Of a stretch of 64,000 bases of DNA, positions 1 to 64,000 are shown one piece after another. Both the position numbers and the translations under genes were made by a program. The notes under the pieces are model-generated. The model saw only the letters and a program-made list of their open reading frames with translations, was not told where the DNA came from and ran no database searches. How positions within the stretch are numbered: position 1 is the first letter of the stretch; the number at the start of each line of letters is the position of its first letter. The stretch is from Phenylobacterium sp. (GTDB lineage Bacteria; Pseudomonadota; Alphaproteobacteria; Caulobacterales; Caulobacteraceae), in contig NZ_JAUSCJ010000040.1 of assembly GCF_030651185.1 (NCBI RefSeq), positions 1 to 64,000 of the forward strand, given 5' to 3'.

Positions 1-55
1 GGAAAGCGGCGAGCGCGAGCATCACTCCCGCGGCAGCGAGCAACTTCCTCATCAT
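1..55 (-). CDS. Exported protein, N-terminal fragment (runs off the window)
   Basis: Reading leftward from an ATG at 55 gives MMRKLLAAAGVMLALAAF, a basic start followed by a hydrophobic Ala/Leu core, which is a typical Sec signal peptide. A purine-rich GGGGGAAG lies about 7 bases upstream. Only 18 residues are inside the window, so the mature protein and its function cannot be judged. The call rests on the signal-peptide shape plus the ribosome-binding site. Confidence 0.55.
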   Translation of the reverse strand, partial: MMRKLLAAAGVMLALAAF

Positions 56-410
56 GTGATCTTCCCCCATAGGTCGGCCGAGGAACGCGGCAGACCGGGC
101 GGTCTGTGCAACGCCGCCTCAGGGTTTGCAAGCAAGCTTCACCACTCTGGCTCGCAATGCCCTCTGGGGACCTAAAACAAGCTTTGCTAGCTGTGCGCGG
201 TGACGCCGAGCCATCCCGCGTCACGATCTTTTGGTGTTAGCCGCCGATCCCGCTAGCACGGACGGAGCCCCTTCCTATCAGCGGAAGTGTTGGGCGTCCG
301 CAATGGGTCGTGAGCAGTCGATCACCCTGCGGCCGGAAACCGACATGACGCCGCCGGGCCAACAGCTGACCCTCCAATCGTCAGTAAAGGTTGGGGACCG
401 TCGTGCGGGG
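56..410. other. Intergenic stretch, no supported gene
   Basis: About 355 bases upstream of the exported protein and downstream of the GNAT gene. A 68-codon plus-strand frame from 231 exists, but it has no ribosome-binding site and no recognisable protein features. I see no hairpin with a T-tract. It probably holds the promoter of the leftward exported-protein gene. Confidence 0.4.
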
Positions 411-920
411 TCAGACCACCTCACCCTGGAGGTCTAGAAGGCCGACCGACCAACTGGACCCATCAAGGTGGGCGATCATACTTCCCCGATAGACGAACTG
501 ACGCTCCTCGCCAGCTTCAATGAACTTCACCGGGTTCATCATCAACTCGTACCCAGAGGAGGCGTATATCGTTGGATCGAATGCGAAAAGTATCGAGTGG
601 CCAATCCTTTCGGCCAGGAAGAACTGGTGGGCCTCGTGGATGAGCAGCTTGGATAGGCCCTTTCTCCTGTGCGTGGGAGAGACAGCCACTCCTCCGATCA
701 TCCCGATGAGGCAGTCCTTGCCGTCGGCCTTCGCTGTTCGCCTGTAGGCGGCCAAATGGGCGACGGGCTGGGAGTCCTCGCGGCATATGAAGATGCGATC
801 CGGAACCGAACCCTTGTAGTAGTCGCCCTCCAGATCGGGGAATGCCATCGCCAACAGCGCCTGAACCTGAGGCCGCAGGCTGCCAGACAGATCGGCGTAA
901 GGCACGCTCAACAGTTCCAC
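411..920 (-). CDS. GNAT family N-acetyltransferase
   Basis: A 169-residue protein of GNAT length. The segment GMIGGVAVSPTHRRKGLSKL is the acetyl-CoA-binding strand and pyrophosphate loop (motif A, R/Q-x-x-G-x-G/A), followed by a helix, and FDPTIYASSGYEL fits the C-terminal motif B region. The family transfers acetyl from acetyl-CoA to an amine; the substrate cannot be read from the sequence. The frame stays open further upstream, but the GTG at 920 has a well-placed GGGGAG 5 bases before it, while the farthest start (971) is a TTG without one. It stands alone. The fold is reasonably sure, the substrate unknown. Confidence 0.75.
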   Translation of the reverse strand: MELLSVPYADLSGSLRPQVQALLAMAFPDLEGDYYKGSVPDRIFICREDSQPVAHLAAYRRTAKADGKDCLIGMIGGVAVSPTHRRKGLSKLLIHEAHQFFLAERIGHSILFAFDPTIYASSGYELMMNPVKFIEAGEERQFVYRGSMIAHLDGSSWSVGLLDLQGEVV

Positions 921-1070
921 GGCCACTCCCCAACGTTCAGCGTGGGTAGGAAATGCAACTTCCCCCAACAACGCGTACCCAACCAGGGCAATGTTGTGAA
1001 CTTCCGCAACGGGTCGTTAGTCGAGGTTGGCTTCCGAGCCGAGAGCGGACACCCGCCCAAACCCCCAAAC

Positions 1071-1102
1071 CAAAACGGCCCGGAGCTCATGCTCCGGGCC
1101 GT
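1071..1102 (-). terminator. Intrinsic terminator of aceA
   Basis: A perfect 12-bp inverted repeat (arms 1075-1086 and 1091-1102, 4-base loop) lies 31 bases after the isocitrate lyase stop codon. On the minus strand it is followed by TTTTGGTTTGG. This is a classical GC stem with a T-rich tail, oriented to end the leftward aceA transcript. Confidence 0.85.
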
Positions 1103-1132
1103 CCTGTTGTCGTCCGTGGTTCAGGTCGCGGC

Positions 1133-2725
1133 TTAGGCGAACTGGCCCATGGTGTTGTGGACGCCGCCGGCCTTCAGGGCCGCTTCGCCGGCGAAGTATT
1201 CCTTGTGGTCGTCGCCGAGGTCGGAGCCCGACATGTTCTGGTGCTTCACGCAGGCGATCCCTTCGCGGATCTCCTTGCGCTGGACGTTCTTCACGTAGCC
1301 GAGCATGCCCTGCGAGCCGAAGTATTCCTTGGCCAGGTTGTCCGTGGACAGGGCCGCGGTGTGGTAGGTCGGCAGGGTGATCAGGTGGTGGAAGATGCCC
1401 GCGCGCTTGGCGCCATCGGCCTGGAAGGTGCGGATGCGTTCGTCGGCCTCCACGGCCAGGTCGGTGGCGTCGTAGTCGACGCTCATCAGCTTGTCGCGGT
1501 CATAGGCCGAGACGTCCTTACCGGCCGCCTTGTAGGCGTCATAGACCTGCTGGCGGAAGTTCAGGGTCCAGTTGAAGGACGGGCTGTTGTTGTAGACCAG
1601 CTTGGCGTTGGGGATCACCGCGCGGACGCGGTCCATCATGCCGGCGATCTGCTCGACGTGGGGCTTCTCGGTTTCGATCCACAGCAGGTCGGCGCCGTTC
1701 TGCAGCGAGGTGATGCTGTCGAGGACGCAGCGGTCTTCACCGGTGCCTTCGCGGAACTGGAACAGGTTCGACGGCAGACGCTTCGGACGCAGCAGCTTGC
1801 CATCGCGGTTGAGGATGACGTCGCCGTTCTTCAGGTCGCCCTGGGCCACTTCTTCGCAATCGAGGAAGCTGTTGTACTGGTCGCCCAGGTCGCCCGGGGT
1901 GGTGGAGACGGCGATCTGCTTGGTCAGGCCGGCGCCGAGCGAGTCGGTGCGGGTGACGATGACGCCATCTTCAACGCCCAGCTCCAGGAAGGCGTAGCGG
2001 CAGGCGCGGACCTTCTGCAGGAAGTCCTCGTGCGGCACGGTGACCTTGCCGTCCTGGTGACCGCACTGCTTTTCGTCGGAGACCTGGTTTTCGATCTGCA
2101 GGGCGCAGGCGCCGGCTTCGATCATCTTCTTGGCCAGCAGGTAGGTGGCTTCGGCGTTGCCGAACCCGGCGTCGATGTCGGCGATCACCGGGACGACGTG
2201 GGTCTGGTAGTTGTCGACGGCGTCGATGATGGCCTTTTCCTTGGCCTTGTCGCCGGCCGCGCGGGCGGCGTCGAGGTCGCGGAACATGCCGCCCAGCTCA
2301 CGGGCGTCGGCCTGGCGCAGGAAGGTGTAGAGCTCTTCGATCAGGGCCGGCACCGAGGTCTTCTCGTGCATGGACTGGTCGGGCAGGGGGCCGAACTCCG
2401 AGCGCAGGGCGGCGACCATCCAGCCCGACAGGTAGAGGTAGCGGCGGTCGGTGGTGCCGAAGTGCTTCTTGATGGAGATCAGCTTCTGCTGGCCGATGAA
2501 GCCGTGCCAGCAGCCCAGGGACTGGGTGTACTGCGAGCTATCGGCGTCATAGGCCGCCATGTCCTTGCGCATGATGCCGGCGGTGTAGCGGGCGATTTCC
2601 AGGCCGGTCTTGAAGCGGTTCTGGACGCGCATGCGGGCCACGGATTCGGCGTCGATCGCCTCCCACGGACCCTTCTTGGAGGAGATGAGCTGGCCCATCT
2701 GAATGATATGATCTTGGTACGCCAT
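1133..2725 (-). CDS. aceA: Isocitrate lyase
   Basis: A 530-residue isocitrate lyase, of the longer class found in Pseudomonas and many alphaproteobacteria. It cleaves isocitrate to succinate and glyoxylate, the first step of the glyoxylate shunt for growth on acetate and fatty acids. The catalytic signature is KQCGH (residues 219-223), with Gln where many homologues have Lys/Arg. IADIDAGFGN (181-190) forms part of the Mg/substrate pocket. I chose the ATG at 2725 (MAYQDHIIQM) because the 29 residues farther upstream are low-complexity and run into the promoter. It is transcribed away from the ScfR-like regulator gene at 2869, with malate synthase G just beyond, so shared control is likely. Confidence 0.97.
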   Translation of the reverse strand: MAYQDHIIQMGQLISSKKGPWEAIDAESVARMRVQNRFKTGLEIARYTAGIMRKDMAAYDADSSQYTQSLGCWHGFIGQQKLISIKKHFGTTDRRYLYLSGWMVAALRSEFGPLPDQSMHEKTSVPALIEELYTFLRQADARELGGMFRDLDAARAAGDKAKEKAIIDAVDNYQTHVVPVIADIDAGFGNAEATYLLAKKMIEAGACALQIENQVSDEKQCGHQDGKVTVPHEDFLQKVRACRYAFLELGVEDGVIVTRTDSLGAGLTKQIAVSTTPGDLGDQYNSFLDCEEVAQGDLKNGDVILNRDGKLLRPKRLPSNLFQFREGTGEDRCVLDSITSLQNGADLLWIETEKPHVEQIAGMMDRVRAVIPNAKLVYNNSPSFNWTLNFRQQVYDAYKAAGKDVSAYDRDKLMSVDYDATDLAVEADERIRTFQADGAKRAGIFHHLITLPTYHTAALSTDNLAKEYFGSQGMLGYVKNVQRKEIREGIACVKHQNMSGSDLGDDHKEYFAGEAALKAGGVHNTMGQFA

Positions 2726-2810
2726 GGTGGCCTCGATGCCAGGAGTGAAGTTGACGGCGGCGTAGCAGCCCCCCCCGCGCCTTGGGGAGTCGCTTCGAGG
2801 TCTAGTTGTC

Positions 2811-2853
2811 AAACTTTACGCGAGGCCATTGTCATGTTGTAATGTCATGACAA
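2811..2853. promoter_or_regulatory. Candidate operator between aceA and its regulator
   Basis: The divergent intergenic region carries a perfect 8-bp inverted repeat, TTGTCATG (2829-2836) and CATGACAA (2846-2853), spaced by 9 bases. Its right arm touches the ribosome-binding site (AAGGGG) of the regulator gene. Just left, AAACTTTACG (2811-2820) resembles the AAACTTTGCAAA-type site described for RamB of Corynebacterium. An operator is inferred from symmetry and position; binding is not shown. Confidence 0.5.
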
Positions 2854-2868
2854 GGGGATTTGTAATTA

Positions 2869-4278
2869 ATGGCCAATGAACGTCGCCTCTATGTCGGCCC
2901 CAGCCTGCGCCGCCTGCGCCGGGACCTGGGCCTGACCCAGGCCGACATGGCCCGCGACCTGGAGGTCTCGGCCTCCTACGTCGCCCTGCTGGAGCGCAAC
3001 CACCGGCCGCTCTCGGCCGAGATGCTGCTGCGGCTGGCCCAGACCTACAAGCTGGACATGTCGACCCTGGCCGGGAGCGGCGGCGCCGACGAGACCGCGC
3101 GGCTGCAGGCGGTGCTGAAGGATCCGATGTTCGCCGACATCGACCTGCCGGCCCTGGAGACCTCCGACCTCACAGGCAACTTCCCCGGCATCACCGAGGC
3201 GCTGCTGCGGCTCTACACGACCTATCGCGAGGAGCAGCTGGCCCTGGCCGACCGGGGCGCCGAGACCCATGAGGCGGGCGGGGAGGGGGCCGACGCCACC
3301 GATCCGGTGGCCGAGTCCCGCCGTTTCCTGGCCGCGCGGCGCAACAGCTTCCCGAGCCTGGACGACGCCGCCGAGCGCATCGCCCAGGGTGTGGCGGGGC
3401 ACGACAACCTGGTGGGCTACCTGAAGGCGCGGCACGGCCTGAAGGTGCGGCGGCTGCCGTCGCCGGTGATGGTGGGCTCGATCCGGCGGCTGGACTGGCA
3501 CCGAAAGGAAATCCTGCTGGACGACGGTCTGGATACCGCCAGCCAGATGTTCCAGCTGGCTTTGCAACTGGCCTATCTGGAGATGCGCGAGGAGGTGGAC
3601 GCGGTCCTGGCCGAGGGGACCTTCGCCACCGAGAGCGGCGAGCGCCTGACCCGGCGCGCCCTGGCCAGCTATGCGGCGGCGGCGGTGATCATGCCCTATT
3701 CGGCCTTCGCCCGGGCGGTGGAGGCGCGGCATTACGACGTCGAGGCCCTGGCCCGGCAGTTCGGCGCCAGCTTCGAGCAGACCGCCCACCGGCTGACCAC
3801 CCTGCAGAAGCCGGGGCAGGAGCGGGTCCCGTTCTTCTTCATCCGGGTCGATCCGGCCGGCAACGTGTCGAAGCGCCTGGACGGGGCGGGCTTCCCCTTC
3901 GCCCGGCATGGCGGCGGCTGTCCGCTGTGGTCGGTGCACCAGGTGTTCAAGACGCCGCGGGAGATCGTCACCCAGTGGCTGGAGCTGCCGGACGGCCAGA
4001 GGTTCTTCTCCATCGCCCGCACGGTGACCGCGGGCGGCGGCTCCTTCGGCAGCCCGCGGGTGGAGCGGGCCATCGCGCTGGGCTGCGCGGCCGAACACGC
4101 CGGCAAGCTGGTCTATACCCAGGACCAGCCGGCGCAGGCCGCGACCCCCATCGGGGTGACCTGCCGGCTGTGCCACCGGACCGAATGCACGGCCCGCTCG
4201 GCGCCCCCGATCGGCCGCCAGATCCTGCCCGACGACATCCGCCGCACCAGCCTGCCGTTCGGCTTCTCAGACAGCTGA
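2869..4278 (+). CDS. ScfR/RamB-like XRE regulator of short-chain acyl metabolism
   Basis: A 469-residue regulator. An N-terminal Cro/C1-type helix-turn-helix spans about residues 8-62, with [20 protein letters not shown] as the HTH. An IrrE/ImmA-like central region follows (about 150-290). The C-terminal domain (DUF2083 type) carries the Cys-rich CRLCHRTEC motif typical of short-chain fatty-acyl-responsive regulators. Family members control isocitrate lyase, malate synthase or propionate genes and sense acyl-CoA-type ligands. Its place between aceA (divergent) and malate synthase G (downstream, same strand) supports control of the glyoxylate shunt. AAGGGG precedes the ATG at 2869. The direction of control (activator or repressor) cannot be decided. 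Confidence 0.9.
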
Positions 4279-4408
4279 ATCTTCAGGCCCCTCGAAAATT
4301 GGGGGCTTCAAAGCCGCGCGCTTCCGTGCAGTAAAGCGGCCGTTGAGTGGGGTGCGTCGCCGGTGCGGCGGACCCTTGGACGCCCAATTCGAGAGCCCGG
4401 TACGCACA

Positions 4409-6553
4409 ATGGACATCAGCCCCGCCCTGACCGTCGACGACATCCTGCACGCCTTCGTGGAGCAGGAACTGCTCACCGGGACCGGGGTAGACGCCGCCAA
4501 GTTCTGGGGCGCGCTGGAATCGATCCTGGCCGACTTCACGCCGCGCAACGCCGAGCTGTTGGCGCGCCGAGACGCCTTGCAGGATCAGATCGACGCTTGG
4601 TGGAAGGCGCGCAAGGGCAAGGATTTCAGCGTCGCCGAGGAGATCGCCTTCCTGCGCGAGATCGGCTACCTGCTGCCCGAACCCGCCCCCTTCGAGATCA
4701 GCACGCTCAACGTCGATCCGGAGATCGCCAAGGTCGCCGGGCCGCAGCTTGTGGTGCCAGTTTCGAATGGCCGGTTTGCGCTCAACGCCGCCAACGCCCG
4801 CTGGGGCAGCCTCTATGACGCCCTCTACGGCACCGACGCCCTGGAGCCGCCGACCGGGACCAAGGGCTATGACCCAGTTCGCGGAGCCAAGGTTGTCGCC
4901 TTCGCGCGCGGCCTGCTGGACCGCGTCGCGCCCCTGGCCAAGGGCTCGCATTCCGACGCTACGAGCTATGTGGTGACCGACAAGGCCCTGGTGGTCAGCC
5001 TGAAGGATGGCGCCACCACCGGCCTGAAGGACGCCGCCCAATTCGCCGGCTGGCGTGGGACTGCCGAGGCGCCGCAGGGCGTGCTGCTGGCCCACAACAG
5101 CCTGCACCTGGAAATCCAGATCGACCGCAGCCACAACATCGGCAAGGACGACGCCGCGGGCGTCTCCGACGTGCTGGTGGAGGCCGCGCTCACCGCTATC
5201 CAGGACTGCGAGGACTCCGTCGCCGCCGTGGACGCCGAGGACAAGGCCCAGGTCTACCGCAACTGGCTGGGCCTGATGCGCGGCGACCTGTCGGCCAGCT
5301 TCCAGAAGGGCGGCCAGACTGAGACGCGCCGCCTCGACGTCGACCGCATCTATTCCAGCGCCAAGGGCGGGGAGCTGACCCTGCGGGGCCGCAGCCTGAT
5401 GCTGGTGCGCAATGTCGGCCACCACATGCTCACCGACATGGTGCGCCTGAACGGCCAGCCGGTGTTCGAGACCGTGGTGGACGCGCTGATCACCGTCACC
5501 GCCGCCCTGCACGACCTGAAGGGTAAGCGGCTCAACAGCCCGGCGGGCTCGGTCTATGTGGTGAAGCCCAAGATGCACGGGCCCGACGAGGTGGCGCTCG
5601 CCGTCCGACTGTTCGACCTGGTGGAGGACGCGCTCGGCCTGGACCGCAACACCGTCAAGCTGGGCATCATGGACGAGGAGCGCCGCACCAGCGCCAATCT
5701 GGCCGCCTGCATCCACGCCGCCCGCGAGCGCATCGTCTTCATCAACACCGGCTTCCTCGACCGCACTGGCGACGAGATCCACACCGCCATGGAAGCCGGC
5801 CCCGTGGTCCGCAAGGACGCCATCAAGGCCGAGCCCTGGCTGCCGGCCTATGAGAAGCGCAATGTCGAGATCGGCCTGGCCACCGGCTTCCCCGGCAAGG
5901 CCCAGATCGGCAAGGGCATGTGGGCCGCGCCGGATCAAATGCAAAACATGTTGGCTGCCAAGGTCGGCCATCCCAAGGCCGGCGCCAACACCGCCTGGGT
6001 GCCGTCGCCCACCGCCGCGGTGCTGCACGCCCTGCACTATCACGAGGTGGATGTGCCCGGCCTGCAGGCCACGATGAGCGCCGCCAAGTCGGTCACCGGC
6101 CTGGACGACCTGCTGACCCCGCCCCTGGCGCGCTCCAACTGGAACGCCGAGGACATCACCCAGGAGCTGGACAACAACGCTCAGGGCATCCTCGGCTATG
6201 TGGTTCGCTGGATCGACCAGGGCGTCGGCTGCTCCAAGGTGCCCGACATCCACGATGTCGGCCTGATGGAGGACCGCGCCACCCTGCGGATCTCCAGCCA
6301 GCACATCGCCAACTGGCTGCACCACGGCGTCTGCACCGAGGTCCAGGTCCGCGAGACCTTCGCCCGCATGGCCAAGGTGGTGGACGCCCAGAACGCCGGC
6401 GACGCCCTCTACCAGCCGATGGCGGGCAATCCCGACAGCGTGGCCTATCAGGCGGCGCTGGAGCTGGTGTTCGAGGGTCGGGCCCAGCCCAACGGCTACA
6501 CCGAGCACATCCTGTCGCGCCGCCGCCGTGAGCGTAAGGCGCAGTTGGCCTAA
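4409..6553 (+). CDS. glcB: Malate synthase G
   Basis: A 714-residue monomeric-type malate synthase, close to the usual 720-730. It condenses glyoxylate with acetyl-CoA to malate, completing the glyoxylate shunt begun by the nearby isocitrate lyase. Segments such as [15 protein letters not shown] and [14 protein letters not shown] are characteristic of the TIM-barrel active site of isoform G. The ATG at 4409 ([11 protein letters not shown]) was chosen over an in-frame upstream start because the extra 22 residues are unlike the family. It is 130 bases downstream of the ScfR-like gene and may be co-transcribed or have its own promoter. Confidence 0.96.
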
Positions 6554-6560
6554 CCCACCT

Positions 6561-6592
6561 CCGCTCATCCCCGCGGAAGCGGGGATGAGCGG
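6561..6592. terminator. Bidirectional terminator-like palindrome between convergent genes
   Basis: A perfect 14-bp inverted repeat with a GGAA loop (arms 6561-6574 and 6579-6592) fills the gap between convergent malate synthase and the APH-fold kinase. The core TCATCCCCGC/GCGGGGATGA is of the kind dispersed in alphaproteobacterial intergenic regions. There is no long T-tract, so termination is inferred from stem strength and position. Confidence 0.6.
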
Positions 6593-6594
6593 GG

Positions 6595-7491
6595 TTATGT
6601 GTGCTCGCTCACCAGATCCCCAATGATCGCGCGGCTCCTGGCCATCTCCTCATCGCTCGACCCCGGCAGTCCGGCCGCCACGATCAGCGCCTTCCAGATC
6701 GTCCAGCCGCGCCCGCGCGCCCAGGTCCCATTATCCAGCGGCAACGCCTCGCGGAACGCGGCGCGGGCCTGCCCGTGCAGCAGCGTCCAGGCGATGGCCA
6801 GATCGCAGGCGGGATCGCCGACGCCGAGGATGCCGAAGTCGATGACGGCGCTGAGCTTGCCGTCCCTGACCAGCAAGTTCCCCGCCGCCACATCGCCGTG
6901 CAGCCAGACCGGCGGGTTGTTCCATTCGGCCGCCAGGGCCTGTTCCCAGATCTCCAGGGCCGCCGCGCCGTCGATGCTGTCGCCCAGGTCGTCGATCGCC
7001 TTGCGGGTCTGCTCGTCATAGGTGGCCAGGGGGCCGCCACGGAAGAAGTTGTGCTGGCCCGCGGCCGGGCCGTCGGTCACGTCGGTGGACTGCAGCACCT
7101 TCAGGAACCCCGCCAGGTCGCGGGCGAACTGGCGCAGGTCGCCGATGCGGTCCAGGGCGGCGGTCTCTCCCTCGATCCAGCGATAGACCGACCAGGGCCA
7201 AGGATAGCCTTCGCCAGGTTCACCCAGACCGACAGGCTCGGGGATCGGCAGAGGCAGGTGGGGGGCGAGCCTGGGCAGCCAAGCCTGCTCCTTCTCCACC
7301 TGGGCCACATAGGCGCGCGCGCTGGGCAGGCGCACCGACATTTCGTCGCCGAGGTGGAAGGTGGTGTTGTTCTTGCCGCCGAAGACCACGGGGCGGACGG
7401 GCAGGTGGGCCCATTGCGGAAACTGGGCGGCCACCAGGCGGCCGACGAGGTCGGCGTCGAAGGCGATGCGTTTGGTCTTGGTCTCGGTCAT
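6595..7491 (-). CDS. Aminoglycoside phosphotransferase (APH)-fold kinase
   Basis: A 298-residue member of the APH/choline kinase superfamily. The catalytic loop WLHGDVAAGNLLV (Brenner motif, HGDxxxxN) is followed by the metal-binding IDFGILGVGDPACDLA. The N-terminal VFGGKNNTTFHLGDEMSVRLP is the nucleotide-binding lobe. This subgroup (YcbJ/macrolide-kinase-like) phosphorylates small hydroxylated molecules; some members give antibiotic resistance, others act on metabolites. Nothing nearby points to a substrate. Isolated gene, convergent with malate synthase G. Confidence 0.85.
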   Translation of the reverse strand: MTETKTKRIAFDADLVGRLVAAQFPQWAHLPVRPVVFGGKNNTTFHLGDEMSVRLPSARAYVAQVEKEQAWLPRLAPHLPLPIPEPVGLGEPGEGYPWPWSVYRWIEGETAALDRIGDLRQFARDLAGFLKVLQSTDVTDGPAAGQHNFFRGGPLATYDEQTRKAIDDLGDSIDGAAALEIWEQALAAEWNNPPVWLHGDVAAGNLLVRDGKLSAVIDFGILGVGDPACDLAIAWTLLHGQARAAFREALPLDNGTWARGRGWTIWKALIVAAGLPGSSDEEMARSRAIIGDLVSEHT

Positions 7492-7601
7492 CGGCCGATG
7501 TTTCCACCCATGGCCAGGCTTGGCGAGGGCGGCGGCTTATCCGCTTCCTTTACGCGTGCGGCATGTGTCTATGCTGCCACGCAACACTTCGGGGATCGGG
7601 T

Positions 7602-9086
7602 ATGGCCAACGAACATTTTGACGTGGTGATCGTCGGCGCAGGGCTCTCGGGCATCGGCGCCGGCTATCACCTGCAGGCCAACTGTCCCGACAAGTCCTAC
7701 GTCATCCTCGAAGGCCGAGACGCCATCGGCGGCACCTGGGACCTGTTTCGCTATCCGGGCATCCGCTCCGACAGCGACATGTTCACCCTGGGCTACGCCT
7801 TCAAGCCATGGACAGAGGCCAAGGCCATCGCCGACGGCCCCTCGATCCTCAACTATGTCCGCGAGACCGCCCGCGAGCATGGGATCGACCAGCACATCCG
7901 CTTCAACAGCCAGGTGAAGGGCGCGTCCTGGTCAACCGAGGATGCGACTTGGACGCTCGAGGTGGTGAAGGACGGCAAGACCAGCCACGTCACCGCCAAC
8001 TTCGTGTTCCTGTGCGGCGGCTACTACAGCTATGCGGGCGGCTACACGCCGGAATATCCGGGGGTCGAGCGCTTCAAGGGCCAGCTGGTCCATCCGCAGA
8101 CGTGGACGCCCGACATCGACCACGCCGGCAAGCGCGTCGTCGTCATCGGCTCGGGCGCCACGGCGGTGACCCTGGTGCCGGAGATGGCCAAGACCGCCGC
8201 CCACGTCACCATGCTGCAGCGCTCGCCCACCTATGTCGTGGCCGCCCCCGCTGAGGACAGCCAGGCCAACTGGCTGCGCACCAAGCTGCCGGCCAAGCTG
8301 GCCTACGCCATCACCCGCTGGCGCAAGGTGCTGTTTGGCATGGTCTTCTATAATTATGCCCGCAAGCAGCCGGCCAAGGTGAAGGCCGGGATCATCGACA
8401 TGGTCCGCAAGCAGCTGGGCCCTGACTACGACGTCGCGACCCACTTCACGCCCACCTACAATCCCTGGGACCAGCGCATCTGCCTGGTGCCGGACGCCGA
8501 CCTGTTCACGGCGCTGAAGAGCGGCAAGGCCGAGGTGGTCACCGACCACATCGAAACCTTCACGCAGACCGGTATCCAGTTGAAGTCCGGCAAGGTGCTG
8601 GACGCCGATATCGTGGTCTCGGCCACGGGGCTGGTGCTGCAGGCCATGAACGGGCTGAAGCTGACGGTGGATGGCCGGCCCATCGAGCCGGGCAAGACGC
8701 TCTCCTACAAGGGCATGATGTATGAGGGCGTGCCCAACCTGGCCTCGGCCTTCGGCTACACCAACGCCTCCTGGACGCTGAAGTGCGACCTGACCTGCGA
8801 GTACGTCTGCCGCCTGCTGAACCACATGACCAAGACCGGAAACCGCCAGGTCACGCCGCGCAACACCGACCCCAATATCGGCGAGGTCCCGTGGCTGGAC
8901 TTCTCCTCCGGCTACGTCCAGCGGGCCATGGCCAGCTTCCCCAAGCAGGGGACTAAGGCGCCCTGGAAGCTGCACCAGAACTACGCGCTGGATCTGATGA
9001 ACCTTCGCTTCACGAAGATCGAGGACGGGGTGCTGGCGTTCTCCAACAAGGCCGGCGCCAAGGCGCGGCGGCTGGAGGCGGCCTAG
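7602..9086 (+). CDS. EthA-like FAD-dependent Baeyer-Villiger monooxygenase
   Basis: A 494-residue flavoprotein closely following mycobacterial EthA in length and motifs. The FAD-binding Rossmann GAGLSGIGAGYHLQ is at residues 11-24. The EthA-type stretch GGTWDLFRYPGIRSDSDMFT follows. FKGQLVHPQTW matches the BVMO fingerprint FxGxxxHxxxW, and VVVIGSGATAVTLVPEMA is the NADPH-binding Rossmann fold. Such enzymes insert oxygen next to ketones, or oxidise thioamides and sulfides, using NADPH and O2. The ATG at 7602 (MANEHFDVVIVG) is where family similarity begins. It overlaps the convergent GNAT gene by 4 bases. The natural substrate is unknown, perhaps a linear or alicyclic ketone. Confidence 0.9.
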   Translation: MANEHFDVVIVGAGLSGIGAGYHLQANCPDKSYVILEGRDAIGGTWDLFRYPGIRSDSDMFTLGYAFKPWTEAKAIADGPSILNYVRETAREHGIDQHIRFNSQVKGASWSTEDATWTLEVVKDGKTSHVTANFVFLCGGYYSYAGGYTPEYPGVERFKGQLVHPQTWTPDIDHAGKRVVVIGSGATAVTLVPEMAKTAAHVTMLQRSPTYVVAAPAEDSQANWLRTKLPAKLAYAITRWRKVLFGMVFYNYARKQPAKVKAGIIDMVRKQLGPDYDVATHFTPTYNPWDQRICLVPDADLFTALKSGKAEVVTDHIETFTQTGIQLKSGKVLDADIVVSATGLVLQAMNGLKLTVDGRPIEPGKTLSYKGMMYEGVPNLASAFGYTNASWTLKCDLTCEYVCRLLNHMTKTGNRQVTPRNTDPNIGEVPWLDFSSGYVQRAMASFPKQGTKAPWKLHQNYALDLMNLRFTKIEDGVLAFSNKAGAKARRLEAA

Positions 9087-9583
9087 AGCTCCAACCGCAG
9101 CAGTTGCTTGACCTCGCCGTCCTCAAGGAACTGCTCTAGGGGCCGGAAGCCGACCGACCTGGAGCAGGCCAGGGCGGCGGCATTGTCCAGGTCGTGGGCG
9201 ATGTAGGCGCGGCGCTCGGCGTAGTGGGGCAGGGCGACGCCGCTCACATAGCCGCCAAGCATGGCGCGGCCGAGGCCCTTGCCCACGAGGGTCGGATCGC
9301 CGATGTGCAGGTCGAGGCTGACCCCATCGTCGTGGCCCATCACCTGCGCATAGTCGGGCCAGTCGCGGTTGCGATAGGCCTGCAGGTAGCCGAAGGGGGC
9401 GCCGTCATCGCTGGCGACGTGGCAGACCAGCGGCTGCTCGCCCCGAACCCGCGGTCCGTACTTCGCGGTGACGTCTTCCAGACTCATTGGCGTCTTCTGC
9501 ACGAATTTCCGGACGTGGGGCTCCGCCAGCCAGAGGGTCAGCATCGGAAAGTCAGCGGCCGTCAGGGGGCGGAAGGTGATCAT
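9083..9583 (-). CDS. GNAT acetyltransferase, AAC(6')-like
   Basis: A 166-residue GNAT. It opens with ITFRPLTAADFPMLTLWLAE, the usual start of AAC(6')-I/RimJ-type proteins, and has the acetyl-CoA loop VGKGLGRAMLGG and a C-terminal NAAALACSRSVGFRPLE motif. Similarity to AAC(6') suggests aminoglycoside or other amine acetylation, but many such chromosomal proteins are not resistance enzymes. Its ATG overlaps the stop of the MazG-like gene (ATGA at 9580-9583), so the two are translationally coupled. Confidence 0.82.
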   Translation of the reverse strand: MITFRPLTAADFPMLTLWLAEPHVRKFVQKTPMSLEDVTAKYGPRVRGEQPLVCHVASDDGAPFGYLQAYRNRDWPDYAQVMGHDDGVSLDLHIGDPTLVGKGLGRAMLGGYVSGVALPHYAERRAYIAHDLDNAAALACSRSVGFRPLEQFLEDGEVKQLLRLEL

Positions 9584-9897
9584 GCCTTCAGCCGCGCCTC
9601 CAACTCATTCATCGTGTTCAGGAAACTGGCCTCCAGGTCGACCTCGTAGAGCCGGGCGAGCGTCATGACGCTCCACAGGCAGTCGGCCAGTTCGTGGGCC
9701 AGCTTGGCCTTGGCGTCGGGAATAGCGCGCACGCCCTCGGCGGCCTGCACCAGCTTGGCGAGGTCGCCGACATCCCCCATGAAGCCGAGCGCCACCTCCT
9801 CACGGCTCCAGGCGCGGCCGTAGCGCTGGGTCTCCAGCTCGGCATAGAGCCGGCGGATCGCCCAGGCGCGGGCGTCGAGGTCCTTGAAGTCGGCCAT
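9580..9897 (-). CDS. MazG-like nucleotide pyrophosphohydrolase-family protein
   Basis: A 105-residue all-alpha protein with the MazG-like metal-binding pattern: EEVALGFMGDVGDLAKL, then, after a gap, LAHELADCLWSVMTLARL, giving an ExxxxxxxD...ExxD arrangement. MazG-like proteins hydrolyse NTPs to NMP and PPi, often as house-cleaning enzymes. The first helix has E/D spacing slightly unlike the canonical EExxE, so activity is uncertain. The ATG at 9897 was chosen; a TTG two codons upstream is possible. First gene of a two-gene operon with the GNAT at 9083-9583. Confidence 0.72.
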   Translation of the reverse strand: MADFKDLDARAWAIRRLYAELETQRYGRAWSREEVALGFMGDVGDLAKLVQAAEGVRAIPDAKAKLAHELADCLWSVMTLARLYEVDLEASFLNTMNELEARLKA

Positions 9898-9958
9898 CTG
9901 CAAAGCCTATCGGTGGGTATCCCGGTCAGGTTAGCTCAGAGTGCGAGGGAGTCGCGAC

Positions 9959-10333
9959 ATGGTCCGAACAGCGCGTTGCGGCTGCGGCCAACTACGGATC
10001 GCCTGCGAGGGCGAGCCCAACAAGGTGTCGCTCTGCCATTGCCTGGACTGCCAGAGGCGCACGGGCGGCCCGTTCGGGGTGGCGGTGTTCTATGATCTCG
10101 CCCTGACGAAGGTCGACGGGCCGTCGGTGGCCTATGCCCGCGACGCCGACTCCGGGTTTCCCATAACCTTCCACTTCTGCGCGACGTGCGGCTCGACGGT
10201 GTTCTGGTATCCGAGCCGCAAGCCGGATCTGGTGGCTGTCGCTATCGGCGCCTTTGCTGACCCGGGATTTCCCGGCCCGTCCCAGGAGGTTTACGCACAG
10301 CATCGTTACGCCTGGGTCCCGCCGCTGCCATAG
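9959..10333 (+). CDS. GFA/CENP-V family zinc protein
   Basis: A 124-residue protein of the glutathione-dependent formaldehyde-activating (GFA/CENP-V) fold. The zinc ligands are visible: CGCGQL near residue 7, [11 protein letters not shown] near 27-37 and CATCGS near 73. Members bind zinc through these Cys pairs; S-hydroxymethylglutathione synthase activity has been proposed for Gfa, but most homologues have no known reaction. ATG 9959 is preferred because the zinc motif begins right after it, although the frame opens at 9941. Single gene upstream of the kduI promoter. Confidence 0.85.
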
Positions 10334-10362
10334 GCCCCACCCGAGGCCGTTGCGCCCGGCAA

Positions 10363-10376
10363 TGACACCGGTTACC
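10363..10376. promoter_or_regulatory. Operator-like site upstream of kduID
   Basis: TGACACCGGTTACC lies about 100 bases before kduI. Its left half is identical to that of the perfect palindrome TGACACCGGTGTCA upstream of the TonB-dependent receptor (16514-16527), and 11 of 14 positions agree overall. The central CG and length fit a LacI-type operator. Shared control of kduID and the receptor is inferred. Confidence 0.55.
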
Positions 10377-10475
10377 TTGGCCTCAGACGGGCCGTCGATC
10401 CGCGCCTTCCGATACGCTTTCGGCGCGGTCGAGATCGGCCTCAAGCGGGCAGGAAAGACCTACAAGGACCTGATC

Positions 10476-11321
10476 ATGTTCAAGAAAACCTATCACGCCA
10501 CCCACCCGGACATGATGAAGGGCGCTGGCAATGACGACCTGCGCGACCGCTATCTGGTCCAGGACCTGTTCGTGGCCGACACGGTCAGCCTGAACTACAG
10601 CCACAACGAGCGGTTCGTGATCGGGGGGGCGGCTCCGGTCGCCGGGCCCGTGAAGCTGCCGGCCCAGACCGAGCCGGCGTCAGCCGCCGGCCATCCGTTC
10701 CTGGAACGCCGCGAGCTGGGCGTGGTCAATGTCGGCGGGGCAGGGCGGATCATCGTCGATGGCCAGGCCTTCGACATGGCGCCCCGCGACGGGCTCTACA
10801 TCCCGATGGGGGTGATCGACGTGACCTTCGAAAGCGCCGACGCCGCGAACCCCGCCAAGTTCTACCTGGCCTCCACCCCGGCCCATAAGGTCTGCCAGCT
10901 GCAGCACATCGCCATCAGCCAGGCCAATCCCCTGGAGCGCGGCGAGGCGGCGACCTCCAACGAGCGCACCATCTACCAGTACATCATCCCCGGGGTCTGT
11001 GAGTCCGCCCAGCTGCTGCTGGGGGTGACCTTCCTGAAGCCGGGCAGCGTCTGGAACACCATGCCGCCGCACCTGCACGACCGCCGCTCGGAGATCTATT
11101 TCTACTTCGACCTGGCCGGCGACAATAAGGTCTTCCACTTCATGGGCGAGCCGGACGCCATGCGCCACATCGTGGTCGGCGCCGATGAGGCGGTGATCAG
11201 TCCGCCCTGGTCGATCCACATGGGGGCGGGCACCTCCAACTACGGGTTCATCTGGGCCATGGGCGGGGAGAACCTCGACTATACCGACATGAACGTCCTC
11301 GACATCTGCCAGCTGAAGTAG
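10476..11321 (+). CDS. kduI: 5-dehydro-4-deoxy-D-glucuronate isomerase (5-keto-4-deoxyuronate isomerase)
   Basis: A 281-residue KduI, the usual length for this cupin-fold zinc enzyme. It isomerises 5-keto-4-deoxyuronate to 2,5-diketo-3-deoxygluconate in the breakdown of pectin- or GAG-derived unsaturated uronates. The segments [36 protein letters not shown] (metal-binding His/Glu) and [20 protein letters not shown] are typical. The ATG at 10476 starts exactly where family similarity does; the long upstream frame overlaps the preceding gene and is ignored. kduD follows after 5 bases, making a two-gene operon under the 10363-10376 operator. Confidence 0.96.
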
Positions 11322-11326
11322 GGCTT

Positions 11327-12082
11327 ATGTCTCCGTTTGATCTTACCGGTAAGACGGCCATCGTCACCGGGGCCAACACCGGCCTTGGCCAGGCCATCGC
11401 CGAGGCCCTGGCCACGGCCGGCGCCGACATCGTGGCCGTGGGCCGCACGCCGCCGGTGGATACTCGGTTCGCGGTCGAGGCCCTGGGGCGACGTTTCCAC
11501 GATATCGCCGCCGACCTCACCACGCTGGAGCCGATCCGCCGCATCGTGGCCGAGACCGTCGAGCACTTCGGCGGAATCGACATCCTGGTGAACAACGCCG
11601 GCATCATCCGCCGCAACGACGCCGTCGACTTCTCGGAGGACGACTGGGACGCGGTGATGGACGTCAACCTGAAGACCACCTTCTTCCTCACCCAGGCGGT
11701 GGGGCGGCGCATGATCGAACAGGGCCGGGGCGGCAAGATTATCAACATCGCCTCGATGCTGTCCTACCAGGGCGGCATCCGGGTGCCGTCCTATGCGGCC
11801 TCCAAGAGCGGGCTGGCGGGGATCACCAAGGCGCTGGCCAACGAGTGGGCGGGCAAGGGGATCAACGTCAACGCCATCGCGCCCGGCTACTTCTCCACCA
11901 ACAACACCACCGCCCTGCGGGCCGACGAGGATCGCTCGCGCGACATCCTGGCCCGCATACCGGCCGGACGATGGGGGACGCCCGCCGACATCGGCGGGGC
12001 GGCGGTGTTCCTGTCGTCCTCGGCGGCCGACTATGTCCACGGAACCCTGCTGGCCGTGGATGGCGGCTGGCTGGCCCGCTAG
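11327..12082 (+). CDS. kduD: 2-dehydro-3-deoxy-D-gluconate 5-dehydrogenase (2-deoxy-D-gluconate 3-dehydrogenase)
   Basis: A 251-residue classical short-chain dehydrogenase. TGANTGLGQAIAEALA is the cofactor loop, NNAG the structural motif, and S...YAASK the catalytic Ser-Tyr-Lys. The sequence and its adjacency to kduI identify KduD, which reduces 2,5-diketo-3-deoxygluconate to KDG. KDG would then be phosphorylated by the kinase encoded at 19560. Located 5 bases after kduI. Confidence 0.95.
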   Translation: MSPFDLTGKTAIVTGANTGLGQAIAEALATAGADIVAVGRTPPVDTRFAVEALGRRFHDIAADLTTLEPIRRIVAETVEHFGGIDILVNNAGIIRRNDAVDFSEDDWDAVMDVNLKTTFFLTQAVGRRMIEQGRGGKIINIASMLSYQGGIRVPSYAASKSGLAGITKALANEWAGKGINVNAIAPGYFSTNNTTALRADEDRSRDILARIPAGRWGTPADIGGAAVFLSSSAADYVHGTLLAVDGGWLAR

Positions 12083-12176
12083 GTTTGTTAAAGAACCTAT
12101 CCTGGAAAGCGAGCCACCTAGTCGCGCTTCGCGCGTTGCCCCATAGCTGACGGGCACAGTTGCGGACTGGATTTTG

Positions 12177-13745
12177 ATGGTTTTCGGGGGCGGTGACGCC
12201 ACAGGGCGTCCGGGGGAAGAGGCCGAACAGGCGCGCGCCACGCGCCGCCAGCTCGGCGCGTGGGTCCTTGGCTTGGGCCTGGCGGCGCCCGCCATCGCCA
12301 GCGCGCAGCTTCTGGCCAGCCCCACGATCGATCCGGGTGTCCTGCAGTCTGTGGCCACCGATCCCCGCCTGCGCCGCTTCTACGACCTGCGCGGCTGGGC
12401 TCCGGCCTGGACCGACGATCAGGCCCGGCAGTTGTCTCAGGCCCTGGGCGGCGCCATTCGCCACGGCCTGGATGGCGAGGCCTTCCGGCCGGCGCCCGCC
12501 CGCGACGCCGCCACGCGAGAGGCGGGCCTGACCCTCGCCGCCCTGACCTATGCCGACGCCCTGGCGCGGGGTCTGGTGGCCCCCACCAAGCTCTTCAAGC
12601 TGTTCACCCTGGAGCGCCAGGCGGTGGATGTGGCGCCGGGCCTGTCCCAGGCCCTCGACCGCCGCGAGATCGGCGCCTGGCTGGACCGCCTCGCGCCCAG
12701 CGACGCCGAGTACAAGGCCCTGTCGTCCGCCTATGTGGCGCTGCGGGCGCAGATCGGCCGGGCAGGGGCCTCAGCTATTCCCGAGGGCGGGGCCATCCAG
12801 CCCGGCGGCCAGGACTACCGCGTGCCGCTGATCGCCCAGCGCCTCTATGACCTGGGCTACCTTACCGGCCCGCCCATGGCCTCCCAGACCCTGTCGGCGC
12901 CCATTTCCGAAGCCTTGAAGCTGATCCAGGCCGAGAACGGCATGCAGCCGACCGGCCGGGTGGGCAACACCACCATCGCGGTTCTCAACGCCGGCCCCAC
13001 CGACCACGCCCGGCAACTGGTGCTGAACCTGGAACGCCGCCGCTGGCTGCGCCGCGAGGCGCCCTCCACCCGGATCGACGTCAATACGGCCGCAGCCTTC
13101 CTTACCTACTACAAGGACGGCGCCCTGGACTGGTCGGCGCGCACCGTGGTGGGGAGCGCCAACCGCGAGACCCCCAGCCTGCAGGCGGGTTTCAGCCAGC
13201 TGGTCGTCAATCCGCCGTGGAACGTGCCGGCCAAGATCGCCCGGGCCGAGATCCTGCCGCGCGGCTCCGCCTACATGCGCCGCCAGGGCATGTACGTCAC
13301 CGAGGGCCGGGTTGTGCAGCGGCCGGGGCCGCTCGCGGCGCTGGGCCTGGTGAAGTTCGACATGCAGAACCCCTACGCCATCTATCTGCACGACACCCCG
13401 TCCAAGGCCCTGTTCGCCCGGGCCGCCCGCCACCGCAGCCACGGCTGCGTGCGGGTCGAGAACGCCGTCGAGTTCGCCCGCCACCTGGCGCAACAATACG
13501 GCGCGGCCGACCGCTTCGAGGCGGTGCTGGCTTCGGGCAAGACCGGCGTCGTGCCGCTGAGCGCCATCATCCCGGTGAGGCTGCTCTATCACACCGCCTT
13601 CGTCGACGATCAGGGCAAGGTGGTCTACCGCTCCGACCCCTATGGCTGGGACATCACCCTGGCCACAGCGCTGGGCCTCGACCGCCCGCGCTCGACCCTG
13701 AACCCGGAAGAGGCGACGCCCGATCCCGAGTCCGCGCCGCTCTAG
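12177..13745 (+). CDS. L,D-transpeptidase, YcbB/LdtD type
   Basis: A 522-residue cell-wall enzyme. After an N-terminal export segment comes a large scaffold domain, a peptidoglycan-binding repeat (about 220-280, including SEALKLIQAENGMQPTGRVG), and the YkuD catalytic domain ending in the signature HRSHGCVRVEN, whose Cys is the nucleophile. These enzymes make 3-3 cross-links or attach proteins to peptidoglycan. The signal is unusual: about 26 polar residues, then TRRQLGAWVLGLGLAAPAIA, which looks like a twin-arginine signal. The stop codon lies in the first CTAG of a palindromic repeat. No functional link to the flanking uronate genes is evident. Confidence 0.9.
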   Translation: MVFGGGDATGRPGEEAEQARATRRQLGAWVLGLGLAAPAIASAQLLASPTIDPGVLQSVATDPRLRRFYDLRGWAPAWTDDQARQLSQALGGAIRHGLDGEAFRPAPARDAATREAGLTLAALTYADALARGLVAPTKLFKLFTLERQAVDVAPGLSQALDRREIGAWLDRLAPSDAEYKALSSAYVALRAQIGRAGASAIPEGGAIQPGGQDYRVPLIAQRLYDLGYLTGPPMASQTLSAPISEALKLIQAENGMQPTGRVGNTTIAVLNAGPTDHARQLVLNLERRRWLRREAPSTRIDVNTAAAFLTYYKDGALDWSARTVVGSANRETPSLQAGFSQLVVNPPWNVPAKIARAEILPRGSAYMRRQGMYVTEGRVVQRPGPLAALGLVKFDMQNPYAIYLHDTPSKALFARAARHRSHGCVRVENAVEFARHLAQQYGAADRFEAVLASGKTGVVPLSAIIPVRLLYHTAFVDDQGKVVYRSDPYGWDITLATALGLDRPRSTLNPEEATPDPESAPL

Positions 13746-13795
13746 ACCCTTTCCGGATCAGGTTGAAACAACCTGATCGGATGAAAAGGGTCTAG
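13742..13795. repeat. CTAG-ended palindromic intergenic repeat (copy 1)
   Basis: Nested inverted repeats: outer CTAGACCC/GGGTCTAG (13742-13749, 13788-13795) and inner GATCAGGTTG/CAACCTGATC (13756-13765, 13769-13778). The opening CTAG supplies the TAG stop of the L,D-transpeptidase. The hairpin probably ends or stabilises the transcript and belongs to a dispersed repeat class. Confidence 0.8.
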
Positions 13796-13807
13796 CTTCT
13801 TGAATCT

Positions 13808-13857
13808 AGAGCATGTCCGGGCGGCGAACCGGTTCCCACTTGCGCCTGACATGCTCT
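13808..13857. repeat. Palindromic REP-like repeat with AGAGCATGTC ends
   Basis: AGAGCATGTC (13808-13817) and GACATGCTCT (13848-13857) form a perfect 10-bp outer stem around the core GAACCGGTTCCCACTT. I recognise this arrangement from dispersed repeats of Rhizobiales and Caulobacterales. It lies between two convergent genes and may block read-through. Confidence 0.75.
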
Positions 13858-13862
13858 CGGGG

Positions 13863-16127
13863 CTACCCGGGCGCGTCCGTCACCTTGACCCAAACAGGGT
13901 TGCCATAGGCGCGGCGGCCAGCCTTGTCCTCGACAACGATGGCGTACCAGGTCGAGGTGGACGCGGAGAGCGGGAACTCGACACGGGCCTTCTGACCCGT
14001 CAGGTCGAAGGTGCGGACCGGGCCGGCTTGGCCGACCAGGGTCGCCCGTTTCAGTCCCCCCACCGCCATCAGATCGTAGTCCAGGCTGAACGCGGCGCCC
14101 GGCTTGAGCTTCAGATCGCCGCCGAACATCTGGACCGGTGCGATCAGTGGACCGTGGGTGACGTAGGAGTGGCCCGCCTTGAGGGCGGCGGCATAGGCCT
14201 GGGGTGTCACCGGGCCGTCGACATGAGCGAAGGTGCGGGTCTGGCCTGATAGCTGGTTCCAGACGTCGTGGGTGTCTGTCCCGCCGGACAGGTAGTAGCG
14301 CTCGCCGCGGGTCCAGAACCCGGCCATGGCGCCCAGGACCTTGTCGTCGTCCGAGGGATTGCCGCCATTGATCTCCACGAGATCGAAGCCGGGATTCCAG
14401 CCGCCGGGCGCGACCCCGCCGGCGAGGCTGGCGAAATAGCCATAGGGGATGAAGGGGTGGTTGACCTGCACCACCGCGGCGCCCAGGCGACGCGCCTCGG
14501 CGAGCACGCCATCGATGGTGGTCTGGCCGGTGTCGATGGCCATGCGCTCGCCCAGCCGCAGGGGAAAGGCGTTGAAGTGGGCCCAGGAGGTGGAGATTTC
14601 CAGGGAGGGGATGAACCCCACGCCGCGGCGGTCGGCGATGGCCTGCAGCGCCCTGTGGTTGATCGTGGTGTCGTGGTCGCTGACGAACAGCAGGTCGAGG
14701 CCCGCGGCCAGCTCCGAGCGCGCCAGGTCGGCCAGCGGGGTCACCGCCTCGGCCTGGTCGGAATGGTGGTGCAGGTCGGCCGAGACCCAGCCGGTGGCCT
14801 TGGGATCGAACAGAACCTCGATGGCCGCCGCCAGGGACAGGGTCTTGCCGGGCTCCACCCTGGCCTTGAGCGTGACCGGCGCCGCCAGGACGTCCGGTGC
14901 GTAGGCCACCTTGAAGGCATAGTCCCCGGGCGCGAGGCTGGCGCTTCCCTGTCCCTTGCGGTCGAGCTCGGTGAAGAAAGTCCGGCGGCCGAGGAATTCC
15001 ACGAGCGGCTTCTGGCCCTGCTCGATCGAGATGCGGGCGTCGAGCGGCGCGCCGGTGTCCTTGCGGCTGACCGAGAAGGCGATGGCGCCCGGCGGCTGCA
15101 GGCCGGCGAAATCCTGGCCGAGCCGGGCGCCCGCGCCGACATGGACGGCCTGGACGGCCGTTTGCGAGTAGCCCTTGGCGGTGGCGTAGACGCCATAGTC
15201 GCCGGCCGGCAGGGCGATGCGATAGCGCCCGGCCTGGCCCAGGGTCCAGGCGAAGGGCTTGCCGGCTTTCTCGATCACCACCACCGGGCGGTCGACCGGC
15301 TTGCCGTCGGCGCCCTTGACGGCGCCGGACAGCTCGCCGGACGGCAGGCGCTTGCGGGCGATCTCCTCGGCGACCACGGGGGCGAGGTCGCCGCGCGCGC
15401 CGACCTGCAACCAGGCCTCGAAGCTGCGGCTCTCGCCGGGCCCCAGGCTGTGGCTCAGATACATGTCCTTGGAGCCGTAGCCGACGTGGTCGAGATAGGG
15501 CGCGTGCAGGGTGATCGCCCAGTCCTCGTCATAGGCGGTCACCCGGTCCGAAAGGGCGTTGGCCGCCGGCCCGTCGACCAGTCCCGCCAGACCCGGCACG
15601 GCGAACAGGAAGCCCGCCCCGGGCCACAGGGTCACGCCCGAGCGCAGGTTGTTTAGGGCCGAGGCGCCGCCGTTGCTGAGGGTCACGGCCATGTGCACCT
15701 GATCCGACCCGGCCTGGAGGCTGTAGACGGTCGAGACCGTGACCTCGCCCCAGTCGCGCTCGGCGCGGATCACGACCTCCTCGGGCGTCTGCTTGACCAC
15801 GGCGACGCGTTGATAGGTGTTGGGCCAGGCGGACCAGTTGTTGGGAATGACGTCGGCGAACACCACCCGGTCGCGCTGGATCTTGCCGTCCGTGACCGGG
15901 GCCAGGTCGACCAGGGCGCCCTTGGGCACGCCATAGGGGACCGGCGATTGGATCGCCAGGCTGAAGGCCAGGCGCTCGTTGACGACGGTGAGGTCGCCGG
16001 CCGCACTCGCATCGCCCCCCGGGATCGGGGTGGGGCCATGGACGATGCGCACGGCCGCGGCGGCCGGCCCTGTGATCAGGCAGAGCGCCGCCAGGGCTAC
16101 GAGCAATGAGCGAACCGAAACTGCCAA
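13863..16127 (-). CDS. Secreted CehA/McbA-type PHP-domain metallohydrolase
   Basis: A 754-residue exported protein with signal SLLVALAALCLITGPAAAAV. The N-terminal half is beta-rich, with carboxypeptidase-like repeats (SGAVKGADGKPVDRPVVVI...RIALPAGDYGVYA). The C-terminal PHP domain carries the metal ligands: DLHHHSDQ, LFVSDHDTT, QVNHPF and SGGTDTHDVW. The CehA/McbA subfamily includes a carbaryl hydrolase, but most members have unknown phosphoester or ester substrates. The start is TTG at 16127, chosen because a strong GGAGG lies 7 bases upstream. It is divergent from the TonB-dependent receptor inside a uronate island, so action on a periplasmic carbohydrate derivative is possible but unproven. 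Confidence 0.85.
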   Translation of the reverse strand: MAVSVRSLLVALAALCLITGPAAAAVRIVHGPTPIPGGDASAAGDLTVVNERLAFSLAIQSPVPYGVPKGALVDLAPVTDGKIQRDRVVFADVIPNNWSAWPNTYQRVAVVKQTPEEVVIRAERDWGEVTVSTVYSLQAGSDQVHMAVTLSNGGASALNNLRSGVTLWPGAGFLFAVPGLAGLVDGPAANALSDRVTAYDEDWAITLHAPYLDHVGYGSKDMYLSHSLGPGESRSFEAWLQVGARGDLAPVVAEEIARKRLPSGELSGAVKGADGKPVDRPVVVIEKAGKPFAWTLGQAGRYRIALPAGDYGVYATAKGYSQTAVQAVHVGAGARLGQDFAGLQPPGAIAFSVSRKDTGAPLDARISIEQGQKPLVEFLGRRTFFTELDRKGQGSASLAPGDYAFKVAYAPDVLAAPVTLKARVEPGKTLSLAAAIEVLFDPKATGWVSADLHHHSDQAEAVTPLADLARSELAAGLDLLFVSDHDTTINHRALQAIADRRGVGFIPSLEISTSWAHFNAFPLRLGERMAIDTGQTTIDGVLAEARRLGAAVVQVNHPFIPYGYFASLAGGVAPGGWNPGFDLVEINGGNPSDDDKVLGAMAGFWTRGERYYLSGGTDTHDVWNQLSGQTRTFAHVDGPVTPQAYAAALKAGHSYVTHGPLIAPVQMFGGDLKLKPGAAFSLDYDLMAVGGLKRATLVGQAGPVRTFDLTGQKARVEFPLSASTSTWYAIVVEDKAGRRAYGNPVWVKVTDAPG

Positions 16128-16348
16128 CCCACGACCTCCGCGGAGAGAGAGCGGGGATGTTTCCCCCTGTGGCCGCCTTTTTGGACCGCCCCCGCCGCGC
16201 CATCATGCGCCGGACCGTCACATTCCCGATTTGACGTGCGATCCTGCCGTCGACCTCGGACCGGCCCGAGCGTCTCCGGGGCGGGGCCCGAATTGCGAGG
16301 GGGGAAAAGGCCGCCAAGGCCTGCCCCGACGACCGTACTGCGCCTGCT

Positions 16349-16368
16349 GGGACAAGCCCGGCCATGAC
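16349..16368. repeat. Half copy of the GGGACAAGCCCGG dispersed repeat
   Basis: GGGACAAGCCCGGCCATGAC is the exact reverse complement of the start of the 52245 repeat arm. It lies in the 486-base gap between the CehA-like gene and the receptor gene. It is only a solo arm here, with no partner seen nearby. Confidence 0.6.
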
Positions 16369-16481
16369 GTTTTCCCGACCTGCATTGGCGTTTCCGACAC
16401 ACTGCTCAGCTTTCGCGCAGGGGCCGCTCGCGTTTGAAGCGACCGGTCTTGCGATTACGACAGAACCATGGCTATTCTCAT

Positions 16482-16528
16482 TGCTACCGGTGTCAGGGGC
16501 CTCTAGTGGCCAATGACACCGGTGTCAT
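16482..16528. promoter_or_regulatory. Tandem operators upstream of the TonB-dependent receptor
   Basis: ATGACACCGGTGTCAT (16513-16528) is a perfect 16-bp palindrome with central CG. A second, imperfect copy TGCTACCGGTGTCA lies at 16482-16495. Their centres are 32 bases apart, about three helical turns, which suits cooperative binding or looping by one repressor. A related site precedes kduI. No cognate LacI/GntR regulator gene is in the window. Confidence 0.7.
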
Positions 16529-16613
16529 AAATGGGGAAGCGCGGGGAGCGCCGGAACGGCGCCCACCATCTGACGGCCTTACGTCGCAGGTGGCTCCGCA
16601 CAGGGAGGGACAG

Positions 16614-19460
16614 ATGGTCCGCATTCGGTCTTGGACGAAAACGCGCGCGCTCTTGGGTGGCGCTTCGCTGGCGGCGCTGACCATGGCTCTCGCCGCACCG
16701 GCCTTCGCGCAGCAGACGGAAGTCGAGGAGCTTGTGGTCACCGGCTTCCGGGGTAGCCTGCAGCAAGCCCTCGAACTGAAGCGCGGCAGCGCCACGGCCA
16801 GCGACACCATCCTGGCCGAGGACATCGGCAAGTTCCCCGACCTGAACCTGTCGGAATCCATTCAGCGGATCTCCGGCGTGGCCCTGGCCCGCGACGCCGG
16901 CGAAGGCCGTCAGATTTCCGTCCGCGGCCTGGGTCCGCAATTCACCCGCGTGCGCATCAACGGCATGGAGGCCCTGACCACCGCTGGCGGCACCGACGCC
17001 TCGGGCGGCACCAACCGCGGCCGGTCCTTCGACTTCAACATCTTCGCCGCCGACCTGTTCAACTCGATCACCGTGCAGAAGACCTCGGCGGCCGAGACCG
17101 AAGAGGGCTCGCTGGGCGCCACGGTGGACCTGCGCACCGCGCGGCCGCTGGACTATGATGGCTTCAAGTTCGTGGCCTCGGCCCAGGCCAGCTACAATTC
17201 CCTGTCGGAGGACTCCTCGCCGCGCGCCGCCGGCATGATCTCCAACACCTGGGCCGATGGAACCTTCGGGGCCCTGCTCAGCCTGGCCTATTCCAAGCGC
17301 TCCCTGCTGGACGTGGGGACCTCCACGGTGCGCTGGGCGCCGGGGACCTCGTTCTCGCCGGGCTTCGACGCCCTGCCGAACGGCGCGGGCCTGCCCACCA
17401 CGGTCAATCCGGCCGCCGCGGCCAACAACGCCGCCTATCATCCGCGCTTCCCGCGCTATGACCGCTACGATCAGGAGCAGGAGCGCCTGGGCGCCACCTT
17501 CGCCCTGCAGTGGAAGCCGACCGACGCCACCGAGCTGACCTTCGACTACCTCTACGCCAAGCTCGACGGGAGCCGCGAGGAGCAGTTCCTGGAGGCTCCG
17601 TCCTTCAGCGTCGGCGGCGCCTGCACCGCGGCCAATGTCGCCACCTCCTGCGGGATCGCCGACACCAACGTGGTCTCTTCGACCATCACCAACGGAGTGA
17701 TGACGGCCGGTACGTTCGATGACGTCGATCTGCGGGTCGAGGACCGCTACGACGAGCTGACCACCACCTTCAACCAGTACTCCCTGGACTTCAGCCATGC
17801 CTTCTCCGACACGCTGAAGATCCACGCGGTGGCCGGTCATTCGGAGTCCGACCACCAGAACCCGGTCCAGACGACGATCATCTGGGACCAGTTCAATGTC
17901 GACGGCTACAAGTTCGACTATGGCCAGGGCCGCGCCCCGCTGCTGACCTACGGCAACGCCGACCTGACCAATCCCAGCGCCTGGAGGCTCACCCAGGTGC
18001 GGATGCGGCCGCAGAGCGCGGTCAACACCTACGACACCGTCGCCTTCGACGGCGAGTGGAAGCCCAACGACATCCTGACCTTCAAGGGCGGCCTGTCCTG
18101 GAAGCAGTACGAGTTCGAGAGCACCGAACTACGCCGCTCCAACGGCACCTCCACCAACCAGGAGACCGTGATCCCCGCCGGCGTGGCGGCGATCGCCACC
18201 TCCACCTACGCCAAGACGGTGACCCTGCCCACCGAGGGGCTGGGGGTCCCGGCCGGCAGCACCAGCGCCTGGATCTCACCGAACTACTTCAGCGCGCTCA
18301 CCCTGTTCCAGCTCAACGACCCCACCGCGTTCGGCGGGGCCTGGAAGATGGGCAAGGAGCCGTCGCTGTCCAACAACAACTCGGTGGGTGAGAAGGACAA
18401 GGGCGGCTTCGTCCAGGCCGACTGGGACACCGAGCTGGCCGGGATGCCGTTCCGCGGCAATGTCGGCGTCCGCTATGTGAAGACCGAGCAGACCGCCTCG
18501 GGCTACACCTTCCTCGCCGGATCTCCCGTGCCGATCACCGTGGACCGCAAGTACGAGGACACCTTGCCGTCGCTGAACATGGTGATCGAGCCCATGGAGA
18601 ACCTCCTGGTCCGCTTCGGCGCGGCCCAGACCATGTCGCGGCCGAACCTCGGCAGCCTGACCCCGGGCGCCAGCGTCAGCGTCTCGGGCTCGTCGCGGAC
18701 CGTGACCGCCGGCAACCCGAACCTCGACCCCTTCCGGGCCAAGGCCTACGACCTGTCCTTCGAGTGGTACTATCAGCCCGAGGCCCTGCTGAGCGTCGCC
18801 TTCTTCAAGAAGGAGATCGACAGCTTCGTGCAGACGCTCTCCACCCAGGCGGCCTTCACCGGCAACCCCTTCGGCCTGCCAGACAGCATCGCCACCGCCG
18901 CCTGCGGGGCCACCGTCGGCTGCAGCCCGTCGGCGATCTGGAACTTCTCGACCCCGATCAACACCCCCGGCGGCGATCTCACCGGCTTCGAGGTCAGCTT
19001 CCAGCAGCCCTTCAGCTTCCTGCCGGGGCCCCTGGCCAACACCGGGATCATCGCCAACTACACCAGCGTGAAGTCGTCCATCGACTACTATGCGACGGTG
19101 GCCGGGGTGACGACCAAGGTGGCCACCAACGACCTCACCGGCCTGTCGCGCAAAGCCTACAACGTCACCCTCTACTACGAGGACGACAAGATCAGCGCCC
19201 GCGTCTCGGCCAGCCACCGTGACAAGTACCTGACCCGGGTCCCCGGCCAGGAGGCCGGCATGGTCTATGACGGCACCAACGAGACCATGAACGTGGACGC
19301 CTCGTTCACCTACACCTGGAACGACCACCTGAAGTTCACCTTCGAGGGGGTGAACCTCACCGACGAGTTCCAGGACCAGTTCAACGGCGCTCAGGACCTG
19401 ATGAACTTCTACCACCACACCGGCCGGGAATACCTGATCGGCGTGCGCTACACCTACTAA
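16614..19460 (+). CDS. TonB-dependent outer-membrane receptor (probable oligouronide uptake)
   Basis: A 948-residue receptor. Its signal peptide ends in ALAAPAFA-QQ (about 32 residues). The plug domain holds EELVVTGFRGSLQQALELKR, the IAEDIGKFPDLNLSESIQRI type segment and SVRGLGPQFTRVRING. It ends with a long beta-barrel and a terminal YLIGVRYTY aromatic strand. Caulobacteraceae use such receptors for sugars and oligosaccharides. The ATG at 16614 follows AGGGAGG; the longer frame from 16434 would run through both operators and is rejected. Sharing an operator with kduID, and lying next to the KDG kinase gene, suggests uptake of unsaturated galacturonate oligomers or similar, driven by TonB-ExbBD (not in this window). 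Confidence 0.93.
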   Translation: MVRIRSWTKTRALLGGASLAALTMALAAPAFAQQTEVEELVVTGFRGSLQQALELKRGSATASDTILAEDIGKFPDLNLSESIQRISGVALARDAGEGRQISVRGLGPQFTRVRINGMEALTTAGGTDASGGTNRGRSFDFNIFAADLFNSITVQKTSAAETEEGSLGATVDLRTARPLDYDGFKFVASAQASYNSLSEDSSPRAAGMISNTWADGTFGALLSLAYSKRSLLDVGTSTVRWAPGTSFSPGFDALPNGAGLPTTVNPAAAANNAAYHPRFPRYDRYDQEQERLGATFALQWKPTDATELTFDYLYAKLDGSREEQFLEAPSFSVGGACTAANVATSCGIADTNVVSSTITNGVMTAGTFDDVDLRVEDRYDELTTTFNQYSLDFSHAFSDTLKIHAVAGHSESDHQNPVQTTIIWDQFNVDGYKFDYGQGRAPLLTYGNADLTNPSAWRLTQVRMRPQSAVNTYDTVAFDGEWKPNDILTFKGGLSWKQYEFESTELRRSNGTSTNQETVIPAGVAAIATSTYAKTVTLPTEGLGVPAGSTSAWISPNYFSALTLFQLNDPTAFGGAWKMGKEPSLSNNNSVGEKDKGGFVQADWDTELAGMPFRGNVGVRYVKTEQTASGYTFLAGSPVPITVDRKYEDTLPSLNMVIEPMENLLVRFGAAQTMSRPNLGSLTPGASVSVSGSSRTVTAGNPNLDPFRAKAYDLSFEWYYQPEALLSVAFFKKEIDSFVQTLSTQAAFTGNPFGLPDSIATAACGATVGCSPSAIWNFSTPINTPGGDLTGFEVSFQQPFSFLPGPLANTGIIANYTSVKSSIDYYATVAGVTTKVATNDLTGLSRKAYNVTLYYEDDKISARVSASHRDKYLTRVPGQEAGMVYDGTNETMNVDASFTYTWNDHLKFTFEGVNLTDEFQDQFNGAQDLMNFYHHTGREYLIGVRYTY

Positions 19461-19486
19461 GCCTAGATCCCCCGAGGAGAGACCTA

Positions 19487-19520
19487 CGGCGCGCCGGTTC
19501 CCCGGCGCGCCGCTTTGTTT
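19487..19520 (+). terminator. Intrinsic terminator after the TonB-dependent receptor
   Basis: CGGCGCGCCGG (19487-19497), TTCC loop, CCGGCGCGCCG (19502-19512), then CTTTGTTT. A perfect 11-bp GC stem plus a T-rich tail in the plus orientation, 26 bases after the receptor stop. It separates the receptor from kdgK. Confidence 0.92.
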
Positions 19521-19559
19521 AGGGTAGGGCGGGGCGTTCGGTGCGCCGCCAGTCTGGAG

Positions 19560-20582
19560 ATGTCCGTGGCCCCTGCTGTTGTCTGCTTCGGCGAGGTCCT
19601 GGTCCGTCTGGCCGCGCCGGACAACGAACTGCTCCTGCAGTCGCCGACCCTGAAGGTCAGCTTCGGCGGGGCGGAGGCCAATGTGGCGGTGTCCCTGGCC
19701 CGCTTCGGTCATGCCGCCCGCATGCTCAGCGTGCTGCCCGACAATGGCCTGGGCCATGCCGCCGTCGATGAGCTGCGCCGCTATGGCGTGGACACCTCGG
19801 GCATCGGCTTCACAGCCGGTCGGATGGGCCTCTACTTCCTCACTCCCGGCGCGGCGCAGCGGCCGTCCCAGGTGCTGTACGACCGAGCCGACAGCGCCTT
19901 CAGCCGGGGCGCCTCGACCCTCGACTGGGACGCCGAACTGGCCGGCGCGGGCTGGCTGCACGTCTCCGGCGTCACCGCGGCCATCGGCCCCGACACCGCC
20001 CGGGCCGCCGTCGATGGGGTGCGGGCGGCGCGGCGGTTGGGCCTGACGGTCTCAATGGACTGCAATTACCGCGCGACCCTGTGGCAGGCCTGGGATGGCG
20101 ACGCCCCGGCCATCCTGGGGGAGATGCTGTCCCAGGCTGACCTGGTGTTCGGCGACCACCGTGACATCGCCCTGGTGCTGGGCGCCGCCTTCGAGAATGG
20201 CGGGGAGGCCGACGGCCTGCGCCGCTGGGCCGCCGACATGGCCTTCAAGGCCTGGCCGAACCTGCAGCGCCTGGCCTGCACAGACCGGGTGCAGCACACG
20301 GTGAACCACCACGACCTGAGTGGCTTCCTGTTCTCCCGCGGCGGCGCCTGGCGTACCGACAGCCGGCCCTTGAACCCCATCATCGACCGCATCGGCGGGG
20401 GCGACGCCTTCGCCGCCGGAGTGATCCACGGCCTGCTGACGGGAATGGCCGAGGCCGACCTGCTGGACTTCGCCGTCGCCGCCGCGGTGCTGAAGCACGC
20501 GACGCCCGGGGACTTCAACCTGGCGACCCTGGCCGATGTCGAGGCCGCGCGGTCTGGCCACAGCCTGGATGTCAGGCGCTAA
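19560..20582 (+). CDS. kdgK: 2-dehydro-3-deoxygluconokinase (KDG kinase), PfkB family
   Basis: A 340-residue ribokinase-family sugar kinase. VVCFGEVLVRLAAP is the N-terminal strand, SFGGAEANVAVSLARFG the first PfkB signature, and RIGGGDAFAAGVIHG the second, with the catalytic Asp and anion hole. The context (kduI, kduD and the receptor) supports 2-keto-3-deoxygluconate as substrate, giving KDPG for an Entner-Doudoroff aldolase that is not in the window. The ATG at 19560 abuts GGAG, so the in-frame GTG at 19566, with 6-base spacing, may be the true start. It has its own promoter after the receptor terminator. Confidence 0.92.
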   Translation: MSVAPAVVCFGEVLVRLAAPDNELLLQSPTLKVSFGGAEANVAVSLARFGHAARMLSVLPDNGLGHAAVDELRRYGVDTSGIGFTAGRMGLYFLTPGAAQRPSQVLYDRADSAFSRGASTLDWDAELAGAGWLHVSGVTAAIGPDTARAAVDGVRAARRLGLTVSMDCNYRATLWQAWDGDAPAILGEMLSQADLVFGDHRDIALVLGAAFENGGEADGLRRWAADMAFKAWPNLQRLACTDRVQHTVNHHDLSGFLFSRGGAWRTDSRPLNPIIDRIGGGDAFAAGVIHGLLTGMAEADLLDFAVAAAVLKHATPGDFNLATLADVEAARSGHSLDVRR

Positions 20583-20699
20583 ACGGCGCAGATGACAGAA
20601 GATTAATCCCCGGGCGGCGCCCAAATCGCGGCGCCGGTGTATGAAGGCCCAAACGCTGAGAGCGCGCCGTGATGCGCCCGGTCTCTTGGGAGCCTTCGA

Positions 20700-22817
20700 A
20701 TGATCCGTCTGAAAACCCTGCTGCTGGCCGCCTGCGCGCCGGTGATCCTGAGCGCCTGCGCCAGCCTGTCGGCCGCGCCGCCGACGCCGGTCCCCCCGCC
20801 CGCGCCCGTCGCCGAAGCGCCCAAGGCCAAGCCGGCCTACGGGACCTTCGGCTTCGACACCGCCGGCATGGACGCCTCGGTGAAGCCTGGCGACGACTTC
20901 TTCAGCTACGCCAACGGGACCTGGGTGAAGACCACCGAGATCCCCGCCGACCGGTCCAGCTACAACACCTTCGCCGTCCTGCGTGAGGCCGCCTCCAAGC
21001 GCACCGTCGATCTGATCGAGACGGCGGCCAAGACCCAGGGTCCGGCCGGGTCCGAGGCGCGGATGATCGGCGACTACTATGCCAGCTTCATGGACGAGGC
21101 CGCCGTCGAGGCGAAGGGGGCGACCCCGCTTGCCCCGGAGCTGGCCCAGATCGCGGCCCTCAAGACCCGCAAGGATCTCTCAGCCCAGCTGGGCGGATCG
21201 ATCCGCGCCGACGTCGACATCATGAACGCCACCAACATGAAGACCGACCGGATCTTCGGCCTGTGGGTGGTGGAGAACCTCAACGACACCAGCCGCTACC
21301 TGCCCTACCTCATCCAGGGCGGGCTCGGAATGCCCGACCGCGCCTACTATCTCGACGCCGGCGCGAAGTATGTGGACCTGCGGGCCCGCTACAAGGCCCA
21401 CGTCGCCAACCAGCTGCGGCTGGCGGGCTTCAGCGACGTGGAGGCCCGCGCCGCCCGGGTCCTGGCCCTGGAGACCAAGATCGCGGCGACCCACTGGACG
21501 GCGTCCGACACCTTCGACATCCCCAAGACCAACGTCCAATGGACCCGCGCCGAGCTCTCCAGCAAGGCGCCGGGGATGGACTGGGACGCCTTCCTGACCG
21601 CCGCCGGCCTGTCCGACCAGCCGCTGTTCGGCGCCTGGCAGTCCACCGCCATCACCGGCGAGGCCCGGCTGGTGGCGTCAGAGCCCCTGGCGGCCTGGAA
21701 AGACTACCTGGCCTTCCACGCGGTGGAGCGGGGTTCGCCCTACCTCTCCAGGGCCTTCGTGGACGAGAGCTTCGCCTTCAACGGCACGGCCCTGTCGGGC
21801 ACGCCGCAGCAGTCGGCCCGCTGGAAGCGCGGCGTCGACTTCACCGGCAATGCGCTGGGCGAAGCGATCGGAAAACTGTATGTCGCCAAATACTTCCCGC
21901 CGGAATCGAAGGCGGAGGTCGAGGTGATGGTGAAGAACATCCTGGCCGCCTTCGGCCAGCGCATCGACCGGCTGGACTGGATGGATCCGGCCACCAAGGC
22001 CAAGGCCCGCGAGAAGCTCGCCAACTTCCAGGTCGGGGTCGGCTATCCCGACAAATGGCGTGACTATTCCGGCCTGAACATCGTGGCCGGGGACGCCTAC
22101 GGCAACTGGCAGCGCGCCGAACTCTTCGAGTACCGCCGCAACCTCGGCAAGCTGGGGCGACCCGTGGACCGAGGGGAGTGGTACATGACGCCGCAGACGG
22201 TCAATGCGCTGAACGCGCCGATGCAGAACTCCATCAGCTTCCCGGCCGCCATCCTGCAGCCGCCGTTTTTCGATCCCGCGGCGGACCCGGCGGTGAACTA
22301 CGGGGCCATCGGCGGGGTGATCGGCCATGAGATCAGCCATGGCTTCGACGACGCCGGCGCCCTGTTCGACGCCAAGGGCAATGTGAGGAACTGGTGGACC
22401 GACGCCGACATGGCCCACTTCAAGGCCGCGGCCAAGCAGCTCTCGGCTCAGTACGCCGCCTACAAGCCGCTGCCGGACCTGGCGGTGAACGGTGAGCTGA
22501 CGCTGGGCGAGAACATCGCCGACCTGGCGGGACTGGCCACGGCCTACGACGGCTATCACCTGTCGCTGAAGGGGGCGGCGGCGCCGGTGATCGACGGGGT
22601 CACCGCCGACCAGCGGATCTTCCTGGGCTGGGCTCAGAACTACCGGTCCAAGGCCCGCGAAGCCGCCCTGCGCCGCACCCTGCTGACCGATGGGCACGCG
22701 CCTGGCGAATACCGCGCCGACACGGTGCGCAATCTCGACGCCTGGTACGCCGCCTTCGGCGTCAAGTCGGGGGAGAAGCTCCATCTGGCGCCGGCCGACC
22801 GGGTGAAGATCTGGTAG
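20700..22817 (+). CDS. M13-family (neprilysin/PepO-like) metallopeptidase lipoprotein
   Basis: A 705-residue zinc endopeptidase. The N-terminus ends in the lipobox LSAC at about residue 20, so it is a lipid-anchored envelope protein with a Pro/Ala-rich linker. The zinc site is HEISH (His543, Glu544, His547) with the third ligand Glu604 in GENIADLAGL. The conserved NAFY/PxxIxFPAAILQPPFF segment is seen as NSISFPAAILQPPFFD. Such enzymes cut oligopeptides outside the cytoplasm. GGGAG precedes the ATG at 20700. The next gene starts 6 bases after its stop, suggesting co-transcription. Confidence 0.95.
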   Translation: MIRLKTLLLAACAPVILSACASLSAAPPTPVPPPAPVAEAPKAKPAYGTFGFDTAGMDASVKPGDDFFSYANGTWVKTTEIPADRSSYNTFAVLREAASKRTVDLIETAAKTQGPAGSEARMIGDYYASFMDEAAVEAKGATPLAPELAQIAALKTRKDLSAQLGGSIRADVDIMNATNMKTDRIFGLWVVENLNDTSRYLPYLIQGGLGMPDRAYYLDAGAKYVDLRARYKAHVANQLRLAGFSDVEARAARVLALETKIAATHWTASDTFDIPKTNVQWTRAELSSKAPGMDWDAFLTAAGLSDQPLFGAWQSTAITGEARLVASEPLAAWKDYLAFHAVERGSPYLSRAFVDESFAFNGTALSGTPQQSARWKRGVDFTGNALGEAIGKLYVAKYFPPESKAEVEVMVKNILAAFGQRIDRLDWMDPATKAKAREKLANFQVGVGYPDKWRDYSGLNIVAGDAYGNWQRAELFEYRRNLGKLGRPVDRGEWYMTPQTVNALNAPMQNSISFPAAILQPPFFDPAADPAVNYGAIGGVIGHEISHGFDDAGALFDAKGNVRNWWTDADMAHFKAAAKQLSAQYAAYKPLPDLAVNGELTLGENIADLAGLATAYDGYHLSLKGAAAPVIDGVTADQRIFLGWAQNYRSKAREAALRRTLLTDGHAPGEYRADTVRNLDAWYAAFGVKSGEKLHLAPADRVKIW

Positions 22818-22823
22818 CTCGGC

Positions 22824-23630
22824 TTGCCTGAGATCATCCTGATCGACGATCCCGCCGACCCGCGTGTCGGCGCATATCGCGATGTGCGGGAGCGCGACCT
22901 GGTGGGCCGTGAGGGTCTGTTCGTGGCCGAGGGCGAGGTGGTGCTCAACGTGCTTGCGCGCTCGACCCTGTGCGAGCCGGTCTCCCTGATGATCGCCCGC
23001 AAGCGGGTGGCGGGCCTGGCCCATCTGATCGCCCAGATGCCGCGGGATGTGCCGGTCTATTCGGCCAACCAGGAGGCGATGGACGCGGTGGTGGGCTTCC
23101 ACATCCACCGCGGCATCCTGGCCCTGGGACGCCGCCGCGCCTCGCCCGTCGCCGCCGACCTGCTGGCGGGCCTGGGGGAGGGGGCGTTGGTGCTGGCGCT
23201 GTCGGGGATCGCCAACCACGACAACATGGGCGGCCTGTTCCGCAACGCCGCCGCCTTCGGGGTCGATGCGGTGCTGCTGGACACCGACTGCTGTGACCCG
23301 CTCTACCGCAAGGCTATCCGGGTCTCGGTGGGCGCGGTGCTGGTGACCCCCTGCGCGACCGCGCAGGGAGACCTGCTGGACACCCTGGGCGCGGCCGGCT
23401 TCGAGACCGTGGCGCTGAGCCCCAAGGGGACGACGCGCCTCATGGACCTCAAGCGTCCGTCAAAGACCGCCGTGCTGCTGGGGGCCGAGGGGCCGGGCCT
23501 GGCGGCGTCGGTGCTGGCGCGTACGACAACGGTGGCCATTCCCATGGCCACCGGCTTTGACTCTCTCAACGTGGCGACGACCGGGGGAATCGTCCTGCAC
23601 CACCTGGCCTTCGCGGCCGGGAGGGATTAG
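22824..23630 (+). CDS. TrmH/SpoU-family RNA 2'-O-methyltransferase
   Basis: A 268-residue SPOUT methyltransferase. An N-terminal substrate-recognition domain with GLFVAEGEVVLNVL precedes the catalytic knot. The three SpoU motifs are visible: LSGIANHDNMGGLFRNAAAF (motif 1, Asn/Arg), VLLGAEGPGL (motif 2) and IPMATGFDSLNVATTGGIVL (motif 3). It methylates a ribose in rRNA or tRNA with SAM; the exact nucleotide cannot be named. The start is TTG at 22824; no in-frame ATG or GTG would keep the N-terminal domain. It overlaps the convergent XRE gene by 4 bases. Confidence 0.88.
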   Translation: MPEIILIDDPADPRVGAYRDVRERDLVGREGLFVAEGEVVLNVLARSTLCEPVSLMIARKRVAGLAHLIAQMPRDVPVYSANQEAMDAVVGFHIHRGILALGRRRASPVAADLLAGLGEGALVLALSGIANHDNMGGLFRNAAAFGVDAVLLDTDCCDPLYRKAIRVSVGAVLVTPCATAQGDLLDTLGAAGFETVALSPKGTTRLMDLKRPSKTAVLLGAEGPGLAASVLARTTTVAIPMATGFDSLNVATTGGIVLHHLAFAAGRD

Positions 23631-24037
23631 CGCGCTCGCTTCGGGGCGGGCTCTTCGGTCTCTTCGATCAGCGACCGAGTCAGGTTGAGGATCGCCGTGC
23701 GCAGCGAGGGCTGCTGCACGCTGGCGAAGGCCTCCAGGAGTTGGACGGCGCCCGGCACGGCCAGTTTCTCGAACAGGCTCTCGTCACCGGTGGGGCGGTC
23801 GTTCTCCCCCACCAGTTCACCGACTGTGGTCTCCAGCTTCTCGGCGATGCGCACCAGCATGGAGGCCGAGGTGCGGTTGGCGCCGCGCTCGTACTTCTGG
23901 ACCTGCTGGAAGCTGACGCCCAGGTGGTCGGCCAGGGTGGATTGGGAGATGCCCAGCCATTTGCGACGCACGCGAATGCGGTGGCCGACAGCGACGTCGA
24001 TGGGGTCGGGCCCCGCGTCGTCAATATTCTCGCTCAC
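23627..24037 (-). CDS. XRE-family helix-turn-helix regulator
   Basis: A 136-residue cytoplasmic regulator. The HTH occupies about residues 17-70 (GHRIRVRRKWLGISQSTLAD, then FQQVQKYERGANRTSASML). A C-terminal helix, VQLLEAFASVQQPSLRTAIL, probably dimerises. This compact architecture is very common in alphaproteobacteria. The GTG at 24037 was chosen because AAAAGGA lies about 7 bases upstream, while the frame's upstream part (to 24112) is basic and unlike the family. A TTGCA-CGC-TGCAA palindrome at 24154-24166 may be its own operator. Target genes unknown. Confidence 0.88.
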   Translation of the reverse strand: MSENIDDAGPDPIDVAVGHRIRVRRKWLGISQSTLADHLGVSFQQVQKYERGANRTSASMLVRIAEKLETTVGELVGENDRPTGDESLFEKLAVPGAVQLLEAFASVQQPSLRTAILNLTRSLIEETEEPAPKRAR

Positions 24038-24153
24038 GGATATGTCCTTTTGGCGCGCACGCTCCAGTACGCAGCGCCTTTTCTGCACGCGTAAAAGCCG
24101 TATCGCCACCAATTTGTCCGACCTAAGACATAGAGCCGCACTGCAGGGTTAAA

Positions 24154-24166
24154 TTGCACGCTGCAA
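24154..24166. promoter_or_regulatory. Short palindrome upstream of the XRE gene
   Basis: TTGCA-CGC-TGCAA is a perfect 5-bp inverted repeat, about 120 bases before the XRE start codon, in a locally AT-richer stretch. A related CTGCA occurs at 24141. It is a candidate autoregulatory operator; only symmetry and position support it. Confidence 0.35.
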
Positions 24167-24279
24167 GGGTTTTTGAGCGCCGCTAACCGTCCGATCCGTA
24201 TCTCGCCACACGAAACATCCCCACTTTGGGTTCTCTGCGCAAGAACGATCTAAGCGTGTATCACAATCTCAGATTGCGG

Positions 24280-24531
24280 TCAGGCGTCCGGTGTGCGCCC
24301 TTCAAGGATGCCATGGATCTGATCGAGGACCGCGATGGCGACCTCCTCGCCCTCCGTCTCCGAGATTTCGGCGGCGCGGCGAACGATCACCGACAGGGTC
24401 GCCATGTCCCTGGGACTGAGCAGGCTGGCCATCTCCAGGAGTTCGGCGGTCTGGTCGTCGAGGTCCATGTCTGACGGATGCCGTTGCGGCGCGACGGGCC
24501 GGGAGCTGTGCGGGATCTTGAAGTCGGTCAT
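24280..24531 (-). CDS. Small acidic protein of unknown function, last gene of a four-gene operon
   Basis: An 83-residue protein, mostly helical (DDQTAELLEMASLLSPRDMA, then LSVIVRRAAEISETEGEEVA). I do not recognise a domain. Its ATG overlaps the stop of the isochorismatase-fold gene as ATGA at 24528-24531, so it is translationally coupled to the operon. The acidic, amphipathic helices suggest a small partner or regulatory subunit, but that is a guess. Confidence 0.65.
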   Translation of the reverse strand: MTDFKIPHSSRPVAPQRHPSDMDLDDQTAELLEMASLLSPRDMATLSVIVRRAAEISETEGEEVAIAVLDQIHGILEGRTPDA

Positions 24532-25052
24532 GGCATGTTCGCCGCGGCGAACCGCGAGGCGTCCTCGAAGAATAGCTCACGGGAAGTGGTCACGCGCGCC
24601 CTGGGGGCGAGGGCGGCCAGCGGCTTGAGCAGGATCTGACGGTTGGCCGGATCGCCCCCGACAGCCTCGTCCACCACCTCGACGGCCAGGTTCCGATCGG
24701 CGGCGGCGAAGGCGGTGGCGAGCACGGTGTCGGCCAGGCGGAAGCCGATCAGAACGAGCGGCCCGCCCAGACTCTGAGCCGTCTGGCTGAAGGCGGCGTT
24801 GGTGAAGGCCGAGGGGCCATGACGGATGAACACCGCTTCACTGGGCAGGGGCTCCAGGCCCGGGATCGGGCGGCCCAGCGGGTCTGCGTCCAGCCGGGCG
24901 TGGACGTGCAGCACGGGCCAGCGGCGTCGCCGGGCCTGTTCCAGCACCCTGCGGCAGGCCGCGACCGTGGCGGCCGCGTTCTCGGTGGCCAGGCGTTCGC
25001 GCTGCAGGTCCAGGCAGATCAGGGCTGAAGCGTCGGGGGCGTACTCTCTCAC
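24528..25052 (-). CDS. Isochorismatase-fold protein lacking the catalytic Cys (probable pseudoenzyme)
   Basis: A 174-residue protein of the cysteine-hydrolase fold. ALICLDLQRERLA keeps the first catalytic Asp (D-x-Q). The family pattern around the nucleophile (TDxCVxxTAxxA) reads GFRLADTVLATAFAAADRN, with Thr where Cys should be. The Lys usually found before SAF is Arg/His (FIRHGPSAFTNAAF). So two of the three catalytic residues appear lost. Known members hydrolyse isochorismate or amides; this one is more likely a binding protein or has new chemistry. The start is GTG, overlapping the upstream GNAT stop (GTGA at 25049-25052). Confidence 0.8.
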   Translation of the reverse strand: MREYAPDASALICLDLQRERLATENAAATVAACRRVLEQARRRRWPVLHVHARLDADPLGRPIPGLEPLPSEAVFIRHGPSAFTNAAFSQTAQSLGGPLVLIGFRLADTVLATAFAAADRNLAVEVVDEAVGGDPANRQILLKPLAALAPRARVTTSRELFFEDASRFAAANMP

Positions 25053-25681
25053 CGGGGCGCTCCGCCGGGATTGCGGGCGGTGCGCGCCGCGGACTTGTCC
25101 AGCACGCCCGGCTCGGTCCAGGCGCCTTCGGGGCGCAGCAGTTCATAGGGATCTGAGTCGAGGGTCAGGGCGTCGTGGGGCGGCACGCCCTCCACCACCA
25201 TCTCCACATAGTCGTGGTCGGAGACCACGAAGCCGTCGCGACGCGGCCGGACATGTGCGTTGAAATACTGTTCCCAGAAGTGGATCAGGCGGACCTGTCC
25301 GTAGCCGAGGATCTGCCGGTAGTTCTTCTTCTCGGCGAGCTTCTTGGCGGCCAGGATCAGCATCAGGGTGGCGCGGCCGCGGCGGAACTCCTTGCGCACC
25401 GCCACCCGCTCCACCTTGGCGAAGTCGGCGAACCAGCGGATGCGCAGGGTTCCGATCGGCTCCCCGTCGCGGCGCAGGATCAGGTGGGTGGCGCCTGCGA
25501 AGTCGTTGCCATCGTACTCCTCGTCATAGGGGCAGGCTTGCTCGCCCATATAGACCAAGGTGCGGACCGCCATGGCCTGCATGATGTCGGGAAGGGTGCG
25601 GCAGACCACGACCTCCAACTGGCCCTCGTCGACCGCCGCGGCGGGACGGGCCTCCAAGGGCATGCGGACATTGGCGTTCAT
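25049..25681 (-). CDS. GNAT-fold acyltransferase
   Basis: A 210-residue protein. The N-terminal VVVCRTLPDIMQAMAVRTLV and MGEQACPYDEEYDGNDF segments, and the core EPIGTLRIRWFADFAKVERV then VRKEFRRGRATLMLILAAKK, give the GNAT beta4-alpha3 region with an R-R-G-R-A acetyl-CoA loop. YFNAHVRPRRDGFVVSDHDY is the C-terminal strand region. The long N-terminal half resembles acyl-homoserine-lactone-synthase-like GNATs as well as ordinary acetyltransferases. Its ATG overlaps the upstream gene's stop (ATGA at 25681). Donor and acceptor unknown. Confidence 0.8.
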   Translation of the reverse strand: MNANVRMPLEARPAAAVDEGQLEVVVCRTLPDIMQAMAVRTLVYMGEQACPYDEEYDGNDFAGATHLILRRDGEPIGTLRIRWFADFAKVERVAVRKEFRRGRATLMLILAAKKLAEKKNYRQILGYGQVRLIHFWEQYFNAHVRPRRDGFVVSDHDYVEMVVEGVPPHDALTLDSDPYELLRPEGAWTEPGVLDKSAARTARNPGGAPR

Positions 25682-26250
25682 CAGGCGACCTTCCGTTGGA
25701 CGGGCCAGGTGGGGCAGACGACGAGACCGCCGGGGCCCGGCACGGGCTGGGCGCCCATGCGGCGCAGCAGGGTGCGTTCGCCCCCCGGCGTGGCGGCGCG
25801 GCCATAGAGGGGGACGGTGTCGTAGATCTCGCGGTGGATGGCCAAGGCGGCGGCCATCACCACCGCGCGGCCGCGCCAGGTGGTCCCCGCCATGCCCCAG
25901 CCATAGACCGCGATGACCCGCTCGTGAGGGCGAGCGGCCATCTCCAGGGGCGGGGCGACGCCGTCGAGCACGCCAGCCGCCAGGGACGGGGCGGCGGCCC
26001 GGGTGAGGGGGATGATGCAGAGCACCCCCGCCAGTCCGCCGTCGACGCCACGATAGGCGAAGGCCGAGCACCGGGTGCGATCCTGGACCGCCTGAAGGGT
26101 TTCCACGGTGGCCACGGCGGGGCCGACGGTTCGGGATGCGATATCACGGCCCTGAACAATCTCATCCTGCGTCGCCAGCGTCAGGCCCAGTCGCGCAAGG
26201 TGTTCGCGGGGCCGTCTCGTGTAATCGGCGGCGTTCTGCATCTTGCTCAC
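25681..26250 (-). CDS. Unknown protein, possibly a diverged GNAT fold; first gene of the operon
   Basis: A 189-residue protein with no confident family. VIAVYGWGMAGTTWRGRAVV resembles a GNAT motif A, with W-R-G-R-A at the pyrophosphate-loop position. LYGRAATPGGERTLLRRMGA resembles the C-terminal F-x-R-A-x-T-x-x-G-x-R-x-x-x-R-x-G element of acyltransferases. It therefore looks like a second, divergent GNAT paired with the next gene. The start used is GTG at 26250; an ATG three codons in (26241) is equally possible and neither has a strong ribosome-binding site. A 19-bp palindrome abuts the start. Confidence 0.65.
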   Translation of the reverse strand: MSKMQNAADYTRRPREHLARLGLTLATQDEIVQGRDIASRTVGPAVATVETLQAVQDRTRCSAFAYRGVDGGLAGVLCIIPLTRAAAPSLAAGVLDGVAPPLEMAARPHERVIAVYGWGMAGTTWRGRAVVMAAALAIHREIYDTVPLYGRAATPGGERTLLRRMGAQPVPGPGGLVVCPTWPVQRKVA

Positions 26251-26269
26251 CCGACTTGTGCGAAGTCGG
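26251..26269. promoter_or_regulatory. Candidate LysR operator between the operon and its divergent regulator
   Basis: CCGACTT-GTGCG-AAGTCGG is a perfect palindrome with 7-bp arms lying in the 95-base gap between the leftward operon and the rightward LysR gene. LysR proteins usually bind interrupted dyads in exactly such divergent gaps, with T-N11-A symmetry. Binding is inferred. Confidence 0.55.
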
Positions 26270-26345
26270 CTTTTGATAGAGCGTCAAATCATCTGCGTGC
26301 AGCCGCCAAGTTCGTATGGGGGCGCCACGATACGGGTTGGGCAGG

Positions 26346-27323
26346 ATGGACAATCACGACGGCGGCCGCGCCGACTGGGACGACATCAAGACCTTCGTGG
26401 CCGCGGCCCAGGCCGGCAGCTTCGGCGCCGCCGCGCGTCGCCTGCGCACCAGTCAGCCGACCATCACCCGGCGCATCGATGACCTGGAGACCCGGCTGGG
26501 CGTGCGCCTGTTCGACCGCGGCCTGCGCGGCGTCAGCCTGACCCGGGCCGGCGAGCGCATCTATGATCGGGCGCTGTCGATGCACCGGGCCTCCGTCGAT
26601 ATCGAGCGCATGGCCCTGGAGGCCGACCGGCATGACAGCGGTGAGGTGACCATCGCCGCGCCGGAGGGGATCGGCGGCTTCCTGGTGGGGGTGAAGCTCG
26701 CGGATTTCATGAAGGAAAACCCCGGCATCCGCCTTGCCCTCGATTGCGGCTTCTATCCTGAGAACCCAGTGGACGGTCACGTCGACCTGTCGATCCAGAT
26801 GACTTCGCCCGGGGGGCAGCCGGATGTGGCGGCCACGGAGTTGGCGACCCTGCACTACGCCCTGTTCGCCTCGCAGGACTACATCGATACGTATGGGGCC
26901 CCCACGCGCCTGGAGTCCGCGGTCGGCCATCGTTTCATCGCCCACTCCGCCCAGGTCAGCGAGAAGGGCCAGTGGCACGCCAGGACCGGCGCCTTCATGG
27001 AGTTGGCCGCGCCGTCCCTGGTGGTGAACTCCTCAACCGCCATGCTCCACGCCATCGAGCGCGGGGCCGGGATCGGGCCGGTGCCCACCGCCATCCTGCG
27101 CCTGACCTCGAACCTGGTGATGCTGGATATCCCGCCCCTGGCCAGCGGGACCCTGTGGCTCTGCCACCATCGTGACGCGCTGAAGTCGCCGCGCGTCGCC
27201 CGTGTCGCCGAATGGCTCGTCTCGATCTTCGACGCCCGCGAGCGGCCCTGGTACCGCAAGGAGTTCATCCACCCCTCCGAGTTCGACGGCTGGTCCTGGC
27301 CGGCGGCCAGCGCGAGGGCCTAA
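26346..27323 (+). CDS. LysR-family transcriptional regulator
   Basis: A 325-residue LysR. The winged HTH is at about residues 10-68 (FVAAAQAGSFGAAARRLRTS, QPTITRRIDDLETRLGVRLF). The effector domain follows, with the inverted periplasmic-binding-like fold. The ATG at 26346 (MDNHDGGRADWDD) gives the usual spacing to the HTH; the earlier in-frame start adds an atypical tail. It probably controls the divergent four-gene operon at 24280-26250 and itself. The ligand is unknown. Confidence 0.92.
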   Translation: MDNHDGGRADWDDIKTFVAAAQAGSFGAAARRLRTSQPTITRRIDDLETRLGVRLFDRGLRGVSLTRAGERIYDRALSMHRASVDIERMALEADRHDSGEVTIAAPEGIGGFLVGVKLADFMKENPGIRLALDCGFYPENPVDGHVDLSIQMTSPGGQPDVAATELATLHYALFASQDYIDTYGAPTRLESAVGHRFIAHSAQVSEKGQWHARTGAFMELAAPSLVVNSSTAMLHAIERGAGIGPVPTAILRLTSNLVMLDIPPLASGTLWLCHHRDALKSPRVARVAEWLVSIFDARERPWYRKEFIHPSEFDGWSWPAASARA

Positions 27324-27449
27324 GTCCCCGGCGTGACACGGAAAATCGACCGTGGCGGGATGATTTCTGACGCCCGGTATAAAGTCGGCCTTAACTCAAT
27401 TCCCGTACCGTTTTTGTGAAGAACGGCCAAAAACCGGGGGGATCGGCGC

Positions 27450-29897
27450 ATGTCAGGGATCAATTTGCCGGATTCCACCGCCGATTCCGAAGATGGGCGC
27501 CCGTTTGAGCTCGACCTGAGCCAGGACGTCTGTGACCGCGCCACCCGTCTGGCCCGCACCCTGTTTGGCTCCGTGGTGGCGCAGGTGGTTTTGGTCAAGG
27601 GTGGTCGGGCCTGGCGCAGCCGGGAGCCAGATCAGGACCACCCGGTTGCGGCGAGCGTGAAGTGGGTCCTGGACAACGGTGAACTGCTCTGGGTCGAGGA
27701 CGGACGGCGCGACCCTCGCGTGTCCTCCATGGCCAGCGTCGCCGGACCGCCATATCTCCGCTTCTATGCCGCCGCGCCCATTCGCCTCCCCGACGGCGCT
27801 GTGCCGGGTGTGATCTGCGTCACGGGACCGGAGGTGCGCGCCTACGACGCCAGCCTGGCCGGGCGCCTCACGGATCTCGCCGCCTTCGTCGCCGATGAGT
27901 GGGATCGGGCCCAGGCTACCAAGGCTCGCGAGCGCGGCCGCCGCGAGCGCGCGGCGATCATGGGAGCGTTCGCCGGCGTCGTCCGGGCCATGCCGGTCTC
28001 CCTGGTGATCACCGACAAGGCGCTCAACGTGGTGGGCTGCAGCCCGCGCTGGGCCGAGGAGGTGGGCTTGACCGTCCTCGAGGCGACGGGCCGTCCCATG
28101 ATGGAGCTTCGCCCGGCGGTGTTCGAACGCTGGCGCGAATTCTACGAGCGCGTGCTGGCCGGCGAGACCATCGCATCCGACCGCGTGCCCTATCGCGATG
28201 ACAAGGGCGCCGTGCGCTGGATCTCGGTGGAGATGGCGCCCTGGCGCAATGCCGACGGCGAGGTCGGCGGCCTGATCATCGCCAGCCACGACATCAGCCG
28301 CATGGTCGAGGCCCTGGAGGCCACCGAGCGTTCGGAACAGCGCCTGACCCTGGCCATGGAAATCGCCGACATCCATGTCTACGAAGTAGACTACCAGCGG
28401 CGTGAACTGATCAAGGCCGGCGCCGAGGACACCTTCTTCACCGAGCCGAAGACCTACGAAGAGCTCTATCGCGACATCTACGCCACCATAGACCCGCGCG
28501 ATCGCCCCGGCGTCGAGGCGGCCTGGCAGCTTCATGTGGACGATGGGACGCCCTATCGTCCCGAGTACCGGGTCATCCGCGCCGACGACAAGGAGATCTG
28601 GACCTCCGGGGCCTGCCGCCTGGTGAACGACCGCGAGGGTCGGCCGATCCGGCTGATCGGGGCGATGCAGAATATCACCGAGCGCAAGGCCGCCGAGCGC
28701 GCCCTGCTGCAGGCCAAGGAAGACGCCGAGACCGCCAACCGGGCCAAGTCCACCTTCCTGGCCACCATGAGCCACGAGATTCGCACCCCGCTGAACGGCG
28801 TCCTGGGCATGGCCCAGGCCATGGCCGCCGATGATCTCAGTCCGCTGCAACGCGACCGCCTGGACGTGGTGCGTCAGTCGGGCGAGACCCTGCTGCACAT
28901 TCTCAATGATGTGCTCGATCTCTCCAAGATCGAGGCCGGCAAGCTGGAGCTGGAAGAGGCCGAGTTCGACATCAGCGAGCTGGCGCGCGGGGCGCACGCC
29001 GCCTTCACCGCCATCGCCAACAAGAAGGGCCTGTCCTTCGACCTGGCCGTCGAGGCCGAGGCCCGCGGGGTCTATGTGGGGGACTCAACCCGCGTTCGGC
29101 AGATCCTCTACAATCTGGTCTCCAACGCGCTGAAGTTCACCGAGAGCGGCGAGGTGCGGGTCTGTGTCGCGCGCAGCGGCGACGGCCTGTGCCTGACCGT
29201 GGCCGACACCGGGATCGGCATTCCGCCCGAGCGGCTGGCCAGCCTGTTCCAGAAGTTCGAGCAGGCCGACGCCTCCACCACCCGGCGCTACGGCGGGACG
29301 GGCCTCGGCCTGGCCATCTGCCGCGAGCTCGCCCAGCTGATGGGCGGCGCGATCCGGGCCGAGAGCGAGCCCGGCAAGGGCTCCACCTTCTCCGTCACCC
29401 TGCCGCTCGCCAAGAGCGCGGCCACCCACGTCCTGCCCGCGCCGGACGCCGGCGTGGTGGCGGCCATCGAGATGGAGGTCGGCGCCCTGCGCGTGCTGGC
29501 CGCCGAGGACAACACCGTCAATCAGCTGGTGCTCAAGACCCTGCTGCACCAGATCGGCGTCGATCCGGTGATCGTGGCGAACGGCGCACTGGCCGTCGAG
29601 GCCTGGGCGCGGGAGGACTGGGACGTCATCCTGATGGACGTCCAGATGCCCGAGATGGATGGTCCCACCGCGACGGGCATCATCCGCGCGCGCGAGGCCG
29701 CCGAGGGCAGGGCGCGCACCCCGATCATCGCGCTCACCGCCAACGCCATGGCCCACCAGGTGGCCGAATACACCGACGCCGGCATGGACGGCTTCGTCGC
29801 CAAGCCCATCGAGGTCGGGCGCCTGTTCGCGGCGCTTCAGGCGGTGCTGGAGGTTCCGGCTGAGGCCGAGAACGGCGAGGCTTCGGTGGCGGCCTAG
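27450..29897 (+). CDS. Soluble hybrid histidine kinase: GAF-PAS-PAS-HisKA-HATPase-REC
   Basis: An 815-residue cytoplasmic sensor kinase without membrane segments. A GAF-like domain (about 20-155) is followed by two PAS domains (about 175-290 and 295-425). HisKA has the phosphorylated His442 in [17 protein letters not shown]. The ATPase has N-box [13 protein letters not shown]1 DTGIGIP and G2 [13 protein letters not shown]. The receiver domain carries Asp730 in [12 protein letters not shown]. It autophosphorylates and passes phosphate to its own receiver, then presumably to an Hpt protein. GGGGGG lies 5 bases before the ATG. The stop codon sits in a palindromic repeat. Signal unknown; soluble GAF/PAS inputs suggest redox, light or a small ligand. 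Confidence 0.94.
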
Positions 29898-29935
29898 AGC
29901 CGGATGGCTTCTCTCGAAGCCTGAATCCGGCTCTA
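29895..29935. repeat. CTAG-ended palindrome overlapping the kinase stop (copy 2)
   Basis: TAGAGCCGGAT (29895-29905) pairs with ATCCGGCTCTA (29925-29935), with an inner GGCTTC-TCTC-GAAGCC stem. The first TAG is the kinase stop codon. It probably acts as transcript terminator or mRNA end-protector. Confidence 0.75.
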
Positions 29936-29947
29936 TAGCTTTGAAAT

Positions 29948-29998
29948 TAGATCACGATTCAACGCTCAGACGATTCCGTCGGAGCGCATCGTGATCTA
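29948..29998. repeat. CTAG-ended palindrome overlapping the BVMO stop (copy 3)
   Basis: TAGATCACGAT (29948-29958) pairs with ATCGTGATCTA (29988-29998), with inner pairing CGCTC/GAGCG and GACG/CGTC. Read on the minus strand, its end TAG is the stop of the monooxygenase gene at 29996. Together with copy 2 it separates two convergent genes. Confidence 0.75.
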
Positions 29999-31459
29999 GG
30001 CGGGCTCCACCGCCCGCATCACTTCATAGGCCTCGATCTCGAACCGCTCGACCGCCTTGGCGTAGGCTCGCGCCGTGTGGGGCCAGTTGTTGAGGATGCG
30101 GCCGTCGGCGGTCTTGTACCAGCTGGTGCAGGTCCCGGCCCAGGGCGTGATGGCGAGCGCCTTCTGCAGGTCGGCGTTGTAGGCGTCGGCGACCTCCTGC
30201 TTCACCGACAGGGGACCGGCCTCACGGATGGCGTCCAGTGCCTGCAGCACGTAGTCGGCCTGGGCCTCGATCATGAAGATGATGGAGTTGTGGCCGAGGT
30301 TGGTATTCGGCCCGTATAGCATGAAAAGGTTCGGGAATCCCGTGACCGACAGGCCGAGATAGGCCTCTGGCCCGTCGATCCAGACGTCACTCAGCCGCAG
30401 GCCGCCAACGCCGGTGATGCCGGTGTCGCCGACGAAGGAGCGGGTCTCGAAGCCGGTGGCGTAGATCACCACGTCCACCTCGTGTTCGCGGCCCTGGGCG
30501 TCCACCACGCCGCGCGGCGTCATGCGCTCGATGGCCTCGGTGACAAGGGTCACATTGGGCCGGGTGAGGGCGGGATAGAAGTCGTTGGAGATCAGCACGC
30601 GCTTGCAGCCGATCTCATAGTCGGGGGTCAGCCTGGCCCGCAGGTCGGGGTCGGTCACCTGGGCGTGCAGGTGGGCCAGGGGGATGGGGACCTCTTCCAC
30701 CGGCAGGGTCCCGGCGCGCTTGGCCTCAAGCCTGGCCTCCGCCATCTCGAAGATGTCGCCGCGCACCTTGGCCATGACGGCCGGCTCGGCGCGGAAACGG
30801 GCCTTCTCCTCAGCCGTATAGGGCCGGTTCATGCGCGGCACGATCCAGTTGGGCGAGCGCTGGAAGAGGATCAGCGAACCGGCCACCTTGGCGACCTCCG
30901 GGACAAACTGCACGGCGCTGGCGCCATTGCCGATCACCGCGACTCGCTTGCCGGCCAGGTCGAGGGAGGCGTCCCACTCCGCGGAGTGGAAGGCGGCGCC
31001 GGCAAAGGCGTCGCGGCCCGCGATGGGGGGAAGCTTGGGCCGGTTGAGCTGACCCCAGGCGGTGACGAAGGTTTCGGCGGTCACGGTCGATCCGTCCGCC
31101 ATGCCGATGCGCCAGAACGTCTCGCCGTCGTCCCAGGCGGCCGAGGTCACCTCAGCATTGAACCTCAGGTGTTTGGAAATCTGATGCTTTTCGACAACGT
31201 CCTCGATGTATCCGAGGATGTCGGATTGGGCGGAGAAGATCTCCGGCCAGTCGGGATTGGGCTCGAAGGAATAGGAATAGAGGTGGCTGGGAATGTCGCA
31301 GCCGCTGCCGGGATAGGTGTTCTCTCGCCAGGTGCCGCCGACGCCGCCCGCCTTCTCCAGGATCACGAAGGACGTCTCGCCCTTGGCCTGCAGCTTCAGT
31401 CCCATGCAGAGACCTGCGAAGCCCGCGCCCAAAATGGCGACCTTGAAGTCCGCGCCCAT
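29996..31459 (-). CDS. FAD-dependent Baeyer-Villiger-type monooxygenase
   Basis: A 487-residue two-Rossmann flavoprotein. FAD site: AILGAGFAGLCMGLKL. The BVMO fingerprint appears as FAGAAFHSAEWD (FxGxxxHxxxW). The NADPH site is VAVIGNGASAVQFVPEVA. GGTWRENTYPGSGCDIPSHL is typical of the cyclohexanone- and steroid-type BVMO branch. It is only distantly like the EthA-type enzyme at 7602. It probably oxidises a cyclic or aryl ketone to a lactone or ester. The neighbouring crotonase, acyl-CoA dehydrogenase and CoA-transferase genes suggest catabolism of alicyclic or terpenoid carbon. Followed by the crotonase gene region in the same orientation. Confidence 0.9.
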   Translation of the reverse strand: MGADFKVAILGAGFAGLCMGLKLQAKGETSFVILEKAGGVGGTWRENTYPGSGCDIPSHLYSYSFEPNPDWPEIFSAQSDILGYIEDVVEKHQISKHLRFNAEVTSAAWDDGETFWRIGMADGSTVTAETFVTAWGQLNRPKLPPIAGRDAFAGAAFHSAEWDASLDLAGKRVAVIGNGASAVQFVPEVAKVAGSLILFQRSPNWIVPRMNRPYTAEEKARFRAEPAVMAKVRGDIFEMAEARLEAKRAGTLPVEEVPIPLAHLHAQVTDPDLRARLTPDYEIGCKRVLISNDFYPALTRPNVTLVTEAIERMTPRGVVDAQGREHEVDVVIYATGFETRSFVGDTGITGVGGLRLSDVWIDGPEAYLGLSVTGFPNLFMLYGPNTNLGHNSIIFMIEAQADYVLQALDAIREAGPLSVKQEVADAYNADLQKALAITPWAGTCTSWYKTADGRILNNWPHTARAYAKAVERFEIEAYEVMRAVEPA

Positions 31460-31516
31460 CTGATTTCGTTTCCCGACCTGTCGTTGCGGAAAGGCTAGCG
31501 GCGGCGCCCTAGGTGA

Positions 31517-32308
31517 TCAACGGTTAGTTCGTCGCGCCGCCCGGGCGGCCTGGAACGCGGCCATCGCCTTGGAGGGCGCGTCAGTGGTCCAGGCGGCCTC
31601 GAAGGCGTCGATGCCCGCAGCGATGGCGTCTTTCATCGGCAGGTCCTCCCAGCGGCGGATCAGCGCCTTCTGCAGGCGCACGGCGGCGGGTTCGGCGGCC
31701 AGCAGGCTGCGGGTCCAGGTCTCCACCTGGGCGTCCAGGCCGGTCGCCGGGACCACCGCCTCCACCAGGCCCCAGGTCTCCGCCTGCGCGGCGCTGAAGG
31801 TCTCCCCCAGCAGCAGCATCTGGCGCGTCCGTCCCCAGCCCACCAGAGACGGGAGCAGGGCGGCCTCCACCACCGAGGGTATGCCCAGCTTCACCTCAGG
31901 CATGCCGAACACCGCCGTATCGGCGGCCACCCGCAGGTCGCAGGCCGCGGCCACCTCCATGCCCGCGCCCAGGGCATAGCCGTTGATGCGCCCGATCACC
32001 GGGACCGGCAGGTCGCGCAGGGTCTCGCAGCAGCGGTGAACGCGGGTGATGAAGGCCCGCGCCGTGGCGGCGTCCAGCCCGGCCATCTCGTCAATGTCGG
32101 CCCCGCCGATGAAGGCGCGGTCACCCGCTCCGGTCAGCACCACGGCGCGGAGGTGCTCGTCCTTGGCCAGGGCCCCGATCCGCGCGGCGAACTCCTTCAT
32201 CAGGGCGCTGTTCAGGGTGTTCAGCTTGCCGGCGTTGTCCAGGGTGACATGGGCCACGCAGGCGCCGCCGGCCCGCGCCTCGATCTCGATCCGCACCTCT
32301 CCCGACAT
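31517..32308 (-). CDS. Enoyl-CoA hydratase/isomerase (crotonase) family protein
   Basis: A 263-residue crotonase. IGGADIDEM is the oxyanion-loop segment, NGYALGAGMEVAAACDLRVA carries the first catalytic Glu position and FGMPEVKLGIPS the second, so both hydratase glutamates are kept. It therefore probably hydrates trans-2-enoyl-CoA in a beta-oxidation-like route. The ATG at 32308 fits the family; the in-frame extension to 32365 runs toward the TetR operator. It is divergent from the TetR gene at 32452, and a palindrome at 32379-32395 lies between them. Confidence 0.92.
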   Translation of the reverse strand: MSGEVRIEIEARAGGACVAHVTLDNAGKLNTLNSALMKEFAARIGALAKDEHLRAVVLTGAGDRAFIGGADIDEMAGLDAATARAFITRVHRCCETLRDLPVPVIGRINGYALGAGMEVAAACDLRVAADTAVFGMPEVKLGIPSVVEAALLPSLVGWGRTRQMLLLGETFSAAQAETWGLVEAVVPATGLDAQVETWTRSLLAAEPAAVRLQKALIRRWEDLPMKDAIAAGIDAFEAAWTTDAPSKAMAAFQAARAARRTNR

Positions 32309-32378
32309 GGCCGTCTCCTCCCAGCACCGCTCCGCCAACCTGCGACGCGTATCGCGCCTCGACAACCATGCGAAACCC

Positions 32379-32395
32379 GGTGAACAATGATCACC
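32379..32395. promoter_or_regulatory. Candidate TetR operator
   Basis: GGTGAACAATGATCACC is a near-perfect 17-bp palindrome (7 of 8 pairs match) in the divergent gap between the crotonase and TetR genes. Size and symmetry suit a TetR dimer that represses both. Inferred only. Confidence 0.55.
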
Positions 32396-32451
32396 TACCC
32401 AATTGGAGTCTCCATGCGCCGCCCTTCCGACGATCCCGGGGAGGCCCGCTG

Positions 32452-33048
32452 ATGCCCTGGCCGTCCGGGGGCGCCACGCGGCGTCGGGGGTATCACGTCG
32501 GCAACCTGCGAGCCCAACTGCTGGACGAGGCCCGCGCCCTGCTGGAAAGCGGCGGGATCGGCAAGCTGAACCTGCGGGCCCTGGCCGCCCGGGCCGGGAT
32601 CGCGCCGGGCTCGGTCTATCACCACTACACCTCCAAACAGGCCCTGCTGGCGGGGCTGGCGGCCGAGGGGTTCGGTGAGTTCGAGGCCGCCCTGCGCGCG
32701 GCGGCGACCGAGGCCGCCGAGGCGCCGATCCGGGCCACGGCCCTGGCCTATTTCGGCTTCGCCCGCGCCCAGCCGGCGCTCTACAGTCTGATGTTCGATC
32801 CCGCCGCCCTGGCCGCTCCCGAGGTGGCCGCCGGACGCGACCGCGCCTTCGCGGTCATCGAGGGCGCCATCGGCAATTCCCCCAACCAGCAGGAGCGCGA
32901 CCCCGATCTGATCCACAAGGTGGCGCTGGCCGTCTGGGCCTGCAGCCACGGCGCGGCCTCGATGATGCTGGCCGATCCGACGGATACCGAGGGCGGGCTC
33001 ATGGAAGATGTCATTCAGGGGCTGGAGGCATTGTTCCGCCGCCGCTAA
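32452..33048 (+). CDS. TetR/AcrR-family transcriptional regulator
   Basis: A 198-residue regulator with an N-terminal three-helix DNA-binding domain: LLDEARALLESGGIGKLNLR, LAARAGIAPGSVYHHYTSKQ as the HTH, then ALLAGLAAEGF. The C-terminal ligand/dimer domain (about 80-195) has a WHG-like look with PALYSLMFD. It probably senses an acyl-CoA or aromatic ligand and represses the divergent crotonase. The ATG at 32452 keeps the normal 15-20 residue lead before helix 1. Its stop coincides with the end of the dehydrogenase pseudogene on the other strand. Confidence 0.92.
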   Translation: MPWPSGGATRRRGYHVGNLRAQLLDEARALLESGGIGKLNLRALAARAGIAPGSVYHHYTSKQALLAGLAAEGFGEFEAALRAAATEAAEAPIRATALAYFGFARAQPALYSLMFDPAALAAPEVAAGRDRAFAVIEGAIGNSPNQQERDPDLIHKVALAVWACSHGAASMMLADPTDTEGGLMEDVIQGLEALFRRR

Positions 33049-33270
33049 CCGCGCACCTTGATGACGTCTTGCCGATGTGGCGGGCGGCCTGCAGATGCTC
33101 GAAGGCCTGCCGGGCCTCGCCCACGGCGGCGATCTCGCCGGCTGCGTCGCTGCAGGGGATCAGGCCGGGCTTGGACGGGCCCACCTAGTTGCCGGCACCA
33201 GGGAGAGGTCGCGGTAGTTCAGCGACACCGAGTCGATCTTGATCAGCGGCCGCGTGAGATTGCCGCCGAC
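33045..33270 (-). pseudogene. Zinc-type alcohol dehydrogenase/quinone oxidoreductase remnant with internal deletion
   Basis: Reading leftward, LIKIDSVSLNYRDLSLV is the N-terminal NYRD segment of MDR alcohol dehydrogenases. After a stop and frameshift, VGPSKPGLIPCSDAAGEIAA continues the N-terminal domain, but within about 8 residues it joins ARQAFEHLQAARHIGK, which belongs to the C-terminus. A further frameshift leads to VIKVRG and a stop at 33045-33047. So about 250 codons of the middle, including the cofactor-binding domain, are gone and at least two frame changes are present. It was probably once part of the crotonase/TetR catabolic set. Confidence 0.7.
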
Positions 33271-33288
33271 TTTACAATCTGGCCCCCG

Positions 33289-33417
33289 ATGACCCCCGCC
33301 GACCTCACCGTGTTGCAGGCCGATCTCTGGTTCGGAGCGATGTCGGCCGCGCGGCATGCCCTGCTGCTACGGGACGCCGAGGTCCTCCGGGCGCTGGGTC
33401 GCCGGGATCGGGCATGA
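33289..33417 (+). pseudogene. Possible Crp/Fnr-type regulator N-terminal fragment
   Basis: A 42-codon frame, starting MTPADLTVLQADLWFGAMSA and continuing with ARHALLLRDAEVLRALGR. The pattern D-x-x-WF-x-x-(L/M)-x-x-x-x-R-x-x-LL resembles the first helix of Crp/Fnr regulators just before the cyclic-nucleotide-binding fold. The frame ends at once and nothing of the sensor barrel or HTH follows. Either a gene fragment or chance resemblance. Confidence 0.3.
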
Positions 33418-33649
33418 CTGTGCGCGAAAGCCACACCAGTTGCAGCTTTTGTGCGCCCCGGTTGTGAATTTCAGAATCAACGTCTAATCATGACGCCGTT
33501 CCGCGAACCTGTTCGCGCGCTTCAACGACCTGAGACGATGACCAATCTGTTTGGCCAGATGCCGTGCGGCAATGAGCTCTACCGGGCTCCGACGCCGCTT
33601 GCATCCAACTCGCCAGACCCATCGACCCTCTCAGAAATCGAAGCCCGCC
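33418..33649. other. Upstream region of the ABC exporter, no gene seen
   Basis: About 230 bases, with slightly lower GC than its neighbours, between the decayed segment and the ABC operon. Short frames from 33451 lack coding features. It probably holds the exporter promoter; I see no clear operator. Confidence 0.35.
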
Positions 33650-34627
33650 ATGTCCGCCGTCATCACCGTCAAGTCGCTCGCCAAGGCCTACCGCTACGCT
33701 AAGCGGCGCGGCGGCTTCTTCGAGGCCTTCTCCCCCGAACATGTCACGGTCGAGGCCGTCGCCGGCGTCGATTTCGAGATCGGCAAGGGCGAGCGGGTGG
33801 CCATCATCGGCCCCAACGGCGCGGGCAAGTCCACGACCCTGAAGATGCTGTCGGGCATCCTGGAGCCGTCCAGCGGCGAGGCCAGCGTGCTGGGCCTGAC
33901 ACCGTGGAAGCAGCGCAAGGCCTTGGCCTACAGGATCGGCGTGGTGTTCGGGCAGCGTTCCCAGCTCTGGGGCGAACTGCCCGCCCGCGAGAGTTTCGCT
34001 CTGCTGCGCCACATCTATGACCAGGAGGCCGCGCCCTTCGCCAAACGGCTGGGGGAGCTGACCGAACGCTTCGCCCTGACCGACCTGCTGGATCAGCCCG
34101 TCCACCGCATGTCGCTGGGCCAGCGGATGAGGTGCGAGATCACCGCGAGCTTGCTGCACGGCCCCAACCTGCTGTTCCTGGACGAGCCCACCATCGGCCT
34201 GGATGTGACCGCCAAGGCCGCCATCCGCGACTTCATCCGCGAGCATGCCCGCGATCACGGCCAGACGGTGCTGCTCACCAGCCATGACACGCGGGATATC
34301 GAGCTGGTCTGCGACCGGGTGATCGTCGTCAACCAGGGGCGCATCGTGGTGGACCAGCCCACCGACCAGCTTCGCCGCCGGTTCCTGGGCCGCAAGATCA
34401 TCACCTTCCAGTCGGCGGGGCAGGGGGTGTCGCTCGATCTGCCCGGCGTGACGCGCCGCGCCTCGGAGGCCCACGCCACCATCCTTGAGGTCGACACCAG
34501 GCTCACCCGCGTGGAGCGGGTGATCGCTGCGGCCATGGCCGACGGCGGCATCGAGGATGTGACCATCGAGGATCCCCCCATGGAGGAGGTGATCGCCGAG
34601 ATCTACGCCTCGACCCATGCGGCGTGA
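33650..34627 (+). CDS. ABC-2 exporter ATP-binding protein (COG4586 type)
   Basis: A 325-residue ATPase. Walker A is IIGPNGAGKSTTL, the signature is RMSLGQRMRCEI, Walker B is LLFLDEPTIGLD, and the H-loop is LLTSHDTRDIE. The N-terminal KAYRYAKRRGGFFEAF insert and C-terminal extension (about 240-325) mark the COG4586 group, which always pairs with two different permeases (COG4587 and COG3694), as here. Some relatives export toxic cations such as viologens; the substrate here is unknown. ATG 33650 fits the family. It overlaps the first permease by 11 bases. Confidence 0.92.
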   Translation: MSAVITVKSLAKAYRYAKRRGGFFEAFSPEHVTVEAVAGVDFEIGKGERVAIIGPNGAGKSTTLKMLSGILEPSSGEASVLGLTPWKQRKALAYRIGVVFGQRSQLWGELPARESFALLRHIYDQEAAPFAKRLGELTERFALTDLLDQPVHRMSLGQRMRCEITASLLHGPNLLFLDEPTIGLDVTAKAAIRDFIREHARDHGQTVLLTSHDTRDIELVCDRVIVVNQGRIVVDQPTDQLRRRFLGRKIITFQSAGQGVSLDLPGVTRRASEAHATILEVDTRLTRVERVIAAAMADGGIEDVTIEDPPMEEVIAEIYASTHAA

Positions 34628-35414
34628 CCTGATCGCGGCGTGCGTCGCCCTGCGGATCGGGGCGGGCCAGGCGATGGCCGGCTGGACCGTGCTGGCCGGG
34701 CGCTGCCTGTTCTACGTGCTGATCATGACGGTGCTCTCGGCCCTGTGGGACAAGGTGGCGGCCGAGCCGGTGGCTGGCGCGATTGCTCTGCCGGCCGGTG
34801 GCCTGGTGCTCTACGTCCTGGCCACCGAGTGGATCACCCTGGCCTTGCCGTCGGTACACCTGCGGTTCGAGGACGACATCCGCTCGGGCGGCCTGGAGCC
34901 GCACCTGCTGCGGCCGAAATTCTACCTGCTGCAGAGCCTGGCCCAGAGCCTGGGCGGAACCCTGGTGCGGCTGGCCGCGCTGGGCGTCACGGCGGTGGTC
35001 TGGCTGGCGGCGACCGGCCGGCAGGGGCCGCCCGCCGCCACCTATCCCTATCTGTTCGTGCTGGGTGTGCTGGCGGTGAGCGTGGGCATGCTGCTCTACG
35101 CGGTGGCGGGACTGTGCGCCTTCTGGACCCGGCGGATCCTGCCCGTGATGCTGGTGATCCAGAAGCTGATGTTCCTGCTGGGCGGCCTGTTCGCCCCCAT
35201 CACCCTCTATCCCGACTGGCTGCGGAAGCTGGCCGAGGCGACCCCCTTCGCCGCCCACCTCTATTGGGCGGGCGTGCAGGCGCTGGCGCCTTCCGGGCCC
35301 ATGTTCCTGAAGGCCGCGGCCTGGCAGGTGCTGTGGATCGTCCTGCTCAGCCTGCTGTGCGTGGTCCTGTGGCGCGCCGGCCTGGCCAAGGTGCTGCGGG
35401 AGGGCGGGGTATGA
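34617..35414 (+). CDS. ABC-2 exporter permease (COG4587 type)
   Basis: A 265-residue inner-membrane protein with about six hydrophobic segments, including GWTVLAGRCLFYVLIMTVLS, YLFVLGVLAVSVGMLLYAVA and WQVLWIVLLSLLCVVLWRAG. HLRFEDDIRSGGLEPHLLRP is a cytoplasmic loop typical of this permease class, probably the coupling region to the ATPase. Overlaps the ATPase gene by 11 bases and the next permease by 4, so the three subunits are made together. Confidence 0.88.
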   Translation: MRRDLIAACVALRIGAGQAMAGWTVLAGRCLFYVLIMTVLSALWDKVAAEPVAGAIALPAGGLVLYVLATEWITLALPSVHLRFEDDIRSGGLEPHLLRPKFYLLQSLAQSLGGTLVRLAALGVTAVVWLAATGRQGPPAATYPYLFVLGVLAVSVGMLLYAVAGLCAFWTRRILPVMLVIQKLMFLLGGLFAPITLYPDWLRKLAEATPFAAHLYWAGVQALAPSGPMFLKAAAWQVLWIVLLSLLCVVLWRAGLAKVLREGGV

Positions 35415-36190
35415 TCAAGGGTGCTCGTCTCTACGCCGCCCAGTCGGCCGCGGCGATCCGCACCTCCTTCGCCGACCGCGGCAATTTCGCGATCCAGGTG
35501 GGCGGGATGATCGTCAACGACATCTTCTTCCTGACCCTGTGGGTGCTGTTCTTCGCGGGCTTCCGGTCGATCGGCGGCTGGCAATTGCAGGACATGGCCC
35601 TGTTGTTTGGCCTGACCATGTCGGTGGTGGGGATCTCCGGCGTGTTCTTCGGCGGCTATCGCGACCTGGCCGCCACCCTGCTGCGCGGCGAGTTGGACGC
35701 CCTGTTGACCCAGCCCAAGGGCCTGATCCCGCGCCTGCTGGCCCGCGAGAGCATCGCCACGGCTTGGGGCGACCTGGCCGGCGCGGTGTTCGTGTTGGCG
35801 GTGTTCGCCAAGCTGGAGTGGACGGACCTTCCCACCCTGTTGCTGGCCATCGCGGCGGGGACGACGGTCTATGTCAGCGCCAGCATCAGCTTCGCCTGCC
35901 TGGCCTTCTGGGCGGCCGGCGCCCGCAGCTTCGCCCGCGAGCTCACCGACTTCATGCTGCTGTTCTCCAGCTATCCGGGCTCGATCTACCAGGGCGCGGT
36001 GAAGACCATCGCCTTCACCCTCCTGCCCGCCGGTTTCGTGGTGCTGGCGCCCATGGGCATGGTGCGCCATCCCAGCGGCCAGACCCTGGCCGTGGTGGTG
36101 TTCGGGGCGGTGGTCTACGCCGCCATCGCCGTGGTCCTGTTTCACCTGGGCGTGGCGCGATACCGGCGCGGCGCCTCGCCTTCGCTGTGA
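35411..36190 (+). CDS. ABC-2 exporter permease (COG3694 type)
   Basis: A 259-residue six-helix permease. DIFFLTLWVLFFAGFRSIGG and LPTLLLAIAAGTTVYVSASI are among its membrane segments. RDLAATLLRGELDALLTQPK is the conserved cytoplasmic coupling loop of this family. The ATG overlaps the preceding stop (ATGA at 35411-35414). It is the third subunit of the exporter and should form a heterodimeric channel with the COG4587-type permease. Confidence 0.88.
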   Translation: MIKGARLYAAQSAAAIRTSFADRGNFAIQVGGMIVNDIFFLTLWVLFFAGFRSIGGWQLQDMALLFGLTMSVVGISGVFFGGYRDLAATLLRGELDALLTQPKGLIPRLLARESIATAWGDLAGAVFVLAVFAKLEWTDLPTLLLAIAAGTTVYVSASISFACLAFWAAGARSFARELTDFMLLFSSYPGSIYQGAVKTIAFTLLPAGFVVLAPMGMVRHPSGQTLAVVVFGAVVYAAIAVVLFHLGVARYRRGASPSL

Positions 36191-36231
36191 GAATGACTTG
36201 ATTTCAGAGCCGAAGCCCGGTGGTTAGGCCC

Positions 36232-37263
36232 ATGAGTCGCAAGCCGAGGATCACGGTCGCGGGCGCGGGCGCGCTCGGTCTGACCACCGCGCTCGCCCTG
36301 GCCGACGCCGGCGCCGAGGTGACGGTCTATGATCCGTCGCCGGAGGGCGGCACGGCCTCGGCCGTCGCCGCCGGCATGCTGGCCCCGGTGTTCGAGGCGG
36401 TGCTGGACGCCCAGACGCGGGCCCACGTCGACCTGATGCTGGCGGCCCGAGACCTCTGGCCGGCCCTCGAAGCCCGAATCGGCGTCACTGTCGATCGCGC
36501 CGGCGCCATGGCGGTAGGGGAGGCGAGCTTCCTGCATACCGTCGACGCCGGCGTCCGCAAGCTGGGCCTGCACCCCACCGAGCTGTCGCGCAACGCCATG
36601 ATCGGCCTGGCGCCGGGGCTCGCGCCCGGCTGGGGCCACGCCCTGCTGACCCGCGAGGACTGGCGCATCGACGCCGCCGCCGCGCTCATGGCCTTGCGCC
36701 GCGCCTGCGAGGCCGCCGGCGTCACCTTCCACGCCCGCGCCGCCGACGGGTTCGAGGGCGCCGAGCGGCTGGTGATCGCCACCGGCATGGGCCGCGACCT
36801 GGCCGTCATGGCCCCGCTGCTGGACCGTCTATCGCCCATCAAGGGCCACATCCTGCGCACCGAAGGCCCGGCCTATCAGGGAGTCGTCGTCCGTGGCGAG
36901 GGGGCCTATGCCACGCCTGCGCCGGGGGGGCTGACCCTGGGCGCCACCATGCAGGCCGGCGCTGAAGACCTGGCCGTCGAGGCCAACCAGGTCGCGGGCC
37001 TGCTGGAGGCCGGCGCCCGGCTGTTCCCGGCATTGGCGACCGCCAAGCTCACCGCCCAGACCGGCGTCCGCGCCGCCACCCCGGACGGCCTGCCGATGGT
37101 CGGGCGCGGCCGCCATCACGGGGTGCTGCTGGCCGTCGGCGCGCGCCGCAATGGCTGGCTGCTGGCGCCCCTGGTGGCGAGGATCATCACCGCTTGCGTG
37201 ACGGAGGGGGAGCTTGGCCCCTATGCCGCCCGGCTCGATCCGGCGCGGTTCGATAACACTTAG
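36232..37263 (+). CDS. ThiO/DadA-like FAD-dependent amino-acid oxidoreductase
   Basis: A 343-residue DAO-family flavoprotein. ITVAGAGALGLTTALALADAG is the FAD Rossmann fold, and SAVAAGMLAPVFEAVLD is the family's A-A-G-M-L-A-P element, typical of glycine oxidase (ThiO). The C-terminal GVRAATPDGLPMVGRGRHHG then GARRNGWLLAPLVARII closes the FAD site. ThiO makes dehydroglycine for thiamine thiazole synthesis; here no other thi gene is near, so generic D-amino-acid or glycine oxidation is as likely. ATG 36232 follows the exporter by 41 bases. The next gene starts 8 bases later. Confidence 0.82.
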   Translation: MSRKPRITVAGAGALGLTTALALADAGAEVTVYDPSPEGGTASAVAAGMLAPVFEAVLDAQTRAHVDLMLAARDLWPALEARIGVTVDRAGAMAVGEASFLHTVDAGVRKLGLHPTELSRNAMIGLAPGLAPGWGHALLTREDWRIDAAAALMALRRACEAAGVTFHARAADGFEGAERLVIATGMGRDLAVMAPLLDRLSPIKGHILRTEGPAYQGVVVRGEGAYATPAPGGLTLGATMQAGAEDLAVEANQVAGLLEAGARLFPALATAKLTAQTGVRAATPDGLPMVGRGRHHGVLLAVGARRNGWLLAPLVARIITACVTEGELGPYAARLDPARFDNT

Positions 37264-37271
37264 GGGGATCC

Positions 37272-38441
37272 ATGAGCGCCTTCTGGCTGAGCGACGAACA
37301 GCAGGCGATCCGCGACAGCGTCGCCCGGGTCTGCGCCGACTTCGACGCCGACTACTGGCGGCGCACCGATGACACCGGCGACTTTCCCGAGGCCTTCGTC
37401 GCCGCCATGGCCGCCGGCGGCTGGCTGGGGACCGCCATGCCCGTCGAGCTGGGCGGGGCGGGCCTGGGCCTGACCGAGGCCGCCATCATGATGCAGGCGG
37501 TGGCGGAGTCCGGGGCAGGTTTCTCCGGCGCCAGCGCCATGCACCTGAACATCTTCGGGCCCATGCCGATCGCCAAGTTCGGCTCGGCGGCCCTGAAGGC
37601 CAGCGCCATCCCCCGGCTGATCTCCGGCGAGGACAAGATCTGCATCGGCATCACCGAACCGGACTCCGGCCTCGACACCACCAGCCTGACCACGCGGGCG
37701 GTACGCACCGACCATGGCTATGTGATCTCGGGCCGCAAGGTGTGGACGACCATGGCCCAGCGGGCCAACAAGATACTGATCATAGCCCGCACCACGCCGA
37801 AGGATCAGGTGAAGAAGGCCACCGAGGGCCTCAGCCTGTTCTACACCGACTTCGACCGCTCGAAGATCTCGGCCACGGTGATCCCGAAGATGGGCCGCAA
37901 GGCGGTGGAGTCCAACAGCGTCTTCATCGACAACCTGGAGGTCCCCGAGGGCGACCTGATCGGCGAGGAGGGGCGGGGCTTCTACTACCTGCTGGAGGGG
38001 CTGAACCCGGAGCGGGTGCTGTTCGGCGCCGAGGCCGTGGGCCTGGGCCGCGCGGCGCTGGCCAAGGCCACGACCTACGCCAAGGAGCGGATCGTGTTCG
38101 GCCGGCCCATCGGCCAGAACCAGGGCGTGGCCCACCCGTTGGCGCGGTCCTGGGCCGAGCTGGAGGCCGCCAACCTGATGGCCTTCAAGGCCGCGGCCCT
38201 CTACGACGCCGGCCGTGACTGTGGGGCCGAGGCCAATGCGGCCAAGTACCTCGGCGGCGAGGCGGGCTTCAACGCCTGCGAGGCCGCGGTCCTGGCCCAC
38301 GGCGGCATGGGCTACGCCAAGGAATACGATGTCGAGCGCTACTTCCGCGAAGTGATGATCGCCCGCATCGCGCCCATCAGCCGCGAGATGGTGCTCAACT
38401 ACATCGCCGAGCGCGTGCTGGGCCTGCCCAAGAGCTACTGA
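37272..38441 (+). CDS. Acyl-CoA dehydrogenase
   Basis: A 389-residue FAD enzyme of the acyl-CoA dehydrogenase fold. CIGITEPDSGLDTTSLTTRA, RKVWTTMAQRAN and ERIVFGRPIGQNQGV are the FAD/substrate contacts, with GGMGYAKEYDVERYFREV near the end. The usual catalytic Glu of the Y-E-G-T motif is replaced (RIAPISREM). NPERVLFGAEAVG carries a Glu at the place used as base by isovaleryl-CoA and long-chain dehydrogenases, so it may be catalytic here. It probably oxidises a branched or cyclic acyl-CoA. Starts 8 bases after the ThiO-like gene. Confidence 0.92.
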   Translation: MSAFWLSDEQQAIRDSVARVCADFDADYWRRTDDTGDFPEAFVAAMAAGGWLGTAMPVELGGAGLGLTEAAIMMQAVAESGAGFSGASAMHLNIFGPMPIAKFGSAALKASAIPRLISGEDKICIGITEPDSGLDTTSLTTRAVRTDHGYVISGRKVWTTMAQRANKILIIARTTPKDQVKKATEGLSLFYTDFDRSKISATVIPKMGRKAVESNSVFIDNLEVPEGDLIGEEGRGFYYLLEGLNPERVLFGAEAVGLGRAALAKATTYAKERIVFGRPIGQNQGVAHPLARSWAELEAANLMAFKAAALYDAGRDCGAEANAAKYLGGEAGFNACEAAVLAHGGMGYAKEYDVERYFREVMIARIAPISREMVLNYIAERVLGLPKSY

Positions 38442-38444
38442 CTT

Positions 38445-38481
38445 TTCCTCCCCCGTGAAGCGGAACGGCGTGGGGGAGGAA
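38445..38481. repeat. Inverted repeat after the acyl-CoA dehydrogenase
   Basis: TTCCTCCCCC (38445-38454) and GGGGGAGGAA (38472-38481) form a 10-bp stem with a 17-base loop, just after the stop codon. It lacks a T-tract on the plus side. The sequence resembles the CCTCCCCC arms of the repeats at 41501 and 46884, so it is probably a degenerate member of that family doubling as a transcript end. Confidence 0.55.
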
Positions 38482-38485
38482 GGAC

Positions 38486-38660
38486 GATCAGCCCCCAAAC
38501 TGCACCGGATCGAGACCGGCGCGGTGGCGCTGTCCACCGGCGGCTCGTCACGGGGCGGGGGCTCATCTTGTAAAAGGCTGCGAGCTTCAGCGCCGCCGGG
38601 CCGAAGCCGGCGTTGTCGGGGCGCTCGGCCACTGTCTTGACCTTTGGGAAGCTAAGCCAT
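38486..38660 (-). pseudogene. Remnant of a TonB C-terminal-like protein
   Basis: Leftward translation gives ERPDNAGFGPAALKLAAFYK, resembling the GFGxAALKLAPxFRM element of the TonB C-terminal fold used by Caulobacteraceae energy-transducer-like proteins. A frame change then leads to PPVDSATAPVSIRCSLGADR, which fits the closing strand (…VxIPIRF). No start, signal or N-terminal domain remains. The resemblance is moderate and the frame break is directly visible. Confidence 0.4.
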
Positions 38661-38691
38661 GACTTAACCAAGGTCACGTTGTGTCGCTGCA

Positions 38692-38718
38692 ACCAAGCAA
38701 GTGCGACGCTTGGTCGCA
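38692..38718. promoter_or_regulatory. Two nested inverted repeats in the kinase promoter region
   Basis: ACCAAGC (38692-38698) pairs with GCTTGGT (38708-38714), and TGCGAC (38702-38707) pairs with GTCGCA (38713-38718), so the two dyads are mutually exclusive as hairpins. They lie about 100 bases before the hybrid kinase start, in a locally AT-rich region. Candidate regulator-binding site. Confidence 0.4.
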
Positions 38719-38817
38719 AGTATTCGATGGTAACCAAATTGGGGATTTGAAAACCATTAATGACGACGCAATCCCTTTGCTCTTAAGGTGTTGCGGAATC
38801 TAGGGCACGAATCACAG

Positions 38818-40608
<1,791 letters not shown>

Positions 40609-40671
40609 GTGCGCGCGTCCGCCGCAGCATGGTTAGCGCGGCGTTAACCATGTCGGTGCAAACCAGGGATC

Positions 40672-41496
40672 ATGGCGATCCAGGGTCTGAGGGGCGCGGT
40701 CGAAGCCGCCATCCAACGTGCGTCCACCGCGACGGGCGTGGACTTCACGTTCCTGATGAAGACCGCCAACCGCGAGAGCGGATATAACCCGCGCGCCAAG
40801 GCCTCGTCGTCGTCGGCCGCGGGCCTGTTCCAGTTCGTCGAGCAGACCTGGCTCTCCACCCTCAAGCAGCACGGCTCCAAGTACGGCTACGCCCGCTATG
40901 CCGATCTGATCAGCAAGGGCTCGGATGGCCGCTATTCGGTGAACGGGGCCGAGGCGCGCAAGGCGGTGATGGACCTGCGCCTGGACGCCCATGCCTCATC
41001 GCTGATGGCCGGTGAGCTGGCCTCCGACCACGCCTCCTATCTGAAGGGCCGCACCGGCCGCACGCCCACGGCGGGCGAGCTCTACGCCGCCCACTTCCTG
41101 GGGCCCCAGGGGTCGGCCCGCCTGATCGAGGCCGCCAACAGCCGCCCCGGCGCCTCGGCCGCCAGCCTGTTCCCCGACGCCGCCCAGGCCAACCGCTCGA
41201 TCTTCTACCGCGACGGCCGCCCGGCGACGGTGGCCGAGGTCTACGCCAACCTGACCCGCACCGGCGGCGCGGGCGCGGCCACCTCCACGCCTGCCCCGCG
41301 CCCCGACGATGGTTTCATCCAGTACGCCTCGGCCCGGCAGACCGAGCGGCTGAAGGAACAGGACGCCCTGGTGGACCTGATCCTGCGCGGCTCCCAGAGC
41401 CCCGACCGCGACGGCTCCAGCTCGCGCCTCACCGGCTCGATCTTCTCCAGCGAGATGCTGCGGGTGCTGTCGGACGCCCGCGACGGCAAGAGCTGA
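40672..41496 (+). CDS. Lytic transglycosylase, SLT domain
   Basis: A 274-residue protein with an N-terminal SLT-type domain: FLMKTANRESGYNPRAKASS contains the catalytic Glu (NRES) and SAAGLFQFVEQTWLSTLKQH is the adjoining G-x-x-Q-F element. The C-terminal 80 residues are Pro/Ser-rich and probably disordered. These enzymes cut peptidoglycan to make 1,6-anhydro ends. No signal peptide is visible, which is shared by several flagellum- or pilus-associated alphaproteobacterial transglycosylases that leave the cell by another route. No flagellar or pilus gene is adjacent. Confidence 0.85.
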   Translation: MAIQGLRGAVEAAIQRASTATGVDFTFLMKTANRESGYNPRAKASSSSAAGLFQFVEQTWLSTLKQHGSKYGYARYADLISKGSDGRYSVNGAEARKAVMDLRLDAHASSLMAGELASDHASYLKGRTGRTPTAGELYAAHFLGPQGSARLIEAANSRPGASAASLFPDAAQANRSIFYRDGRPATVAEVYANLTRTGGAGAATSTPAPRPDDGFIQYASARQTERLKEQDALVDLILRGSQSPDRDGSSSRLTGSIFSSEMLRVLSDARDGKS

Positions 41497-41500
41497 AGAT

Positions 41501-41655
41501 CCTCCCCCAGGCGCACAGCGCCGATGTGGGGGAGGTGGCGCGGACCGCAGGTCCGTGCCGGAGGGGAATCGACGTAGTCGACACTAACCTCAGCCAAACA
41601 AGATTCAATGTCCCCCTCAGTCAGCTTCACTGACAGCTCCCCCAGGAGGGAAGCA
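41501..41655. repeat. Compound intergenic repeat, family B (copy 1)
   Basis: A mosaic of hairpins: CCTCCCCC/TGGGGGAGG (41501-41508, 41527-41535), GCGGACCGCAGGTCCGTGC, then CCCCCTCAGTCAGC and TGACAGCTCCCCCAGGAGGG. The order (CTCCCCC stem, GGACCGC stem, CCCCTCAGTCAG, CTGACAGCTCCCCC) is the same as in the copy at 46884. It is followed directly by the minus-strand CoA-transferase gene. Confidence 0.7.
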
Positions 41656-41658
41656 TCT

Positions 41659-42855
41659 TCAAGCAGCCGCGCCGCTCGCCATCATCGCGTCGATCTCGGC
41701 GTCCGAATAGCCGATCTCCCCAAGGACCACGCGGGTGTGTTCGCCGAGGCCCGGCGCCGCCGGACGCTGGGTGGCGGGCACGCCGGGGAACTGGGCCGGA
41801 GAATTGGGCGAGCGATAGGTCCCGCCGTGGCCGTCCTCCACCGCGATCAGGGCGCCGGCGGCCTCGACCTGAGGATCGGCGGCGACCTCGGCGGGGGTCT
41901 GGACTGGGGCCCAGACCAGGTCGGCCCCGTCCAGCCGTCGCGCGATCTCCGTAAAGTCGAGCGCTCCGAAGGCGGATTCGAACTCCGCCACCAGCTCGCG
42001 GTTGTTGGCCTTGCGCGCCTTGCCGCCCTTGAAGCGTTCGTCCTCCAGCAGGTCGGGGCGCCCGCAGGCCTTGGCCAGGACCGGCCAGTCGGCGGCCCCG
42101 CCACGGGGGTTGAGCACGAACCAGCGCTCGTCGCGGCTCTTGTAGAAGTTGGCCAGGGGATCGAAGGGGTCGGTGCGCGGGCGGTTGGAGGCCAGCTTGC
42201 CGAACACCAGCTGCACCGCCAGGTCCGATCCCACCACATAGGTTCCGGTCGCCAGCAGCGAGGTGGCCACCAGCCGGCCCACCCCGGTCTGCTCCCGCTC
42301 ATAGAGCGCCGCCAGGATCGCCGAGGTGGTGGCCAGGGATGTGGTGTGGTCGCCCACCCCGGTGCGCAGGATGAAGGGGTCTGAGCCCTTGGGCGCGTGC
42401 ATGCGGGCCACGCCGGCCCGCGACCAGAAGGCGGTGACGTCGAAGCCGGGCAGGTGGGCGTCGGGGCCCTCCAGGCCATAGCCGGTGACCACGGCGTAGA
42501 TCAGCCGCGGATTGGCGGCGCGCAGGGTCTGTTCGTCCAGCCGGTACTTCTTCAGCGAGGCGGGCCGCACATTGGTCAGGAAGACGTCGGCCTCGGCGGC
42601 GAGGCGGGCGAGCGCGTCGCGCCCCTCCGGCTTGGCGATGTCGAGGACCACGGCGCGCTTGCCGCGGTTGTCCATGCCGAAGGTGGGATTGCCGGTGAGC
42701 TCGCTCTTGGCGTCGGCGAAGACGTGGCGCATCGGGTCGCCCTGCGGCCGCTCCACCTTGATCACCTCGGCCCCCCAGTCGGCCAGGATGCCCGCCGCGC
42801 CGGGCGCGGCGATGTAGGAGGCGAATTCGACGACCTTCAGACCCTTGAGCAGCAC
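41659..42855 (-). CDS. CaiB/BaiF family (class III) CoA-transferase
   Basis: A 398-residue type III CoA-transferase. LKGLKVVEFASYIAAPGAAG and ILADWGAEVIKVERPQGDPM are the hallmark N-terminus. GVGDHTTSLATTSAILAALY holds the Asp that forms the acyl-anhydride intermediate. The C-terminal PVQTPAEVAADPQVEAAGAL is also typical. Such enzymes move CoA between organic acids, for example carnitine, bile acid, oxalate or succinate/benzylsuccinate. The acyl-CoA dehydrogenase and crotonase genes elsewhere in the window suggest an acid-activation role in catabolism. Confidence 0.92.
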   Translation of the reverse strand: MLLKGLKVVEFASYIAAPGAAGILADWGAEVIKVERPQGDPMRHVFADAKSELTGNPTFGMDNRGKRAVVLDIAKPEGRDALARLAAEADVFLTNVRPASLKKYRLDEQTLRAANPRLIYAVVTGYGLEGPDAHLPGFDVTAFWSRAGVARMHAPKGSDPFILRTGVGDHTTSLATTSAILAALYEREQTGVGRLVATSLLATGTYVVGSDLAVQLVFGKLASNRPRTDPFDPLANFYKSRDERWFVLNPRGGAADWPVLAKACGRPDLLEDERFKGGKARKANNRELVAEFESAFGALDFTEIARRLDGADLVWAPVQTPAEVAADPQVEAAGALIAVEDGHGGTYRSPNSPAQFPGVPATQRPAAPGLGEHTRVVLGEIGYSDAEIDAMMASGAAA

Positions 42856-42904
42856 GCGTTTTCCCCACCTGTTTCCAGGATCATGGGCGTTCCGCGTCCA
42901 CGCC

Positions 42905-44716
42905 TCAAGCGGTGAGGCGCGCCGGGCTGTCCCTGCGGGTCACGGCTACGGCGTCGGCCACGGCGCGGGCCACGGCGGCGACGCTGACCGGCTTGCGCAG
43001 CACCGCGTCGGCGCCGGCGTCGGTGCATTGCTTGGCTTCCTCGGCGTCACCGCCGATCACGGCGACGATGGGCACGTCGGCGGCGGCGCCCTCCAGGCCG
43101 CGCAGGGCGGCGATGGTCTCGGGGCCGTCCATGTTGGGCATGCGGCCGTCGATCATCACCAGGTCGAACTCGCAGATCTTGGCCAGGTCGAAGGCGCGGC
43201 GGCCATCGACCGCATGCACCACCTGGTGGCCCAGCTGCTCGATCACCGCGCGCAGCATGGCGGCGTTCAGCGCGTCGTCCTCGGCGATCAGCACCTTCAG
43301 GGTCCGGCGCTCGGTCGGATCGGGCGCCGCGACCTCCACGGCCTCGATCACGCGCTCGGCCACGGCTTCGGCGTCGTAGGGCAGCTCCAGGCGGAAGCAG
43401 GATCCGACGCCAACGGCGCTGTGGGCGGTCAGGTCGCCGCCCATCAGGCGGGCCAGCTGGCGGGCCAGCGACAGGCCCAGGCCCGCGCCCGAGGTGCCGG
43501 CGCTGGTGCGCTCGACGCGGGCGAAGGGTTCGAAGGCGCGCTCCAGCTCGTCGGCGGCCAGGCCCGGCCCGGTGTCGGCGATCTCGATGGCCAGGCGCCC
43601 GGCGGGCGTGATCTCGACCCGGGCCTCGACGCGGCCGCGGACCGAGAACTTCACGGCGTTGCCGATCAGGTTGGCGATGATCTGGCGGGCCCGGTGGGCG
43701 TCGGCCAGGGCCGCGCCGGCCTGACCGTTCTCCAGCTCGGCGGGCACGTGCAGGGTCAGCTCCAGCCCCTTCATGGAGGCGTTGGGACGATTCAGCAGCA
43801 CCAGGTCGCGCAGCAGGGCGACGGGGTCGAAGGGCCGGGTGTCCACCGACAGGCGGCCGGCTTCGGCGGTTTCGGAATCCAGGGTGGTGTTGAGCACCGC
43901 GATCAGGTCGTTGGCGGCGTCCAGGGCGGCGGTAAGCTGCTCGCGCGACGGGGCGCCACGGCCGTTGCGGCCGGCGGCGGCGGCGAGCACGTGGGCCACG
44001 CCGGTCAGGCCGTTGCGGATCTCGTGGCTCAGGGTGGCCACCAGGTCGGACTTGGACTGGGCCAGCCTGCGGGCCTCCTCCACCTTGCCCGCCCGATCGG
44101 CGATCAGGACTTCGCGCTCGGCGGCCATGGAGAACTGGCGGCGCAGGATGCGGTTGAGGATCAGGGCCAGCGCCATGGCCAGCGCAATGGCGCCCCAGGC
44201 GTTGCTGGCCAAATCATTGTCCTCGGGGCGGGAGAACAGCGCGATGAGCGGGCCCGCGGCGGCGGCCGGTCCCACGATAAGCAGGCTGGGCAGCCAGGGG
44301 GAGGCGAAGAAGATGATCACCACCGAGGCTGCCAGCGCGGTCATCAGCAGCGGCTCGCGCGCGGGGCCGGCGCCATCGGAGAAGGCGGCGATCTGCGCCA
44401 CCGCCAGCGCCCAGATCAGGGCCGAGAGGATTTGGATTCGTCCGCGTTGGACGGTGTTGCCAGCGTTCTCCGGGTTCTTCAGCCAGTTAACCACGCCGTA
44501 GAAAGCGCCCCAGGCGCCGGCGAAAATCGCGAAGGTGCCGGTCATCCAGACGGCGTTGACCGCATGGCTGCCGGCCCAGACATAGGCCGGCAGGCTGACA
44601 GCGAAGACCGCCAGCGCATAGGGCAGGAGGGCCGTCTGGGCCTCGAGGGCCTGCTGTGTCGCCGATTGGCCGCCCCGCATGGGTTCGGCCGGCAGATCAT
44701 CTGGGGTCGTGGCCAT
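42905..44716 (-). CDS. Membrane-bound hybrid histidine kinase with a variant H-box
   Basis: A 603-residue sensor kinase with about six N-terminal membrane helices (residues 25-195, including GTFAIFAGAWGAFYGVVNWL). The H-box is LSHEIRNGLTGVAHVL, with His231; the usual R-T-P-L is R-N-G-L. The ATPase part is intact (IIANLIGNAVKFS, DTGPGLA, GAGLGLSLARQLARLMGG). The receiver has LVMIDGRMPNMDGPE and the switch KPVS. I chose the ATG at 44716 (MATTPDDLP), with GAGG upstream; a GTG at 44743 is also possible. The Hpt protein gene at 47005 is a candidate partner. Confidence 0.92.
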   Translation of the reverse strand: MATTPDDLPAEPMRGGQSATQQALEAQTALLPYALAVFAVSLPAYVWAGSHAVNAVWMTGTFAIFAGAWGAFYGVVNWLKNPENAGNTVQRGRIQILSALIWALAVAQIAAFSDGAGPAREPLLMTALAASVVIIFFASPWLPSLLIVGPAAAAGPLIALFSRPEDNDLASNAWGAIALAMALALILNRILRRQFSMAAEREVLIADRAGKVEEARRLAQSKSDLVATLSHEIRNGLTGVAHVLAAAAGRNGRGAPSREQLTAALDAANDLIAVLNTTLDSETAEAGRLSVDTRPFDPVALLRDLVLLNRPNASMKGLELTLHVPAELENGQAGAALADAHRARQIIANLIGNAVKFSVRGRVEARVEITPAGRLAIEIADTGPGLAADELERAFEPFARVERTSAGTSGAGLGLSLARQLARLMGGDLTAHSAVGVGSCFRLELPYDAEAVAERVIEAVEVAAPDPTERRTLKVLIAEDDALNAAMLRAVIEQLGHQVVHAVDGRRAFDLAKICEFDLVMIDGRMPNMDGPETIAALRGLEGAAADVPIVAVIGGDAEEAKQCTDAGADAVLRKPVSVAAVARAVADAVAVTRRDSPARLTA

Positions 44717-44894
44717 GGGGCGCCTCGGGGGAGATATCGCCACGTAAGGTAGTGGATCAGGGTTGGCGCGAAGTTACCGGCCAGGGTTAATCCACAGCTT
44801 CCGCCAGCCTCGTGCAGGCAACCGATCATTAAGCCTAACCAGTCATTATAACCGTGACGGACTCGGTGATTCCGGGGTGGGGACAGGTGCAAGA

Positions 44895-46043
44895 ATGGCG
44901 ACCACGCGGGCGGCGCTGACGGACGAAGACATCCGCACCCTGGTGAAGGGCGCGACGCCGGACGAGCGGGCCGTGGCGGCCCACAAGCTGTGCCGGAACA
45001 TCGACCGCTACGAACTGTCGGACGAGGAACGGGTCCAGGCGCAGGAAATCCTGCGGGTCATGGCCGCCGACGCCGCGGAGCTGGTCCGCCGCGCGCTCGC
45101 CGTCACCCTGAAGAACTCCACCATCGTCCCGCGCGACGTCGCTCTGCGTCTGGCCAAGGACGTCGAGAGCATCTCCCTGCCGATGCTGTCGGCGTCGCCG
45201 GTGTTCACCGATGAGGACCTGGCCGAGATCGTCCGGCTCGGTGGTCCAGTCCGCCAAGTCGTTATCGCGAAACGCCCCCGCGTCTCCCAGACCGTCACCA
45301 ACGCCATCGTCGAGTATGGCGTCGAGCGCGCGGTGGAGGCCGCCTGCGCCAACGACAACGCCGACTTCGCCGACCGGGCCCTGGCCAAGGTCATCGAGCG
45401 CTTCGAGAAGTCCGAGCGGGTCCTGGCCGCCGTCGCCTATCGCGCGGCCCTGCCGATGGCGGTCACCGAGAAGCTGATCGACCTGGTGAGCGAGGAGGTC
45501 CGCGACCACCTGCTGAACCACCACGCCCTGTCGCCCGACCTGGCGCTCGAGATCGCCATGGGCGCCAAGGAGCGGGCCACCATCGACCTGGTGGACCAGG
45601 CTGGCCGCGCGCCCGACGTGAAGAGCTTCGTCAGCCACCTGCACAAGCACGAGCGGCTGAACGCCTCCCTGCTGCTGCGGTCGCTGGCTCACGGGCACAT
45701 GACCTTCTTCGAGTGGAGCCTGGCGGAACTGGCCAGCGTGCCGCACCATCGCACCTGGCTGATGATCCACGACGCCGGCCCGCTGGGCCTGCGGGCCATC
45801 TATGAGCGGGCCGGGCTGCCGGCCCGGTTGTTCCCGGCCTTCCGGGCGGGCGTGGACACCTTCCACTCCATGGAGTTCGACGGCGGTGCCAAGGATCGCG
45901 AGCGGTTCCAGGAGCGCATGCTGCAACGCTTCCTCACCCAGCCGGCCAACGCCGCCCGCGAGGATGTCGAGTACCTGCTTGAGAAGATGGACCGCATCTC
46001 CCACGAGGCCCGCAAGACCGTGCGGCTGTCTGAGAGCGCCTGA
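44895..46043 (+). CDS. DUF2336 domain protein (paralogue 1)
   Basis: A 382-residue all-helical protein of the DUF2336 family, built of short repeat-like helices (LVRRALAVTLKNSTIVPRDV, ADFADRALAKVIERFEKSER) reminiscent of HEAT repeats. No catalytic motif or membrane segment is seen. The function of the family is unknown; it is largely alphaproteobacterial and often lies near signalling genes, as here, divergent from a hybrid kinase. The ATG at 44895 was chosen; the frame extends upstream without family similarity. A paralogue lies at 48413-49600. Confidence 0.85.
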   Translation: MATTRAALTDEDIRTLVKGATPDERAVAAHKLCRNIDRYELSDEERVQAQEILRVMAADAAELVRRALAVTLKNSTIVPRDVALRLAKDVESISLPMLSASPVFTDEDLAEIVRLGGPVRQVVIAKRPRVSQTVTNAIVEYGVERAVEAACANDNADFADRALAKVIERFEKSERVLAAVAYRAALPMAVTEKLIDLVSEEVRDHLLNHHALSPDLALEIAMGAKERATIDLVDQAGRAPDVKSFVSHLHKHERLNASLLLRSLAHGHMTFFEWSLAELASVPHHRTWLMIHDAGPLGLRAIYERAGLPARLFPAFRAGVDTFHSMEFDGGAKDRERFQERMLQRFLTQPANAAREDVEYLLEKMDRISHEARKTVRLSESA

Positions 46044-46090
46044 CGCCACGCCACCCTTGCGCCGAGGGCTGAGGGCGCCCAAGCTGGGGC

Positions 46091-46876
46091 ATGACCGAGA
46101 TCACCCCCGACGCTGACATCAAGCCCGCCGCCACCATCCTGCTGCTGCGCGACGACCCCGCCTTCGAGGTGCTGATGGTCAAGCGGCATCATCAGATCGA
46201 CTTCGCCTCCGGCGCCCTGGTGTTTCCGGGGGGAAAGTCCCACGCCGGCGATCATGACCCGGCCTGGGCTGACCACACCCTGGGGCATGCCGACTTCGAT
46301 TTCGAGCAGCGGGGGCTGCGGATCGCGGCCATCCGCGAGGTGTTTGAGGAGGCGGGCATCCTGCTGGCCTCTCACACCGACGGCTCGCCCATGGGCGACC
46401 AGATCGCGCCGATGAATGTGCGCCAGGCGGTGGACCGCGGCGAGATGGCCTTCCTGGATGTCGTGAAGGACCTGGACGCCAAGCTCGACCTGCACGCGCT
46501 CACCATCTTCGCCCGCTGGATCACCCCGCCGCTGACGCCGAAGCGCTTCGATACCTGGTTCTATGCGGCCCTCGCGCCCGCCGACCAACTGGCCGCCTGC
46601 GACGGACGCGAGACGGTGGACGCCGAATGGATCGAGCCTGCCGAAGTGCTGCGCCTGGCGCAGGCCGGCGCGCGCAAGGTGATCTTCCCAACCCGCATGA
46701 ACGTGCAACTGCTGGCCGAGGCCGGCAGCGCCGCCGACTGCGTGGCCCGCGCCCAAGCCCGCACCCTGGTCACCGTCCTGCCGAAGATCGAGGATCGCCC
46801 CGAGGGCCGCGTCCTGACCCTGCCGGCCGACGCCGGCTACGGCATCGTCGCCGAACCCCTGGCCAACGTGATGTGA
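46091..46876 (+). CDS. NUDIX hydrolase with an interrupted Nudix box (NUDT19-like)
   Basis: A 261-residue protein. LVFPGGKSHAGDHDP begins the Nudix box, but the helix RIAAIREVFEEAGILL follows only after an insert of about 20 residues. Such an insert is known in the NUDT19/RP2 branch, whose members hydrolyse CoA and acyl-CoA derivatives. The metal-binding R-E-x-x-E-E-x-G part is intact. It may degrade acyl-CoA or another nucleoside diphosphate conjugate. It lies 47 bases after the DUF2336 gene and may share its transcript. Confidence 0.87.
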   Translation: MTEITPDADIKPAATILLLRDDPAFEVLMVKRHHQIDFASGALVFPGGKSHAGDHDPAWADHTLGHADFDFEQRGLRIAAIREVFEEAGILLASHTDGSPMGDQIAPMNVRQAVDRGEMAFLDVVKDLDAKLDLHALTIFARWITPPLTPKRFDTWFYAALAPADQLAACDGRETVDAEWIEPAEVLRLAQAGARKVIFPTRMNVQLLAEAGSAADCVARAQARTLVTVLPKIEDRPEGRVLTLPADAGYGIVAEPLANVM

Positions 46877-46883
46877 GCTAGTT

Positions 46884-46995
46884 CCTCCCCCATCGGGGGA
46901 GGGGGACCGCCGAAGGCGGTGAAGGGGGTTACGGCTGCGCCGCCCAAACCCCCTCAGTCAGCCCATCGGGCTGACAGCTCCCCCGGAGGGGGAGC
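46884..46995. repeat. Compound intergenic repeat, family B (copy 2)
   Basis: CCTCCCCC-ATC-GGGGGAGG, then GGACCGCCGAAGGCGGT, then CCCCCTCAGTCAGCCC and GGGCTGACAGCTCCCCC, then GGAGGGGGAGC. Element order matches the copy at 41501, with different loop sequences. It fills the gap between convergent NUDIX and Hpt genes and probably ends both transcripts. Confidence 0.75.
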
Positions 46996-47004
46996 AATTG
47001 GATT

Positions 47005-47487
47005 TTAAAGCCCGGTTTCGCGGACCTTGGCTTCCAGGGCCTCGATCAGGATCTTACCCACCGGGTGATCGTCGGTCTTGATGTCGTCGCGGACGGCGGC
47101 CTTGATGGCGTCGATGTGGGCGTCGATCAGGGCGATCGGGGCCTGCATGCGCTTGTCCTTGTCGTCGATCAGCCGGCACAGCGACGCGCCGATGCGGGTG
47201 ATCAGCGGGAACTCGTAGGTGGTGCCCAGGCCCTTCAGGTCGTGGGCGCGCAGATAGAGGAATTCCATGGTCTCGGGCGTCATGCCCTCGGCCTTCACGC
47301 GCTGTCGCGCGGCCTCAAGCTTGACGACCTCGTCGTTCAGCCACTGGGCGAAGTTGCCCGACAGGCTCTTCAGCGCGGCCTCGGCCTTGGCGATCGCGCC
47401 CGGATCGATAGCGCCGAACCGGCCTCCAACCTTCAGGCGAAGGGTGTTGGGGACCTGGATCACCTGACCGGAATTCTCTTGGCTCAC
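47005..47487 (-). CDS. Histidine phosphotransfer (Hpt) domain protein
   Basis: A 160-residue helical protein. YLRAHDLKGLGTTYEFPLIT matches the Hpt helix motif H-x-L-K-G with phosphorylatable His82. It probably shuttles phosphate between receiver domains of hybrid kinases, three of which lie within 20 kb, and a response regulator. N-terminal residues 1-30 are outside the bundle and of unknown use. Same strand as nadK and the second DUF2336 gene, 108 bases after nadK. Confidence 0.85.
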   Translation of the reverse strand: MSQENSGQVIQVPNTLRLKVGGRFGAIDPGAIAKAEAALKSLSGNFAQWLNDEVVKLEAARQRVKAEGMTPETMEFLYLRAHDLKGLGTTYEFPLITRIGASLCRLIDDKDKRMQAPIALIDAHIDAIKAAVRDDIKTDDHPVGKILIEALEAKVRETGL

Positions 47488-47595
47488 GACTCGGCTCCTG
47501 CACTTTCGTCCACAGAAGCCTAGTTCGCAGGCGTTAACAACGAATGAGGCAGGGGTGCGGCGAGATGGTCACCCCGTCCGGGCCGCGCGCCATAT

Positions 47596-48381
47596 CTAGA
47601 CGGAGAATTGCTCGGCCAGCATGCGCTCTTCCAGGCTGCGTCCGGCGTCGAACAGCATGTACATGCTGATCTCGCGGTCCTCGGCGATGTGGACTTCCAG
47701 CACGTCGCGGACCTCAAGATTGTCGGCCACGGCGCTTACCGGGCGCTTGTCGGCCTCCAGGATCTCGAAGCTGACCTTGGCGGTGTGGGCCAGCAGGGCG
47801 CCGCGCCAGCGCCGGGGCCGGAAGGCGCTGATCGGCGTCAGCGCCAGGACCTTGGCGTCGAGCGGGATTATCGGCCCATGGGCGGAGAGATTGTAGGCCG
47901 TCGAGCCCGCCGGGGTCGCCACCATGGCGCCGTCGCAGGACAGCTCGTTCAGCCGCACCTTGCCGTCGATGGAGATGCGCAGCTTGGCGGTCTGCCGCGT
48001 CTGGCGCAGCAGGGAAACCTCGTTGATCGCTAGGGCCTTGTGCGGCTTTCCGTAGGTATCGACAGCGGTCATGGTCAGGGGGTGGATCACTGCCTTCTCG
48101 GCGGCGTTGATCCGCTCCAGCAGGCCGTCCTCGCTGTACTCGTTCATCAGGAAGCCGACCGAGCCGCGGTTCATGCCGTAGATCGGCTTGTGCCCGCCGC
48201 CCATCTGGTCGTGCAGGGTTTCCAGCATGAAGCCGTCGCCCCCCAGGGCCACGACCACCTGGGCCTCGCTCAGGGCGACGTCGCCATAGCGGGCGATCAG
48301 GGCCTGCCGTGCCTCTTGGGCCTCGGGGCGGTCGCTGGCCAGGAAGGCGAGGCGGGTCACGAAGGGCTCAGCCTTGAACAT
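47596..48381 (-). CDS. nadK: NAD kinase
   Basis: A 261-residue NAD kinase, normal for alphaproteobacteria. [16 protein letters not shown] has the G-G-D-G catalytic motif. [13 protein letters not shown] has the N-E pair that binds NAD, and [20 protein letters not shown] is the second glycine-rich signature. It phosphorylates NAD to NADP with ATP. The ATG at 48381 ([16 protein letters not shown]) fits the family; a longer upstream frame overlaps the DUF2336 gene. It lies 31 bases after that gene. Confidence 0.95.
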
Positions 48382-48412
48382 GGCGCGAGGTGCGCGAGAA
48401 ACGCGGGTCTTG

Positions 48413-49600
48413 TCAAACCCTGCCGGCCGCCTGACGGAAGGCGGCGTTGGCGATGTCCGGGGCGAAGGGGCCAAAGGCGCCGACGGCCCGGCGTTCGCCC
48501 TCCTGGCCGCCCCCCGGCTTGCCGCCGTTCAGGTCGCGGACCAGGGCCAGGATGGTGGGGAAGACGCTGCGGTCGATGCCCACGGCGGCGCAGGCCAGGG
48601 CCAGCAGCTCGGGACGGTCCGAATCGACTGAGCGCCGCACATGCTCGGGATCGAAGCGGCCCAGGGTCGCCAGGCCGCCGACGAACAGGGACAGCTTGCT
48701 CTCGCGCAGGGCGCGCAGCAGGTAGCCGGGACGCAGCTGACCGGCGATGTCGAGCTTGGCCAGCAGCCGTCGCTCCATCTCTTCCTTCTCGCCCTCGCGC
48801 TGCCAGACTTCCGGCTGCTCGGGATGGTCGGGGGCCACGCCGCCGTGGGCCTCGCGCACCGATTCGGCGATGGCGGCGTCCATGGCCTCGGGGTCGAGGC
48901 GGAAGCGGGCGGTGAGCGCCTGGCGCAGGGCTTGGCCCACCCAGACATAGAGCTCGCGGGCCAGGTCGTCGGTGAGCCCGGGATGGTGCGCGCAGGGGGA
49001 GCGCAGCGACACGATCCGCCGGGAGGCCTGGACCAGGGCGGTCAGGTCCGCAGGGCCGATCCGGGCGGCGAGGTTGCCGGCCAGGGCGGTCAGCACCGCC
49101 GGCTCGTTCTGCTGCAGGATGGCGGCGACGACCGGCGGGCCGAGATTGGGGCGGCGCGCCACCTCGATCTGATGCTCGATGGTGGCCTCGGTCAGCAGGC
49201 GCACCAGATCTGGATCCCGCAACACGGGGCTGGAAGAGATGATCGGCCGGGCGATCTCGATGTCGTCCAGGGCCAGGACATTGATCAGGGCGGCCGGCGC
49301 CCAGGCGGCGGTGGCCAGCTTTTCGGCCAGCCGCCTGCGGATATCGCGCTCGGCCTCCACCACCAGGCTCATGAAGATCGAGGAGAGTAGGGCCTGGACC
49401 GGGGGCGAGCTCATCACCGCCTCGGCGCCTTCGCCCGCGTCGCACAGGTCGACGATGGCCAGCAGCAGGCGCTCGCGGTCCTGTACCGCGCGGCTCCTGG
49501 CGAGACCTAGGATCTCTTCGGTCTTGGCGGCTACGCTCAAACCCGTTTCCCTGCTGTGGAATCGTTCGGTCTGATTCTGCTCAGAGCCGTATGAAAACAT
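48413..49600 (-). CDS. DUF2336 domain protein (paralogue 2)
   Basis: A 395-residue helical protein resembling DUF2336 by its repeating pattern ([40 protein letters not shown], then [20 protein letters not shown]). The C-terminus ends in a Gly-rich linker and [16 protein letters not shown]. The start is uncertain: ATG 49600 has a poor ribosome-binding site, while TTG 49540 has AGGGAAA before it. Followed on the same strand by nadK and the Hpt gene, and divergent from glpK. Confidence 0.82.
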
Positions 49601-49664
49601 GGTTACAAGCCGCCAACCACGAATGTGGCGCAATGGCGCAGCTTATTAAGTAGCGGGGGGCGAT

Positions 49665-51164
49665 ATGGCCGAACCTTTGATCCTGGCCCTGGACCAGGGG
49701 ACGACCTCCACCCGCGCCATCCTGTTCGACGCCCAGGGCCGCGCCCTGGCGCAGGCCGGCCGGCCTTTGGAGCAGTTCTACCCCGCCGACGGCTGGGTGG
49801 AGCATGACGCCAATGAGATCTTCGCCGCCAGCGTCGCGGTGATCCGGGAAGCCATCGAGACGTCCGGCCGCCCGATCGCCGACATCACCGCCATCGGCGT
49901 CACCAACCAGCGCGAGACGGTGGTGATCTGGGACAAGACCACCGGCGAGCCGATCCACCGCGCCATCGTCTGGCAGGACCGCCGTACCGCCGCCACCTGC
50001 GAACAGCTGCGCCGCGCCGGCCACGAACCCCGCGTCACCGAGATCACCGGCCTGCTGCTGGACCCCTATTTCTCGGGGACCAAGATCGCCTGGCTGCTGG
50101 GGGACATCCCCGGCGCGCGAGCCAAGGCCCAGGCCGGCGAGCTGCTGGTGGGCACCATGGACTCCTGGGTCATCTGGAAGCTGACCGGCGGCAAGGTCCA
50201 CGCCACCGACGCCACCAACGCCTCGCGCACCCTGCTGTTCGACATCCGCAAGCAGGCGTGGTCGGCGGAGATGCTGGACCTGCTGGACGTGCCGGTCTCG
50301 CTGCTGCCCGACGTCCGCGACTGCGCCGCCGACTACGGCGAAACCGACGCCGCCCTGCTGGGCCGCGCCATCCCGATCCGCGGCGTGGCCGGCGATCAGC
50401 AGGCCGCCCTGATGGGGCAGGGATGCATCAGGGCCGGCGAGATGAAGGCCACCTACGGCACCGGCTGCTTCATGCTGATCAACACCGGCGAGACCGCGCC
50501 GCTGTCGCGGGCCAAGCTGCTGACCACCGTGGCCGCGCGGCTGAACGGTCGGGCGACCTACGCCCTGGAGGGCTCGATCTTCATCGCCGGCGCGGCCCTG
50601 CAATGGATCAACGAGGGCCTCAACGTGCCCGGCGGCGGCTCGGCCATCGAGGCCCTGGCCCAGAGCGCCAAGCCTGACCACGGCGTGGTCATGGTCCCGG
50701 CCTTCACCGGCCTGGGCGCCCCCTGGTGGGACGCCGAGGCGCGCGGAGCCCTGTTTGGCCTGACCCGCGACACCACCCTGGCGGAGATCTCCCAGGCCGC
50801 CTTCGACGCCTGCGCCCTGCAGACCCGGGACCTGGTGGAGGCCATGCGCGCCGACGCCCCCACCGCTTTCGGCGCGGCCGTCGAGATCCGCATCGACGGC
50901 GGCATGTCGCGCTCCTCCTGGTTCAGCCAGCGCCTGGCCGACCTCACCGGCGTGCCCGTCGGCCGGGCCACCTACCAGGAGACCACGGCGCTCGGCGCGG
51001 CCCTGTTCGCAGGGTTAGGGGCAGGGGTCTACGCCACCGTCGAGGACGCGGCGGCCGCCCGCCCCGCCACCGAACGCCACGACCCCAAGCTCGACGGCCA
51101 CGGCCGCGAAGCCGCCTACGCCCGCTGGCTGGACGCCGTGGCCCGGGTGCGGACGGAGGGGTAG
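49665..51164 (+). CDS. glpK: Glycerol kinase
   Basis: A 499-residue FGGY-family kinase of GlpK length. LALDQGTTSTRAILFDAQGR is the phosphate-binding start. GVAGDQQAALMGQGCIRAGE holds the catalytic Asp, and ATYGTGCFMLINTG with PAFTGLGAPWWDAEARGALF is diagnostic of glycerol kinase. It phosphorylates glycerol to sn-glycerol 3-phosphate. No glpF or glpD is next to it. GGGGGG lies just before the ATG. The divergent gap to DUF2336 paralogue 2 is only 64 bases and carries both promoters. Confidence 0.96.
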   Translation: MAEPLILALDQGTTSTRAILFDAQGRALAQAGRPLEQFYPADGWVEHDANEIFAASVAVIREAIETSGRPIADITAIGVTNQRETVVIWDKTTGEPIHRAIVWQDRRTAATCEQLRRAGHEPRVTEITGLLLDPYFSGTKIAWLLGDIPGARAKAQAGELLVGTMDSWVIWKLTGGKVHATDATNASRTLLFDIRKQAWSAEMLDLLDVPVSLLPDVRDCAADYGETDAALLGRAIPIRGVAGDQQAALMGQGCIRAGEMKATYGTGCFMLINTGETAPLSRAKLLTTVAARLNGRATYALEGSIFIAGAALQWINEGLNVPGGGSAIEALAQSAKPDHGVVMVPAFTGLGAPWWDAEARGALFGLTRDTTLAEISQAAFDACALQTRDLVEAMRADAPTAFGAAVEIRIDGGMSRSSWFSQRLADLTGVPVGRATYQETTALGAALFAGLGAGVYATVEDAAAARPATERHDPKLDGHGREAAYARWLDAVARVRTEG

Positions 51165-51183
51165 GGGTTTGAGGGGTGAGGCG

Positions 51184-51618
51184 ATGGATACCCTGACAGG
51201 ACACCTCTCCGACGTCCCAGCTTCGGGAAACCAGGCCCTCGACCTGCCCAATCCCGTCCGGCCCGAGCTGTTCGCCGGCTGGGCCGAGCGGCGGCTGGCC
51301 AAGGCGGTCGGCTTGAGCCAGTTCGGGGTCAATCACCTGACCCTGGAACCTGGCGCGGGCTCCTCGCTGCGGCATTGGCACGAGGCGGAAGACGAATTCG
51401 CCTTCGTCCTGTCGGGCACGGTGACCCTGGTGGACGACAACGGCGAGCATGTGCTGGGCAAGGGCGCCTTTGCGGGCTTTCCCGCCGGTGTCGCCAACGG
51501 TCACCACCTGGTCAACCGCTCCGACGCCCCGGCCACGCTCCTGGTGGTGGGCTCACGCAGGCCCGGCGCTGAGATCATCACCTATCCAGACGACGCCATC
51601 GGACCGTTCCGCAAGTAG
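51184..51618 (+). CDS. Single-domain cupin protein
   Basis: A 144-residue cupin. LRHWHEAEDEFAFVLSG is motif 1 (H-x-H...E), and FPAGVANGHHLVNRSDAP carries the motif 2 His, so a metal site is likely. This group (COG3837-like) is common next to sugar or polyol genes, but its reaction is unknown. The ATG at 51184, 19 bases after glpK, was preferred to an upstream TTG. Probably co-transcribed with glpK. Confidence 0.85.
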   Translation: MDTLTGHLSDVPASGNQALDLPNPVRPELFAGWAERRLAKAVGLSQFGVNHLTLEPGAGSSLRHWHEAEDEFAFVLSGTVTLVDDNGEHVLGKGAFAGFPAGVANGHHLVNRSDAPATLLVVGSRRPGAEIITYPDDAIGPFRK

Positions 51619-51783
51619 CTGATCCCGACCGCTGCCGCAGGCCTTGATCAATACTCACAAGCCGAAGACCGCGCTTGGGTCAGGGATGGAGGGGGCCTTC
51701 GCGACCAGGCCGCCAGCGGACTCTCGGAATGACCGCGAAGGGTGGGGAGCGGACATTGGCCCGCGTGGCGGTGCCGAGCGCTA
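51619..51783. other. Intergenic stretch after the cupin gene
   Basis: A plus-strand frame from 51644 has no ribosome-binding site and no recognisable features. No terminator hairpin was evident. The base composition becomes more AT-rich here and through the following small membrane-protein gene. Confidence 0.35.
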
Positions 51784-52062
51784 TCAAGCGAGCACCAACT
51801 CCGCGACAAAAGTAGCTAAGAAGACCACCACACCGAGCCTAATCGCCCACACGCAACAACTGACTGCTGCGTCTCTAATGTCTAAGTGCTCGCGACCAAG
51901 CAAAAAGCGCCAATAGGGCAGATTGTTAAATAGGGTCGAACGCAGGCTCGGCACCAGAAGTGCCCGCCCCTGTTTTTTTAGCGCCCCGACGCGGACCGCC
52001 AGGACGATCTGCCCTATTAGCGTTGCGACGAGGGCCGCTATCCCAATATTCCACGCAAACAA
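51784..52062 (-). CDS. Small membrane protein of unknown function
   Basis: A 92-residue protein with two clear hydrophobic helices, IGIAALVATLIGQIVLAVRV near the start and IRLGVVVFLATFVAELVL at the end, joined by a basic loop (LKKQGRALLVPSLR). I do not recognise a family. The codon use is less GC-rich than its neighbours, which may mean recent acquisition. Alternating charge and hydrophobicity support a real gene, but the frame is short. Confidence 0.5.
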   Translation of the reverse strand: MFAWNIGIAALVATLIGQIVLAVRVGALKKQGRALLVPSLRSTLFNNLPYWRFLLGREHLDIRDAAVSCCVWAIRLGVVVFLATFVAELVLA

Positions 52063-52244
52063 CGCGTTCCCCTCCCACGCCGCGGTGGCATTTTATCGGA
52101 AGCCCCAAATCGAACAACCGCCACAACTTCGATGTCAGCCTAGACTAGAAGCGGACATCGCCGAGGTCGGCTCAGGGTCGTGAGCGGCCATTGAAGGGTT
52201 GACCGGAAGCGGACGCTGCCGCCCCCGGTTCATAAGCTCTGTTC
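52063..52244. other. Upstream region of the small membrane protein, no other gene seen
   Basis: A mildly AT-rich gap leading into a large inverted repeat. No further coding frame is supported. Confidence 0.3.
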
Positions 52245-52367
52245 GTCATGGCCGGGCTTGTCCCGGCCACCCATGATCTCCGAAGTTCAGCAAGGACCGG
52301 CGGCCTGCGCCGCGCGACCTGCGGCAAGGCGGAGATCATGGGTCCCCGGGACAAGCCCGGGGATGAC
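52245..52367. repeat. Large inverted repeat with 38-bp arms
   Basis: The arms 52245-52282 and 52330-52367 match at 34 of 38 positions when folded back. They start GTCATGGCCGGGCTTGTCCC and end in ACCCATGATCTCCG. The four differences are two paired GG/CC swaps on either side of GGGCTTGTCCC, which keep each arm's own small stem. A solo arm occurs at 16349-16368. This is a widespread alphaproteobacterial intergenic repeat type. Confidence 0.8.
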
Positions 52368-52465
52368 GAATATTGTTTTGGGTCGTTGGCTGAAGCGGCT
52401 CCTTCGAACCCGGCCATTGGCGCTCTGTGCAAAAGCGGGCCTGGCCGGGCTCATGAGTCCACGCC

Positions 52466-53236
52466 CTACCCCAGGTGTCGCTTCCAGAAGGCCAGCCAGC
52501 CATCCCGCTCGTGCGCGGGGATTTCGACGTGGCGGCCGGGATTGATGTGCATGGTCTTCTCGGCTGAGCCGAAGGCGTTGAACAGGGCCAGGCCCTGCTC
52601 GCGGGTCATCAGCTCGTCCTCCCATTGGAACACGAACATCAGCGGGATGGTGATGGCCTCGGCGGCGGCCTTGTGGTCCTCCAGGCCGGGGAAGGCGCCG
52701 AACAGGCCGAAGATGGCGGCGGTGATCCGCGGCTCCTGCGCCACGAAGGGCACGCCGAAACGGGTGCCCATGGACACGCCCCAATAGCCCACCGGCTGGC
52801 TGGCGCCGACGAAGTCCAGGGCCTGGGCGGCGTCCAGCGCCGCCTTCCACTCCGCGACATGCTTGATCGCCACCTCGGCGTCGCGGGAGGGCCGCGCGGC
52901 GGCGCGCGGCCGCTCGCCCTGCTGCGCCTTGCGGCCGGCCTCAAGGGCGCCCGCGCGGGCCTTTTCGGCCTGCTCGCGGGTGATCCGGTCGCCGTGGCCC
53001 GGCGCGTCGATGGCCAGGGTCGCGTAGCCCAGGGTCTGGGCGTGGCTGATGGCGGCGGCGGTCAGGTTGGCCACCTTCTTGTGCTGCGAGCCGCCGTGGC
53101 CCAGCAGGATCAGGGGCCGCGGCCCCGTCGCGCCCTCGGGCGCCCAGATGACGCCCGGCACGGTGTCGCCGTCCACGCTCAGCCGGAACTCGCGCCGGGT
53201 GATCCCGTCCTGCGTCTTCTCGCCGATCAATTCCAT
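52466..53236 (-). CDS. Alpha/beta hydrolase (dienelactone-hydrolase-like)
   Basis: A 256-residue serine hydrolase. LILLGHGGSQHK is the oxyanion strand, YWGVSMGTRFG the nucleophile elbow (G-x-S-x-G), FQWEDELMTREQ the acid position and NPGRHVEIPAHE the His. The middle segment (about 90-120) is a charged lid. The substrate is unknown; esters or lactones are likely. It lies 36 bases after the MmgE/PrpD gene on the same strand, so it is probably the third gene of the IclR-MmgE operon. Confidence 0.87.
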   Translation of the reverse strand: MELIGEKTQDGITRREFRLSVDGDTVPGVIWAPEGATGPRPLILLGHGGSQHKKVANLTAAAISHAQTLGYATLAIDAPGHGDRITREQAEKARAGALEAGRKAQQGERPRAAARPSRDAEVAIKHVAEWKAALDAAQALDFVGASQPVGYWGVSMGTRFGVPFVAQEPRITAAIFGLFGAFPGLEDHKAAAEAITIPLMFVFQWEDELMTREQGLALFNAFGSAEKTMHINPGRHVEIPAHERDGWLAFWKRHLG

Positions 53237-53272
53237 GGTGTTTCCTCAAGAGGCGGTCCGTCTTTGCGGCCG

Positions 53273-54652
53273 TCAGGTTGCGATCAATTTCGCCAGCACG
53301 CCGGCCTGCGGCAGGGCTTCGATCCCGGCGACCGCGCGCACCACCTCGGCGGCCCGCGCGGCGCCCAGGGACGGCGTCATCAGCTCCAGCGCCTTGGCCT
53401 CGACTTCGTCGGCGGACATCGGATGGGACGGGAAGCCGACCACATGCGGGACGTAGACCTGCCGCACCTGCCCGCCCTTCAGCGTCACGATGACCCGGGC
53501 CGATTCCGTGCGCGGCTGGCCGGGCGGGGTCTCCTGGGCCGGGTCGTGGACCACGTCGATCCGGGCCATCAACGCGTGCACGGCGGCGTCGCCGGCCATG
53601 CGCTCCAGGGACTGGGCCGACACGAAGTCCAACCGCTGGTCGATCAGCATGATGGCGGTCAGGTAGCGCAGGTTCAGGGCCGGCATGGCCGCGTCGCGGA
53701 ACGCCTGCCAGCGCCCCGGCATCTCGATGCGCACCGTGTCCACCGCCGAGACCTCAACCTCGGGCAGCAGGTCCAGCAGGCCCTGCACCGCCGGCTGGGT
53801 CGGCCCGCCCACCGGATAGCGCTTGTAGGCGGTGTGGATCAGTTCGGTCCGCTCTCCCAAGCCCTCGATCAGGCCCGCGCGGTCGGCGTCGCCGCCGGTG
53901 AAGATCTTCGAGCACATCCAGCCCTCGGGATGGTCCAGGCTGTCGCGGACCCCGGTGAACCCGGCCTCGGCCATCAGCGCGGCGTTCAGCCCCGCGCGCG
54001 CGCCCATCCCGGCGAAGACGAAGGACTTCTCCACGTGCTCGACATCCAGCAGCCATTGCCAGGACCCGCCGGCCTGCTGAGCGCAATAGGTGATCACGTC
54101 GGGGATGCGGTCCTGCGGCAAGCCCAGGATCGAGGCCGCCGCCGCCCCGGCGCCGAACACCGGACCGACGCCGTGATTGGCGATCCCCGCACGGCGCAGG
54201 TTGCCGATCCCCAGGGCCTTGGGAATCCGCCCCGCCAGCTCGTAGCCGGTGATCACGGCCCGGAGCACCGCCTCCCCTGAGAGGCCCCGCTGCTCGGCCA
54301 GGGCCAGGGCGACGCTCACCACGGCGGGACCCGGCTGGACGAAGGCCGACGGGATGAAGTCGTTGATCTCCGCGCCGTGGGCGGCCATGGCGCTGGCGAA
54401 GGCCGCGTCGCCGAGGGCCGCGGTCGCGGTGGTGCCGAGGATCGTGGCGGCGCTGCGCCGGGCGTCCCCCGACTGGGCGATGGCGAAGTCGCGGGCCAAC
54501 CGTGCGGGCGCCAGGTCGCGGCAGGCGACGATGGAGGCCAGGGTGTCGAGGATATGCAGCCGGGCGAGACTGCGGAAATTCTCCGGGATCGCCGCCGCCT
54601 GGCTGCGGGCGATGTAGGCGCTGAGCGCCGGCCCCACCTGCACGGCGCTCAC
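53273..54652 (-). CDS. MmgE/PrpD family protein
   Basis: A 459-residue MmgE/PrpD protein. The N-terminal helical domain has SLARLHILDTLASIVACRDL and HGAEINDFIPSAFVQPGPAV. The second domain has YKRYPVGGPTQPAVQGLLDL and HPMSADEVEAKALELMTPSL. Characterised members dehydrate 2-methylcitrate or related tricarboxylates or act on itaconate-type acids; the exact reaction here cannot be told. The GTG at 54652 overlaps the IclR stop (GTGA at 54649-54652), so the two are translationally coupled. The frame extends far upstream only as a shadow of the IclR gene. Confidence 0.9.
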   Translation of the reverse strand: MSAVQVGPALSAYIARSQAAAIPENFRSLARLHILDTLASIVACRDLAPARLARDFAIAQSGDARRSAATILGTTATAALGDAAFASAMAAHGAEINDFIPSAFVQPGPAVVSVALALAEQRGLSGEAVLRAVITGYELAGRIPKALGIGNLRRAGIANHGVGPVFGAGAAAASILGLPQDRIPDVITYCAQQAGGSWQWLLDVEHVEKSFVFAGMGARAGLNAALMAEAGFTGVRDSLDHPEGWMCSKIFTGGDADRAGLIEGLGERTELIHTAYKRYPVGGPTQPAVQGLLDLLPEVEVSAVDTVRIEMPGRWQAFRDAAMPALNLRYLTAIMLIDQRLDFVSAQSLERMAGDAAVHALMARIDVVHDPAQETPPGQPRTESARVIVTLKGGQVRQVYVPHVVGFPSHPMSADEVEAKALELMTPSLGAARAAEVVRAVAGIEALPQAGVLAKLIAT

Positions 54653-55407
54653 AGCCGTCCGACCTGTTCGGCCATGCTGGCGCAGGTGGAGAGCAGATGC
54701 TCGATGATCGCGGCGCGGCCCGTCTCGTCCACCCGTTCGGCGGGGGCGGAGACCGAGATCGCCGCGGCGGCGTCGGACTCCCGCGTCATGATCGGCGCGG
54801 CGAAGCCGACGACGCCGGGCTGGTAGCTGGCCATGGCGTAGCCGCGTTCCCGGACCTGCTCCAGTTCGGCGGTCACCGCCGCGACATCCAGGCGGCGCTT
54901 GTCGCGCAGGCTGGCGGCCGTCCGCGCCAGGACGGCCTGGGCGTCGGCGGCGTGGGCCAGGATCGCCTTGCCCCCGGCCGTCAGCGGGGCGGGAACCCGG
55001 CTGCCGATGCGGGTGGTGAAGCGGATCGGGCGCGGCGAGATCATCTTGTCGAGGTAGAGGACGTCGTCGCCGGCTCGGATCACCAGGCTGACGGTTTCGC
55101 CGGTGACCCGCTGAAGTTCCTGCAGGAAGCCCGACGCGGCCCGCTTGATCGGGTGCTCGGTGATGACGTTGGCGCCGAGCTCCCAGAGCTTCAATGTGGC
55201 GGAGTAACAGCCCGTCTCGGTGTTCTGCTGGACGTAGCCCAGGACGATCAGCCCCGCGAGGATGCGGTGGACCGTGCTCTTCTGCAGCCCCAGGCGGAGC
55301 GTCAGGGCCGACAGCCTCATGGGTTCCGGGGATCGGGTCAGGGTCTCCAGCACCGCGAAGGTGCGCGGCACCACGCCCTCCGTCGCCGAGGCAAGCTTCG
55401 CCGTCAT
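54649..55407 (-). CDS. IclR-family transcriptional regulator
   Basis: A 252-residue regulator with a winged HTH at about 15-75 (LSALTLRLGLQKSTVHRILA) and a C-terminal effector domain (about 90-250) containing RIGSRVPAPLTAGGKAILAH and AISVSAPAERVD. It heads the operon with MmgE/PrpD and the alpha/beta hydrolase, and is divergent from a carboxylesterase. GGAAC/GTTCC dyads at 55464-55488 lie between them and fit the TGGAAA-N-TTTCCA type of IclR site. Confidence 0.94.
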   Translation of the reverse strand: MTAKLASATEGVVPRTFAVLETLTRSPEPMRLSALTLRLGLQKSTVHRILAGLIVLGYVQQNTETGCYSATLKLWELGANVITEHPIKRAASGFLQELQRVTGETVSLVIRAGDDVLYLDKMISPRPIRFTTRIGSRVPAPLTAGGKAILAHAADAQAVLARTAASLRDKRRLDVAAVTAELEQVRERGYAMASYQPGVVGFAAPIMTRESDAAAAISVSAPAERVDETGRAAIIEHLLSTCASMAEQVGRL

Positions 55408-55463
55408 GATGTCTCTCTCCCTCGGTTGACATGATCTGCCCTGGGGCCGACCAATCTGTCAAT

Positions 55464-55488
55464 GGAACGTCGTTCCGCCTGGCGGAAC
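55464..55488. promoter_or_regulatory. Candidate IclR operator with three half-sites
   Basis: GGAAC-GTC-GTTCC (55464-55476) overlaps GTTCCGCC-T-GGCGGAAC (55472-55488), so three alternating GGAAC half-sites share arms. It ends 18 bases before the carboxylesterase ATG and lies about 57 bases from the IclR start. Control of both directions is inferred. Confidence 0.65.
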
Positions 55489-55506
55489 ATAGATCGGAGA
55501 GCTCTG

Positions 55507-57090
55507 ATGGGCAGCGATGTGGTGGAGGCGGCCGTCGGCCAGAGCCCCGTGGTCGAGACGGCCAGCGGCAAGGTGCGCGGCGAACAGTTCCGCGGCGTAT
55601 CGATCTTCCGCGGAATCCCCTACGGCGCGCCCACCGGCGGCGCCAACCGCTTCCGCCCGCCGCAACCGGTCACGCCCTGGGCCGGCGTGCGCGAGGCGGC
55701 GCTCTACGGCCAGACCGCGCCCCAGACCCGCAGCACGCTGTCCGACGGCGGCTATCCCGGCAACAAGCCGGAGATGGGCGAGGACTGCCTGGTCCTCAAC
55801 GTCTGGACGCCGGGCGCTGACGCCGCCCGCCGCCCGGTCATGGTCTGGCTGCACGGCGGCGGCTTCGAAGCCGGCTCCGGGTCTTCGATGCTCTATGATG
55901 GCGTGAACCTCGCCTCCAAGGGCGACGTGGTCTGCGTCAGCCTGAACCACCGCATGAACGTCTTCGGCCACCTGATGCTGCAGGACGCGCTCGGCGACGA
56001 TTTCGCCGGCTCCGCCAACGCTGGCTACCTCGACATCATCGCCGCCCTGAAGTGGGTGCGCGACAATGTCGGCCGGTTCGGCGGCGATCCCGGAAATGTC
56101 ACCATCTATGGCCAGTCGGGCGGCGGCCGGAAGGTCAGCATCTCCATGGCCGCCAAGGGCGCCCAGGGCCTGTTCCATCGGGGCATTGTCCAGAGCGGCT
56201 CGCACCTGCGCCTGACCCCGCGAGACCGGGCCAACGAACAGCTGGACCGCCTGCTGGCCCATCTGGGCCTCGGCCGCGCCGACGCCCGCAAGCTGCAGGA
56301 CCTGGACGTCGTGGACCTGATCAAGGCCAACCGGGCGCTGCTGCGCGAGCATCCATCCCGTTTCTCCCCCACCATCGACGACGTGGTCTTCGACGCCCAC
56401 CCCTGGGACCCGGCGGCGCCCGCCATCTCGGCCCAGCTTCCGATGATGGTGGGGACCTGCCGCACCGAACTCTCCAACCAGGTGGGCAGCGCCGACGAGA
56501 CCACCTTCGACCTGGACGAGGCGGGTCTGGCCGCGCGGCTGAAGGGCTATATTCCCGAGGCCGACGTCGCCGAGATCGTCGAGATCTTCCGCCGGGAGAC
56601 CCCCGGCGCCTCGCCCTCGGAGCTGTTCTTCAACATCATCACCGCGCGGGGCTACTGGCGCGACAGCGTCCTGCAGACGCAGCTCAAGGCCATCCAGGGC
56701 GCCGCGCCGGTCTGGTCCTATCGCCTGATGTGGCGCACGCCGGTGGAGGGCGGGCGGCGCTTCACGCCCCACTCGCTGGACCTGCCCTTCATATTCGACA
56801 ACGTCTCCAAGGCCCGCCACATGGTGGGCGAGGCCAGCCAGGAGACCGCCGCCATGGCCCACCAGATGAGCCAGGCCTGGCTGGCCTTCGCGCGCACCGG
56901 CGATCCCAACACCGCCGCCATCCCGTCGTGGCGCCCTTACGACCTGGACCAGCGCACCGTGATGCTGTTCGACACGACATCGAAGGCGCAGAGCGACCCG
57001 CACCGGTGCGAACGCCTGGCGATGGACCGCTACCCCACCCAGCAGCTCAAGGGCACGCTGCACCGGCAAGCCGCGGCGCTCCCGGCCTAG
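55507..57090 (+). CDS. Type-B carboxylesterase
   Basis: A 527-residue esterase/lipase of the cholinesterase-like family. It has [12 protein letters not shown] and [17 protein letters not shown] (oxyanion hole), nucleophile elbow [14 protein letters not shown] (G-x-S-x-G) and catalytic His in [11 protein letters not shown]. The Glu is probably within the VGSADETTF region. No signal peptide is visible, so it is probably cytoplasmic. It hydrolyses carboxylic esters. ATG 55507 follows GGAGAG. Control by the divergent IclR regulator through the adjacent GGAAC dyads is likely. It overlaps the HAD gene on the other strand by 4 bases. Confidence 0.92.
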
Positions 57091-57701
57091 GCCTCCAGGC
57101 CGTACAGCTCTTCCAGGTCGCGCAGGTACTGGGCGCGGTCGGTGAACAGCCGGGCCTCCAGGCCGCTGGCCAGCGCCGCCTCCACATTGGCGGCCTTGTC
57201 GTCGAAGAAGATCAGCGCCTCGCGCGGGAAGGGGATCTGGGCCAGCATCGTCTCAAAGAAGGCGGCCTGCGGCTTGGCGGCGCCCAGGCGGCAGGAGAGG
57301 AACAGGCCGTCCATCCGTTCGCCATAGCCCAAGGCGGTCTCGACGTGGGCGGCCCAGAAGGCGTCCTGGTTGGAGCCGAGGTAACAGGCGATCCCGGCGG
57401 CCCGCAGCCGCCGGACATCCTCCAGCATGGCGGGGTCGGGGATGACGTGTCCCTCGGCCCAGCGCGTCAGATAGGTCGCCACGTCGTGCGGCCAGCCGGC
57501 CTCGGCCAGGGCGCGCTCACAGGCGGCGACGAAGGCGATGACATCGGCCAGGGTCTCGGGCGCGGCGGTGCGATAGAAGCCTGTGACGAAATCGCGGTGC
57601 TGCTGCGCGCTCCACACCCAGTCCTGAGTCCCGAACGGCCCGGCATGCTGCAGCACGCCGTCGGCGTCGAAGATCACCCCGCTGAGTTTGCGCGCGCCCA
57701 T
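57087..57701 (-). CDS. HAD-superfamily hydrolase
   Basis: A 204-residue phosphatase-like protein. [13 protein letters not shown] is motif I with the nucleophile Asp pair, CYLGSNQD motif II, and [10 protein letters not shown] with [15 protein letters not shown] motifs III and IV. The cap is small and helical (C1 type). It probably dephosphorylates a small metabolite. The ATG at 57701 has AAGG 8 bases upstream; a GTG at 57716 is the alternative start. Convergent with the esterase gene. Confidence 0.85.
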
Positions 57702-57778
57702 GTCATGAACCTTCACCTCGAACGCGTGTAGTTCAACCCCGGCTTGACGCTAGGGCGTTGCGGCGCGACCCTATGAAC

Positions 57779-57797
57779 AACGATCACAAACGATCAC
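57779..57797. promoter_or_regulatory. Direct repeat upstream of the aldolase-like gene
   Basis: AACGATCAC occurs twice (57779-57787 and 57789-57797), one helical turn apart, just before the ribosome-binding site AGGGAGG. The spacing puts both copies on the same DNA face. A candidate activator or repressor site, or part of the 5' UTR. Confidence 0.4.
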
Positions 57798-57812
57798 TCA
57801 AGGGAGGCTGTC

Positions 57813-58583
57813 ATGGCCGATGGTTCGCTTGCAGGCGCAAATTCGCTCAAGGGCAAGGTCAGCGCCGAGGAATGGGAAGCGCGAGTCGATCTCGCCGCCC
57901 TGTACCGACTGGTGGCGCTCTACGGGTGGGACGACATGATCTACACCCACATCTCGGCCCGTATTCCCGGGCCCGATCACCACTTTCTGATCAATCCCTA
58001 CGGCATGTATTTCGGCGAGATGACCGCCTCGTCCCTGGTGAAGATCGACCTGGACGGCAAGATTCTCCAGGAGACCCCGTACTTCATCAATCCGGCGGGC
58101 TTCACCATTCACTCGGCGATCCACGCCGCCCGCGAAGACGCCAAGTTCGTGATGCACCTGCATTCCGACGACGGCGTCGCGGTGGCGGCCCAGAAGGAAG
58201 GTCTGCTGCCCCTGTCGCAGCACGCCTGCATCGTCCTGCCCCGGCTGGCCTATCACGACTATGAGGGGATCGCCCTGAACCTCGACGAACGCGAGCGCCT
58301 GGTCGCCGACATTGGCGAGAAGACCCTGATGTTGCTGCGCAATCACGGCACCCTGTCGGTTGGTGAAAGCGCCGCCGACTGCTGGACCGGCATGTACTAT
58401 CTGGAACGCGCCTGCCAGATGCAGATCAAGGCTCTGACGGCCGGTCGGGAGAATGTGCTGTTCGCGCCCGAGGCCGCTCAGATGGAGGTCAAGGGCCAGG
58501 TGATGCGCGGCATCGGCGGCAAGCTGGCCTGGCCGGGCGCCCTGCGCCGTCTGGACCGGGAGCTGCCAGGCTACGACGCCTAG
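57813..58583 (+). CDS. Class II aldolase/adducin-domain protein
   Basis: A 256-residue protein of the FucA/AraD fold. DMIYTHISARIPGPDHHFLI and INPYGMYFGEMTASSLVKID are substrate-loop segments. The zinc ligands are seen in FVMHLHSDDG and LLRNHGTLSVG. The longer adducin-like form is common in proteobacteria and has no assigned reaction; aldol cleavage of a sugar phosphate or a decarboxylation are options. AGGGAGG precedes the ATG at 57813. Confidence 0.9.
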   Translation: MADGSLAGANSLKGKVSAEEWEARVDLAALYRLVALYGWDDMIYTHISARIPGPDHHFLINPYGMYFGEMTASSLVKIDLDGKILQETPYFINPAGFTIHSAIHAAREDAKFVMHLHSDDGVAVAAQKEGLLPLSQHACIVLPRLAYHDYEGIALNLDERERLVADIGEKTLMLLRNHGTLSVGESAADCWTGMYYLERACQMQIKALTAGRENVLFAPEAAQMEVKGQVMRGIGGKLAWPGALRRLDRELPGYDA

Positions 58584-58593
58584 CGGGACAGCG

Positions 58594-58718
58594 CCGGTTG
58601 AGGCGCCTGTCGCGGTTCAACCGGCTGATTCCTCACCTAGCGGAAGCCGGACGCTCCTGACGGGACGGTTTCGCAGAACAGAAGTCTTTGGGCGTCGGGA
58701 GACCGGCGCCCTTTTTCT
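58594..58718 (+). terminator. Strong terminator preceded by a structured segment
   Basis: GGGCGTCGG-GAGA-CCGGCGCCC-TTTTT (58690-58716) is a clear intrinsic terminator, 106 bases after the aldolase stop. Ahead of it, CCGGTTGA (58594-58601) pairs with TCAACCGG (58617-58624). The distance and the extra hairpin suggest either a long 3' UTR or a small RNA with its own terminator. It precedes the RND operon leader. Confidence 0.8.
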
Positions 58719-58864
58719 TGGCGCTAAGCGGTTGATTACAGGGCTCACCCCCGCCAATTACGGCGATCAGGCGGTCTGTCTGCGTCCTATTTCCGGCCAG
58801 ACACGTACAGCCATCGTTCTGTCACTGGACGAGCGCTCTTTTGAGGCCATAAGACCGCTCGAAT
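58719..58864. other. Leader of the RND efflux operon
   Basis: About 145 bases between the terminator and the adaptor gene. It should contain the operon promoter. A short frame from 58732 is not supported as a gene. No clear regulator-binding palindrome was seen. Confidence 0.4.
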
Positions 58865-60094
58865 TTGATCCCACTGGCCGCCCGCATTTTCGAGGCGACG
58901 GAGTCCCCCCGCTTGTTACGACGCCATTTCTTCCTCGCCGGCGCGATTGTTGTGCTGATCCTCATGCTGGTCGCGGGGGCGTACAAGCTGACCGTGGGCA
59001 AGAAGCAGGGACCCGGCGGTCCGCCCGGCGCCGTCATGGCGCAGGGCGGTGGCGGTGGCCGGCCGGGCGGCGGCGGCGGCGGCCGCGGGGGCATGGGCGG
59101 GCCGGCGGATGTCGCCGTGGTGGTCGTCCAGTCCCGGCTCTTCACCGACGTCATCGACGTCATCGGCGTGGCCAAGGGCCGTCAATCGGTCATCCTGACC
59201 GCCGCGGCGACCCAGCTGGTCGAGCGCGTGCGCTTCTCGCCCGGCCAATCGGTCGGCCGCGGCGCGGTGCTGGTGGAACTGAAGGCCACCGAACAGGACG
59301 CGGGCCTCGCCCAGGCCCAGGCCAGCCTGATTCAGGCGCAGCGCGCCTATGACCGCTACAGGACCCTGGGCCAGCAGGGCTTCGCCTCCAAGGCCATGAT
59401 CGACCAGTACGAGGCCAACTATCTCTCGGCCAAGGCCAATGTCGTCGCCGCCCAGGCCCGCCAGGGCGACCGGCTGATCCGCGCGCCCTTCGCCGGCGTC
59501 GTCGGCCTGTCCGACATCACCCAGGGCTCCCTGATCAATCCGGGCTCGGCCATCGTCACCCTCGACGACACCAGCGCCATCCGCGTCGATTTCCAGGTGC
59601 CCGACCGCTATATCGCCTCGGTCCGTCAGGGCCAGGCGGTCACCGCCAAGGTCGACGCCTATCCCGGAGAGGTCATCCAGGGCCGTATCGCCCTGTTGGA
59701 CACCCGCATCGACGAGAAGACCCGGGCGCTGACCGCCCGCGCCGAATTCCCCAATCCCGACCGCCGGCTGAAGCCCGGCATGATGATGCGGGTGGCGGTC
59801 GCCCAAGGCAGCCGTCAGGGTCTCTCGGCCCCGGAGTCGGCGGTCTCGGTCCAGGGCGACAACGCCTTCGTCTATGTGCTGACCAAGCAGGGCGACAAGA
59901 CCGTGGCCGAGCAGCGCCCGGTGGTCACCGGCGTGCGCCAGGACGGCTTCGTCGAGCTGAAGGACGGGGTCGCCGCCGGTGACCGCATCGTCGGTGACGG
60001 CCTCAACAAGATCCAGCCGAACCAGGCCGTGAAGCCTGTCGGGTCCGGCCAGCCTCAGGGAACGGGCGGAGCCGCCCGTCGTCCCGCGGCATGA
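58865..60094 (+). CDS. RND efflux periplasmic adaptor (membrane fusion protein)
   Basis: A protein of about 409 residues with a single N-terminal membrane anchor (RHFFLAGAIVVLILMLVAGA). A Gly-rich linker follows (about 58-80, nearly all G with P and R). The adaptor fold has the barrel/lipoyl halves VERVRFSPGQSVGRGAVLVE and RLIRAPFAGVVGLSDITQGS flanking a short coiled hairpin, and the beta-barrel has RVDFQVPDRYIASVRQGQAV. It connects the inner-membrane pump to an outer-membrane channel, which is absent here. No ATG or GTG fits: the start is TTG at 58865 or TTG at 58913. The permease ATG overlaps its stop. Confidence 0.9.
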   Translation: MIPLAARIFEATESPRLLRRHFFLAGAIVVLILMLVAGAYKLTVGKKQGPGGPPGAVMAQGGGGGRPGGGGGGRGGMGGPADVAVVVVQSRLFTDVIDVIGVAKGRQSVILTAAATQLVERVRFSPGQSVGRGAVLVELKATEQDAGLAQAQASLIQAQRAYDRYRTLGQQGFASKAMIDQYEANYLSAKANVVAAQARQGDRLIRAPFAGVVGLSDITQGSLINPGSAIVTLDDTSAIRVDFQVPDRYIASVRQGQAVTAKVDAYPGEVIQGRIALLDTRIDEKTRALTARAEFPNPDRRLKPGMMMRVAVAQGSRQGLSAPESAVSVQGDNAFVYVLTKQGDKTVAEQRPVVTGVRQDGFVELKDGVAAGDRIVGDGLNKIQPNQAVKPVGSGQPQGTGGAARRPAA

Positions 60095-63000
60095 TGCTCT
60101 CCGACATCTCCGTCCGCCGCCCGGTGCTTGCCGCGGTGGCGGCGATCATTCTCTGCGTGGTGGGCGCCGCCTGCTTCACCTCGCTGTCGGTCCGCGAACT
60201 GCCCAGCGTCGACCCGCCCGTCGTCTCGGTCTCCACCACCTATCGCGGCGCCTCGGCCGAAGTCGTCGAGGAGCGGATCACCGAGGTGATCGAGCGGCAG
60301 GTGGCCGGTATCCAGGGCATCGACCGGGTGAACTCGTCCTCGCGGGACGGCTCCTCGCGGATCAACGTCTCCTTTACCCTCGACCGCGACCTCGACACCG
60401 CGGCCAACGACGTGCGTGATGCGGTCAGCCGGGTGACGTCGCAGTTGCCGCAGCAGGCCGATCCGCCGCAGATCGCCAAGGCCAACGCCGACGGCTCGCC
60501 GATCATGTTCCTGGCGTTCTCGTCCACCAAGCTGAACCGCCTGCAGCTCTCCGACTACGCCAACCGCTACCTCGTGGAGCGGATCTCGACGATCCCGGGC
60601 GTGGCCCAGGTGAACCTGGGCGGCAGCCAGCTGTATTCGATGCGCATCTGGCTCGATCCCCAGGCCATGGCCTCGCGCGGCATCACCGTCGATGATGTCG
60701 AGAGCGCCCTGAACGCCCAGAACCTGGAATTGCCGGCCGGCGCCCTGGAGGCGCCCGCCAAGGACTTCACCATCCGGGTCGCGCGCGGCTACTCCACGCC
60801 CCAGCAATTCAAGGAGCTGCCGGTCACCTCCGGGGCCCGCGCGGCCGCGACCGCCACCAGCGCAACCGGCTCGGCCGGCGCGCTCGGCACCACGGCCGGC
60901 GCCGACGGCGCGGTCGCCACCGCCGACCAGGGCCAGAACGCCTATGTCACCCGCCTGGGCGACATCGCCCGCGTGGAGGAGGGGCCCGACGAGCGCCGCC
61001 GCACCTTCCGCTCCAACGGCCGCGACATGATCGGCATCGCCATCACCCGCCAGTCCCAGGCCAACGACCTGGAGATCTCCAAGGGCATCGCCGACCAACT
61101 TCCCGAGATCAACAAGTCGCTGCCGCCCGGCACCAAGCTGGAGATCGCGGTCGACTTCACCGTCTTTACCAAGCACGCGATCGAGGAAGTCTGGATCACC
61201 ATGGCGATCTCGCTGGGGCTTGTGGCCCTGGTGAACTTCATCTTCCTGGGCACCTGGCGGGCGGCGATCATCCCCTCGGTGGTCGCGCCGATCTGTATCC
61301 TGTCGACCTTCATCATCCTGGCCCCGCTGGGCTTCTCCATCAATCTGCTGACCCTGCTGGCCCTGGTGCTGGCCATTGGCCTGGTGGTGGATGACGCCAT
61401 CGTCGTGGTGGAGAACATTCAGCGCCGGGTGGACGAGGGCGAGCCCCCCGTCGTCGCCGCGCAACGCGGCGCGCGCCAGGTGTTCTTCGCCGTCGTGGCC
61501 ACCACCATAGTGCTGATCTCGGTGTTCGCGCCGCTGATGTTCCTGCCCGGCTATATCGGCAAGCTGTTCGTGGAGCTGGCCGTGGCCATCACCGCGGCGG
61601 TGGCATTCTCGGCCCTGCTGGCGCTCAGCCTGTCGCCGATGCTGGCGTCGAAGCTGCTGCGCCCGGCCCATGGCGAGGGCTTCATCGCCCGGCGCGTGGA
61701 CGCCGGCATGACCAAGCTGCGCAACTCCTATCACGCCTCTCTGGACGCCATGTTGGGCCGCCGCGCGGCCTCGGTCTCGGCTGTGGCCCTGGTGGTGGTG
61801 CTGGCCGGCCTGGCTTTCGCCCTCTTCACCGTCCTGCCCCGCGAGCTGGTGCCCAATGAGGACCGTGGGCGGGTCGACATCAATATCCAGGGGCCGGAAG
61901 GCGCCGGCTACGACTATACCCTGCCGGCCGCCAAGCAGGTTGAAGCCCGCCTCGAGGCCCTGCTCAAGGACGGCACGATCACCCGCTACACCATGGGTGT
62001 GCCGCGCTTTGGCCAGAACCAGTTCAACACGGGCAACGCCAACGCCTCCCTGCCCGACGACGCGGCGCACAAGATCAGCTCCCAGGATCTGGCCGCCCAG
62101 CTCAACAAGGACTTCTCCAAGATCACCGCGATCCGGGCGATCGCCTCGGTTCGTCCCAGCCTGCAACGGGGCGGCGGCGGTGGCGGCGGCAATGTCGACC
62201 TCATCGTGGTCGGCAATGAGTATCCGGAGATCGAACGCCTGATCCGCCCGCTCATGGAGGCCGTCCAGGGCAATCCCGGCATGGCCCGTCCGCGCCTGGA
62301 CTATGAGCCGACCTCGCCGCGCCTGCTGGTGGATCTCGACCGCGACAAGGCCGCCACCCTCGGCGTCTCGGCGCAGTCGGTGGGCCGCGCCCTGGAGACC
62401 ATGTTCGGGTCGCGCAAGGTCACCACCTACATCCGGAACGGCCAGGAATACGACGTGATCCTGCAGACCGACCGCGCCAACCGCCAGAACGAGAACGACC
62501 TGGCCAATCTCTATGTGCGCACCGGCGCGGGCGCCACCGTGCCCCTGTCCTCGGTGGTTAGCACCCATGTGCGCGGCGACACGCCCGATCGCGCCCGCGT
62601 AGACCGCCTGCGCGCCATCACCCTCAGCGTCCAGCTCAACCCCGGCTACACGGTCGGCGAGGCGGTGAGCTTCCTGCAGGCCGAGATCGCCAAGAACCCC
62701 GGAACCACGGTGAAGTGGGGCGGCACGGCGCGCGACTATCTGGAGGCGGGCGGCGCCGTGGGCCTGGCCTTCGGCATGGCCCTGCTGCTGGTCTTCCTGG
62801 TCCTGGCCGCTCAGTTCGAGAGCTGGATCCACCCGGCGGTGATCATGCTCACCGTGCCGGTGGCGGTTCTGGGCGGGCTGTTTGGCCTGTTGATCTCGGG
62901 CTCGACCATCAACACCTACAGTCAGATCGGGCTGATCATTCTCGTCGGGATCGCCGCCAAGAACGGCATCCTGATCGTGGAGTTCGCCAACCAGCTGCGC

Positions 63001-63318
63001 GACGACGGGCTGTCGATCCGCGAGGCGGTGATCGAGAGCGCCTCCCTGCGCCTGCGGCCCATCATCATGACCTCGATCGCGGCCGCCGCCGGCGCCGTGC
63101 CGCTGATCGTCTGGGGCGGGGCGGGCGGCGAGAGCCGCAAGACCATCGGGGTGGTGATCTTCTTCGGGGCCATCTTCACGACCCTGCTGACCCTGTTCAT
63201 CGTGCCGGTGTTCTACAACATGCTGGCCCGCTTCACGAAGTCGCCCCAGGCCACCGCGCGCCGCATCGAGGCCTTCGAGGAGGCCGAACAGACCCGCGCC
63301 GCCAACGCTGCGGAGTAG
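60091..63318 (+). CDS. RND multidrug efflux permease (AcrB/MexB family)
   Basis: A 1075-residue proton-driven pump with the usual twelve-helix, two-large-periplasmic-loop plan. It starts LSDISVRRPVLAAVAAIILC. The proton-relay pair is in LAIGLVVDDAIVVVENIQRR (Asp-Asp of TM4). The second half has LVVLAGLAFALFTVLPRELV and LIILVGIAAKNGILIVEFAN. The first periplasmic loop carries an Ala/Thr/Gly-rich insert (about residues 248-275) not usual in AcrB. Substrates may be drugs, detergents or hydrophobic acids. ATGA overlap with the adaptor gene gives coupling. No local TetR regulator is adjacent. Confidence 0.94.
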   Translation: MMLSDISVRRPVLAAVAAIILCVVGAACFTSLSVRELPSVDPPVVSVSTTYRGASAEVVEERITEVIERQVAGIQGIDRVNSSSRDGSSRINVSFTLDRDLDTAANDVRDAVSRVTSQLPQQADPPQIAKANADGSPIMFLAFSSTKLNRLQLSDYANRYLVERISTIPGVAQVNLGGSQLYSMRIWLDPQAMASRGITVDDVESALNAQNLELPAGALEAPAKDFTIRVARGYSTPQQFKELPVTSGARAAATATSATGSAGALGTTAGADGAVATADQGQNAYVTRLGDIARVEEGPDERRRTFRSNGRDMIGIAITRQSQANDLEISKGIADQLPEINKSLPPGTKLEIAVDFTVFTKHAIEEVWITMAISLGLVALVNFIFLGTWRAAIIPSVVAPICILSTFIILAPLGFSINLLTLLALVLAIGLVVDDAIVVVENIQRRVDEGEPPVVAAQRGARQVFFAVVATTIVLISVFAPLMFLPGYIGKLFVELAVAITAAVAFSALLALSLSPMLASKLLRPAHGEGFIARRVDAGMTKLRNSYHASLDAMLGRRAASVSAVALVVVLAGLAFALFTVLPRELVPNEDRGRVDINIQGPEGAGYDYTLPAAKQVEARLEALLKDGTITRYTMGVPRFGQNQFNTGNANASLPDDAAHKISSQDLAAQLNKDFSKITAIRAIASVRPSLQRGGGGGGGNVDLIVVGNEYPEIERLIRPLMEAVQGNPGMARPRLDYEPTSPRLLVDLDRDKAATLGVSAQSVGRALETMFGSRKVTTYIRNGQEYDVILQTDRANRQNENDLANLYVRTGAGATVPLSSVVSTHVRGDTPDRARVDRLRAITLSVQLNPGYTVGEAVSFLQAEIAKNPGTTVKWGGTARDYLEAGGAVGLAFGMALLLVFLVLAAQFESWIHPAVIMLTVPVAVLGGLFGLLISGSTINTYSQIGLIILVGIAAKNGILIVEFANQLRDDGLSIREAVIESASLRLRPIIMTSIAAAAGAVPLIVWGGAGGESRKTIGVVIFFGAIFTTLLTLFIVPVFYNMLARFTKSPQATARRIEAFEEAEQTRAANAAE

Positions 63319-63338
63319 CGCCGGGCGGCCCCTAAAAG

Positions 63339-63360
63339 CCTCCCCGCCGCAGCGGGGAGG
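63339..63360. terminator. Hairpin after the RND permease
   Basis: CCTCCCCGC-CGCA-GCGGGGAGG, a perfect 9-bp stem, 20 bases after the permease stop. No T-tract follows, so it may be a Rho-linked or mRNA-stabilising hairpin. It resembles the first stem of the family B repeats. Confidence 0.55.
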
Positions 63361-63590
63361 AGGAGAGACTGTCATGGGATGGTTGCGCCGGCGGCGACGG
63401 GGGCGTCGCGCCGGCGCTGATACAGCTCCAGCGGAAGAGCCATATCCCTAGGCCGCCAATCCCAGGGGGAGATGGGCGGTGTCGAGGCCTGAACAGCTCG
63501 ACCCCATAATGGTGAGGCGCGCCGATATGCGCGTCAAGGTTGCCGTGCCGCTTGCGCGCGCTTTCCGAGAGAAGCCGCGTTGCGCCGCCG
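63361..63590. other. Intergenic stretch before the cytochrome gene
   Basis: About 230 bases between convergent operons. The short plus frame from 63479 lacks a ribosome-binding site and family features. A 7-bp inverted repeat GCGCCGC/GCGGCGC (63582-63602) straddles the cytochrome stop codon. Otherwise nothing is seen. Confidence 0.35.
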
Positions 63591-64000
63591 TTATTGCGGC
63601 GCGTAGCCCGTCTCGACCTTCAGATAGGCGATCAGGTCAGTCCGGTCCTTGGCGTCCTTGACGCCCATGAAGGTCATCTTGGTGCCGGGCATGAAGGTCT
63701 TGGGGCTGGTCAGCCACTGGTCCAGGTGCTCGGCGTCCCAGGTGAAGGTCGCGGCCTTGACGACGTCGGAATACTTGTAGCCCTCGGCGGTCCCGGGCTT
63801 GCGGCCGAACATGCCGTGGAGGTTCGGACCGGTCATGTTGGCGCCGCCGGGAACCAGGGTGTGGCAGGACTTGCAGATCGCGAACACCTTCTTGCCGTTG
63901 GTCAGGTCGCCGCTGTTGTAGGGAGCGGGCAGGGCGGCCAGCAGGGCCTGCTTCTCGGCGTCGGTGGGCTCGGGAGCGGCGGCCGGCGCCGGGGCCGTGG
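63591..64000 (-). CDS. Class I cytochrome c, probably membrane-anchored (5' end outside the window)
   Basis: The window holds the C-terminal 135 or so codons. An Ala/Pro-rich linker (APAPAAAPEPTDAEK) leads to the heme domain: KKVFAICKSCHTLVPGG has the C-x-x-C-H heme motif, and FMPGTKMTFMGV carries the Met ligand. A Pro/Ala linker before a c2/c550-type domain is typical of CycM, an inner-membrane-tethered cytochrome that carries electrons from the bc1 complex to terminal oxidase. The anchor itself would lie to the right of the window. A GTG at 63887 is only an internal codon, since the frame is open to the edge. Confidence 0.9.
   Translation of the reverse strand, partial: TAPAPAAAPEPTDAEKQALLAALPAPYNSGDLTNGKKVFAICKSCHTLVPGGANMTGPNLHGMFGRKPGTAEGYKYSDVVKAATFTWDAEHLDQWLTSPKTFMPGTKMTFMGVKDAKDRTDLIAYLKVETGYAPQ

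Follow-up and report, generated by a model that had tools for sequence, protein, structure and literature searches.

A LysR-linked set of two GNAT-like proteins, an isochorismatase-like protein and a small protein in Phenylobacterium that looks like a metabolite-sensing or acylation unit

The window analysed here, a 64-kb stretch of DNA from a Phenylobacterium species, contains four consecutive minus-strand ORFs with overlapping ends (24280-26250), which we term gnatA, gnatB, isoch and small, together with a divergently oriented gene for a LysR-type regulator (Table 1). This layout is as described in an initial annotation of the sequence, and among close homologues of gnatA the 186-residue form starting at the ATG is the usual one. 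The same annotation took all three gene junctions to be 4-bp overlaps and read these as a sign of products needed in fixed ratio. Two junctions are indeed of this type, namely GTGA between gnatB and isoch (25049-25052) and ATGA between isoch and small (24528-24531), but gnatA and gnatB share 1 bp, in a TGATG at 25681; with one of the three so reduced, and overlap being in any case no proof of ratio, this argument is weakened. A scan of positions 24000-26400 for sigma-70-type promoters found none, with none expected, and PADLOC gave no anti-phage defence match for the regulator and the four operon proteins, the downstream XRE-type gene yielding matches only at the level of the helix-turn-helix.

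Table 1. Genes and sequence features of the operon and its surroundings in the window
Feature	Coordinates	Strand	Length	Description
gnatA	25681..26250	-	189 aa if started at GTG 26250; 186 aa, the likelier form, if started at ATG 26241	divergent protein with predicted GNAT fold
gnatB	25049..25681	-	210 aa	GNAT (by Pfam); nearest solved structures SACOL1063 (5jq4, 5jph), 1q2y, PA0115, ElaA
isoch (P0003)	24528..25052	-	174 aa	predicted isochorismatase-fold pseudoenzyme; Asp15 retained, Lys replaced by Arg77 and Cys by Thr109
small	24280..24531	-	83 aa	no family match
LysR-type regulator	26316..27323	+		divergent from operon; cassette member
Conserved intergenic element TTGATAGAGCGTCAA (minus strand TTGACGCTCTATCAA)	26273..26287			candidate LysR site
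19-bp palindrome	26251..26269		7-bp arms	core CTTGTGCGAAG at 26255-26265
XRE-type helix-turn-helix gene	23627..24037	-		Pfam HTH_3; downstream neighbour outside cassette

The assignment of gnatB to the GNAT fold rests on Pfam (PF00583, E 9.1e-7, 29.6 bits against a curated cut-off of 20.7), in agreement with its earlier description as a clear GNAT; its structure model is of low confidence (pLDDT 32.5). A gnatB profile searched against solved structures recovered seven matches at E up to 1, including 5jq4 (E 1.1e-12), 5jph, 1q2y, 1xeb and 5z6n, and similarities to NCBIfam PRK10314 and to Acetyltransf_5 (E 0.14) were weak and under the cut-off. The protein resembles the SACOL1063/1q2y/ElaA GNATs, but its chain is longer, a segment near its C-terminus is conserved (LRPEGAW...GVLD) and its CoA loop is irregular. 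The CoA pyrophosphate loop of GNATs usually follows the pattern [QR]xxGx[GA]. In the window gnatB the corresponding segment reads EFRRGRAT, and the pattern is absent from 67 of 71 gnatB homologues (rows below 60 bits excluded), which makes the use of acetyl-CoA by this family uncertain. The irregularity has no clean link to the presence of gnatA, the usual pattern occurring in 2 of 43 loci with gnatA and in 2 of 28 without it.

At the sequence level gnatA is far more elusive: it has no Pfam or NCBIfam match, all 28 homologues examined lack a Pfam GNAT match at E up to 0.1, comparison with PDB sequences gave three chance-like matches, none of them meaningful, and hhalign detected no similarity to gnatB (probability 1.3%). 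The description of this protein as a possible divergent GNAT nevertheless gains support from its AlphaFold2 model (pLDDT 82.4), which structure comparison assigns to the GNAT fold. The best match is Naa10 (4kvm_E; Z 12.6, rmsd 2.9, 137 residues), with which many GNATs tie, and Foldseek gave a single match at E up to 0.001, the GNAT 2qec. A CoA loop of the usual kind was not seen in gnatA when judged by eye. One could envisage from the faint Acetyltransf_5 similarity of gnatB, from the regulator adjoining a GNAT gene and from the occurrence of TofI among the structural matches of gnatA that the operon makes a signal like the acyl-homoserine lactones. We consider this very improbable, as gnatB has no autoinducer-synthase Pfam match, none of its seven solved-structure matches is of the LuxI type, and TofI fits no better than other GNATs in the fold comparison, which covers gnatA only.

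Among 100 Phenylobacterium genomes, gnatA was found in at least 27, isoch in the same 27 and, as weak matches only, in four more, and small in at least 22, always inside the unit beside isoch and nowhere else in the genus sample; these counts are lower bounds, part of the initial candidates having been scored in many genomes (e.g. 8 of 70, 54 of 106). In all 27 genomes isoch adjoins gnatA, and all 27 unit loci examined in the genus, including that of the window, preserve the order gnatA-gnatB-isoch. A divergent LysR gene accompanies 26 of them, and the remaining locus, L088, ends at a contig edge. Homologues in related genomes are hence co-localised rather than scattered. Moreover, one genome (G021) has the same three neighbours together at locus L216 with all five genes missing, and because of this we treat the regulator and the four operon genes as one cassette. 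The operon is a real set and not a chance grouping, in agreement with the initial annotation, which treated its genes as a unit. At the finer scale, all 22 close loci preserve the overlap of isoch with small, and 21 of them that of gnatB with isoch, which is not kept in distant Phenylobacterium loci (gaps of +32, +5, +35, -4 and -11); gene starts at the compared loci were picked by script as those nearest to the expected start, with four isoch starts re-read at the 4-bp overlap. A gnatA-like match in a further genome, G024 (E 2.6e-4, with stop codons), had no unit genes around it (L093) and was taken as chance.

A wider survey points to an older association beneath this cassette. Every gnatA locus examined has gnatB beside it, and in one other alphaproteobacterium the two are fused into a protein of 408 residues (L162). 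Several gnatA-gnatB loci (L161, L162, L163 and L202) lack both isoch and small, so the core does not depend on these two. Many alphaproteobacteria have gnatB, frequently accompanied by LysR, with none of gnatA, isoch and small beside it; leaving isoch out of account, this holds for 26 of 40 class- and family-wide loci (L152-L191), one of which, L158, is truncated at the place expected for gnatA. Outside the host's family at least 13 of 30 loci have a LysR gene divergent either from gnatB or from the gene immediately preceding gnatB, and two distant gnatB-linked LysRs each find the window LysR as their best match in the genome to which the window belongs. A plasmid search with gnatB returned five records, every one below 60% identity. 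On these sequence comparisons LysR-gnatB is a widespread old core, and gnatA, isoch and small are add-ons. The pair recurs in alphaproteobacteria, is apparently undescribed and has accessory proteins that vary by lineage (a membrane protein that carries a cytidylyltransferase-like domain, a second GNAT, a pseudo-isochorismatase).

Such a distribution could be taken further, to mean that LysR and gnatB are the sole functional pair and the other three genes loosely kept passengers, and it is in keeping with this that dN is lowest for gnatB among the four operon genes in four of five comparisons. We find it improbable, given that purifying selection acts on both isoch and small (dN/dS 0.10-0.43 and 0.12-0.41, respectively, against five relatives), that their overlaps are kept at close loci, and that gnatA adjoins gnatB at every gnatA locus examined. 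In these comparisons the gnatA values of two pairs (L078/L080 and L089/L090) were left out as artefacts of wrong starts.

The proposal that the genes form a regulated unit was originally based on both the divergent LysR gene and the 19-bp palindrome; the dedicated LysR is supported over deep phylogenetic distance, but the palindrome does not hold up as an operator. It is present as reported, yet among 22 close intergenic regions arms of 7 bp occur only in that of the window, the others reaching at most 5 bp, and relatives retain little beyond its core. Perfect 7-5-7 palindromes number 19 in the window, and a terminator scan also flags this one on the plus strand, with one found against 0.8 expected by chance. 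The adjacent intergenic element has the form CGCTCTA(C/T)CAA in 18 of the 22 close loci and TTG-N9-CAA in 10, and is a candidate LysR site.

The third protein, isoch, is recognized by the Pfam isochorismatase model (PF00857, E 7.4e-16, 59.2 bits against a cut-off of 27), and shares its fold with the isochorismatases PhzD and EntB. The initial annotation had noted Thr in place of the nucleophilic Cys and no Lys, which is what we see at Thr109 and Arg77. The full Asp-Lys-Cys triad occurs in none of 43 unit-linked copies; a solitary relative, L092, which is counted apart from these, has it complete. Within the genus sample Asp15 is kept in all 27 copies, none of them carries a nucleophilic Cys, and the Lys position is occupied by Arg in 26. 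Four distant copies have His or Cys in place of the Lys. Thr, Ser or Ala is found at the nucleophile position in all 22 close copies, varying even between close relatives. Since the triad is incomplete while dN/dS remains below 0.45, isoch is predicted to be a conserved pseudoenzyme that has lost its catalytic set.

The loss of Cys, earlier read as a pseudoenzyme sign, is real, but it is not unusual in this fold and is by itself no proof of inactivity, because PhzD has Gly and CrcA has Ser at this position. The best solved match of isoch, the isochorismatase-family hydrolase 4H17 (E 4.3e-11), likewise has Ser there in the alignment, with Lys where isoch has Arg. CrcA of P. aeruginosa (PA1677, PDB 8CIB), a weaker match (E 0.0014; one of three solved sequences matched at E up to 0.01), shares with isoch the fold and the absence of Cys but keeps Lys; its proposed role is to modulate Crc through binding, and the excerpts of its report make no mention of GNAT partners (PMC10213629). 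PhzD also retains Lys according to these excerpts (PMC10213629), and isoch, with Asp kept and Lys changed to Arg, does not follow this pattern of Asp and Lys kept and Cys replaced. A possible, though rather unlikely, explanation is an ordinary detoxification or catabolic operon, in which gnatB would be a normal amino-acid or amine acetyltransferase and isoch would be active through a Cys-free mechanism like that of PhzD. The constancy of Asp15, the Gly of PhzD, the presence of transporter genes near some distant gnatB loci (L166, L168, L205 and L206) and the threonine acetylation ascribed in an excerpted source to SACOL1063, the nearest solved relative of gnatB (PMC10267138), are consistent with it. 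The replacement of Lys and the shifting nucleophile argue against it, as does the block missing at L216, which holds neither a transporter nor a catabolic gene.

The irregular CoA loop of gnatB, the lack of a usual one in gnatA, the never complete triad of isoch in the unit and the frequent companionship of LysR also accord with a non-catalytic sensor, in which gnatA, gnatB and isoch would all be ligand-binding pseudoenzymes reporting the level of an acyl-CoA or acyl metabolite to LysR. However, functional GNATs outside the loop consensus are known, LuxI-type synthases being working examples, and the strong conservation of the GNAT core of gnatB is equally expected of an active enzyme; we regard such a sensor as quite unlikely. 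With similarly low probability, the cassette might be an all-pseudoenzyme sensory complex, in which the two GNAT folds, isoch and small would jointly bind an acyl metabolite and relay its level to a dedicated LysR. Such a complex would have arisen by stepwise additions to the old LysR-GNAT pair of alphaproteobacteria, and its gain or loss would involve the whole block.

The reading that we favor, albeit tentatively, is a two-GNAT unit for an acyl metabolite, controlled by LysR and accompanied by a non-catalytic partner. In its favor are the co-occurrence and constant order of the genes, their joint absence from L216, the gnatA-gnatB fusion, the GNAT fold of the gnatA model, the incomplete triad of isoch, the low dN/dS of isoch and small, and the age of the LysR-gnatB core. 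Against it are the irregular CoA loop of gnatB, the absence of sequence similarity between gnatA and gnatB, the gnatA-gnatB loci that lack isoch and small, the gnatB/isoch overlap not kept at distant loci, and the single genome behind the empty site. The regulator would control the divergent operon, gnatB and gnatA may form a heterodimer, and gnatB would acylate, or bind, a small acyl metabolite. Through binding either to the product or to the GNAT pair, isoch and the 83-residue protein might tune this pair, by analogy with CrcA acting on Crc, and the product or its precursor could be the effector of the adjacent LysR, by analogy with OatA and the CysB regulon. Over-expression of OatA, a Salmonella GNAT, raises the regulon of the LysR-type CysB, but in the excerpts of that study its product did not alter CysB binding in vitro, a point against our reading (PMC6277577). 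In contrast to the two GNATs here, OatA is a single GNAT. To our knowledge OatA-CysB involves neither an isochorismatase partner nor gene adjacency. Searches of open-licence papers, judged by title and opening of the abstract, found no description of such an operon, in line with the earlier remark that no described pathway of this composition was known, and the set has the look of a metabolite-sensing or acylation unit not described before. It offers a clear example of a bacterial pseudoenzyme that is conserved together with fixed partners, in which the GNAT pair is fused in another lineage and the adjacent LysR provides a direct readout.

Among neighbour genes, the labels SpoU, M13 peptidase and histidine kinase were assigned by eye. 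The XRE-type protein is unrelated to small as judged by hhalign (probability 0.3%). Its orthologue (above 230 bits) occurs in five genomes that lack the cassette as well as in 22 that have it, for which reason we exclude it from the cassette of the close clade. The XRE gene still adjoins the unit in four of five distant Phenylobacterium loci, and there may be some link between the two.

The window, part of a 4.1 Mb genome, contains a four-gene operon transcribed from the minus strand, comprising gnatA and gnatB (two GNAT-like genes), isoch (an isochorismatase-fold protein of 174 aa) and small (83 aa), together with a divergent LysR gene, as the initial annotation had described. The 4-bp overlap that it had given for every junction holds for gnatB/isoch (GTGA) and isoch/small (ATGA), but gnatA and gnatB overlap by a single base (TGATG). 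The gnatA start is likely the ATG at 26241, which gives the 186 aa usual among close homologues. Six named relatives of isoch comprise five Phenylobacterium records and one from an unclassified alphaproteobacterium.

Among 100 Phenylobacterium genomes gnatA was found in 27, all of which also have isoch, and four further genomes gave weak isoch matches only; in the one of these four whose locus was read (L092, genome G013) the isoch relative is solitary and retains Asp, Lys and Cys. The small gene occurs in 22 genomes, adjoining isoch every time. Counting the window, and including some cut loci and some with split frames, the order gnatA-gnatB-isoch is kept in 27 of 27 unit loci, with LysR divergent in 26 and the remaining locus (L088) ending at a contig end. 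In the 22 nearest loci, which have small (the close loci), the 4-bp overlap is conserved at isoch/small in all and at gnatB/isoch in 21, four starts having been re-read; the five distant loci lack small and vary in their gnatB/isoch spacing. At gnatA/gnatB most loci overlap by 1 bp, but the distant ones, like L089 and L090, by 4 bp. The constant order, the adjacency of small to isoch and the kept overlaps therefore mean that the scattering of homologues, named at the outset as the result that would speak against these genes belonging together, did not occur. Two frames, gnatA in L072 and LysR in L085, are broken over more than one ORF, decay and assembly error being indistinguishable.

Positions of the features in the window and in loci of other genomes (L-numbers)
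Feature	Locus	Position	Strand	Remark
gnatA, gnatB, isoch, small, in this order	window	26250 to 24280	-	four consecutive genes
19-bp palindrome	window	26251-26269
Region with CGCTCTA(C/T)CAA	window	26273-26287
LysR gene	window	start 26316	+	divergent from the operon
PAS-type hybrid histidine kinase	window	27450-29897		label by eye; adjoins LysR in 10 of the 11 close loci compared
Empty site	L216	4172-7388
gnatA-gnatB fusion	L162	3699-4940
AMP-binding enzyme gene	L162	5007-6749		after the fusion
Membrane protein beside gnatB	L166	4658-5956
Membrane protein beside gnatB	L170	4713-6119
Broken gnatA	L072	around 3108-3776
Broken LysR	L085	5894-6910
Plasmid locus with LysR and divergent gnatB	L204	6784-9586
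Look-alike of small	L203	3205-3558

Except for L073, the close loci tested share the order SpoU-like, XRE, small-isoch-gnatB-gnatA / LysR, PAS-type histidine kinase (SpoU-like and kinase labels assigned by eye). Genome G021 has an empty site (L216), where the SpoU-like, XRE and kinase genes lie together without the five cassette genes, the XRE and kinase matches being 257 bases apart; isoch and gnatA searches across this whole genome gave no match. An XRE orthologue adjoins the SpoU-like gene in G003, G006, G014 and G093, where isoch and gnatA again had no match; these are weaker empty-site evidence than G021, as the other flank differs and in G003 the cassette side ends at a contig end. Because L216 keeps XRE without LysR and the operon, and XRE occurs elsewhere without isoch and gnatA, LysR belongs to the block and XRE does not. 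XRE nevertheless adjoins the unit in four of the five distant loci.

The product of gnatB belongs to the Pfam GNAT family, and the solved structures nearest to its profile are SACOL1063, 1q2y, PA0115 and ElaA; the consensus CoA-loop motif used for scoring is absent from the window copy and from 67 of 71 homologues. Its dN is the lowest of the four operon genes in four of five comparisons (dN/dS 0.11-0.15), and in most of these LysR shows even stronger conservation. Members of the gnatB family turned up in 38 of the 385 genomes searched in the class and in 29 of 299 in the family. LysR accompanies it at nine of ten loci in other genera of the family (L152-L161; L158 is cut), and at 30 loci outside the family (L162-L191) LysR is divergent from gnatB or from the immediately preceding gene in at least 13. 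For both of two distant gnatB-linked LysRs the window's LysR is the best match in its genome, narrowly for the first (161 vs 149 bits) and clearly for the second (106 vs 77 bits). An Aureimonas plasmid (L204) carries LysR, a divergent gnatB with two small hypothetical proteins, and an opposite-strand helix-turn-helix gene.

On a gnatB tree of 71 rows, to be taken as a guide only since a number of its deep branches are long or open, gnatA presence takes four changes against a mean of 22.2 with shuffled labels, one apparent absence (L158) being a contig end. Lacking gnatA, L166 has gnatB next to a membrane protein whose C-terminal domain is cytidylyltransferase-like (PF01467, scanned) and L170 next to a similar one, by eye; both also carry an isoch relative. 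L173-L175 have a tandem pair of gnatB-family genes near a LysR gene, the second of which could fill the role of gnatA. The pair gnatA-gnatB occurs without isoch in L161, L162, L163 and L202. LysR-gnatB forms the core, with the other genes as add-ons.

None of 28 gnatA homologues matches Pfam GNAT, and a PDB sequence search gave chance-like matches only. An AlphaFold2 model from a six-sequence input (pLDDT 82.4) has a single Foldseek match at E up to 0.001, the GNAT 2qec, and aligns with Naa10 (4kvm_E) in VIA-align at Z 12.6 (rmsd 2.9, 137 residues), many GNATs tying. The model thus bears out the earlier suggestion of a divergent GNAT, with a predicted GNAT fold whose kind is not distinguishable. 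In L162 gnatA and gnatB are fused in a single 408-residue protein, suggesting that the two also act together where they are separate. A class-wide search found gnatA in four of 385 genomes, each time with gnatB, and a phylum-wide one in seven of 299, with gnatB adjoining at all six loci read besides the window.

The isoch product is a Pfam isochorismatase. Forty-four copies were aligned (43 from unit loci, including the window, plus L092), with catalytic positions located via 4h17 and L092. The window copy has Asp15, Arg77 and Thr109 at the hydrolase Asp, Lys and Cys positions, as first read: Thr for Cys, and no Lys. The complete set occurs in none of the 43; Cys is present in two (L166 and L170), both without Asp. 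In the close copies Lys is always Arg, and the nucleophile position holds Thr (10), Ser (8) or Ala (4), never the Cys that would have contradicted the initial annotation. According to passages of PMC10213629, PhzD has Gly and CrcA Ser in place of Cys, so that Cys loss by itself would not prove a dead enzyme; both retain Lys, whereas the window protein has Arg77. The combined residue loss and the Thr/Ser/Ala variation argue for a pseudoenzyme. Against five relatives dN/dS is 0.10 to 0.43, the top value coming from the most distant pair, and purifying selection still acts. For small, 21 homologues gave no family match above chance level; a look-alike ORF stands at the equivalent place in another family of the order (L203), by eye only.

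Most likely, this is a LysR-controlled gnatA-gnatB unit with isoch and small as binding partners. The joint inheritance, the predicted gnatA fold, the fusion and the triad loss are directly shown by sequence or model. As to its chemistry, complex and feedback, we infer that gnatA and gnatB would together make up an acyltransferase, or a binder of an acyl metabolite, with two domains, that the pseudo-isochorismatase and small would work through binding, and that a product or precursor may act back on LysR. Precedents make such steps reasonable: passages of PMC10213629 propose that the isochorismatase-fold CrcA titrates its partner, and according to PMC6277577 over-expression of the GNAT OatA increases expression of the regulon of CysB, a LysR-type regulator, with CysB binding unchanged by the OatA product in vitro. 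In keeping with the initial annotation, searches of open-licence literature yielded no description of such an operon; all its folds are already known and the arrangement appears to be a new variant.

The 19-bp palindrome noticed earlier between operon and LysR is present, but its 7-bp arms occur in the window alone among the 22 close loci. The element CGCTCTA(C/T)CAA, found in 18 of the 22 by our own count, is a better candidate for a regulatory site.
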